This document shows, in pieces, positions 1 through 36,876 of a stretch of 36,876 bases of DNA. A program made the position numbers and the translations under genes. The first letter of the stretch is position 1; every line of letters starts with the position of its first letter. The notes under the pieces were generated by a model. The model saw only the letters and a list, made by a program, of their open reading frames with translations. It was not told the origin of the DNA and did no database searches. The DNA lies in the IMG/VR virus record IMGVR_UViG_3300021964_000203, positions 1 through 36,876 of that record. One strand, given 5' to 3'. The DNA is from a virus.

Positions 1-158
1 CGTTCTATAAATGTTTCAAGAGTAGGATAACTTAATTTTTTTGATGTGGCAAGTTTTCTAATTTTCTCATTGCGTCTGATTCCTTGATTAGGGAATCTTA
101 AAAATTTAAACTTTCCAACTTTGCGTAATATGTTAGGTTTCGACACTAATTTCCCCAT
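1..158 (-). CDS. Small basic protein of unknown function, partial (C-terminus beyond window)
   Basis: An open frame begins inside the end of the radical SAM gene and stays open to the left edge, giving about 52 residues with no stop. The preferred start is ATG at 158, overlapping the upstream gene by 13 bases. A GTG at 146, sharing one base with the upstream TAG stop, is the alternative. The readable part is rich in Lys and Arg (for example RKVGKFKFLRF and RRNEKIRKLA), with no recognisable domain. Its coupling to the radical SAM gene suggests joint expression. Because it is basic, short and next to a radical SAM/SPASM-like enzyme, a substrate role is conceivable, but nothing in the sequence shows it. 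No clear Shine-Dalgarno is visible. Confidence 0.5.
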   Translation of the reverse strand, partial: MGKLVSKPNILRKVGKFKFLRFPNQGIRRNEKIRKLATSKKLSYPTLETFIE

Positions 159-1132
159 TGATTCATTGCATCTACTTGTGATGCTTCACCTGTTTTTAAA
201 TTTTCTTCTGTTTTTTCAATTGATGAAACGATCTTACCACACTGGGATTGACATAACTTAAAAGAACGTTCATAACCTTGTAGAAATTGTTGTAACTTTG
301 TCCAATAATTATACGATATTATTTTTTGAATGGGAACTTCAAATCCGTTAAACATTCGTTCGAACTGGGGAGGATAATAAAATCTATCGTTCTGTTGATC
401 ATAGTAATGACCACCAGTCCAACAACATCTAAAAACTAGTCCTTCTGGAGAGATGTACCACTTTCCCCAATTATCCCAGACACAGTGTATCTTGCGTTCT
501 GCTTGTTCGTATTCTTTTGTCTTTTTTGAATGAACAAACTGTCCGGTTTTTGGGGCAAACACATCACGAGAAGTTTTAACTGTAGAAAATGTAGTAAAAC
601 CTGAAGTTTTTGCAAGCTCGCGAGCTTCATCAATTTGATGTTTATTGTGTTCAAATACAATATATTTCCAATGAACTTGAGCACGATTAGTAGCTATAAC
701 TGATTTAGCATTTGATAAAACTGTATCAAATTTAGTATTTATACGGTACTTAGAATGAGTATCCCACAAACCATCTAAATCAAAGTTTATAATATCGCGA
801 TCAGTTAAAATGTTGCCTACATCAGTCCAATAATCATGATCATGTATTCCACCATTTGTATGAATTAAAAGACGTGTTCCTTGTGATTTAACATAGGAGA
901 TAATCTCACGAAATTGTTTATTCATAATAGAATCACCAAAGTTTCCGTTTAGAACCAACCATTCTAAATTTTGAAGTAGTTCTGGATTGAACAGTTGTTT
1001 AAAGCGTTCTAAAGTGATAGTATACTTTGCATCGTTTAGATTTACACGAAGAGGTTTCCAGCGATGACAAGCTGGGCATTTAGCATTACAACGAAAAGTA
1101 AGCTCTGTTGTAAGTTGTCTAATTTGTCTCAT
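146..1132 (-). CDS. Radical SAM protein with SPASM-like C-terminal cysteines
   Basis: This 328-residue protein has the radical SAM signature CxxxCxxC near its N-terminus (C15, C19, C22), which binds the [4Fe-4S] cluster that cleaves S-adenosylmethionine. A GNFGDS segment at residues 63-68 sits where the SAM-binding GGE-type motif is expected. Further cysteines at 217, 236, 237, 294 and 298 form a C-terminal cluster like the SPASM or twitch regions that hold auxiliary iron-sulfur clusters in peptide-modifying enzymes. The start is ATG in a TAATG overlap with the upstream fibre gene, so translation is probably coupled. A small basic gene follows. The substrate is unknown; the place at the end of a fibre block suggests a virion protein or a small peptide, but this is inference. 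Confidence 0.8.
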   Translation of the reverse strand: MRQIRQLTTELTFRCNAKCPACHRWKPLRVNLNDAKYTITLERFKQLFNPELLQNLEWLVLNGNFGDSIMNKQFREIISYVKSQGTRLLIHTNGGIHDHDYWTDVGNILTDRDIINFDLDGLWDTHSKYRINTKFDTVLSNAKSVIATNRAQVHWKYIVFEHNKHQIDEARELAKTSGFTTFSTVKTSRDVFAPKTGQFVHSKKTKEYEQAERKIHCVWDNWGKWYISPEGLVFRCCWTGGHYYDQQNDRFYYPPQFERMFNGFEVPIQKIISYNYWTKLQQFLQGYERSFKLCQSQCGKIVSSIEKTEENLKTGEASQVDAMNQWGN

Positions 1133-2697
1133 TAAGGAGCAGCGAGTGAAGTAATAGAAACAATTGTACCAGAGGGGATGGAGTCATCAACAAACTGAAC
1201 TGTATCATTAGAATAGTTTCCAATCCAATCTAGAGTTGGATGTTGGCGAATACCGTCAAGAGTGACAACAAGAACATTAGAATCGTTAGCACAGTCTTGA
1301 CCAATAAAGAACACATTTGATGTGCCAAGTGCTGTGTTAACATTTGTAAAAGGAACTAATATAGTAGCTCCACCAGTTAGCGCTGCTACATTATCTTGTA
1401 CGACGTTAACGTTATCAGTGATAGTATTAATATTATCAGTAGTTGAATTTAGATTAGCGTTAAGGCGAGTATAAGTAACATAATCGTTAGCCATAACCCC
1501 AACACCTGCAATATTAGCATCAAAAGCCATACTTACAGAATTAGCAAATACTTCTCCGTTATCACGAATAGAGAAAATAGCAGTTTCACGAGTAGAAGCG
1601 CTTAAATCTGCTACGTCATTAAACACTCCTATATACGCATTAGGATTATCGCCGTTATCATTTTTATCAATTAGAAAAAAGATTGAGTTGACAGACTCAA
1701 TAGAAACAGAATTAATAACATCAGCTTCTTCATCAACATCTAAATCAATAGCATTTCGGTCGCCATCAGCGTTTGGATTGCCTGTAAGTCTACCATCATT
1801 AAGAGCTAAATTTGCTTGTGCATCAATATTAGCTACTTCTGTTCCGCCTATGATAAACTTAATGTGATTATTTGTTGTATCAGCTATAATACCTGTAGAC
1901 TCATCATCCTGATGTCCAAAGTGAACACGACTAAAATTAAGACCAGAGTTTGCATGAAATGCGTTACCATGAACATCTAAATATTCTTGAATTGAGATAG
2001 TAGCATTGTCGTGAGGCGATTGTGAAAGTGCAAATACAACACCATCTTCTTCAATATGATCACCGATAAATACATTACCTTCAGAACCACGATTAACAAT
2101 AATACCAGAGTCAGTAGCTGGAGTTCCTGTTAAGTTTGCAGAAACTACAATAAAATTATCATCAATTGTAGCTGTGCCCACACCCAAATCAACTTGAGAA
2201 CCAACAACAATTAAGTTACCTTGAATTATTACATTTTGTTGAAAGATTTTGTTTACACTAAACTCTGTTGATCCGTCGGTAATTGCTGTAACAGCTGCGT
2301 TAGTTCCTGTAAACGCATCAGTAAAGATTATAGTATTAGTATCTCTACGAGTTTCAACTGCTGAAACATTACTTTCTGCAAATACTACATTATCTTGTAC
2401 AACATCAATTAAGCCTGTAAGAGTAGTAAAATCGGTATAAACATTACCCTGAACAGTATCAATATTAGTGTTTGCGCCATCTAAGCCTGTTACAAGAGCT
2501 GCTACATTGTCTTGTACTATGTCGAGATTAGCATTAACTCTAATCTCAACAGCTGCAGCATTACCACTAGCCACCAATAAATCTGTAGTAATAGCTCCTG
2601 GCTGAATATGTCGTGCTTGTATAATACTATTCTGAAGTAAATCAGAAGTAATTACATTTGAACTAATAACACTAGAGGTAATACGTGTAAGGGACAT
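1132..2697 (-). CDS. Tail fibre / structural protein
   Basis: This 521-residue protein has the low-complexity, Asn/Thr/Val-rich composition of phage fibres. The N-terminal part carries repeated segments of the type NxDxVQDNVAAL separated by short helical linkers, probably a trimeric coiled region. A beta-rich middle (IFQQNVIIQGNLIVVGSQ and onward) and a C-terminal domain ending TIVSITSLAAP follow. The gene starts in a TAATG overlap with the upstream acidic protein, with GGAG a few bases before the ATG. It ends in another TAATG with the radical SAM gene. The same VQDNVA segment recurs in the fibre gene at the right edge. A role as a peripheral fibre or tail-tip appendage is likely; receptor specificity cannot be read from sequence. 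Confidence 0.7.
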   Translation of the reverse strand: MSLTRITSSVISSNVITSDLLQNSIIQARHIQPGAITTDLLVASGNAAAVEIRVNANLDIVQDNVAALVTGLDGANTNIDTVQGNVYTDFTTLTGLIDVVQDNVVFAESNVSAVETRRDTNTIIFTDAFTGTNAAVTAITDGSTEFSVNKIFQQNVIIQGNLIVVGSQVDLGVGTATIDDNFIVVSANLTGTPATDSGIIVNRGSEGNVFIGDHIEEDGVVFALSQSPHDNATISIQEYLDVHGNAFHANSGLNFSRVHFGHQDDESTGIIADTTNNHIKFIIGGTEVANIDAQANLALNDGRLTGNPNADGDRNAIDLDVDEEADVINSVSIESVNSIFFLIDKNDNGDNPNAYIGVFNDVADLSASTRETAIFSIRDNGEVFANSVSMAFDANIAGVGVMANDYVTYTRLNANLNSTTDNINTITDNVNVVQDNVAALTGGATILVPFTNVNTALGTSNVFFIGQDCANDSNVLVVTLDGIRQHPTLDWIGNYSNDTVQFVDDSIPSGTIVSITSLAAP

Positions 2698-3191
2698 TAT
2701 TTCTCCGCTTCGTCAGACTCGTCTTCAAGTTCTGCAAAAAACTGCGCTAAAAAGTCTTTTTGTTCAAGAGGTTTTTCATCGTCTAAATTTTCAAGTTCGT
2801 TATCTTCAGGATCAAAAAACTCTTTAATAAAATCTTCTACTTGTTGGTCTACAGAAGGAGGAGCCAACAGTTCATCATATTTTTCTTCTAAACAGATGAT
2901 TTTTGTAAGGTTAGTTAAAAAATCCACCGCATCTTCTGATAGTTCTCCACAAGTAAAACCATCTTCAGATACTTGATTTACAGTTGCTGATTTTTTTATT
3001 TCTAGATAAGCATTATCAATATCCCCTTCTACAAACTCCATTAAACGAGGTTCATGCTCTGAGATTAAATCAAGAGGAAAATGGCGAGAAATTAAAGGTG
3101 CTCTCTTACCTTTATCATAATCCTTAATCGCAAAATATGCGAAAGGATTCTCTCCACGTTCTGCAATGTTTACCTTAATATAGTAATTCAT
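2697..3191 (-). CDS. Acidic hypothetical protein between two fibre genes
   Basis: This is a 164-residue protein of no recognised family. The N-terminal half is mixed (MNYYIKVNIAERGENPFAYF). The last 60 residues are strongly acidic and probably helical, ending in an Asp/Glu-rich tail. A good Shine-Dalgarno (AGGAGATATT) precedes the ATG, and the stop overlaps the next ATG in TAATG. No signal peptide or membrane segment is seen. Small genes placed between fibre genes are often fibre assembly chaperones, and an acidic helical tail would fit one, but this is only positional inference. Confidence 0.65.
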   Translation of the reverse strand: MNYYIKVNIAERGENPFAYFAIKDYDKGKRAPLISRHFPLDLISEHEPRLMEFVEGDIDNAYLEIKKSATVNQVSEDGFTCGELSEDAVDFLTNLTKIICLEEKYDELLAPPSVDQQVEDFIKEFFDPEDNELENLDDEKPLEQKDFLAQFFAELEDESDEAEK

Positions 3192-3202
3192 AATATCTCC
3201 TA

Positions 3203-4423
3203 TTAAGTTTTTATAATATAGTTCACAACAGAGGATGGAACAGTAACTGAATGAGTATGAGAAGCTTGTGTCACAGAGTTTACAACAGTTGTAGAAGTAG
3301 AATCTTTTGCTGTTGCGGCAACTGAGGTAGTGCCTATAGTTAAATCTCCATCACCATCTGCAGCAGTTGTTATTACAGAACTTGCACTTACGGAACCTGT
3401 TTCTGCACCAAGAGTACTATTATTTGTTCCTTTACCTAGAGGAAATCTATCTCTTAAATCAGGAAGTCCAAAAGTTGTAGATCCATCCCCAACTCCATAA
3501 GCTGTGCCTGCAATTGCAAACAAAGATGCATAAGTTGTTCTGCTTATATTAGAACCATCACACAATAACCAGCCTGTTGGAGCTGAAGAACCACTCCACA
3601 TTATAACAGAACCTGCAGGCAAAAGCGGAGCAGGAGTAGATGTAGGACTGTTCTGAATAGAGTTTTGACTTAAGGTAGCTGCTGCTAGGTTGGCATAATT
3701 GCCTGGAGTTTTCATCACATGCATGCCATTGAGTGATGAAGTTGCCGCTGCATCAGTTCTGTGAACTATAGCCACGTTGCCGTTGTTAAGAGTGCCTAAA
3801 CCGATAGAAGTATTAACGCCTGCTAAAGCTGATACTCGCATTGTTGTATTAGATTCCCAATCACTGACGCCATCAAAAGAATCAAGTCTGAAACCAACTT
3901 TAGCAAAATTTACACGACCTAGATCAACTGATCCAACTCCGAGCATGGTATTTTGTATTGAGCCATTAGTTGGTGGTATGCCTACATCTACTACATCAGC
4001 CATTGTGCCGTTATTAGCAGAAATTAAATAAAGTCGAGCATTTGCAGAAAGAGCACCAGAAGCTGATGGAGTTGCGACAAGCTCACCGATTTCATAAGAT
4101 GCAATGTTTGCAGTAAGAGCTGTAATCCCATTCTCAACACGATTACCAATACCAACACGAGTAAAATTACCACCAACAGGAGAAGACTTTACATGAATAG
4201 AGTCAGAAATATAAAGTGCGTTAGTAGTCGCACTTCTATATAACATACCATCTAGTTCACCGATTCCAACACCTGCTGCTGTAATGTTTTCTGTATCAAC
4301 AACAGCTGGTGATTTAAAATTAGTTAATAAAGAGCGGAGAGAATTATTGAACTGTGATCGAGAAACATTAAGAGACGTTCCAGACGTAACTTCAATATAT
4401 GTATTTGAGTCTTGTAATGCCAT
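3203..4423 (-). CDS. Tail collar-domain fibre protein (second copy)
   Basis: This 406-residue fibre has a phage tail-collar domain in its C-terminal third: GSVIMWSGSSAPTGWLLCDG, then SRTTYASLFAIAGTAYGVGDG, TTFGLPDLRDRFPLGKG and TNNSTLG. It ends VVNYIIKT. The N-terminal two thirds are beta-rich and show no other domain. The same collar block and the same final residues occur in the gene at 34421-35476, so the two are paralogues or exchange ends. The ATG lies directly after the TAA stop of the gpJ-like gene (TAAATG). The position after gpJ is the usual place for side or tip fibres in lambda-like phages. It is probably exposed and involved in surface recognition. Confidence 0.82.
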   Translation of the reverse strand: MALQDSNTYIEVTSGTSLNVSRSQFNNSLRSLLTNFKSPAVVDTENITAAGVGIGELDGMLYRSATTNALYISDSIHVKSSPVGGNFTRVGIGNRVENGITALTANIASYEIGELVATPSASGALSANARLYLISANNGTMADVVDVGIPPTNGSIQNTMLGVGSVDLGRVNFAKVGFRLDSFDGVSDWESNTTMRVSALAGVNTSIGLGTLNNGNVAIVHRTDAAATSSLNGMHVMKTPGNYANLAAATLSQNSIQNSPTSTPAPLLPAGSVIMWSGSSAPTGWLLCDGSNISRTTYASLFAIAGTAYGVGDGSTTFGLPDLRDRFPLGKGTNNSTLGAETGSVSASSVITTAADGDGDLTIGTTSVAATAKDSTSTTVVNSVTQASHTHSVTVPSSVVNYIIKT

Positions 4424-7400
4424 TTATACCCCTGTTGCTGTAATCTGAACTAGAACACCTTGATCAGTTGGAACCAAAGAGTTATTTTCTACATCATACA
4501 GTTTAAAACTAACTTCTGTGTTTGACCCAGCAGTAACAATAGCTGTTTGAGAAGTTACAGTATCAATAGGTTGAATTGATATAACTGGTCTAGATATAAA
4601 GCTAGAGCTCGTATAATCAACTGTTTTAGTTGCCGAATCGTAAACTGCGGTGTTCGAAAAAATAGTCTGTTCTTTATCTACTGTATAACGAAACTGATCT
4701 AATGTAAAGTCAAATTGATCCTCCTCAGTATTGTTTACAACAAATTTTATTTGGAACTGCCTAAAAGTACGGGTTCCAGCTTCGTATGGAATAAATTCTT
4801 CATTTACGCCTGTTGATCCAAACGCTGCTACATTAACATTACCATTTGAATAGTATAATATCGTGTTATCTGCAGTAGTAGTACGAATAAATACTTGAGT
4901 AGACAAAGCCCCTAAATCTCCAGCAAAAGTTTCTGTTGAACCAAAATCCGAATACTGTTTTAAGTCAACCAGATAGTATGAAGTGCCTGCTACTGCAAGA
5001 TTTGCATAAGTGTTACCTCCTGTAGATTCGCCATTTGCAAAAAATGTGTTACCTAGTTTAATTGTATCAGCATCAATAGTTCCTGCTATGAGAGCGAATA
5101 CATTAGCATTAGATTCATCATTGACAAAATTGCCGTGAAGATGAATTGCGTAAACATTACCTGAAGATCCCCCGCTTGCGAGTGTTTTATTATTAGAATC
5201 ATATCTGAAATTCAGAGGTTCAGAATTAGCAAATCCTACAATATGGCCTATACCCCCAAAAGACGAATCCTTAAGTTCATCACTACTTCCTGAAGCCTCA
5301 GTAACACTCTCAATAATATGGTCATGTTGATCGTTCCATGTAGTTTCAACAGCCTGAGTCCCCTGAATATCAATTGATATTTGACCTGTTACAGTTGCTC
5401 CAAAATCTCTTATTTGTGTGATATATGTAGCGGTACCATCAGCTAATAAGTCTGTTGGAGATCCGCTGATTGCACTGAAACCAATAGAAGTACCGTTTGC
5501 ATTATCAACTAAAGAAGAAGGTTGTGAAGGATATGACAGTCCACCATTATTAGAATTAGCAAAGGATGGGAAGTTTTCTTCATCAGAGTTACGATTAGTT
5601 ATAAGAGTAAAATCTGTAGCAGGACTATCTTCGTTATACGCTGCTACGACTGAAGTTCTTTGTGGTCTAGAAGTAGTAATAGTAATAGACGCGACACTTT
5701 CAGAAAAATTACCGCTAGTATCACGAGTTCTAGCTAAATAGGTAAACGTACCAAACTGATCAATTGGAACTGATTTACGATTAACACTAGCTGCTACAGT
5801 AACGTAAGGAATTGCTAAAACAAAGTTTTCTAGAGAGGCGGTAACAGTTCCTTGAACTCGTTTGATCACAACTTCTTTAAGATCAAGATCTACTAATTCA
5901 TCATTTTCTCTTACGTATTCCCAGAAAAAAGTAATCTGGTCTGTTTGTTGACCGCCTGTAAAATTAAAGATGTTTTGTGGTTTTGAGGTTTTACCTAAGA
6001 TTGAAGATTCAATGGTAGTAGTAACACCTTTTAAGTCTTTATTAAGAGGGGTGACTCTAAATATTGCTGAGTTAGTAGCTGACGTTGCACCGCGATTAAT
6101 ACCGTCAACAGTAAATCTTATTTTTCCATCATCTTCAACACCTGTTGCTGAAACTTTAACTGTGTTGAATGAAGTTAATTGTGTACCACCATCATCTGTT
6201 CCAACAGCATCAACTTGTGCAATACGATAAGAAATTTCATAGTCAGTTACTTCTTGTCCTGTAATATGATCAAAAGAAAGAGTAATTCGAACAGCTACAC
6301 CACCAGTCTGCTCTCTATATAATGATTCGGTAACAGTCAAGCCTTCTACCTTTTTAATAGGTAAAGGCGATACCGTAACAGATTTTTCAACGTAAGGACT
6401 TGCTCGTTGAAATGCATTTATATTCCTAGCCCTTACAGAAGTTACTCCAAACGGTAAGTCTCTTATTATTTGATCTTCAGCTATAAAAAGTCTGTCGTAA
6501 TCACTTGATACTTGTAAATCATAAATTCCTGAGTTAGCTAGGTTAAAAGATCCTGGATATACAGAAGTATCGTAGTCAAATGTGCAAACATTACTTGAAA
6601 CATTATTTATTGTTCCTACAGGGTTTTGTGCTATGTTAACAAAGTAACTTCCAAATAGATTTGCTGTTGGTGTTTCAAAAAGCTCTATTCTATAAATAGA
6701 GTTGGAGGTCAAAGCTGCGTTATAAGTAGCACTTGCAGGGTCAAAGCTAGTGTTTACTACTGAGAATATATTACCTGCAAAAGTTTGAACATTATCTCCA
6801 ACTTCTATAGCTGGAACAGTGTAATGATCTAGTTCTACACGGTAAGATGTCTCACCAGCAGTAGTTGTGTAACCAATATTTGCTTTTAAGGAAGTTGTAT
6901 CGTTCTTATTATAAGTAAATTGACCTGCTGACTTCTCAATTCCATCTACATAAAAGCGTATAAACTTTTTATTTCTAGGACGAACAGGAAGCTCAATAAA
7001 ACCACTATGTGTGTCTCCAAAAGTATTTGCTAGTTCAAACTTTTTATTAGTCCCACTTACGTAGAACGATGAATTGTCAAAGAACCTTGAATCAAGCACC
7101 TGGTTAATTTTTACGTAAAAAGGAAGATCAGCTAAAAGATTTACAATAGCAGTATCACCTGTTGTTACGTTTTCAATATCAATAGTATCTACGGTTTTAT
7201 CAAATGTAACAATGTTTGCAGATACTTCTACAGTATCATCTGCAAAAGCAATAAAATTTCTTAAACTATTTTTAGAGGCTTTTTCTTTTAAAGGAATAGT
7301 TACAAAATCATCACCTTTTAATCCTAAAAATACAGCATCATCATTTACTTCTAGAACATGTTTAAATATATTTTCATCAAAGCATACATTTAAACCTTCA

Positions 7401-10114
7401 ACAGTTAGTCTTACATTACTAGAACCATCACCATTGTCAACCACACTATATGAATTGCATAACAGTTTAATTTCGCCTACAAAACTCGAAAAACCCGATT
7501 TACCTGTAATAGTAGATTGAATTGAACCATCTGAAATAGCAGAAGAATTATCTACTGTTAAAGTCAATGGAAAAATACTGGTGTTAGTTATCAGAGTTGA
7601 ACCTTCAGGAACAGCTAATTCATATTCAGTTCTATATTCTTGAATGTACCCTAGTCTGTCAGTTTTATTATCAATTACACCATCAAAAGCAATACTTCCA
7701 TCGCCTCTGCGTCTAAGTTGTTTTTGAAAAGAAAAAACCGGAGGAGGTGGAGCAATAAAGGGACTCTCTACATCAATGTATGCAGTAGGTGTATAATCAA
7801 TAAATGTATCAGAGTCTACATACACATTTGAAATATATTCTTTAGCAATAACATTTACTTCACCGTCTGGTTCACGCTCAAGCTCAGAGACAGTAAATAA
7901 TTTACCTGCTTTGTTAGTATAAAAATCTCCTGTATTTTCCCACTCTCCAAAACTCCACAGATCTCCGACAGAAGGAACAGTGTTAGCTGACCAAGTAGTT
8001 ATACTGTCTATAGACTTAGTGATTGGGTTGAACCTACCTATAACTTTTACTTCTGCTATGTCTACACCACTTCCAACATTATCAGTAGTATCCAGAGTAA
8101 AATCAGAATTGCTAACTATATACAAGTCCATTCTTTCACTATCAGGTTTTATTATTCTCAACGCAAGAGGATAAGTATTAGCGGTAAAAGTTGTAGTTTG
8201 AAGACTTGGAGAAGTAAAATGTTCTATTATTACGTTTGCATCAGGATCACTTACAGATGAGTTAGAAGATACTTTTCCTCCAAATCCATAGTTTATACCT
8301 GTCATGTTTTGAGAAACTGATATTAAGTCACCTGGAGATAGATTAAGAGCATCTGTTGAAGTTGTAAATGAAATTGTTCTACGTAGATATCTTGATGCAG
8401 CTATTTGATATTGAGCAAAACGAAGTGCCTGGCTTCTACGAGTAACTCCTGGAAGATCTAGTGATTGAATATTTTCAATAGATGCTCTTAAAGAACCATC
8501 ATTAGACTCAACTGAGTCAATTCTAGCTACTTCTCTTTTATAATGATTTGAAGGTTCAATATAACTTACTTCAACACCTGTTACAATATCACTCTCTCGA
8601 CCACCACTTATCTGAAAAGAACCTGATTTAATATTAGTTTCATTGAACATCATTGAAGGATATTGATCTGGTCGATCTATAGCTATAGAAATCTTACCAA
8701 AAGATTGAACTAAAGCTGCTCTAAAAGAAGCACAAATAGATTGAATTACTTCTAAACTTTGTCGAGGATCCGAAATGAGAATATCAGTTACAAATCTTCT
8801 TTCTTTTATCTGTGTTCCTTCAGGCACGCCAATAAGAGTTTCTTTTACTTTAGTATATAGGTCACGTGGTTTATGCCTAAAAGAACCATCTGCTTGACCA
8901 TCAACGCCTATAAATTTTCCAGTAATTTCATCACATGCATCACAGTATTGAGCAATTTGATAGAACTTATACTTATCAATATTATCTTCTGGTATTCCTA
9001 ATCCATAACTTGTATTTGTTAATATATCATATATGATCCAAACAGGATTCTGAGTCCAAGAATAAACAAAAGTTCCATCCCATGTTCCAACATAAATTTG
9101 AGGATTAGCATCAGTAAGTTTAACGTCATTTCCTGTTTTTTGCAATGAGTATCCTTGAGAAGTATAACTACTCCCACCACTTTCAGCTAATTCAACTTCT
9201 CGCCAATCTATTTGACCATTTGTTAAAATTGGCTGATTGTAGTTTGAAGGAACTTTTACCAATAATCCTTTTACAAGCGAAGTAATATTTGGGATACCGC
9301 CTTGATGCTCATTAAACGCTTTTAAAGCATAACCTATCAAAGCGGTTCTAGGATAAGCTTGCGGGTCATTTCTTATCTCATCCCATCCTACAACTTGAAT
9401 ATTAGATTGTACTCTTGCATCTGTAGATTCATCAGAAGTTTTATCTATTGAAAATTTATACCCAGAAGAACTTTTATACTCATCTGGGATAGGTATCAAA
9501 ATAGAAAATTTGTAAGGTACTGTTGTTTTTCCTTTTACAGTATGTTCTTTTTCTCTAATTAAAACAGTTCCAGTGTTGTCATAAACTCTAACTCTTACAG
9601 TTATTGTGTGTTTAACAATATTTCCATCATTTTGCTGTTTTTGAAGAGCGTTTACTACAAAATTAAATTTTAATTCATCCCAATCACTTGAACTGGTGTC
9701 TTGTAATAATATTTCTGTTTTTGGTACACCGTCTACATTCCCTTTTTTTAGATTAACAGGCGATGCAAAAAGTTGTGGTGATATAGTTTGTTCTCCAAAC
9801 TTTGTTAATGCATTTTGAGTTAATGTGCCAGTAGTTGATAATGTTTTAAACACTTCAGGATTTTCAGACCCATCACCATTAATTTTGATTAAATCATCAA
9901 TTGAGCTATCTGATACTTCTATATCTTGAGGACCGTTTGGATTTATTCTGTATAGAGGACCTTCACCTAAAGCAGTTAATATATATAAAAAATCTGTTGA
10001 AAATAAGCTATTAGGTTCTTCGGAATAATTACCGCCTCTACGACCGCCACCTCCGATTGCACCTTTAATTAGTGGCACTTTTTTTCTATCATGGACTAGA
10101 TAATTATCTACCAT
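4424..10114 (-). CDS. Tail tip attachment protein, gpJ-like
   Basis: The 1896-residue size, the place right after the gpI-like gene and the glycine-rich start (LIKGAIGGGGRRGG) identify a lambda gpJ-type central tip protein. A conserved gpJ-like core spans about residues 60-600, including a segment near 350-400 with WTQNPVWIIYDILTN and YGLG. Beta-sandwich, fibronectin III-like segments are suggested around residues 1240-1480 (for example VTDYEISYRIAQVD and TYLARTRDTSGNFSES). The C-terminal 400 residues are fibre-like and likely host-facing. In lambda, gpJ binds the receptor and plugs the tail tube. The ATG starts in a TAATG overlap with the upstream gene. Lambda gpJ is about 1130 residues, so this is considerably extended. 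Confidence 0.88.
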   Translation of the reverse strand: MVDNYLVHDRKKVPLIKGAIGGGGRRGGNYSEEPNSLFSTDFLYILTALGEGPLYRINPNGPQDIEVSDSSIDDLIKINGDGSENPEVFKTLSTTGTLTQNALTKFGEQTISPQLFASPVNLKKGNVDGVPKTEILLQDTSSSDWDELKFNFVVNALQKQQNDGNIVKHTITVRVRVYDNTGTVLIREKEHTVKGKTTVPYKFSILIPIPDEYKSSSGYKFSIDKTSDESTDARVQSNIQVVGWDEIRNDPQAYPRTALIGYALKAFNEHQGGIPNITSLVKGLLVKVPSNYNQPILTNGQIDWREVELAESGGSSYTSQGYSLQKTGNDVKLTDANPQIYVGTWDGTFVYSWTQNPVWIIYDILTNTSYGLGIPEDNIDKYKFYQIAQYCDACDEITGKFIGVDGQADGSFRHKPRDLYTKVKETLIGVPEGTQIKERRFVTDILISDPRQSLEVIQSICASFRAALVQSFGKISIAIDRPDQYPSMMFNETNIKSGSFQISGGRESDIVTGVEVSYIEPSNHYKREVARIDSVESNDGSLRASIENIQSLDLPGVTRRSQALRFAQYQIAASRYLRRTISFTTSTDALNLSPGDLISVSQNMTGINYGFGGKVSSNSSVSDPDANVIIEHFTSPSLQTTTFTANTYPLALRIIKPDSERMDLYIVSNSDFTLDTTDNVGSGVDIAEVKVIGRFNPITKSIDSITTWSANTVPSVGDLWSFGEWENTGDFYTNKAGKLFTVSELEREPDGEVNVIAKEYISNVYVDSDTFIDYTPTAYIDVESPFIAPPPPVFSFQKQLRRRGDGSIAFDGVIDNKTDRLGYIQEYRTEYELAVPEGSTLITNTSIFPLTLTVDNSSAISDGSIQSTITGKSGFSSFVGEIKLLCNSYSVVDNGDGSSNVRLTVEGLNVCFDENIFKHVLEVNDDAVFLGLKGDDFVTIPLKEKASKNSLRNFIAFADDTVEVSANIVTFDKTVDTIDIENVTTGDTAIVNLLADLPFYVKINQVLDSRFFDNSSFYVSGTNKKFELANTFGDTHSGFIELPVRPRNKKFIRFYVDGIEKSAGQFTYNKNDTTSLKANIGYTTTAGETSYRVELDHYTVPAIEVGDNVQTFAGNIFSVVNTSFDPASATYNAALTSNSIYRIELFETPTANLFGSYFVNIAQNPVGTINNVSSNVCTFDYDTSVYPGSFNLANSGIYDLQVSSDYDRLFIAEDQIIRDLPFGVTSVRARNINAFQRASPYVEKSVTVSPLPIKKVEGLTVTESLYREQTGGVAVRITLSFDHITGQEVTDYEISYRIAQVDAVGTDDGGTQLTSFNTVKVSATGVEDDGKIRFTVDGINRGATSATNSAIFRVTPLNKDLKGVTTTIESSILGKTSKPQNIFNFTGGQQTDQITFFWEYVRENDELVDLDLKEVVIKRVQGTVTASLENFVLAIPYVTVAASVNRKSVPIDQFGTFTYLARTRDTSGNFSESVASITITTSRPQRTSVVAAYNEDSPATDFTLITNRNSDEENFPSFANSNNGGLSYPSQPSSLVDNANGTSIGFSAISGSPTDLLADGTATYITQIRDFGATVTGQISIDIQGTQAVETTWNDQHDHIIESVTEASGSSDELKDSSFGGIGHIVGFANSEPLNFRYDSNNKTLASGGSSGNVYAIHLHGNFVNDESNANVFALIAGTIDADTIKLGNTFFANGESTGGNTYANLAVAGTSYYLVDLKQYSDFGSTETFAGDLGALSTQVFIRTTTADNTILYYSNGNVNVAAFGSTGVNEEFIPYEAGTRTFRQFQIKFVVNNTEEDQFDFTLDQFRYTVDKEQTIFSNTAVYDSATKTVDYTSSSFISRPVISIQPIDTVTSQTAIVTAGSNTEVSFKLYDVENNSLVPTDQGVLVQITATGV

Positions 10115-10902
10115 TATATAGCTCCTGGTATAAATTGATCAAATACAGCTACTTCATCGTTCTTACCATGATCAATTGAGTCAACGTATCCACTAATAAA
10201 TTGCCCAGCTACTCTATGCATCCCATATACTAATGGAATAGGAGTTCCAGAATCAATAGTATTTTGAAGTGAACCAAACATATTATTTTGACGAACTTGC
10301 TGATCAACAGAACTGAGAGATTCTGGTTTTTGAGTAAATAACGAAGTAACTAACGCAAGTCCAGCATTAAGTGCTAGAGTTGAAGCAGAAATACCTAATC
10401 CAGCACTAGTAGCAGTAGCAGCAGCAGCAGAAGTTGGTGCAAGAGTAGTACTCATAGCTATCGTTCTTCCTGCTTCTGCACCAACAGTCGCTCCTGTAGC
10501 TCCAGAAGCTGCAACAGCAGATGAGCCAGCAGTGGGAGCAAAAGCACTTGCTATATAAGGAAAAGCAAAATAAGCTGCCGTAGCAATAGCAGCTACTTTT
10601 ACCAAATTACCTAAACGTTTACCACCTCCTCCAGTTATTGAAGGAACTAAATAAAATTCATCATCTTTTTTAATTTTTTTAATTAATAAACTATCATCAG
10701 TAATCAGGTTTAAGTTTTTATCTAATATAACATAACCATCTTCTACCTCTTCTAAATATATTTTTTTCGCATATTCAGCAAATCTTGGATGCATAGAACC
10801 AAGATATCTAGGTAAGTCATCATAACGTGATAAATCAGCACGTAACTCTCGTTGTGAGAACAAGTGAGAAAATGATGAATGTATATTTATCTTAGTTAAC
10901 AA
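10114..10902 (-). CDS. Tail tip assembly protein, gpI-like
   Basis: The protein fits lambda gpI in layout. An N-terminal ubiquitin-like segment (KINIHSSFSHLFSQREL and onward) is followed by a glycine hinge (SITGGGGKRLG). Next come long hydrophobic Ala/Gly stretches, and then NNMFGSLQNTIDSGTPIPLVYG, which matches the end of the gpI family. The longest frame opens at 10986, but its first 28 residues lie inside the JAMM gene and do not look like gpI. I prefer TTG at 10902, with GAGGA about nine bases upstream, which gives 262 residues and an 11-base overlap. The gene ends in TAATG with gpJ. In lambda, gpI is needed for tail tip assembly with gpJ and gpK. Confidence 0.78.
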   Translation of the reverse strand: MLTKINIHSSFSHLFSQRELRADLSRYDDLPRYLGSMHPRFAEYAKKIYLEEVEDGYVILDKNLNLITDDSLLIKKIKKDDEFYLVPSITGGGGKRLGNLVKVAAIATAAYFAFPYIASAFAPTAGSSAVAASGATGATVGAEAGRTIAMSTTLAPTSAAAATATSAGLGISASTLALNAGLALVTSLFTQKPESLSSVDQQVRQNNMFGSLQNTIDSGTPIPLVYGMHRVAGQFISGYVDSIDHGKNDEVAVFDQFIPGAI

Positions 10903-11263
10903 GGTGTTTTTCCTCAAATCTTTCAAACATAAGAGCGTCAATATTTTTATTGTACCAGTATATATTAAATTTATTATTAAACCCAACTAAAAATTTATAC
11001 TGTTGAAAAGTAGCACTATCTTTATCTTCAGAACTTGGAATGGGATTTTCATCTCCAGGATGTGAATGAAATATGCCCCAAATATTATCATCATATTTAA
11101 CTAAAGCAGCAGGATCTAATATAAAAGTGTGTAAAGGGTGCTCACTAATATTTTCACACGGCACATATGTAAAATCTTTAGTAATGATTCCAACAGCTTC
11201 ACGTGGATAATCTCTTAAAGAGTGATTATTCATATCTTCAGTTAATTTTTTAAATTTTTCCAT
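10892..11263 (-). CDS. JAB/JAMM (MPN) metalloprotease-fold protein, gpK N-domain equivalent
   Basis: This 123-residue protein has a complete JAMM zinc motif: E22, then H66-S-H68-P and PSSED with D80. In lambda, gpK carries a JAMM domain in its N-terminal half and an NlpC/P60 domain in its C-terminal half. Here the JAMM domain is a separate gene placed after two NlpC/P60 genes, so the order is reversed. It overlaps the upstream gene by 22 bases and the gpI-like gene at its 3' end. All motif residues are present, so it may be catalytically active. The substrate is unknown. It is probably a tail-tip assembly or cell-wall-related factor. Confidence 0.88.
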   Translation of the reverse strand: MEKFKKLTEDMNNHSLRDYPREAVGIITKDFTYVPCENISEHPLHTFILDPAALVKYDDNIWGIFHSHPGDENPIPSSEDKDSATFQQYKFLVGFNNKFNIYWYNKNIDALMFERFEEKHLVN

Positions 11264-11685
11264 CTTACTTTCTTTATTGTATATTGTTTAAAATATCTAT
11301 GATAATCATACACATCGCTATTTCTATTAAATAACATTTGTAAAATTTTATTATTTCCTAAATACATTGCAACGTGATTTACAACATTTGTAGAACCTAC
11401 ACACATTAAGATTAAATCAAATTTCTCTAAATCTTCTACCTCAATCCAATCTCCGTTATTAGATAAGTCTAAAATATGCTGATCATGGCTTTTCATATAC
11501 CATTCATCATCAGCTATTTTTAGTAAATCACTAGTAGTATACGGAATTGTTATACCAAGTTCTTGCTTAAAGATATAGGCCATTAAAGTACAACAATCTA
11601 ACCCCTCATCAGGATCTGTGCTAAATAATTTATAGGGAATATTTATATATTTTTCATACCATTGATTCATGGCGATAAAAGGCAT
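11242..11685 (-). CDS. NlpC/P60-family tail tip protein (second copy)
   Basis: This 147-residue protein has the NlpC/P60 cysteine motif GLDCCTLMAYIF (C31 and C32, with C31 aligned to the catalytic Cys). The histidine motif VNHVAMYLG follows, with H104. Where a third catalytic His often stands, the sequence reads KILQMLF, so Q116 probably takes that place; polar replacements are known in the family. The start at 11685 has GAGAGA five bases upstream. An internal ATG at 11670 is possible but has no Shine-Dalgarno. The gene overlaps both neighbours (32 and 22 bases). It corresponds to the lambda gpK C-domain, which acts at the tail tip and may cut peptidoglycan peptides during entry. Confidence 0.85.
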   Translation of the reverse strand: MPFIAMNQWYEKYINIPYKLFSTDPDEGLDCCTLMAYIFKQELGITIPYTTSDLLKIADDEWYMKSHDQHILDLSNNGDWIEVEDLEKFDLILMCVGSTNVVNHVAMYLGNNKILQMLFNRNSDVYDYHRYFKQYTIKKVRWKNLKN

Positions 11686-12043
11686 GCAGTCTCTCTACCC
11701 AATATTGAGATAAAGTTTCAACACGTGAGATACCCCCCTCCTCTATGTGAAGCATTTGTGTCGGTGCTAAAAACAAACCAAAATGTGTTATTAAATTTGA
11801 TTTTATTGATCTAAAAGCTATTACATCATAGTTTTTTGCTTCTGTCAATTTTACTTTTACAGCACACGTTGAAGCCCATTCATCAACATGATTAGTTGTA
11901 AATTGCTTCATCCAATCTCTAGATTTAGGATAGGAAGGTAGGGGAAAGTCAATTGATAGTTCTTTTATATAGAATTTACGAATTAATTCAATACAATCAG
12001 TCTCTCCGTATTCATGTTTAATTCCTAGATATTTCTGTACCAT
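11654..12043 (-). CDS. NlpC/P60-family tail tip protein (first copy)
   Basis: This 129-residue protein has an intact NlpC/P60 triad: C17 in YGETDCIELI, H87 in LITHFGLFL and H99 in MLHIEEGG. The length is that of a single domain. It is translated just before a second, diverged NlpC/P60 gene and after the radical SAM gene, with overlaps of 32 and 19 bases. The family cleaves peptides of cell-wall peptidoglycan. Phage members sit at the tail tip and help local wall penetration or tip assembly. Of the two copies this one has the more canonical active site, so I expect it to be the active enzyme. Confidence 0.85.
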   Translation of the reverse strand: MVQKYLGIKHEYGETDCIELIRKFYIKELSIDFPLPSYPKSRDWMKQFTTNHVDEWASTCAVKVKLTEAKNYDVIAFRSIKSNLITHFGLFLAPTQMLHIEEGGISRVETLSQYWVERLHAFYRHESMV

Positions 12044-13209
12044 TCTGCTAACTCAGGAAAAGTAGTTTCAAAAGATTCGTTTCTATATAAATCAAGTATT
12101 TTATTATATTGCTTAAATTCTTGAGCTAAGTGAGAATCATCATTTGCTTGCATATGTCTAAGAGAATCAAAAATAGTATTTACTTCGTATTTACTAAAAA
12201 TATTTACGTTATCTCTTAAAAACTCTTTATAACTTGAAATTACAACTTTTTTTGTTTCTTGATCTAAAATACTAGATGAAAGATAATTAGGGTGTACTAA
12301 ATTAGTAATATTAAAATCTTTACCTAATTTTTTAATCCATTTAAGCAAATCAAAATTAGATGAAATAGAATAGACACTGCTTACAATGGAAAATGTAGAA
12401 ATATAAGGTAAAAATCTTTTAACATTTGATTCAAATAAGGACCATTCTAATCCTTTTCTGCCGTACTCTGCTCTGAGCTTATACCCTTCAATACTAGGCC
12501 AAAGATCTACTTTTTTAAAATCTTTCCATAAATCTTCTATGTTGTAACTTTTAAAAATTCCGTTATAAGATAAATTAGTATTGTAAGTTAATTCGATATT
12601 TTTACTACAATCGTTTTTAACTAAAAATTCTAGCATCTTATAATGACCTTCTTGAACAAAAGGCTCACCGCCTGCAAAATATATAACTCTAATATACTTC
12701 TTAATTACTTCAATATCATTCCAAAAATTGTTATTATCTGTCCAATAATCAAAATGATTAGGGTCAGTCTCTTTCATGAACCCATGAAACTTTGCTTCTT
12801 TTGACCAAGAAGAAGAAGAGAATGAACCACACATTCTACATTTAAAGTTACACAGGTTTCCGAATCTAAAATCAATATAAATCGGTGGAGTAGTTACAAA
12901 TCCGTCTTTTTCAGTTTCATCATATTTAAAAGAATAATGAGAAAATCTATTATTCATTTTAAGACGATGACTCTGAATACCATTCTTCTCCCAGTCATAA
13001 CAAATTTTACATGCAGAAGGTTGATTTCCCTTAAGCATTTCTACCCTAGTAGATTTCATAAAAGGATGATTAAAAGCCTCTATTGGTGATTGACCTTTTG
13101 CAAAAGTATTACCTTCTTCGTGATAAATTGAAAAACAACAAACACCGTAATGACCTGATAAGTCACCGTATTGATGAATCCATGGAAGTATGCATCTTGA
13201 ATCAGACAC
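12025..13209 (-). CDS. Twitch-domain radical SAM protein embedded in the tail tip operon
   Basis: From GTG at 13209 the protein has 394 residues. The radical SAM cluster motif is C120, C124, C127 (GNLCNFKCRMC), followed by FAGGEP at 178-183. Before it lies an N-terminal cysteine block, C6 (CILPWIH), C24/C25 and C67/C70 (CKIC). This is the arrangement of N-terminal twitch-type radical SAM proteins, in which these residues hold an auxiliary iron-sulfur cluster. A longer frame reaches 13299 but would read through the conserved end of the gpL-like gene. The GTG overlaps the gpL stop in GTGTCTGA. The gene then overlaps the first NlpC/P60 gene by 19 bases. The substrate is unknown; the placement suggests a tail protein. 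Confidence 0.85.
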   Translation of the reverse strand: MSDSRCILPWIHQYGDLSGHYGVCCFSIYHEEGNTFAKGQSPIEAFNHPFMKSTRVEMLKGNQPSACKICYDWEKNGIQSHRLKMNNRFSHYSFKYDETEKDGFVTTPPIYIDFRFGNLCNFKCRMCGSFSSSSWSKEAKFHGFMKETDPNHFDYWTDNNNFWNDIEVIKKYIRVIYFAGGEPFVQEGHYKMLEFLVKNDCSKNIELTYNTNLSYNGIFKSYNIEDLWKDFKKVDLWPSIEGYKLRAEYGRKGLEWSLFESNVKRFLPYISTFSIVSSVYSISSNFDLLKWIKKLGKDFNITNLVHPNYLSSSILDQETKKVVISSYKEFLRDNVNIFSKYEVNTIFDSLRHMQANDDSHLAQEFKQYNKILDLYRNESFETTFPELAEWYRNI

Positions 13210-15130
13210 GAGGAATAGTTCTCCCAGTGGAAGGGAAACCGCCAAAATGTATTTGATTATTACGAAGTGTACAAGAAAGAATTGATTTGCCACAAACATC
13301 GCCTGAAGCGTCAGAAGCTATTTGGTTATTTGCGGCAATAGGATTTGAATTGGCAGATAAGGAGGTCCCAGGAATGGTACCACCTGCTGGACCAGGATAC
13401 TGACACTCAGCACCTTTATAAGTCCATTGACATGTATTTTTATAATATTTGCGTTTTGGAGTTTGAAGTTTAAAATATTGAAGCCATGAAATTAAATTAA
13501 AGGTAGCAACAGAGTCATTTAATTTTTCTAGTTGATCAATTTTAAATCTATCTTCTATGTAAGACTCTGAATCAGCTTCGCTATTAATAATATAAATTGC
13601 TGATCCAAATGAGGTATTTGCATCAAGCTCGTTAGATAAAAATAAAAAAGAATTTCTCTCAATAGATTGAATTGTTGCTTCGGTATCTCCTGTAGAGGAC
13701 TTAACATTATCACCTACTCTGTATGGAAGGGTATTATAAACTTCAATTACATTCGAATTAACTGATTGAACTGAGCTATATTCTGGCCAATAATCTAAAA
13801 AGTTTGCAAATGTTGTTTGTATTTCTACTATTCCTCCTAGTAAATCACGAGAATCTGATTTTTGTTCTGTCCACGTACCTCCTACAGATAAAGTCTCTGT
13901 TCTTGTAAAAGATGCATTTGCTTTTCCATAGGTCGAATCGATAATAGATTGAGAAAAACTAAGTCCATTAGCACGAGCACGAGTTAAAGAATCAAACGCT
14001 TCATCTCCTACTGAACCTACATCAGAGGGATCTGCGTCAACAGTTCGGGGATCAATTCCGTGAACAAATTCACCATTAACTAATGCCACAACAGAGTTAG
14101 AAGAGTTATTACCTGTTATAAAAGGATCTTCAACTAATCTAGTAATAATATTGTCCACGTTAAAAATATCAATAGTAACTTCTTCAATAGCGCCTTCAGA
14201 GCCTTGAGAAATTGTTGATGAATTTACTGGAAACGGTATGAAAGAAGTACCGCCGTAAGAAACATTGTAAAGTATATCTGAAGTTAGATCTCCAACAATC
14301 TCTGCAAACCGAATAGGAAAATCAACAGGCCATGCTCGACCAGCTCCTTGACCTGTAGGATTGCCAGATTTATTTGGTGGATACCACTCACCAGGATAAT
14401 AAATAGAGTATAATCGAACAACAGGATTTTGAGTAAAAGCATTTTTTTCGGCTTTAAATGCACTTTGAGCAATAGAAGATATTGTAGCTGTAGCAGTTGT
14501 AACATTACCAGCATAAACATTACTTAAATAAGTATTAGCAGTTGTTAATAATCCGTCCCCTTCTAATGAAGGAGTAACTAGTTTGCCTCCACTTGTATAA
14601 GCACTGTAACCACTTCCATCAGTGTACCCATATGAAGTACCCGCAGCATTGCTGACAAGAATCTCAGCTAAAGCTACAGTTCTTCTACCAACACCAACCA
14701 CCGATTTACTACCATTAATTTCAGTCATGCCACCAACATCAGAAATAGTTACAGTTGTGGGTGCAGGAATAAGAGTATTCCCAAAAGTAGGATTAGCGTC
14801 AATAGCTGATGAAGGAATGCTATGTGGGTGTCGAGTTGTAATTAATACTCTATTTTGATTATCTGACTGAACCTCTGCGTTTGTTATATCAAAATAGTAA
14901 TTATCAGCTTCTATAACAGTTTGAGTACTAATAGTGTTTGATTGAATATCTTCTGACGAAGAAAACTCTTGTTGAAGGTTATTGAGTTTAACTTTTAGCT
15001 GATTTGTAGAAGTATCAACGTTTGCAATTATACCTGTTGTTCCAGTAGTAACTCCAATAATAGAATTAGTACTTTGGAACCCAGAAGCATCATCAACTGT
15101 TAAAATCACATCATAAGCACGAGCGCTCAT
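13202..15130 (-). CDS. Minor tail protein gpL-like, with four-cysteine iron-sulfur motif
   Basis: The C-terminal 100 residues match lambda gpL. Cysteines at 567 and 576 (CQWTYKGAEC) and at 613 and 620 (CGKSILSC) are followed by NNQIHFGGFPSTG. Lambda gpL is known to carry an iron-sulfur cluster, and these four cysteines are the expected ligands. The protein is 642 residues, much longer than lambda gpL (about 230). The extra N-terminal 400 residues are beta-rich and fibre-like (VTTGTTGIIANVDTSTNQLK and onward). The ATG starts in a TAATG overlap with the gpM-like gene. Its order after gpM and before the gpK functions follows lambda. It should form part of the tip cone. Confidence 0.85.
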   Translation of the reverse strand: MSARAYDVILTVDDASGFQSTNSIIGVTTGTTGIIANVDTSTNQLKVKLNNLQQEFSSSEDIQSNTISTQTVIEADNYYFDITNAEVQSDNQNRVLITTRHPHSIPSSAIDANPTFGNTLIPAPTTVTISDVGGMTEINGSKSVVGVGRRTVALAEILVSNAAGTSYGYTDGSGYSAYTSGGKLVTPSLEGDGLLTTANTYLSNVYAGNVTTATATISSIAQSAFKAEKNAFTQNPVVRLYSIYYPGEWYPPNKSGNPTGQGAGRAWPVDFPIRFAEIVGDLTSDILYNVSYGGTSFIPFPVNSSTISQGSEGAIEEVTIDIFNVDNIITRLVEDPFITGNNSSNSVVALVNGEFVHGIDPRTVDADPSDVGSVGDEAFDSLTRARANGLSFSQSIIDSTYGKANASFTRTETLSVGGTWTEQKSDSRDLLGGIVEIQTTFANFLDYWPEYSSVQSVNSNVIEVYNTLPYRVGDNVKSSTGDTEATIQSIERNSFLFLSNELDANTSFGSAIYIINSEADSESYIEDRFKIDQLEKLNDSVATFNLISWLQYFKLQTPKRKYYKNTCQWTYKGAECQYPGPAGGTIPGTSLSANSNPIAANNQIASDASGDVCGKSILSCTLRNNQIHFGGFPSTGRTIPRV

Positions 15131-16734
15131 TAGTCAAAAACCTCTTGAAGTGTAAACGATACAGTATAATAGTTATCAATTAACCGTGAGCCTGTAGAAT
15201 AGGTTTGTTCAATAGAAAGGGGGCCTGAAAATCTTGTAGTTATTGTACCAGTTTCATTGATGTGTGCCAAGTCAAAACTGAATGATTCAAATTCTCCGCT
15301 TCTAGCATTATAAAAGTTTTCAATCGCAGTTTTTTCAACACCAGTTATTGCTGTATATGAAAGTTGATAGTTTCGCTTAGAGCGACGAGACTTTAAGCGA
15401 CGTTTCTCATAACCTGCCTGTGAAGTAAAAGTCGTAACATCAAATTGACGCTGTGACTCAATTCCGTTGTCAGGTTTACGATCTATCATCGATGTAAAAC
15501 GATCAAGAGTTGAAGTAGGAGAGTCAAAAACTCTTATAGAAAGTGTATCAGTTTGATCGATAGATCCAAGTGGAGCTCCAGATTGAATAGTAAGTGCTGA
15601 AGTATTACCAATTGGTTGAATTGATTCAGAACGGTAGCGAGTTGCATGAGCTAAACGAGCAAAGGACACATTACCAGTTAAAAGTTCAGAACCCCCTACT
15701 GTTGATGAACCAATAGTTACATTACCTCCAGTAGCTGTTTCAGCCTGATAATTAAGATGACCTACATTAACATTATTAACATACAATCTTAGATTTGACA
15801 CGTGAGAATCATAAGATACAGCTACATGATAATTCGAACCTCCATTAGCATTACCACCATAAACTTCATTGATTCCTCCCTCAGTAGTGCTTACAACATA
15901 ACCTATATTAGAATTAGATCCCACAATTCGTAACACGTAGTAATTATCTGCATCATCATATCGAGCAAATAGTGTTTGGTTTGAGGTCATTTGAGTTCCT
16001 GTGTCAGGACGAACCCAAGTGTCAAAAGTAAAAGAACTATCTTGCAAGTTAAAATCGTCTGAAGAAGCAATATCTAATACATCATCTGAACCGTCAAAAG
16101 TAATAAACGTATCTGTTCCATATGTAGTGTAGGTAGCAGCTCCTCCTGTTTTAAGGACTGTGTGAGCAGATTCACTTTCATCAGTTATATTAGATGTGAA
16201 GTTTAATAGTAGTTTTGTTGCTCCATTATCTGCAATATCAATTCCTCTGCTACCTAGAACTGTAGATGGCCATACATAGGCAGTGTCTTGTTGATATACA
16301 CCTGAAACAAATACTTGAAAATCTGATAGAGAAGCTACATTAGTGCCCGCTGGCATTGCAAAAGTAACGGTATTTCCGTTTATAAGATATGTGTTTCCAT
16401 CTACAACATCAGCCGCTGTATTAGAATACTCTTGAGCACGAGCAGAAAAAGTTGATCTTAGTGTACGTAACTTTGATGGAATTGAAACAGTTTGAAGAGT
16501 TAAGTTTGACGCATTTGGAGCTGTTACAAAAGTTACTGTAGCTCCTCCGTTAGATACAGAGTAACCAGTTGTAGCTTGTGTCACACCATCAGCAAAAGCT
16601 ACAATTTCGCCTGAATGATCTGCAGTGCCAGAAAGATTGAATACTGTTTCTGCTCCAGTGTTATTGTAAGTTACTGTAGTAACTACTGGAAAAGCCGTAA
16701 TAGGAGCTGTTGCATTATCTGGATACGTTGCCAT
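15130..16734 (-). CDS. gpM-like distal tail protein with internal LamG domain
   Basis: This 534-residue protein has two short beta modules at the N-terminus (residues 15-85 and 105-155). A LamG/concanavalin-like jelly-roll segment follows at about 165-370, with FTFDTWVRPDTG, YHVAVSYD and LRLYVNNV as typical strands. The C-terminal 120 residues fit gpM/DUF2460-type distal tail proteins (RRSKRNYQLSYTAITG, IENFYNARSGEFESFSF, YYTVSFTLQEVFD). It directly follows the tape measure gene with a TAATG overlap, the standard position of gpM or Dit. The C-domain likely joins the tube to the tip, while the LamG domain is probably displayed outward and may bind glycans. The gpM assignment is by position and partial similarity. 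Confidence 0.75.
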   Translation of the reverse strand: MATYPDNATAPITAFPVVTTVTYNNTGAETVFNLSGTADHSGEIVAFADGVTQATTGYSVSNGGATVTFVTAPNASNLTLQTVSIPSKLRTLRSTFSARAQEYSNTAADVVDGNTYLINGNTVTFAMPAGTNVASLSDFQVFVSGVYQQDTAYVWPSTVLGSRGIDIADNGATKLLLNFTSNITDESESAHTVLKTGGAATYTTYGTDTFITFDGSDDVLDIASSDDFNLQDSSFTFDTWVRPDTGTQMTSNQTLFARYDDADNYYVLRIVGSNSNIGYVVSTTEGGINEVYGGNANGGSNYHVAVSYDSHVSNLRLYVNNVNVGHLNYQAETATGGNVTIGSSTVGGSELLTGNVSFARLAHATRYRSESIQPIGNTSALTIQSGAPLGSIDQTDTLSIRVFDSPTSTLDRFTSMIDRKPDNGIESQRQFDVTTFTSQAGYEKRRLKSRRSKRNYQLSYTAITGVEKTAIENFYNARSGEFESFSFDLAHINETGTITTRFSGPLSIEQTYSTGSRLIDNYYTVSFTLQEVFD

Positions 16735-19700
16735 TATTTACCCTTTCTCAGTGTCTTTTTAATTGAGCCATTGTTTCGTAAATCACGAGTGATAATATCT
16801 AGAATGATCTTATCGCCATTAATTTTTGGAGCCCCAACAGCAACATCTTTAGGAGCTCCTTGATTTGTCATGTTAACAGAAATGCTTGGAGCCTTTCCTG
16901 TAGCATTCATTTGATTTAATGCAGCACCTCCAATAGCTTTTGCAGCTGGACGACGAATTACAAACTCACCAGGCTCTAACAAAGCTGGTACTCTATCGCG
17001 TGAATTAACAGAACCGCCACCAGCCATGCGCATAATTTTGCCTCCTGATGCTTTACCTAGTCCAAGAGCTTGCCCAATAGCATTTTCACCTTCTGCTACA
17101 TCTGATGCAAAGCCAAGAGCACCTGATATCTGTGAAATGGCTTGAGCAGTTTCACCGATCAATCCTGTACCAGCTATTAAGCTTAGTCCTTGTAAAGGAG
17201 TTGTTGGAGCTAATGATTCTATAAACTGTTGAGGAGCACCTTTAAACGCGTTGTTATACGCTTGTTGTAAACCTTGCCCACTCTTTTGATTATTTTGAAC
17301 CTCACTCAAAAGACTTGGAGCTTCTTCAGGACCAAAGTCTCCAGGTGCGCCAATCTCACTAGCTATATTTTGCATAGTTTGGAAAGCAGATATTTGACTA
17401 TCAGTATATCCTTCTGAAATAAGTGATGCAGCTTCTTCTGCCATTTGTTGAGCCTGTTGAGCATCTGCATTTAACTGATTCATTTTGCCTTCAGTGATTT
17501 GAGGAGTATTCATGTAGGTGCTACCACCCAATTTACCGATTATGCTATCGGTTACAGTTGGAGGACCAAAAGGTGTGGTTGAAACTAGTGAACCAAAACC
17601 TGTATCTGTAGCATTAGCAAAGAATCCTTGAGTTACAGAAGTTGGACCTATGCTAGAGCTTGGAGCAAAGGAGGTGATTGACTCTCCTGCTCCTGAAGAA
17701 AATGACCCACCAGGACTTGTGCTTGGTCCTACTCCTGTTGGTCCAATGCCTGTTCCTCCATAACCTATGTCAGCAGGATTGCCAAACCCCAGGCCTCCGC
17801 CAGCTGCTTTACTCTTTACTTTTGAGCCATAAGCATAAGCTATAATACGAGCTATAGGATCGTCTGAAACTCCAGCATTTAATTCTTGCAGTTTGCTCAT
17901 GCCAAGCTTTTTTGCAGCTTCTTTACGAATTACATATTCACCAGGTTCGAGCATAGCCGCGACACGGTCGCGCTTCATAGATCCTCCACCAGCAAGATGT
18001 ACTCGACCACCAGCTGCAAACAATCCGCCAACAAATTCTGCTATCGGAGCAGCAATAGTTTGGCGGAATACAGCTGATTGAATTTCACGAAGCATTGAGC
18101 CAAGCATATCTCTGAAACCTTTAGCTATGTTTTTGAATGTAAGATCGCCCTCAATTAGAGCTGTATTCAATTCCATCAAGCCGTTTTCGACATAGTTCAT
18201 TACAATGCCTTTAGAAGCTGCGTAGGCAGCATCAATACGTCTTTGTTCAGATATTTCATAGGCTGCGCGGTCGCGAGCAATGCGAACAATCTCTTCAGCA
18301 GCTGTGCGTTCAATACCAACTTTTTCAAGTTGTAGTACTAAATTAGCTTCTGTTTGAGCTAATTCTTGGGATAAAAGCTTTTGTTTTGCTTGAGAAGTTA
18401 AATTAGTTGCGTCAAGTTCATCTAAAAGTGAATCTTGACGAGCTTCAAAGATTCTTACAAGAGAAGATTCAACTTCTTCGGTTTTTTGCTTGTTAATATC
18501 GATTAGTATTTTATCAGCTTGAATTTGTGCCTCTGTTGCTTTTCTTGCTTCTTTGGCTGATAGCACTTGAATACTGTAAACTGTAGAACTATCAGTTAAT
18601 AACTGCTGTAAGGCGGCAATATTTGCATCTACGTCAGCTGAAATATCAGATGCTTCAAAGTCAAACCCAACATCTCCGCCTAAAACACTAGCAATTTCAG
18701 CAAGACCTTCTATCAAAGAACCAAAGTTAGAGATAAACCCACTAAACACTGCAGCTTGTTGTTTTACTAACTCTAATTCAGCAATCTGCTGTTTCAAGGC
18801 AAGATCTCGTTGTAGTTTTGCAGCTTCTGCTGACTTTTTAGCAGCTGTTTGAGAAGCGGATGCAGCATTCCTTCTTAACTCTATCAATCCCTCCTCATCA
18901 TTTAGAGCTTGTTGTTCGATCTTCGCTTGTTTTACTCTTGCCTGTTCTTGGGCTCTTAAGATTTCAAGTTCATTTATAATTCTTGCTTCAGCAATTACTC
19001 GTTCTTGTTCAATCATCATCGATCTTTGAGCAATATTTTCACGAGCATTTTGTGCCTCAACTTGTGCAAGAGCTTCTTGACGATCAAAAGCATTGTTAGC
19101 ATTTCTAAATTCTACTTCAGCTACATTAAGTCGAAGCTGAACTAATTCACGTCGAGTAGAAATGCCTCTCATTTCTGCAGTTTGAAGAGCTCCTTGAGCT
19201 CTAGCCAGTGCTTGAGCGTCTCTACCTTCAGCTGCTGCAAATCCTATCTCGATTTGAGTTTTTGCTAAATCTTGACTTAACTTTAACTCTTGCCCTTTTA
19301 ATGAGAGAAGTTCTTTTTGAGTGTTAAGAGTTGCTTCTAAAGCACTGTTTTCTATTTGTCTGAGTGAGATTCCTTGCTCTGTGATATCACGGTTTTGAAG
19401 AATAAAGTCACGCTCTCGCTCTGCTGCATTAATTCTGTTTTTTTGTTGTGCTGTTGTAAGAGCTGTGTTTGCTTTTGTAACCTGTAGATTAGCACGTTGA
19501 ACTTCAATAGTAGATTGAGATATTTTTTTCTGCTTTTCTAGTGACTGATTTAATTTTTCTTGTTCTTGAGTAATTTTAATGATAGAGCCTAAGTAGCCTT
19601 TGATCAAAATGTCTCTAATTTCAAATATCTTTTTCTCATCAGCCTCAAGCTTTTCTCTATCAAAGACTCCACCTCCTCGTATTGATGCTTGTTCAAAATC

Positions 19701-22172
19701 AGAACGAATCTTTGCTGCTTCTGTAAATACAGAATTTACAACTTCAGAAAGATTTAATAAACGCTCTGAATCATTTTTGGCTATATCACCAAAAAGACCT
19801 ACATCACCAGTAAAAATAGCAGAATCTGCTAAACCAAGCTCTCCTGAAAATGTTTTACGAAGTTGTTGTGCAAACTTATCAAGAGTCTGAAATCTATCAT
19901 TTAATTCTTCAGCACGACTAACTGTTCCATCTAATGAATTGTTAATAAACTCTAAAAACTCTGCTTTAAAAGGTCCATCAGGTAAATCATCTATCTGTGC
20001 TCTCAAGTCATTAACTACATTATTAATTACTCCAAAGTCTTTTGCAGCTCTATCAGCACTTAATCTACCGCCTTCAAAATTTTCATAAAATTCTTGAACT
20101 TTTAGTGCTGCAGTAGCATAAGTTGCAGAGAGTGCTTTAGCTTCCTCTGTAAGAGAATCTATACTTTCTCCAGACTCAAGAACTGTTTGAGAAAAAGTTT
20201 CAAAAGTCAATTGTAAATCATTAGTATCTTTATTAATATTAAGAATACCTCTTGCAAAAGCTTTTTGAAGCTGTTCAATTTCTATCTCACCAGCCTCTGC
20301 TAGACGAGTAATTGCAAGACCAGCTTCTCCTGTAGGAAGCTGTAAATCACTTATAGCAACTTCAAGTGCTTGGATCTCTTTTTTTGTATCTTCAATTTGT
20401 TTGTCTTTATCAAGTAATCCAAAAAAAGTTCCTGTTCCAGCTTCTTTTTGGGCTGTAAGTCTTTCTAAATCAGCCTCTAAAACTTTGAGAGAGGTCTGTA
20501 AGTCCAATAGATCAGGACCAAATGCCCCAAAGTCATAGCCACCTTGTTCTCTTAATTTTATAGCTTCTTCGACTACTCCTGCAAATTCAGAGCGAGTTAA
20601 CCCAAGCTCTTCTCTTAAGTCAGCTAAAGGTCCAGCACTAACAGAAGCAGCTGCGGCTCCAAAGTCTTTTAACCCTTTTTCAGCATCTCGCGAATCTTTA
20701 GTTAAGTTTTTAAAAAAGTCTGTTATGCCGCCAAGCACATCAACACCAAATACAGAACCTACTAGCTGAATTATACCAATAATAGCAAATATGGGACCAA
20801 GAACAGCTAAAACTGCATTTGCAGCTGCGGCTAAATTTCTCATGGCAGTAGCCGCAAGATTTAATCCAGAAGCTAATGCACTCGCAAATGGTCCTGCTGC
20901 TTTGAGCCTTTGATTGACTACTTTTTGTGACTGTTCTATTGCACCTAGTCTTTGTACAGATTGATCATATTGTTTCTGTTGTGATTCTGTTAATTTACCA
21001 GCGATTTTCTTTTCTTCATTTAATGTTTTTTGTAAGTTTAATTCATTTTGTTTTAAATCCTTTAAATCTCTTGCAAAGACCTGTGCCTGTTGTGTAGAAA
21101 CTGTGCCTTCTGCAAAAACTCTTTTAATTTCCGCACCCGCAGCTCGACCAGCTCCTGGAAGAGCTCCACCGCCTACAAAAGCTTGACCTGCTGCTTGAAA
21201 CTCTGGAGCAAGAGCTTTTGCTGTTCTACCAAAAGTAGTTAAACGCTCTGTTGCATTCACTAATCCTTGAGAAAGTTTTGTTAAACCTGTTGTAACAAAT
21301 CCTCCAATACTGGCCCCTAGCTGATTAAACACTAAAGCACCAATAGCTCCTAAAAGTAAAAGTTTATTACCTAAATTTTGTCCTAAAAAGTCTGCAAAAG
21401 GTGCTAGAATGTTTGCAATAATATTACCAAATTTAATCGCAAGGTCAGCAAACTGCGCAGCTAGTCGTTGAAAAGAGGCAGTAGCATCTTCAGTAGAGAT
21501 AATAACATCAGAAAAAGCAGCAGTACCATCGCCTATAACGCCGTTAGCAAATGCTTGACGACGTTCAAACGCAGTAAGAGTTGTTGTAGATTTGTTGAGA
21601 GACGCAGCATACTTTTCTACTGCAGGGTCAAGACGAGTAAAAATACCAAGTTCGTCTAAAAGTTCTGGTTCTAATTTGATTGTACCTCTAAAAACACGTT
21701 CAATAGCGTCAGGTAAGCTTCTACCTAATGTTCTTGAAGCTTTAAAAGCTACTTGACCGAGTTGTTCAATTTGATCGGTATTAAAACCTGCAGATAATGC
21801 AAGGTTGGCAGCTTCAGCAGCTTGAACAATAGAAAGCTGACCGCCCGTAATATCTTGAAGACGTTTAATAACAGAGTTAGCAGATGTGCCAACTGCTGCA
21901 GATAACTGTTGTGTACCACGAATGATTGTTTCAAATTGAGCTGCACGGTTAAGAGCTGTGAAAGCGGCGGTGAGAGCAAAGATGTTTGCAGCAGCGGCTG
22001 CATAGACACCTACTACACCACCTAAACCAGCAGCTTGAGCGGAGAACTGACGACCAGAAGATGCAGAAGCTTGACCTAATCGAGTTTGGGCTTTACCAAT
22101 TCGATCAGTATCTTTTACAACTTTTTGTGCGCCTTCAGTTTTAAATCTAGTGGTGATTGTTTGGCTGGCCAA
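16734..22172 (-). CDS. Tape measure protein
   Basis: At 1812 residues this is among the longest proteins here and sits right after the tail chaperone pair, the invariant place for the tape measure. Hydrophobic segments lie near residues 45-75, 250-300 and 440-480. A long charged coiled-coil region covers about 855-1170. The C-terminal part has two copies of a segment with DRVxAxLEPGExVIR (near 1395 and 1720), a motif seen in tape measure C-termini. The protein fixes tail length and is ejected into the cell with the DNA. At roughly 0.15 nm per residue it predicts a tail near 270 nm, which is an estimate from family behaviour. The stop overlaps the next ATG. Confidence 0.95.
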   Translation of the reverse strand: MASQTITTRFKTEGAQKVVKDTDRIGKAQTRLGQASASSGRQFSAQAAGLGGVVGVYAAAAANIFALTAAFTALNRAAQFETIIRGTQQLSAAVGTSANSVIKRLQDITGGQLSIVQAAEAANLALSAGFNTDQIEQLGQVAFKASRTLGRSLPDAIERVFRGTIKLEPELLDELGIFTRLDPAVEKYAASLNKSTTTLTAFERRQAFANGVIGDGTAAFSDVIISTEDATASFQRLAAQFADLAIKFGNIIANILAPFADFLGQNLGNKLLLLGAIGALVFNQLGASIGGFVTTGLTKLSQGLVNATERLTTFGRTAKALAPEFQAAGQAFVGGGALPGAGRAAGAEIKRVFAEGTVSTQQAQVFARDLKDLKQNELNLQKTLNEEKKIAGKLTESQQKQYDQSVQRLGAIEQSQKVVNQRLKAAGPFASALASGLNLAATAMRNLAAAANAVLAVLGPIFAIIGIIQLVGSVFGVDVLGGITDFFKNLTKDSRDAEKGLKDFGAAAASVSAGPLADLREELGLTRSEFAGVVEEAIKLREQGGYDFGAFGPDLLDLQTSLKVLEADLERLTAQKEAGTGTFFGLLDKDKQIEDTKKEIQALEVAISDLQLPTGEAGLAITRLAEAGEIEIEQLQKAFARGILNINKDTNDLQLTFETFSQTVLESGESIDSLTEEAKALSATYATAALKVQEFYENFEGGRLSADRAAKDFGVINNVVNDLRAQIDDLPDGPFKAEFLEFINNSLDGTVSRAEELNDRFQTLDKFAQQLRKTFSGELGLADSAIFTGDVGLFGDIAKNDSERLLNLSEVVNSVFTEAAKIRSDFEQASIRGGGVFDREKLEADEKKIFEIRDILIKGYLGSIIKITQEQEKLNQSLEKQKKISQSTIEVQRANLQVTKANTALTTAQQKNRINAAERERDFILQNRDITEQGISLRQIENSALEATLNTQKELLSLKGQELKLSQDLAKTQIEIGFAAAEGRDAQALARAQGALQTAEMRGISTRRELVQLRLNVAEVEFRNANNAFDRQEALAQVEAQNARENIAQRSMMIEQERVIAEARIINELEILRAQEQARVKQAKIEQQALNDEEGLIELRRNAASASQTAAKKSAEAAKLQRDLALKQQIAELELVKQQAAVFSGFISNFGSLIEGLAEIASVLGGDVGFDFEASDISADVDANIAALQQLLTDSSTVYSIQVLSAKEARKATEAQIQADKILIDINKQKTEEVESSLVRIFEARQDSLLDELDATNLTSQAKQKLLSQELAQTEANLVLQLEKVGIERTAAEEIVRIARDRAAYEISEQRRIDAAYAASKGIVMNYVENGLMELNTALIEGDLTFKNIAKGFRDMLGSMLREIQSAVFRQTIAAPIAEFVGGLFAAGGRVHLAGGGSMKRDRVAAMLEPGEYVIRKEAAKKLGMSKLQELNAGVSDDPIARIIAYAYGSKVKSKAAGGGLGFGNPADIGYGGTGIGPTGVGPSTSPGGSFSSGAGESITSFAPSSSIGPTSVTQGFFANATDTGFGSLVSTTPFGPPTVTDSIIGKLGGSTYMNTPQITEGKMNQLNADAQQAQQMAEEAASLISEGYTDSQISAFQTMQNIASEIGAPGDFGPEEAPSLLSEVQNNQKSGQGLQQAYNNAFKGAPQQFIESLAPTTPLQGLSLIAGTGLIGETAQAISQISGALGFASDVAEGENAIGQALGLGKASGGKIMRMAGGGSVNSRDRVPALLEPGEFVIRRPAAKAIGGAALNQMNATGKAPSISVNMTNQGAPKDVAVGAPKINGDKIILDIITRDLRNNGSIKKTLRKGK

Positions 22173-22544
22173 TTAAGTTCTTCCTCTCTGAGTCTTTGCT
22201 AAAGACTCACGTTGTTTAGCTTTATCACTATAATACTTGGACATTTCTGATTCCGCAACCTTTAATAGTTCAAAAACTGTTTTACGGTTACTAATTTCAT
22301 AAATATCCATTATAGTTCCAAGACCACTATAATCTTTACCTAACCAAGTTCCATTCATACCTTCCCAATTGTCGGGCAGAGAATTTAAAAGGATTAAAGC
22401 TTGTTGAGCTTCTAATGGTAAATCAGATGGGTCTTTTGGTATTTGATTTTCATCAACTTCCCAACCCATCTGCTCACACATATCAATATACTGTTCAGCG
22501 TTCATACCTCCAGCGTGTAAAGAGTTCTGGAGGTATTCAGTTAG
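22173..22544 (-). CDS. Tail assembly chaperone, frameshift extension (gpT part of gpGT)
   Basis: This frame has no good start of its own. Its first ATG (22505) is only one base after GGAGGT, and that sequence is tied up in a perfect 8-bp hairpin. It is reached instead by a -1 slip at A AAA AAC (22544-22550), continuing with CTA ACT GAA and onward. The extension adds 123 residues to the 143-residue gpG-like protein, for a fusion of about 266. The part from MNAEQYIDMCEQ is helical and ends in a basic tail (RESLAKTQRGRT). In lambda, gpGT binds the tail tube protein and the tape measure during assembly and is absent from virions. It lies one base from the tape measure gene. Confidence 0.88.
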   Translation of the reverse strand, partial: LTEYLQNSLHAGGMNAEQYIDMCEQMGWEVDENQIPKDPSDLPLEAQQALILLNSLPDNWEGMNGTWLGKDYSGLGTIMDIYEISNRKTVFELLKVAESEMSKYYSDKAKQRESLAKTQRGRT

Positions 22545-22550
22545 TTTTTT
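22506..22550 (-). promoter_or_regulatory. Programmed -1 ribosomal frameshift site with downstream hairpin
   Basis: On the mRNA strand the gpG-like frame ends AAA AAC TAA. The preceding base completes the slippery heptamer A AAA AAC at 22550-22544. Nine bases after it begins a perfect 8-bp stem (ACCTCCAG at 22534-22527 with CTGGAGGT at 22513-22506) with a 13-base loop. A -1 shift leads without a stop into the next frame. Slippery heptamer, spacer length and stem match known tail chaperone frameshift signals. The stem also hides the GGAGGT next to the ATG at 22505. Confidence 0.92.
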
Positions 22551-22972
22551 GCTGCTTCGTCAGCTTTCTTTTTTGAAAACTGCTCAAAGTCATTCATTGC
22601 ATCTGTGATAAATTGGTCAAATACCGTAGAAGACTTGAGCAAGTCAATTGCTTCTTCTTCTGAGTATTCAACTTCTTCATTTCCGTCAGCACCTGAAATA
22701 TCAACTGGAAGTAGCATAGGTAAGTGTTTAATCTTTAGTCCTCGCCAGCCCATGATAGCTTTTCCTGCATAGGCTTCTAAGAAACGATCATTATCGATTT
22801 CTTCTTCTCGTTGACGAGTACGTTTATTGAACTTGAATGTTAGTGATTGGTTGCGAATCTTTAACAGGTCTTCTCTAGTTAAAAAACAAAGATGTACCTC
22901 AAAACCCTCAACATCTGGAAAAGGAATCCAGCTTGTAGTTTCTTTCGCAATTAGATTTTTGATTTTACTCAT
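22541..22972 (-). CDS. Tail assembly chaperone, gpG-like
   Basis: From ATG at 22972 this is a 143-residue protein (MSKIKNLIAKETTSWIPFP). The frame can be extended to a GTG at 23005, but GAGGGG lies five bases before the ATG at 22972 and the upstream part lies in an inverted repeat, so I choose the shorter form. It ends EAAKN with the slippery heptamer directly before the TAA stop. Position between the major tail protein and the tape measure, and the frameshift, mark it as the gpG-type chaperone. It would be made in excess over the frameshifted gpGT-like form. Its ribosome binding site partly lies in a small hairpin (22981-22995), which may tune expression. Confidence 0.88.
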   Translation of the reverse strand: MSKIKNLIAKETTSWIPFPDVEGFEVHLCFLTREDLLKIRNQSLTFKFNKRTRQREEEIDNDRFLEAYAGKAIMGWRGLKIKHLPMLLPVDISGADGNEEVEYSEEEAIDLLKSSTVFDQFITDAMNDFEQFSKKKADEAAKN

Positions 22973-22977
22973 GATTT

Positions 22978-23102
22978 CCCCTCGTAAAATACGAGTGCCC
23001 ATCACATATCTGCTTCTCTAAGGTGAGGGGGAACCTTGATTTGCAAGTGATGGGCACTCTTCTGGTTAAAAAGTGTTAGTGTTCCCCCTCAGAAACACTT
23101 AA
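22978..23102 (-). promoter_or_regulatory. Structured intergenic region with interlocking inverted repeats (candidate kissing-loop/pseudoknot RNA)
   Basis: This is the longest non-coding gap in the window (130 bases from the major tail protein stop to the chaperone start). Perfect inverted repeats are: A, 13 bp (22993-23005 with 23047-23059); B, 11 bp (23024-23034 with 23081-23091); C, 7 bp (23071-23077 with 23094-23100); an inner stem of 5 bp (23020-23024 with 23033-23037); and D, 6 bp (22981-22986 with 22990-22995). B crosses A and C, so the loops of two hairpins are complementary. D overlaps the GAGGGG ribosome binding site (22978-22983) and also one arm of A. Alternative local pairings exist, so the folded state is unproven. 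It may end transcription, stabilise the tail protein mRNA or control chaperone translation. Confidence 0.7.
23068..23102 (-). terminator. Possible weak terminator after the major tail protein gene
   Basis: On the mRNA strand the arms AAGTGTT and AACACTT enclose a 16-base loop, and a run of Ts follows directly, two bases inside the stem and three after it. It begins immediately past the major tail protein stop codon. The stem is short and AT-rich, and its loop can pair elsewhere, so termination would be partial at best. Confidence 0.35.
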
Positions 23103-24374
23103 TTAAGATTTAGCAGCAAAGATTGTTACTTCACCACCTGTGCCTTTATTGGCAGTAGTTTCTTGAGCCACAAAGTTGACTGACATTGAAATTACGTCTT
23201 CAACAGCCAGTGATGGGAACTCAAACTGAACAGCATCAAGCTGGAACGCTACATAAGGAGCAGTTGTCCCACCAATGATGATGTTAGCATTAGATGTTTG
23301 TGCAGAAGCTGTACGAGAATCATTCTGAATGTTTCTCAGGAACTGAGCTGATTCAGTATCTCCAGCACGAAGATACATAGTAGCTGAACCTGTTACAGCA
23401 CGTGTACCAGTGAACTGACCAATTGGTTCATTCAGATTAGCAAGTTCTTCTGGTGTTAAATATGTAATATTGTTATTGTAATCAAAGCTAACAGCTGTAA
23501 CTGGGAACGTATATTTCACATCTGCTCCACCAGCTGAAGGCTGATGATGGAATTCAATTGCGCTCAAACGATTCTTAATGAATGAGTTAGTTCCAACAGA
23601 ACCAGCAACATTCATCTGATTAAATGGGTGATAGTGTGCAGTTACTGTAGCTTCGCTAGCATTTGAGTTAGCAGTTACAGAAGAACCATCATTTAACACA
23701 CCGCCAAATACTGAAATTGCATTATCACGTTGAGTGCTAGTCAGTTCTTTCAATGTTGTACCAAAACCAGTCCATGTTACTGTTGCGATCTCTTCAATAC
23801 CTGCATCAACACTTGCCTGATTAATAGTAGCATTAGATACCTGATAGACAACGTTATCCATCTTAAAGTACATATGGTTTTCAACAGCGGTTGAGAAGTT
23901 TGAACGAGTTGAGTGTGAGCCTGTACCGGCTGCAACATTCGTTGTTTGAAGTTTTCCGCCTGATTCCCAAACTGATTGCTCATCTGTACCATCAGCTACT
24001 TGAGTATTAGATACTAATGACTGCCACATAAACCAGTCAGCTACTGGTTTTACGTTACCTGTCTGAGTTGTACCTGCATCTGTACCTCCAGCAGTAGCAC
24101 CAGTTACTACACCGGTTGGGCGAAGATAAACCTGAAGATTCCAATCTACTGGGTTAATAGCAGTATTAAAACGCTGCTGTGAGCGATCAGGATTTGTACC
24201 TGATTCAAGGCTTGTAATGTCCTGTGTAGCAGAGGTAGATGTAGCTGCAAAACCTGCTAACACTTCAAGTTTCCAAGTGTTTTCTGGGGTCATAGCAGTT
24301 ACTGCAGCACCGTTGAGCAAATCAACAGTGGACATAAAGACCTCTGAATTTCTTTGTAAATTAAGAGATGCCAT
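23103..24374 (-). CDS. Major tail (tube) protein
   Basis: This 423-residue protein lies between the tail terminator and the tail chaperones, the place of the tail tube protein in lambda-like phages. It has one of the strongest ribosome binding sites in the window (AAGGAG before the ATG) and is followed by a structured non-coding gap, both consistent with high expression. The composition is beta-rich, Thr/Asn/Ala-heavy, without Cys. A segment VTATYHPFNQM-like near the middle and a C-terminal DVISMSVNFVAQETT strand pattern fit a tube fold, but I do not recognise a named family from sequence alone. It is larger than lambda gpV (246 residues), so extra surface domains are likely. Confidence 0.8.
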   Translation of the reverse strand: MASLNLQRNSEVFMSTVDLLNGAAVTAMTPENTWKLEVLAGFAATSTSATQDITSLESGTNPDRSQQRFNTAINPVDWNLQVYLRPTGVVTGATAGGTDAGTTQTGNVKPVADWFMWQSLVSNTQVADGTDEQSVWESGGKLQTTNVAAGTGSHSTRSNFSTAVENHMYFKMDNVVYQVSNATINQASVDAGIEEIATVTWTGFGTTLKELTSTQRDNAISVFGGVLNDGSSVTANSNASEATVTAHYHPFNQMNVAGSVGTNSFIKNRLSAIEFHHQPSAGGADVKYTFPVTAVSFDYNNNITYLTPEELANLNEPIGQFTGTRAVTGSATMYLRAGDTESAQFLRNIQNDSRTASAQTSNANIIIGGTTAPYVAFQLDAVQFEFPSLAVEDVISMSVNFVAQETTANKGTGGEVTIFAAKS

Positions 24375-24385
24375 CCCTTTTCTCC

Positions 24386-24838
24386 TTATCCGTCTATTCT
24401 ATAGACTATTGTTAGTTCTACCTCTGCGAGCCCATAAGGAGTGGCTAATCCTTCATCAGTAGAAATATTATCTATGGTTATATCTAATATCCCTTTATCA
24501 GGATTGTCCCCTAATGAATAAATAACATGTTCAATATCTTGAACTAAGCTATCAGAGAGGTTTTGAGAATTATCTTCTCCAAATACGTATGCTCTTATGG
24601 TAACGTCTAATGTTCCTACCGTCAAACTTTTAGAATTAAAATCTCTAATTTCGGTACCAGCGCTGACGTAAATAGATGGAAAATCGTTTACTTCATCTAA
24701 AAACTTCAACTTGCGAAAAACATTATTAAAGAGGTTATTAAAATACGTATATGATGGGTTAAAACCAGAGGTTTCTCCATCAATTTGTTTTAGTTGTGTT
24801 ACTATATACTCTACAATTTCTTTGCGTCTAGATGCCAT
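24386..24838 (-). CDS. Tail terminator protein (gpU-like)
   Basis: This 150-residue protein starts MASRRKEIVEYIVTQLKQID, the helical opening typical of small phage tail terminators. Beta strands follow (FPSIYVSAGTEIRDF, TVGTLDVTIRAYVFG) and it ends AEVELTIVYRIDG. Its size and its place just before the major tail protein match gpU-type proteins, which form the ring that caps the tail tube and joins it to the head. The ATG sits in a TAATG overlap with the upstream gene. Assignment is by position, length and this pattern. Confidence 0.75.
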   Translation of the reverse strand: MASRRKEIVEYIVTQLKQIDGETSGFNPSYTYFNNLFNNVFRKLKFLDEVNDFPSIYVSAGTEIRDFNSKSLTVGTLDVTIRAYVFGEDNSQNLSDSLVQDIEHVIYSLGDNPDKGILDITIDNISTDEGLATPYGLAEVELTIVYRIDG

Positions 24839-26247
24839 TATGTTCTCGTTATATAAAATGCTCTGCTATACAGTCCCTGCACTACTTCACGAACTGTTTC
24901 ACCAACAAATCTGTCAGGGTCTCTTGGAGTATTATTAAATACTCTATAAATAGGGTCATAAAAGAATGCCATAACAGATCTTCTGTAATCTGGTATAACC
25001 TGGACACTCGATCTAAAACGACCTGAACGTTCAGTTAAAATATCAGCAGCCAGTGGTGGCCCTCTTCTAGGGCCTTTTGGCATTTTATCGCCAAGTCTTT
25101 TACGAACAAGAGCTGATATTTGAGCTCCAGAAATAAATTTTTGTGTTTTCTGACGCTGATTACCTTTAACAGCAATATTAAAGCCTGGAATTTTGGAGAC
25201 TTTTGGCTGTTGAATTTTAGTTTTTATTGTAAGAGGGGTCAATCCGCCTTCTTTAAACTCTTCTGCAAAAGCAATTAAAAAACCTAAAATTCTGTCAACC
25301 TTGTCTTTAGAAGTTCCTTTAGCTGAAAGTTCAGCACCTCTTTTTCTTATATACTTATCAAACTCACTTGAAACTTTAAATCCAGCCTTCTTTTGAGTTT
25401 CAAATACTTTTTTTGTTATAGGAGCTAATTTAAAAGAGTTAAAAAGAGAGGGTTTTGGTGTTATAGAAACTCGATATCTTTCTATCTCTCCAGCTTTTGG
25501 AGATTTAGATCCAAAGTAAGCACTACGAAATCGTACATCAAAATATTTATTTAAATATGCTTCATCAAATCTTACACCTGCAAGAGGAGTTGGAGAAAAA
25601 AGCAATTCTTGCGTAGGTTTTTTATCTGCATCTGTTACCTGAATTAACAAAAAGTTTTCAAACTTTTGTTTAGTCTGTGTTAATAAAGCTTCTCTTTGTT
25701 TTATTAAAGAAGGTGAAAACAATAAATTAACGGCAGCAGCACCTGTCAGTCCTTTTGTTCCTCCCTGCCGTAAAGCGCTGGTAACTTCTTCAAATTGACC
25801 TGAAGCTCTACCAATACTTACAGAAGTAATCTCAGGTTCAGCAGTTTGACCTAATCCTTTTAATTTAGCTTCAAAAAACCCTACATTTCTAGCTGCTGTG
25901 CCTTTTAAAACATTAGTCTGAGAAATTCTTTGACCTGTTGTTCGTTCAAATTCATTAACATCAACAACACCGTCAGGAGCTGCTTTAGGTGTAGCAAAAG
26001 CAGCTTCTTGTTGTTTTGTTAGCTTTTTACCAAATCCTACAAGTTCTTCAGATATAAAATCAGATACAATTCGTATAGCAACGTTTCTTAGAGCAGTGGT
26101 TTCTTTATCATATTTTTTACGAAGAGCAAGAGCACGTCCTGGAACAATAGGAGAATTTATATCAACAGTCATTTTTCCTTTGACTGCAGATGATTTACCT
26201 AATGCTGCTAAGTTTGGATTTTTCCTACGTAAAACTGGACGTGCCAC
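24838..26247 (-). CDS. Neck-region protein of unknown family (HK97 gp10-type position)
   Basis: This 469-residue, Lys/Arg-rich protein starts with GTG in a TAGTG overlap with the connector gene. It stands between connector and tail terminator, where head-closure or tail-completion proteins of the HK97 gp10 type are found, but those are usually 100-200 residues. The C-terminal 100 residues (LTERSGRFRSSVQVIPDYR, AFFYDPIYRVFNN) look like the end of such proteins. The N-terminal 350 residues are basic, probably helical and unrecognised. No signal peptide or membrane segment is seen. A fusion or large expansion of a neck protein is my best reading; the position is firm, the function is not. Confidence 0.6.
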   Translation of the reverse strand: MARPVLRRKNPNLAALGKSSAVKGKMTVDINSPIVPGRALALRKKYDKETTALRNVAIRIVSDFISEELVGFGKKLTKQQEAAFATPKAAPDGVVDVNEFERTTGQRISQTNVLKGTAARNVGFFEAKLKGLGQTAEPEITSVSIGRASGQFEEVTSALRQGGTKGLTGAAAVNLLFSPSLIKQREALLTQTKQKFENFLLIQVTDADKKPTQELLFSPTPLAGVRFDEAYLNKYFDVRFRSAYFGSKSPKAGEIERYRVSITPKPSLFNSFKLAPITKKVFETQKKAGFKVSSEFDKYIRKRGAELSAKGTSKDKVDRILGFLIAFAEEFKEGGLTPLTIKTKIQQPKVSKIPGFNIAVKGNQRQKTQKFISGAQISALVRKRLGDKMPKGPRRGPPLAADILTERSGRFRSSVQVIPDYRRSVMAFFYDPIYRVFNNTPRDPDRFVGETVREVVQGLYSRAFYITRT

Positions 26248-27581
26248 TATGAAATAATCCTATATAGATCTAGAATACGGCGAATATGTGGAGGAAAGTT
26301 TCCAGCTAAAGGATAATTATCTCCGCGTTCTCCCTCAAATGAGAAACCTTTTTTCTCTTGATCTTGTTTGTAGAGTAGTTTAATCATGTCAAGTGTAGCA
26401 AGTTGAATATCTTGTGGAACATCAGCAGACTCATATCCTGCACGGTATTCTACTTTTACTCCTGAAGGAAATGGTGCAAACGAAGGAGGACCGGATAAAG
26501 TCATTGCTGGATAGTTGTTACGAACTGTTGGGTATGAGCCTCTTACTCCAACGGCACCTGTATCACGAGTTACTTCGCCCATATCACGAGAGAAATTATA
26601 TTCATTTGTAGCATTATGAGCATCTTTTGCTTCTGTAGCACCGTTTTTTCCATCAAAATGACACAGAAATACAGTTTCACCATCTGGTCTAAAACGCTGT
26701 GTTGGAGGAGTAATAGTAGCTTCTTTATATCGAGCTTTATTAGAGAATCTTACTTCATCAATATATCCAGCAAAATTACCGCCTATCTCCACATTTGCTG
26801 TAAAAGTGTGGTTTGATTCAGTATAACTTGCATTAGTAAATAAATTACCATTTAAATGAGTATATAGTCGTTGATTTTGTGAATCAAAAGACCATGCTAC
26901 GTGTGTAAAAAATCTTGGAACATAATTCGCAGTTGTTGTAACTCCTGTACCTCTTACTAAAGTAGCAGCTCCTCCAAAACGACTTTGAAAAATTGTTGTA
27001 TCGTTAGCATCAAAACCAAATTCCATATAATTTGTCGCATCTGTGTTAAATCTGATAAGGTTGTTTTGAGGTGGAGTCGCTTTATCACTGCGAACAAATA
27101 ATTCAACTGTAAAATCACCATCTTCGAATTCTAAATTTTCAGGAATGTCACCTGAAACTAAATCATTTAAATCTACTTCGAGAGAAGATTTTCCAAACTT
27201 TTTTACTCTTGAATTTAAGTGTGCATCGTTTTTAAAACTTAAAGAAACTGCTTGAGTGTCTTGAGTTCTTACAGGGCGCCCAATGGTAGTTGGGTCAGCT
27301 AAAATTACATCCTCTGACCCATTGAACTCTGTTACTTGATATACATTAGAAAGTGGAAGACGAGAAATCATGACAGAGGATTTCCCTCCATCAAATACCT
27401 CTACATAATCATTAGCTAAAATTTCTTGCCCGATATAGTGCTCTACTACACCAGTTGCATAATTGATGATGTTAGATAAACGAGCATCTTGAGTATTGGA
27501 AGAAATGCTCAAGTAATCTTTTACCTGAGCTAGTGTTACATAAGGATATTTTCCTTGATTCTCTTCTAAACGATCTACCAT
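26247..27581 (-). CDS. Head-tail connector (gp6-like) with inserted LamG domain
   Basis: The first 95 residues (YVTLAQVKDYLSISSN, ARLSNIINYATGVVEHYIG) and the last 75 (VKVEYRAGYESADVPQDIQ, IKLLYKQDQEKKG) are the two halves of a gp6-like head-tail connector. Together they match the family's usual length of about 100-200 residues. Between them about 185 residues (110-295) read as a LamG/concanavalin-like jelly roll: FTVELFVRSD, FFTHVAWSFD, LYTHLNGNL and GYIDEVRFSNKARY. Connectors form a 12-fold ring below the portal, so an insert would project around the neck. The reading frame is intact. GAGAGA precedes the ATG. The LamG domain may bind glycans or stabilise the neck. Confidence 0.82.
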   Translation of the reverse strand: MVDRLEENQGKYPYVTLAQVKDYLSISSNTQDARLSNIINYATGVVEHYIGQEILANDYVEVFDGGKSSVMISRLPLSNVYQVTEFNGSEDVILADPTTIGRPVRTQDTQAVSLSFKNDAHLNSRVKKFGKSSLEVDLNDLVSGDIPENLEFEDGDFTVELFVRSDKATPPQNNLIRFNTDATNYMEFGFDANDTTIFQSRFGGAATLVRGTGVTTTANYVPRFFTHVAWSFDSQNQRLYTHLNGNLFTNASYTESNHTFTANVEIGGNFAGYIDEVRFSNKARYKEATITPPTQRFRPDGETVFLCHFDGKNGATEAKDAHNATNEYNFSRDMGEVTRDTGAVGVRGSYPTVRNNYPAMTLSGPPSFAPFPSGVKVEYRAGYESADVPQDIQLATLDMIKLLYKQDQEKKGFSFEGERGDNYPLAGNFPPHIRRILDLYRIIS

Positions 27582-27592
27582 TTATCTCTCAC

Positions 27593-27835
27593 TTATTTCT
27601 TTTTAGATTTCCAAATAGAAGTTGAAGATTGTTCTTCTTCATCTGCTGCTTCTTCTTCAACAGGAGCGGAGGCTGCTGCTTCTTCTTCAACAGGAGCGGG
27701 GGCTGCTGCTAAGTCTGGTCCAGAATTAATCCACTCGGCTACAAGAGCTTCAGTTTTTTCTACACTGTGACCATTTACTCGTAACCAATGACGGGCTGCT
27801 TCTGCAGTTGTAATATCACTTGGAATTTTAGACAT
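27593..27835 (-). CDS. Small protein with helical N-domain and Ala/Pro/Glu repeats
   Basis: From ATG at 27835, preceded by AAGGAG, this is an 80-residue protein. A longer frame to 27892 would run through the terminator-like hairpin and lacks a Shine-Dalgarno, so I reject it. The first half (MSKIPSDITTAEAARHWLRV, then EKTEALVAEWINSG) is helical, like a small peptide-binding or SAP-like domain. The second half contains two near-identical 10-residue repeats PVEEEAAASA and ends in KSKKK. Small genes between capsid and connector often encode head decoration or neck factors, but the family is not recognised. Confidence 0.7.
   Translation of the reverse strand: MSKIPSDITTAEAARHWLRVNGHSVEKTEALVAEWINSGPDLAAAPAPVEEEAAASAPVEEEAADEEEQSSTSIWKSKKK
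27643..27702. repeat. Two tandem 30-base repeats within a small head gene
   Basis: Two 30-base units (27643-27672 and 27673-27702) differ by a single base and encode the PVEEEAAASA repeat. The reading frame is kept, so copy number could change by slippage without loss of the gene. Confidence 0.85.
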
Positions 27836-27853
27836 ATTATTCTCCTTATAATG

Positions 27854-27878
27854 AAAAGGGAGGCGATGACCGCCTCCC
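27854..27878 (-). terminator. Terminator-like hairpin after the capsid gene
   Basis: A perfect 8-bp GC-rich stem (GGGAGGCG with CGCCTCCC, arms 27871-27878 and 27858-27865) has a 5-base loop. It is followed on the mRNA strand by TTTT. It lies between the capsid stop and the ribosome binding site of the next gene. This is a good partial intrinsic terminator or mRNA 3' stabiliser, which would raise capsid transcript over downstream genes. Confidence 0.72.
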
Positions 27879-27909
27879 CCTGTGTAGTTCAAAGATGTTT
27901 AATCTAAGA

Positions 27910-29307
27910 TTAACCAGCTTCAACAGTAACAGCATATGGGTACTTAGTAGCATCCAGAGCTGAACTTGCATTGGTTGTAAGAGCTTTAAAGTCAATACGA
28001 GTGCTCATGTACATAGCAGTAACCTGCTGACGTGGTTCGTACTCACTCTCAATCTCGATACCACGACGTTCTGCAATCATAAAGCCAGGCTTATAAAGCA
28101 GGACACCAAGGTCGTTGTTGGTAGAACCGACAACATCCAAGAATTCAGTGATTGCAATTGGAATACCGTAAACGGCACCAACTGAACCTGTGAGGTAGGT
28201 AGCGTTTGGACCAAACTTGTCAACTGTCTGGAAGTCAGAAGTTGTTACAAGGTTGTTATAACCTTCAATAGTGGTAAGGTACACAAGGTCATTACCAAGC
28301 TGAAGACCATATTTACCAAGCTTTGTACGAGCTGCAGCGATGTCTGAAGGATCAGCTTTATCGTTAGCAGAACCAGTGTCAACGGTCAAGCCAGCACCGA
28401 CATCACCTGTCAGGTTAGTGATACCTTCGATGACAGAAGCATAACCAGTACCAGCTGTAATAGCGTTGGTAGGTTGTGCTGTAAAGCCAGTCAAAGCACC
28501 AGTACCACGAAGGATTGACTTATCGATAGCACGTGCTAAACGACGAGTTGCAGCTGCACGCAAGAAGTCGAGCAGAGGAAGAACGGTATCTTCTTCTTCG
28601 TCTTTTGCGAGGTGGGTGGTTGCCATAAACTTGTGTGGAGTAAAGTCCACAGAGCTAATGGTGTTCTGGTTTGAGGTTGGTACGCGAGTTGCATCGGCAA
28701 TGCCTGTAGCAAATGTGCCAGAAGCAAATTGTGCTACATCACCATCGGTGTCTTCATCAGCGACTGGTACGCGGAATGTTTTCGCGTCAACAGATACACG
28801 GTTGAACAGAGGAGCTACAACGAGCTGCTGTTCCATTTCAGTGTAAATGTTGCTTGAGAAGTTGCTAAGGAACTGATCAACAGATGTGACAGCTTTCATA
28901 CGATTACCAATTTTGGTATCGAATACGTCACGTTTGTTAAGCATTTTAGCAAGCATTACAGCATTAGCCATTTCTTTTTCAGAGAACTGTTCCTTACGGG
29001 ACTGTTCTTGATAATGCATTTTTGAACGCTGAAGAGCGTTAATTTCTTCCTGATACTTGCTCATCTGAGCTTTAAGTTCAGCAACTTCTTCAGATTCTTT
29101 TGGGGTATATGCAGTTTTTTCTTCTTTAAGATTCTGCATATCTTGAGCGTCTGACTCTTTCATAATAGCTTCACCGGTCTTTTTAACCAGTTCTGCAACT
29201 TGAGGCTCAGACACTTCAGCTACTGGAGTAGCTTCTTTGTTAACTTCGATATTGGCTTCTTTAGCAACAGTATCGAGGTCGATTGTATCTACGACTTGGT
29301 CAGCCAT
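27910..29307 (-). CDS. Major capsid protein from internal start (HK97 fold)
   Basis: Inside the protease frame, AAAGGAGAA (29315-29323) stands nine bases before an in-frame ATG at 29307. Initiation there gives a 465-residue protein starting MADQVVDTIDLD. It has an N-terminal helical delta-like domain of about 140 residues, including a coiled coil (VAELKAQMSKYQEEINALQR), which the protease would remove after assembly. The HK97-type capsid domain follows. The start falls between the acidic scaffold-like part and the delta part, which is where a separate capsid gene would begin. Nested in-frame starts are known for the lambda protease/scaffold pair C/Nu3. This would let one locus make little protease and much capsid. 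Confidence 0.78.
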   Translation of the reverse strand: MADQVVDTIDLDTVAKEANIEVNKEATPVAEVSEPQVAELVKKTGEAIMKESDAQDMQNLKEEKTAYTPKESEEVAELKAQMSKYQEEINALQRSKMHYQEQSRKEQFSEKEMANAVMLAKMLNKRDVFDTKIGNRMKAVTSVDQFLSNFSSNIYTEMEQQLVVAPLFNRVSVDAKTFRVPVADEDTDGDVAQFASGTFATGIADATRVPTSNQNTISSVDFTPHKFMATTHLAKDEEEDTVLPLLDFLRAAATRRLARAIDKSILRGTGALTGFTAQPTNAITAGTGYASVIEGITNLTGDVGAGLTVDTGSANDKADPSDIAAARTKLGKYGLQLGNDLVYLTTIEGYNNLVTTSDFQTVDKFGPNATYLTGSVGAVYGIPIAITEFLDVVGSTNNDLGVLLYKPGFMIAERRGIEIESEYEPRQQVTAMYMSTRIDFKALTTNASSALDATKYPYAVTVEAG

Positions 29308-30639
29308 GTTGTCGTTCTCCTTTGTAGAATGATCGTGAAGCTCATTAGTCAGACTTTCGTTAGAAACCGTGTCTTCACTTTTTTGAATTTGATTTGATTG
29401 TGAAAGATCATCTGCATTCACATTAAGAACATTATCACAATCATTGCCTTCTGCGTCAACCTCTAAAAATTTAAAGATTGGCGATTGGGCGGTAGCGATC
29501 TTTGCGACCTTGTACATTTTTTCATTATAATTTACAAGGTCTCCATTTTGAAGTGAGTTTGCGTCTGCGGAAAGCAAATTAACAAACGGGATAGACTCAT
29601 TAGGATCACGAGCTACAAACTCGTCTTCTTCTGAATCATCCTTCTCCATCTCGTCTTCAATAGCTTCCTCGGCGTTAGCTTTGACTTCAATCTCGTCAGT
29701 CTCTGCTTTTTCCTCTATATCTTCAACAGTTTTTTCTTCTGTTGTTTCTATTTCGGTTTCAGCAGTAACTTCAAGTTCTGTTGTTTCTACTTCAGCTTCT
29801 TCAGCTTTAGTTTCAACAACTTCCTCAGATTTTGAGTTACTCATTGCTTCCTCCTCGGTTGGAGACATTGGACGTTCGTTAATAACCTCGCCCTCCTCCA
29901 TATTGTGGACTGGAACACCAGACATGGTAATATCATGTGTATGACCTTCGGCCTCCAACACAACACCACCAACAATTTTATGAGCATGGTTTTTCATGTG
30001 CGATGCGTAGGTCGTTACACCATTACCTTTTTCGTCCATTTCGACTGTGTGGTAATGACCGTCGCTCATATCGGTGATTCCTGCTTTTATTTTACGCATC
30101 ATTTTTACTTCTTCTTCAGAAGCTGTTTTTAAAGATTTTTTAAATTCGTTGTACTCATCTTCATTGTCAAAAGATTTACGAATCGAAAATAATGAATCTT
30201 GATTGCAAGGTACAGAGACAACTGAAATTTCTAACAGCTCAACATCTGTAATCAACATAGAATCATCTTCACGATTATATTTACCATCTTTTACTCTGAA
30301 TCCAACGGAAAAGCTCTTAAGAGCTCCATCTCTAATGAGTGTCTGAACGCCGTGATTCTTTTCAGCAGCATCACTCACAGTTCCTTCTACATAAATGCCT
30401 TTCTTATCAACCTTTACTTGGTCAAAGCGTCCAATTGGACAATCATGCTTGTGCTGATAAAGCATAACAGGATTTCGGAGAAAGTTATTTACTCCTTTAG
30501 CCCATGCTTCTGCTGTTACAACATCACCAGCACGATCTTTAACGATAGTATTAGCATAACCCGCGATTTTAAGACCACGAGTTTTTTTAGAAATGCCTTT
30601 ATTTTCGAAAGCACTGTTAAGATAAAATGTTTTATTCAT
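27910..30639 (-). CDS. Prohead protease - acidic scaffold - major capsid protein, one continuous frame
   Basis: From ATG at 30639 (GAGGAAG upstream; ATGAATAA overlap with the portal stop) the frame encodes 909 residues. Residues 20-150 are an HK97-type (U35/S78) prohead protease with QHKHDCPIG (H65 likely catalytic), KSFSVGF (S111 likely nucleophile) and LLEISVVSVPC. Residues 190-245 hold three His pairs (GHYH, NHAH, GHTH). A Glu/Thr-rich acidic stretch (260-345) and a small beta module (350-412) follow. From residue 445 comes a helical delta-like region and then an HK97-fold capsid domain (TEMEQQLVVAPLFNRVSVDA, through IDFKALTTNASSALDATKY). Capsid protein must outnumber protease, so this full-length product is probably the minor one. 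The frame could be opened further to 30696, but this start has the better site. Confidence 0.9.
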   Translation of the reverse strand: MNKTFYLNSAFENKGISKKTRGLKIAGYANTIVKDRAGDVVTAEAWAKGVNNFLRNPVMLYQHKHDCPIGRFDQVKVDKKGIYVEGTVSDAAEKNHGVQTLIRDGALKSFSVGFRVKDGKYNREDDSMLITDVELLEISVVSVPCNQDSLFSIRKSFDNEDEYNEFKKSLKTASEEEVKMMRKIKAGITDMSDGHYHTVEMDEKGNGVTTYASHMKNHAHKIVGGVVLEAEGHTHDITMSGVPVHNMEEGEVINERPMSPTEEEAMSNSKSEEVVETKAEEAEVETTELEVTAETEIETTEEKTVEDIEEKAETDEIEVKANAEEAIEDEMEKDDSEEDEFVARDPNESIPFVNLLSADANSLQNGDLVNYNEKMYKVAKIATAQSPIFKFLEVDAEGNDCDNVLNVNADDLSQSNQIQKSEDTVSNESLTNELHDHSTKENDNMADQVVDTIDLDTVAKEANIEVNKEATPVAEVSEPQVAELVKKTGEAIMKESDAQDMQNLKEEKTAYTPKESEEVAELKAQMSKYQEEINALQRSKMHYQEQSRKEQFSEKEMANAVMLAKMLNKRDVFDTKIGNRMKAVTSVDQFLSNFSSNIYTEMEQQLVVAPLFNRVSVDAKTFRVPVADEDTDGDVAQFASGTFATGIADATRVPTSNQNTISSVDFTPHKFMATTHLAKDEEEDTVLPLLDFLRAAATRRLARAIDKSILRGTGALTGFTAQPTNAITAGTGYASVIEGITNLTGDVGAGLTVDTGSANDKADPSDIAAARTKLGKYGLQLGNDLVYLTTIEGYNNLVTTSDFQTVDKFGPNATYLTGSVGAVYGIPIAITEFLDVVGSTNNDLGVLLYKPGFMIAERRGIEIESEYEPRQQVTAMYMSTRIDFKALTTNASSALDATKYPYAVTVEAG
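29307..29323 (-). promoter_or_regulatory. Internal ribosome binding site for the capsid protein
   Basis: On the mRNA the sequence AAAGGAGAA is followed by a short spacer and ATG in frame with both upstream and downstream coding sequence. It is as strong as the sites of the separate genes nearby, such as the one for the major tail protein. Confidence 0.72.
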
Positions 30640-31888
30640 TGGGTACTTCCTCATTAATAGATTCCTCGGATGAGGGTCTTCCACCTTGAGTAGCATCTGT
30701 AGCGCTACCTGTGATGTTTTGTGGTACTCTTATGTTATCATTATTTTCAAGTTTTGGAAATCTTAATCCTTCACGAGCTTCATTTGGGGTAATAATTCCT
30801 GTATTAACCAGAGTAGAGTAATATACAGCCTGTGTTCTATTATCTGGTTGAAGTGCAGGAACTGAAAGCTTGTCTGGACGAACAGTAACTCCCCCATTAA
30901 AGAAATGTTGAAACGCGGAACAAAACTGAGTTAACATAGGTAGAATAGTATGTTGATAGTACAACTTTTGATTAGCATCAATGTTTGCATTATTACCTGA
31001 TTTTAATAAAACATAAGGCACGCCAAGAGCTTTAGACATATCTTGTTGAATACGTTCAATTGAATTTTCAAAATCAAGCTGGTCGAAAGACTTTGTTGAG
31101 AATTCATCAATCTTTAAACCGCCGTCTAAAATTGCAGGATTACGAGCACCATCAAAAAGAGTTGTATAGTTAGATCTCCAAGATTCTAATAGACGTTCTT
31201 TGACTCGTTTTGATAAAATATTGTCTGTAGTAAGAACAAAACCTGGAAGAGCATTATTTTTAAAGAATTGACGTTGGAACTTAATCATGTAGAAGTAAAG
31301 CTCCATTAAATTTAGAATAGGTTTAAGCTTTGATGTGCCTCTAAAAATTGAATTTTCATTCTCATTCATAACATGAATTATTTCTTGTGGAGCAAACTGA
31401 ATTGATTCAGCCTTACGTGTTTGAGCACCTCTTCCAAAGCCATAATAATCACTTTGTTGTTGGTTTGATACTATATAGTTATAATGAGAAACAAAAGTTT
31501 TTGAATCTGGGACTACTTCCACATCATTTGCTGGGAGAAGGTAGAGATCTGCTCCATCGTAGTAAAAGAAAGCGTTACCATCTAAATGAAAGTCTAAAAA
31601 AGCACGCCTAAAAAATCTAGCTCGGTCTTCAAAGGGGTTCGGTTTTACATTAAGTATCTTATTTACTTTTTTTGAAGCACCACCATCAACTATGAGCGGA
31701 ATCTCATTCATGGCATTAATATTCATTTCAACTGCACGATGGACAACCTCAATCTCACGATAAGCTTGTTCAAAATCTACAATTGTTTCGGGAAGTGCAA
31801 AAGGTTCTAAAGATGAGATTGAGGGTTGTGCTGGATTAAGCTTTTCAGCTGCCCATTCTCTCCAAGTCTTTCTATCTTCATCTGCCAT
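30632..31888 (-). CDS. Portal protein (HK97 family)
   Basis: This 418-residue protein has the hallmarks of the HK97-type portal: an N-terminal EIEVVHRAVEMNINAMNEIP segment, LDGNAFFYYDG, APQEIIHVMNENE, a long helix with a conserved ALGVPYVLLKSGN, and NIDANQKLYYQHTILPMLTQF near the end. It closes with TGIITPNEAREGLRFPKLE. The portal forms the 12-fold ring at the packaging vertex. The length is normal for the family. It overlaps the HNH gene by 11 bases and the protease start by 8 bases, so the packaging and head genes are coupled. Confidence 0.95.
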   Translation of the reverse strand: MADEDRKTWREWAAEKLNPAQPSISSLEPFALPETIVDFEQAYREIEVVHRAVEMNINAMNEIPLIVDGGASKKVNKILNVKPNPFEDRARFFRRAFLDFHLDGNAFFYYDGADLYLLPANDVEVVPDSKTFVSHYNYIVSNQQQSDYYGFGRGAQTRKAESIQFAPQEIIHVMNENENSIFRGTSKLKPILNLMELYFYMIKFQRQFFKNNALPGFVLTTDNILSKRVKERLLESWRSNYTTLFDGARNPAILDGGLKIDEFSTKSFDQLDFENSIERIQQDMSKALGVPYVLLKSGNNANIDANQKLYYQHTILPMLTQFCSAFQHFFNGGVTVRPDKLSVPALQPDNRTQAVYYSTLVNTGIITPNEAREGLRFPKLENNDNIRVPQNITGSATDATQGGRPSSEESINEEVPNE

Positions 31889-32255
31889 TTTTTTCTCTCT
31901 GAATTTCTAACCAGTTTTTAATTTTTGGTACTAAATGATTTGAATATCTTTGACCATATATAGTGTGTAACCTCACGTGGTGAGATTTACACAAAGTATA
32001 AAGATTATGATGGTCTAAACTTTCCTTACAGTCTATAGCAAAATTCTCACGAAGGGAAGTAATTTTTTCAACAGTATCAATTTCACTCACCTTATTTTCT
32101 GCGCACCAGTTTTCAAATAGTTGACTGACTGAAAACAGATGATGAAGTTCTAATTTTTCTGTTGAACCGCAAATATAACACTCATCTCGTAATTTATAAT
32201 CTTTTTTAATATAATCTCTTATATATTTTATTGGAAATCTTTTTAATTCAGACAC
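31878..32255 (-). CDS. HNH endonuclease next to terminase and portal
   Basis: This 125-residue protein has a zinc-type HNH motif. C26 and C29 (CYICG) pair with C89 and H92 or H93 (CKSHH) to bind zinc; H38/H39 (LELHHLF) and N84 (HHNLYTLC) are the catalytic His and Asn. In HK97 and related phages an HNH protein beside the terminase assists genome cutting during packaging. The location here, between glycosyltransferase and portal and overlapping both by about ten bases, favours that role over a homing nuclease. No intron or inserted gene boundary is visible. Confidence 0.85.
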   Translation of the reverse strand: MSELKRFPIKYIRDYIKKDYKLRDECYICGSTEKLELHHLFSVSQLFENWCAENKVSEIDTVEKITSLRENFAIDCKESLDHHNLYTLCKSHHVRLHTIYGQRYSNHLVPKIKNWLEIQREKNGR

Positions 32256-32872
32256 TGTTGAAGCACCTCCCAGCGCAGTTTAAAGTGGTCAGGATGACGA
32301 TTAAGACCTACATTTCCTTCTGGCAAATTTAATACCTTACCAACTACAGTATCTAGATTTTCAAGTTTATAATATTTTTTGACTAAATAACTTACAACTA
32401 TATCATCACCCCTCTTTAACCCTTTAAAAGTCAGTAGATCTTCTTTTATGGCATCAAGAGCTTCTTGTTTTACCATTAAAACAGAACCCACAAGAAAATC
32501 AACACGTGAATTATTACACCAATGATCTCGTAAATCATTATATTTTTTAGCCTTATCTACACCTGATTTTCCATAAATACCTATTAGCGGTTGATTTCTT
32601 CGCTTTAACTTTTGTATTAATAAAGGAGAAGGAACTAAATCATCATCTAATATTAATTTAAAAGGCTCTGTATAGTTATAACACTGTAACCAACGTTCTA
32701 TGCAATATTTATTACTGTCATTATTTATTACCGTTACCTTACGAGAACGATACTCAAAGGTTTCATAAGGATTATTATTTATAACAGTTATTGGAACAGT
32801 TCGATGAAATGCATCACAAATAGCACGAACATTATCAGGTCTTTTGTAGTTTAAAACAATTATTCTAAGCAT
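32243..32872 (-). CDS. Glycosyltransferase, GT-A fold (family 2-like)
   Basis: This 209-residue protein starts MLRIIVLNYKRPDNVRAICD, the nucleotide-sugar binding opening of GT-A glycosyltransferases. LILDDDLVPS (DDD at 76-78) is the metal-binding DxD motif. VDFLVGSVLMVKQEALD and the acidic RGDDIVVSYLV (D156/D157, possible catalytic or acceptor-side acidic pair) follow. It is short for the family but complete in these motifs. It overlaps the terminase by 8 bases and the HNH gene by 13, so it is part of the packaging block. The acceptor could be a virion protein, phage DNA or a host surface glycan; the sequence does not decide. Confidence 0.82.
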   Translation of the reverse strand: MLRIIVLNYKRPDNVRAICDAFHRTVPITVINNNPYETFEYRSRKVTVINNDSNKYCIERWLQCYNYTEPFKLILDDDLVPSPLLIQKLKRRNQPLIGIYGKSGVDKAKKYNDLRDHWCNNSRVDFLVGSVLMVKQEALDAIKEDLLTFKGLKRGDDIVVSYLVKKYYKLENLDTVVGKVLNLPEGNVGLNRHPDHFKLRWEVLQQCLN

Positions 32873-34112
32873 AAATTGATATATTACTCATTTTCTGATG
32901 TGTATAAATAGCATATCTTACTGCGTCACAAGGATGCGATGCCCAATCATGAATTGGTTTTGGGTTTTCTGTATTAGGATTCCACTTATAAGAACTCATT
33001 GCAGAAAAAGTATGGCGAGCTCCCTCTGTATCAAAGAAAAGTCTATCTTGTTCTATCAATACTTGAATAGAATTTATCCCATCATTTACTGATTTAATAG
33101 CGTTCTCACAGTAGATGTCATAATCATAAGCAAAATCAGCTTTTACCTGTTGTGCTGCAGAGTCTATATAAATAGTATCTATTCCCCATTCATTAATTTT
33201 TTCTTGTATTTCAGCTGCTAGTTCAGATGTTGTAGATTCTTTTGAGACGAACTCATCAATAATAAAATAGTTATCTCCATCTGTACCAATCACGACAAAT
33301 ACATTTTCATCACGATAGCCTACATCAAGTCCTCCTATAACTTCAGCAAATCGTTCTCCAATATAATCACCTACATGTTTTTCTTCATCTAAATCAAGAT
33401 AAATTTGAGATTCAGTCGTAGTCCACTCACACTCGTACTCTTGAAGATAAAGAGCTTTGGTAATAGAACGTCGAGCTTCGTCTACGTCTTTTTCTGAAAG
33501 AAGTGGATTAGCTCTCCAAGTATGTATTGAAGAGGACCAATCTGGATATTCTGGATCTTCTCCACGTAAAAAATACTCATATAGATAGTTGCCTTTGCCA
33601 CGAGGTGTAGAAATCCATAAACAACGAGAATCTGTAAAAGTTGACAGTGCAGGACGTAAATCTCGCGTATAATACTCATCATTAGGAATAATTGCAGCTT
33701 CGTCTACAATTAAGAGGTTTGCTGCACGACCTACTAGTGAATCTCGGTTATTAGCTGAAAGCAACCTAAAAACTGAGCCATTTATTAATTTCACCACCTT
33801 ATCTTTTTGGTTGAAACGCTCAACTTCAATATCAAGTTGTCTAATTAAGTCTGTAACATAATCCCAAATAATTGAAGAAAGAGAAAAGTTAGGAGCAACA
33901 ACCATAACTTGTTGACCAGGCTCTAAAAGTTTAGCAAATGCTAGAATAGCAGCTGCATAAGACTTACCAGTACGACGTGCAGCAATATGCACAACAAATC
34001 GGTGAGAGTCTAGATTTTCAACCATTGCCCATTGAGACTCATTAAATTGAACTGGGTTTGGGAGACGATCTAGAAGACGTTGAATTTTAATACGAAAAAA
34101 TTTATCTGACAT
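32865..34112 (-). CDS. Terminase large subunit
   Basis: This 415-residue protein has all terminase motor and nuclease motifs: Walker A AARRTGKS (44-51), Walker B LLIVDEA (133-139) and the coupling motif STP (168-170). The RNase H-like nuclease aspartates are D263 (GGLDVGYRD), D317 (IYIDSAAQ) and D396 (HPCDAVRYA). It translocates DNA into the prohead through the portal and cuts it. The ATG lies in a TAATG overlap with the holin-like gene. No small terminase subunit is found beside it, which is the usual place; it may be outside the window or unrecognised. Confidence 0.97.
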   Translation of the reverse strand: MSDKFFRIKIQRLLDRLPNPVQFNESQWAMVENLDSHRFVVHIAARRTGKSYAAAILAFAKLLEPGQQVMVVAPNFSLSSIIWDYVTDLIRQLDIEVERFNQKDKVVKLINGSVFRLLSANNRDSLVGRAANLLIVDEAAIIPNDEYYTRDLRPALSTFTDSRCLWISTPRGKGNYLYEYFLRGEDPEYPDWSSSIHTWRANPLLSEKDVDEARRSITKALYLQEYECEWTTTESQIYLDLDEEKHVGDYIGERFAEVIGGLDVGYRDENVFVVIGTDGDNYFIIDEFVSKESTTSELAAEIQEKINEWGIDTIYIDSAAQQVKADFAYDYDIYCENAIKSVNDGINSIQVLIEQDRLFFDTEGARHTFSAMSSYKWNPNTENPKPIHDWASHPCDAVRYAIYTHQKMSNISIYA

Positions 34113-34414
34113 TACCTAAAATATGGAATTATCATTGAGAGAAGGGAAATTAAAGCTGCTGTTACACCGCCTATCCATAGCAGAGTTTTGAGAGAAGTTT
34201 TGCCTTGTGTTGCCATTTCACTGATTGTGTTTAGTTTTTGCTCCATTTTATCCATACGGCTTTCAAACCGCTCAAACATTATAACAATTGTATTATAACG
34301 TTCTTCACAAACAGCTTCGTGAGCTGATATCAAAGACTTATTAGACTGTGAACGCTCATGCAGCCTATCTATATCAAGTTGTATTTGATCTAATTCGCGC
34401 TCAGTATCTGACAT
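34112..34414 (-). CDS. Small coiled-coil membrane protein, holin-like (XhlA type)
   Basis: This 100-residue protein has a charged coiled coil (residues 3-68, with SRMDKMEQKLNTISEMA) followed by one membrane helix (about 76-97, TLLWIGGVTAALISLLSMII) and a short end YFR. This layout is shared by XhlA-type and other phage holin-associated proteins. It lies between a fibre gene and the terminase and overlaps the latter in TAATG. No endolysin gene is next to it in the window, so the lysis role is unproven. An anchoring or packaging-related membrane role is the alternative. Confidence 0.6.
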   Translation of the reverse strand: MSDTERELDQIQLDIDRLHERSQSNKSLISAHEAVCEERYNTIVIMFERFESRMDKMEQKLNTISEMATQGKTSLKTLLWIGGVTAALISLLSMIIPYFR

Positions 34415-34420
34415 TATATC

Positions 34421-35476
34421 TCAAGTCTTAATAATATAGTTTACTACTTCGCTCGGTAGAGTAGTATTAACTGTAAAAGAATTAACACTTAGAGAAGGAA
34501 CTGTAAGTGCAGGGATTGACAATGCTGGGATTGAAAGAGCTGGGATTGAAAGAGCAGGTACAGAGTGTGTATGGCTCGAACCAGCTAAGTTCCCGACTCC
34601 ATGCGTATGACTTGAACCAGCTAAGTTTCCAACTCCATGCGTATGGTTGTTAACAGTTAACGAAGGTATCGTCAAAGCTGGAATTGACAAAGCTGGTACT
34701 GTAAGTGCAGGGATTGTGTGGGTGTGGTTTGCCTGAGTAATTGAAGCAATTGCTGACGTTACAGAGGAGTCTTTTGCAGACGCAGCAACTGTTACGTTAG
34801 TCGGAGTTAAATCACCAGCGCCATCTGCGCCTGTAGTTCCTGTTCCTGTATTACCTGTTCCTGTATTACCTGTTCCTGTGCTATCCGCCGCAGTAGTTGC
34901 TGTTGAGTTAGCTGTAGATCCTGTAATAGTAACTCCAGAGCCATCAGTGTCTCCAGTTATAGTTACGCTTGAACCGCCCGACGTAGCTGTACCAGTGTTA
35001 CCAGTACCTGTATTTCCAGTTCCAGTATTAGCTGTGCCTGTATTAGAAGCTGCAGTGGTTACTCCAGTTTTTGAAGCTGAGGTAAGAACTGAAGAAGCAC
35101 CCGCAGATCCTGTAGTAGTGCCAAGCGTAGCATTGTTAGTTCCTTTGCCGAGTGGAACTTTATCTCTTAAATCAGGAACATTAAAGGTTGTTGAACCATC
35201 TCCTACACCAAAAGTAGTTGAGATTACAGCAAAAAGACGAGCATAAGTTGTGCGCGATACAGCTGAATTATCACAGAGTAAGTAACCTGTTGGAGCTGCT
35301 GCACCACCATATGCCATAATAGTTCCTGCTGGGATAATCTCAGCTCCACCTGCAGTAGAACCGTCATGAATTCGAATGTTGTTAGTATCTGTATCGAGTG
35401 TTATCTCACCAACTAGACCTGTATAGCCGTTGTTTTGTGCTGAGGTTCCTCGTCTAAATTGTAGCTGTGTAGCCAT
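34421..35476 (-). CDS. Tail collar-domain fibre protein with repeats (first copy)
   Basis: This is a 351-residue fibre. The first 45 residues (QLQFRRGTSAQNNGYTGLVG, then IRIHDGSTAGG) match the Mtd-N-like head seen at the start of many phage fibres. A tail-collar domain follows (GTIMAYGGAAAPTGYLLCDN, SRTTYARLFAV, FNVPDLRDKVPLGKG). Next come low-complexity regions: TGTGN repeats, 12-residue HTHGVGNLAGSS repeats and 5-residue SIPAL repeats. It ends VVNYIIKT, as does the fibre at 3203-4423. AAGGAG precedes the ATG. It probably forms a trimeric surface fibre. It lies upstream of the terminase rather than with the other fibres after gpJ. Confidence 0.82.
   Translation of the reverse strand: MATQLQFRRGTSAQNNGYTGLVGEITLDTDTNNIRIHDGSTAGGAEIIPAGTIMAYGGAAAPTGYLLCDNSAVSRTTYARLFAVISTTFGVGDGSTTFNVPDLRDKVPLGKGTNNATLGTTTGSAGASSVLTSASKTGVTTAASNTGTANTGTGNTGTGNTGTATSGGSSVTITGDTDGSGVTITGSTANSTATTAADSTGTGNTGTGNTGTGTTGADGAGDLTPTNVTVAASAKDSSVTSAIASITQANHTHTIPALTVPALSIPALTIPSLTVNNHTHGVGNLAGSSHTHGVGNLAGSSHTHSVPALSIPALSIPALSIPALTVPSLSVNSFTVNTTLPSEVVNYIIKT
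34485..34715. repeat. Short tandem repeats in a fibre gene (SIPAL and HTHGVGNLAGSS units)
   Basis: Two kinds of in-frame repeat lie together. A 15-base unit encoding SIPAL or a variant occurs several times on each side of a 36-base unit encoding HTHGVGNLAGSS, seen in two full copies and one partial copy. Units differ at silent positions, so the repeats are not very recent. Confidence 0.8.
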
Positions 35477-35486
35477 CGTTTACTCC

Positions 35487-35924
35487 TTATAGTGTTCCTA
35501 AATCAAAAATGCCTGTAACTGTAAATGTGTTAGATGAATTAGTGCCTATCGCTACATTTGCCGTAAAAGTGCTAGATAAAGTAATTGTATTAATTGACAC
35601 GGCGATATGTTCAGGCAGTGATTCTAGATACCTGCTGAAGTTAAAAGTGCCTCCAGACCCAGCAGTGCCATCACCAATTTGTTGATACATTTGATCATTA
35701 TAAGCAGAATATACAAATCTATTTCTTAGATTAGTGCCTTCAATATTACCAAATATAGCTTGTCCATTAGCAGTAAAACTGCCCATCTGAGTACTACCAC
35801 CGATAGTAAGATTACCAGTTGTTGTACCGTTACCAACTGTAACAGTAGCATCATCAGTGATTTCAAACTTTGAGGTAACGTCTCTTCCGAGACCGCCCAT
35901 AAATGGTGTAACTTTTTGTGACAT
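35487..35924 (-). CDS. Small fibre-type structural protein
   Basis: This 145-residue beta-rich protein begins MSQKVTPFMGGLGRDVTSKF and has Gly/Thr/Asn-rich strands (TTTGNLTIGGSTQMGSFTAN). It ends FDLGTL, close to the FDLGAL-like LDLGAL end of the upstream fibre gene, which suggests that the two share a C-terminal motif. AAAGG lies before the ATG. It is likely a fibre component or short adaptor; no named domain is recognised. Confidence 0.65.
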   Translation of the reverse strand: MSQKVTPFMGGLGRDVTSKFEITDDATVTVGNGTTTGNLTIGGSTQMGSFTANGQAIFGNIEGTNLRNRFVYSAYNDQMYQQIGDGTAGSGGTFNFSRYLESLPEHIAVSINTITLSSTFTANVAIGTNSSNTFTVTGIFDLGTL

Positions 35925-35970
35925 AATTACCTTTCTATCATAATTTTAACCACAGGTCAAAATATATTTA

Positions 35971-36876
35971 TTAGAGTGCCCCTAAGTCGAGTGTTGCAGC
36001 TAACTTGTCAACTGTAACTGCATTATCTGAAATATCAGATGTTCCAATTGGTGTAATTCCTGCTATACCAGCTGCAAGTGCAGCTGCATTAGAAGAACGA
36101 GTCGCCTCAACTGCATAGTAAGCAGAAGATTGTCCATCTAAAAGATCAGCATCTAATCCAGAGCCTGATCCGTCTACCGTTTTAATTTTTGTTAGCACGT
36201 CAGAAGCTGTATAATCAGAGGAATCAAGTTTTGTTGCGATTCCAGCAGCTAAAGCAGCTGCATTAGAGGAACGAGTAGCCTCAACTGCAAAATAAGCTGA
36301 TGATTGACCATCAAGTAAATCTGCATCTAATCCTGACCCTGCACCATCTACAGTTTTAACTTTAGTCAACACATCAGAGGCTGTATAGTCAGCAGCATCA
36401 AGCTTGGTAGCAATCCCAGTAGCTAAAGAACCTGCATTTGATACAGTAGAAAAAGTAGAGTTAGCATAAGTACCAAAGTTATCAACAGTTGTAGTAAGGG
36501 TTGCTACATTGTCTTGCACTACATTAATATTAGAATTAAGTTGAATAAAGCCAGCTGATGCATTAGCACGCGTATCGTATACAGACCCTTGAACCCCGTC
36601 TAACAGATCTGCGTTCAGATTTGTGACAAGAGTTGTTGAAGCAACTGTAAATGGTGCAGTGCCTGTAGCAACTGTAGATTCAAGAGTTGATAGAACAAGA
36701 TCGCCATATGAGAACGAGCCGTCGGTGATATCGATTGAAGCATTTGGTTCTGGGTCGTATTCATCAAACATTTTAAATTTTGCATCAGAAATGTCAAAGA
36801 ACATGCCAAGATGTGTATATCCAGGTTCTGACTGTCCAGCATTACGGTTAGACACCCAACCTGTATCAACTTGTGT
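35971..36876 (-). CDS. Fibre / structural protein with tandem repeats, partial (N-terminus beyond window)
   Basis: The frame is open to the right edge (TQVDTGW before VSNRNAGQ), so the start lies outside the window and about 301 residues are present. DTGWVSNRN followed by GMFFDISDAKFKMFDEYDPE is a recurrent block in structural proteins of aquatic phages. Two tandem 58-residue repeats carry LDADLLDGQSSAYY, a common trimeric fibre repeat. A VVQDNVATL segment resembles those in the gene at 1132-2697. It ends LDLGAL. A GTG at 36855 is in frame but is not a credible start, since the family block begins upstream of it. Confidence 0.78.
   Translation of the reverse strand, partial: TQVDTGWVSNRNAGQSEPGYTHLGMFFDISDAKFKMFDEYDPEPNASIDITDGSFSYGDLVLSTLESTVATGTAPFTVASTTLVTNLNADLLDGVQGSVYDTRANASAGFIQLNSNINVVQDNVATLTTTVDNFGTYANSTFSTVSNAGSLATGIATKLDAADYTASDVLTKVKTVDGAGSGLDADLLDGQSSAYFAVEATRSSNAAALAAGIATKLDSSDYTASDVLTKIKTVDGSGSGLDADLLDGQSSAYYAVEATRSSNAAALAAGIAGITPIGTSDISDNAVTVDKLAATLDLGAL
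36062..36410. repeat. Two 174-base tandem repeats in a fibre gene
   Basis: Two adjacent units of 174 bases (58 codons) are clearly similar in both DNA and protein: DYTASDVLTKxKTVDGxGSG, LDADLLDGQSSAYx and AVEATRSSNAAALAAGIA. The differences are mainly silent changes, which suggests an older duplication kept by selection. Confidence 0.85.

Follow-up and report, generated by a model that had tools for sequence, protein, structure and literature searches.

A conserved structured RNA with complementary hairpin loops between the major tail protein and tail assembly chaperone genes of a group of mostly uncultured phages

The 36,876-nt virus contig analysed here as a single window (IMG/VR record IMGVR_UViG_3300021964_000203) carries, in the gap between its genes for the major tail protein (MTP, the tail tube protein) and the tail assembly chaperone, what comparison with related phages strongly supports as a real, conserved structured RNA. 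The best explanation that we can offer for it, to which we would give a probability of about one half, is that of a cis-acting intercistronic element of ~130 nt that governs how accessible the chaperone ribosome-binding site (SD) is and so sets the amount of chaperone relative to MTP. We take the element to represent a new RNA family, the working principle of which would be a variant of a kind of device that is already known.

Locus and predicted fold

All of the large genes of the 36.9-kb contig are on the minus strand, with MTP and chaperone in one run of co-directional genes in which the first chaperone gene is followed by a second one and by the tape measure; the second chaperone gene is separate and has its own GGAGG site. 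Because the MTP and chaperone genes are both on the minus strand, the RNA of the element is read from that strand as well, and a plus-strand reading was ruled out by the orientation of the genes and of the SD. The gap between the two genes is 130 nt long in the window. A frameshift or readthrough extension of MTP into it was also rejected, as in the window the MTP frame runs into another stop within ten codons and the gap is not crossed by any long frame, and the tandem stops found at the start of the gap in several relatives likewise count against readthrough.

Other features of the same contig, again on the minus strand, were recorded in passing. A single frame of 928 aa (27910-30696) fuses the head maturation protease (phrog_80) to the major head protein (phrog_10), and two structural proteins (15130-16734 and 26247-27581), one of them the head-tail connector, bear LamG-like (Laminin_G_3) domain insertions. 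Between the connector and tail terminator genes lies a 469-aa frame (24838-26247) that matched nothing in PHROGs, in Pfam or in the phage collection. Two of the genes among the tail genes are Radical SAM-like, one (12025-13299) by a weak Pfam Radical_SAM match that falls below the cut-off (E 1e-5), the other (146-1132) by a CxxxCxxC-like motif alone, without a Pfam match. A classical intrinsic terminator stands within the operon directly after the capsid gene (27854-27878; GGGAGGCG-GUCAU-CGCCUCCC-UUUU), and terminators of a similar kind are present in three relatives (L274-L276), a few kb upstream of the tail-gene element.

The initial annotation had described perfect inverted repeats of 13, 11 and 7 bp in the 130-nt gap, and all three were found where it had placed them: the 13-nt arms at 23059-23047 and 23005-22993, the 11-nt arms at 23091-23081 and 23034-23024, and a 7-nt repeat, perfect as well. 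The minus strand of the gap folds to a predicted -48 kcal/mol (z = -4.3), a value that none of 200 dinucleotide shuffles equalled, and the pattern GAGGGG..CCCCTC..GAGG has a single occurrence in the window, whereas 100 shuffles gave none. The 13-nt arms form stem P1 (Table 1). The 11-nt arms had been said to link the loops of two hairpins through an 11-bp helix; the apical loop UCCCCCUC and the other loop, which contains GAGGGGGA, are indeed present, but the outer bases of the arms are shared with the stems of H1 and P3, so that the helix proper would be ~6-8 bp.

Table 1. Positions of the RNA parts and the flanking genes in the window.
Feature	Position	Strand	Basis or remark
Major tail protein (MTP, tail tube) gene	23103..24374	-	phrog_3575, E 5e-46; stop codon 23105-23103
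Hairpin H1, 7-9 bp, loop CUGAGGGG	23078..23099	-	fold; flanking-stem score against shuffles and swaps
GAGGGG of the H1 loop (SD mimic; 5' partner of the putative kissing helix)	23085..23090	-	58 of 58 representatives
Stem P1, 5' strand GAGUGCCCAUCAC	23047..23059	-	covariation; independent contrasts
Stem P2, 5' strand UUGC	23043..23046	-	2 of 4 pairs with two-sided changes, 97% paired
Hairpin P3 (AAGGU/ACCUU), apical loop UCCCCCUC	23020..23037	-	stem score against shuffles and swaps
CCCCUC of the P3 loop (anti-SD; 3' partner of the putative kissing helix)	23025..23030	-	invariant columns (48 representatives)
Stem P2, 3' strand GCAG, then a conserved asymmetric bulge (AUAU)	23010..23013	-	covariation
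Stem P1, 3' strand GUGAUGGGCACUC	22993..23005	-	inverted repeat; covariation; independent contrasts
Chaperone ribosome-binding site (SD) GAGGGG	22978..22983	-	CUCGUA/UACGAG hairpin can mask it
Tail assembly chaperone gene	22541..22972	-	phrog_313, E 1e-12; ATG 22972-22970

Conservation among related phages

The nearest annotated phages are T5-like and are distant, with identities of 29% for MTP, about 35% for the chaperone and about 40% for the terminase (the range for MTP and chaperone being 29-37%); the two that were inspected have another gene between MTP and chaperone. Closer relatives are encoded by several hundred contigs of IMG/VR, from which we gathered 128 different complete gaps, with 58 representatives that are less than 90% identical to each other. 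Although the proteins of these relatives are down to about 50% identical and the gap varies from 124 to 162 nt, the same architecture is kept in all 128: H1 with its GAGGGG loop, P1, P2, P3 with its CCCCUC loop, and then the SD, GAGG(GG). A single gap (L258) has the A of the H1-loop GAGGGG changed to G, giving GGGGGGG, which can still pair with the U opposite as G-U.

The element keeps the company of one gene pair. In all relatives the gene next to the RNA on its upstream side is MTP, and when MTP was used to look for relatives with the tail gene but without the RNA, every one of sufficient length to be read had it. Scanned with a covariance model, the window and 20 whole contigs each yielded a single full-strength copy; second copies elsewhere were looked for and only weak stem matches (E 0.02-1) appeared, four of which (in the window and in L274-L276) were inspected and proved to be ordinary terminators. 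The sole bacterial-genome match of the chaperone (58% identity) is on a short contig binned as SAR86 (L155) that has the same RNA, and is possibly a clue to the host or possibly a binning error.

Covariation of the stems

Covariation in related phages, which the initial annotation had proposed as a check, speaks for a conserved structured RNA. P1 shows two-sided changes at all 13 of its pairs and is 96% paired across 48 representatives. Taken together, P1, P2 and the loops give 96.1% standard pairs against 82.1% for column shuffles, which ignore kinship. When the partners are slid by 1-3 columns, standard pairs fall to 42-53% for the whole structure (48 representatives), and the covariation score falls from 0.53 to 0.09-0.15. 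Kinship enters with a tree of the MTP and chaperone proteins, on which P1 and P2 yield ~53 independent contrasts, about 45 of them compensated, none opposite and about 8 uncompensated; for the pairs of P1 by themselves, about 42 contrasts go the same way and, again, none the opposite way.

For the stems of H1 and P3, clades mostly have unrelated sequences, yet the complementarity of the strands is kept (examples are AGUGUUU/GAACACU, UUAACUAG/CUAGUUAA and AUAAACUACGC/GCGUGGUUUAU). The mean score of the stem that flanks the H1 loop is 15.4, compared with 7.4 for shuffled sequences and 7.8 when strands are swapped between representatives, and that of the P3 stem is 14.0, compared with 6.5 and 7.7, with none of 500 trials of either kind reaching the observed value in either case. 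On this comparative evidence we judge the existence of helices H1, P1, P2 and P3 to be established.

Probable pairing between the loops

None of the 58 representatives departs from GAGGGG in H1 or from CCCCUC in P3. Across the 48 representatives scored, the contiguous match between the two loops is never shorter than 6 bp, with a mean of 9.1 bp that drops to 8.4 bp when loops are re-paired among representatives (0 of 2000 re-pairings as good); nested folds leave, on average, 97% of the C-loop and 66% of the H1 loop unpaired. Just past the invariant core, two positions change on both sides (GC/AU in one case, AU/UA/CG in the other), and at the second of these edge positions (k = 7) 41 of the 58 representatives are paired, against 21.9 expected by permutation. 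The idea of kissing loops, put forward in the initial annotation, thus has universal complementarity, largely single-stranded loops in the predicted folds and two-sided edge changes on its side. Against these stand the six core pairs, which give no covariation because they never vary, and the edges, whose covariation on the tree is not significant (at k = 6, six supported contrasts, 2.4 the same way and 0 opposite). Since the edge changes amount to few events on the tree and do not reach significance there, we grade the kissing of the H1 and P3 loops as well supported but not proven.

The chaperone ribosome-binding site

The third copy of the motif is the SD itself. In 112 gaps the chaperone SD is GAGGGG in 86, GAGG in 23 and AGGGGG in 3, whereas the 395 starts of other genes at these loci include GAGGGG once and GAGG 19 times, the dominant types being GGAG/AGGA (144); within the window, too, the chaperone is the only gene start with GAGGGG. 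This sequence is frequent at the chaperone and rare elsewhere; one word thus serves both as SD and as loop 1, and loop 2 carries its complement.

Because the SD repeats loop 1, it can pair with the C-loop and also with the pyrimidine-rich 3' end of P1. The C-loop can pair with the SD core, GAGG, in 57 of 58 representatives; pairing of the P1 3' end plus linker with the SD scores 12.6 against 10.6 when the linker alone is shuffled (0 of 300). This latter pairing corresponds to the small hairpin, CUCGUA/UACGAG, that had been described earlier as overlapping the SD and sharing three bases with the 13-bp stem, and it does both. The proposal that the region switches between states fares less simply. 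In its favour, the SD copies loop 1 and its pairing with the P1 3' end exceeds chance, yet the variable flank of the SD does not track the C-loop across the representatives and in 13 of the 58 the SD is reduced to GAGG, so that the switch is best described as plausible but unproven. The spacing from P1 to the SD is only 7 nt in eight representatives, probably too short for the SD to extend as far as the tip of a P1-P2-P3 rod that is intact and not bent.

Discussion

Tails require the tube protein in far larger amounts than the chaperone, and an element of the kind described here would uncouple the chaperone, for which the need is small, from the highly abundant tube protein encoded in the same operon. 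In such a scheme, loop 1 would serve as a decoy for the SD and keep the anti-SD loop engaged: the kissing complex, usually the longer match, would occupy the C-loop and leave the SD free, and, were H1 melted, the C-loop or the P1 3' end could mask the SD instead. The median distance between the first base of the MTP stop codon and the start of the 5' strand of H1 is 8 nt, and for this reason a ribosome ending MTP translation a few nucleotides upstream could be the trigger for such melting. Carried to its conclusion, the argument would make the element a ribosome-sensing ratio device in which the terminating ribosome melts H1 and the anti-SD loop passes from the decoy to the real SD, so that chaperone synthesis falls as tube-protein synthesis rises. 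We regard this more specific version as somewhat unlikely; if true, it would amount to a translational attenuator whose decoy copies the SD and which has become fixed throughout a group of phages.

P1 and what follows it might be taken to suggest control of transcription, with P1 and a U-run forming a leaky intrinsic terminator that reduces transcription of the chaperone and tape measure genes and that the kissing loops modulate or stabilise. We consider this somewhat unlikely. P1 runs straight into CCCUUUUU(UU) in about half of the clades, and the terminators noted above, after the major capsid gene of this operon and in relatives, are consistent with such a role. The element has a GC-rich stem in common with the intrinsic terminators that lie between structural genes in phage late operons. 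However, the U-run is not conserved: in 16 of 58 representatives the 8 nt that follow P1 contain no more than four U, while loops and stems are kept in all, the window's own run after P1 is GUAUUUUA, and a U-run directly after the stem, the mark of an intrinsic terminator, is found in many clades but not in all members. Moreover, a terminator needs no H1, no invariant complementary loops and no matching SD, and it is by H1, P3 and those loops that the element differs from the known terminators.

A strong rod with a loop-loop contact just downstream of the gene with the far more abundant product, in a position kept in all relatives, would also fit a role in mRNA stability, the kissing fold blocking 3'-5' exonucleases and the MTP part of a processed operon mRNA outliving the chaperone part. 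The copying of loop 1 by the SD (86 of 112 against 1 of 395) would then be left unexplained, and we think this quite unlikely. More improbable still, in our estimate, is an operator at which MTP, the chaperone or a host factor binds both loops and controls translation, much as in autogenous translational repression. That GAGGGG and CCCCUC are invariant in all clades, when any complementary pair would kiss, fits a sequence-specific binder, and the conserved bulge near P2 could be read in the same way, but the match to the SD accounts for the invariance of the loops without a protein.

With Rfam 15, neither the window nor 12 relatives gave a match at gathering score, and a known ribozyme or riboswitch class was ruled out on that ground. 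The potC RNA (RF01751), described as 'marine only' (PMC2864571), has a similar long UGCCCA/UGGGCA-type stem above a small hairpin, on the same strand; it was set aside, as it scores 20 bits in the window against a gathering score of 44 (E 0.15) and matches none of 14 relatives. No paper on such an element at this locus was found in a search of the open-access literature. In lambda, the gpG/gpGT frameshift sets the amounts of tail chaperone beside the major tail gene (PMC5009743); here, in contrast, there are two separate chaperone genes and the RNA is an element of the gap rather than a frameshift site.

The closest working principle known to us, by analogy, is that of the repZ pseudoknot. Translation of the upstream frame alters the folding of the repZ mRNA, the pseudoknot activates, and an antisense RNA counters it. 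In both cases an intramolecular mRNA pseudoknot, here a putative one, is placed between an upstream frame and a downstream start, and in repZ it switches downstream translation. As in repZ, two complementary hairpin loops occur in every member (at least six contiguous pairs in 48 of 48, the core in 58 of 58). The repY/repZ loop-loop pseudoknot of the IncI-alpha plasmid ColIb-P9 (Rfam PK-repZ) has itself been described as a translation switch (PMC12370729); the primary work is that of Asano and Mizobuchi (1998), as cited in PMC4652775. The element here differs in its sequence, which is without an Rfam match, in that its loop copies the SD, and in its position between two virion-assembly genes.

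What emerges is a compact RNA fold with good phylogenetic support, which seems not to have been described before and of which each genome has one copy, between the same two genes. The phages that carry it form a broad group, mostly uncultured and known almost only from metagenomes. For phages with one long structural operon, the element is a candidate answer to the question of how tube protein can be made in large quantity, and chaperone sparingly, from the same run of genes.
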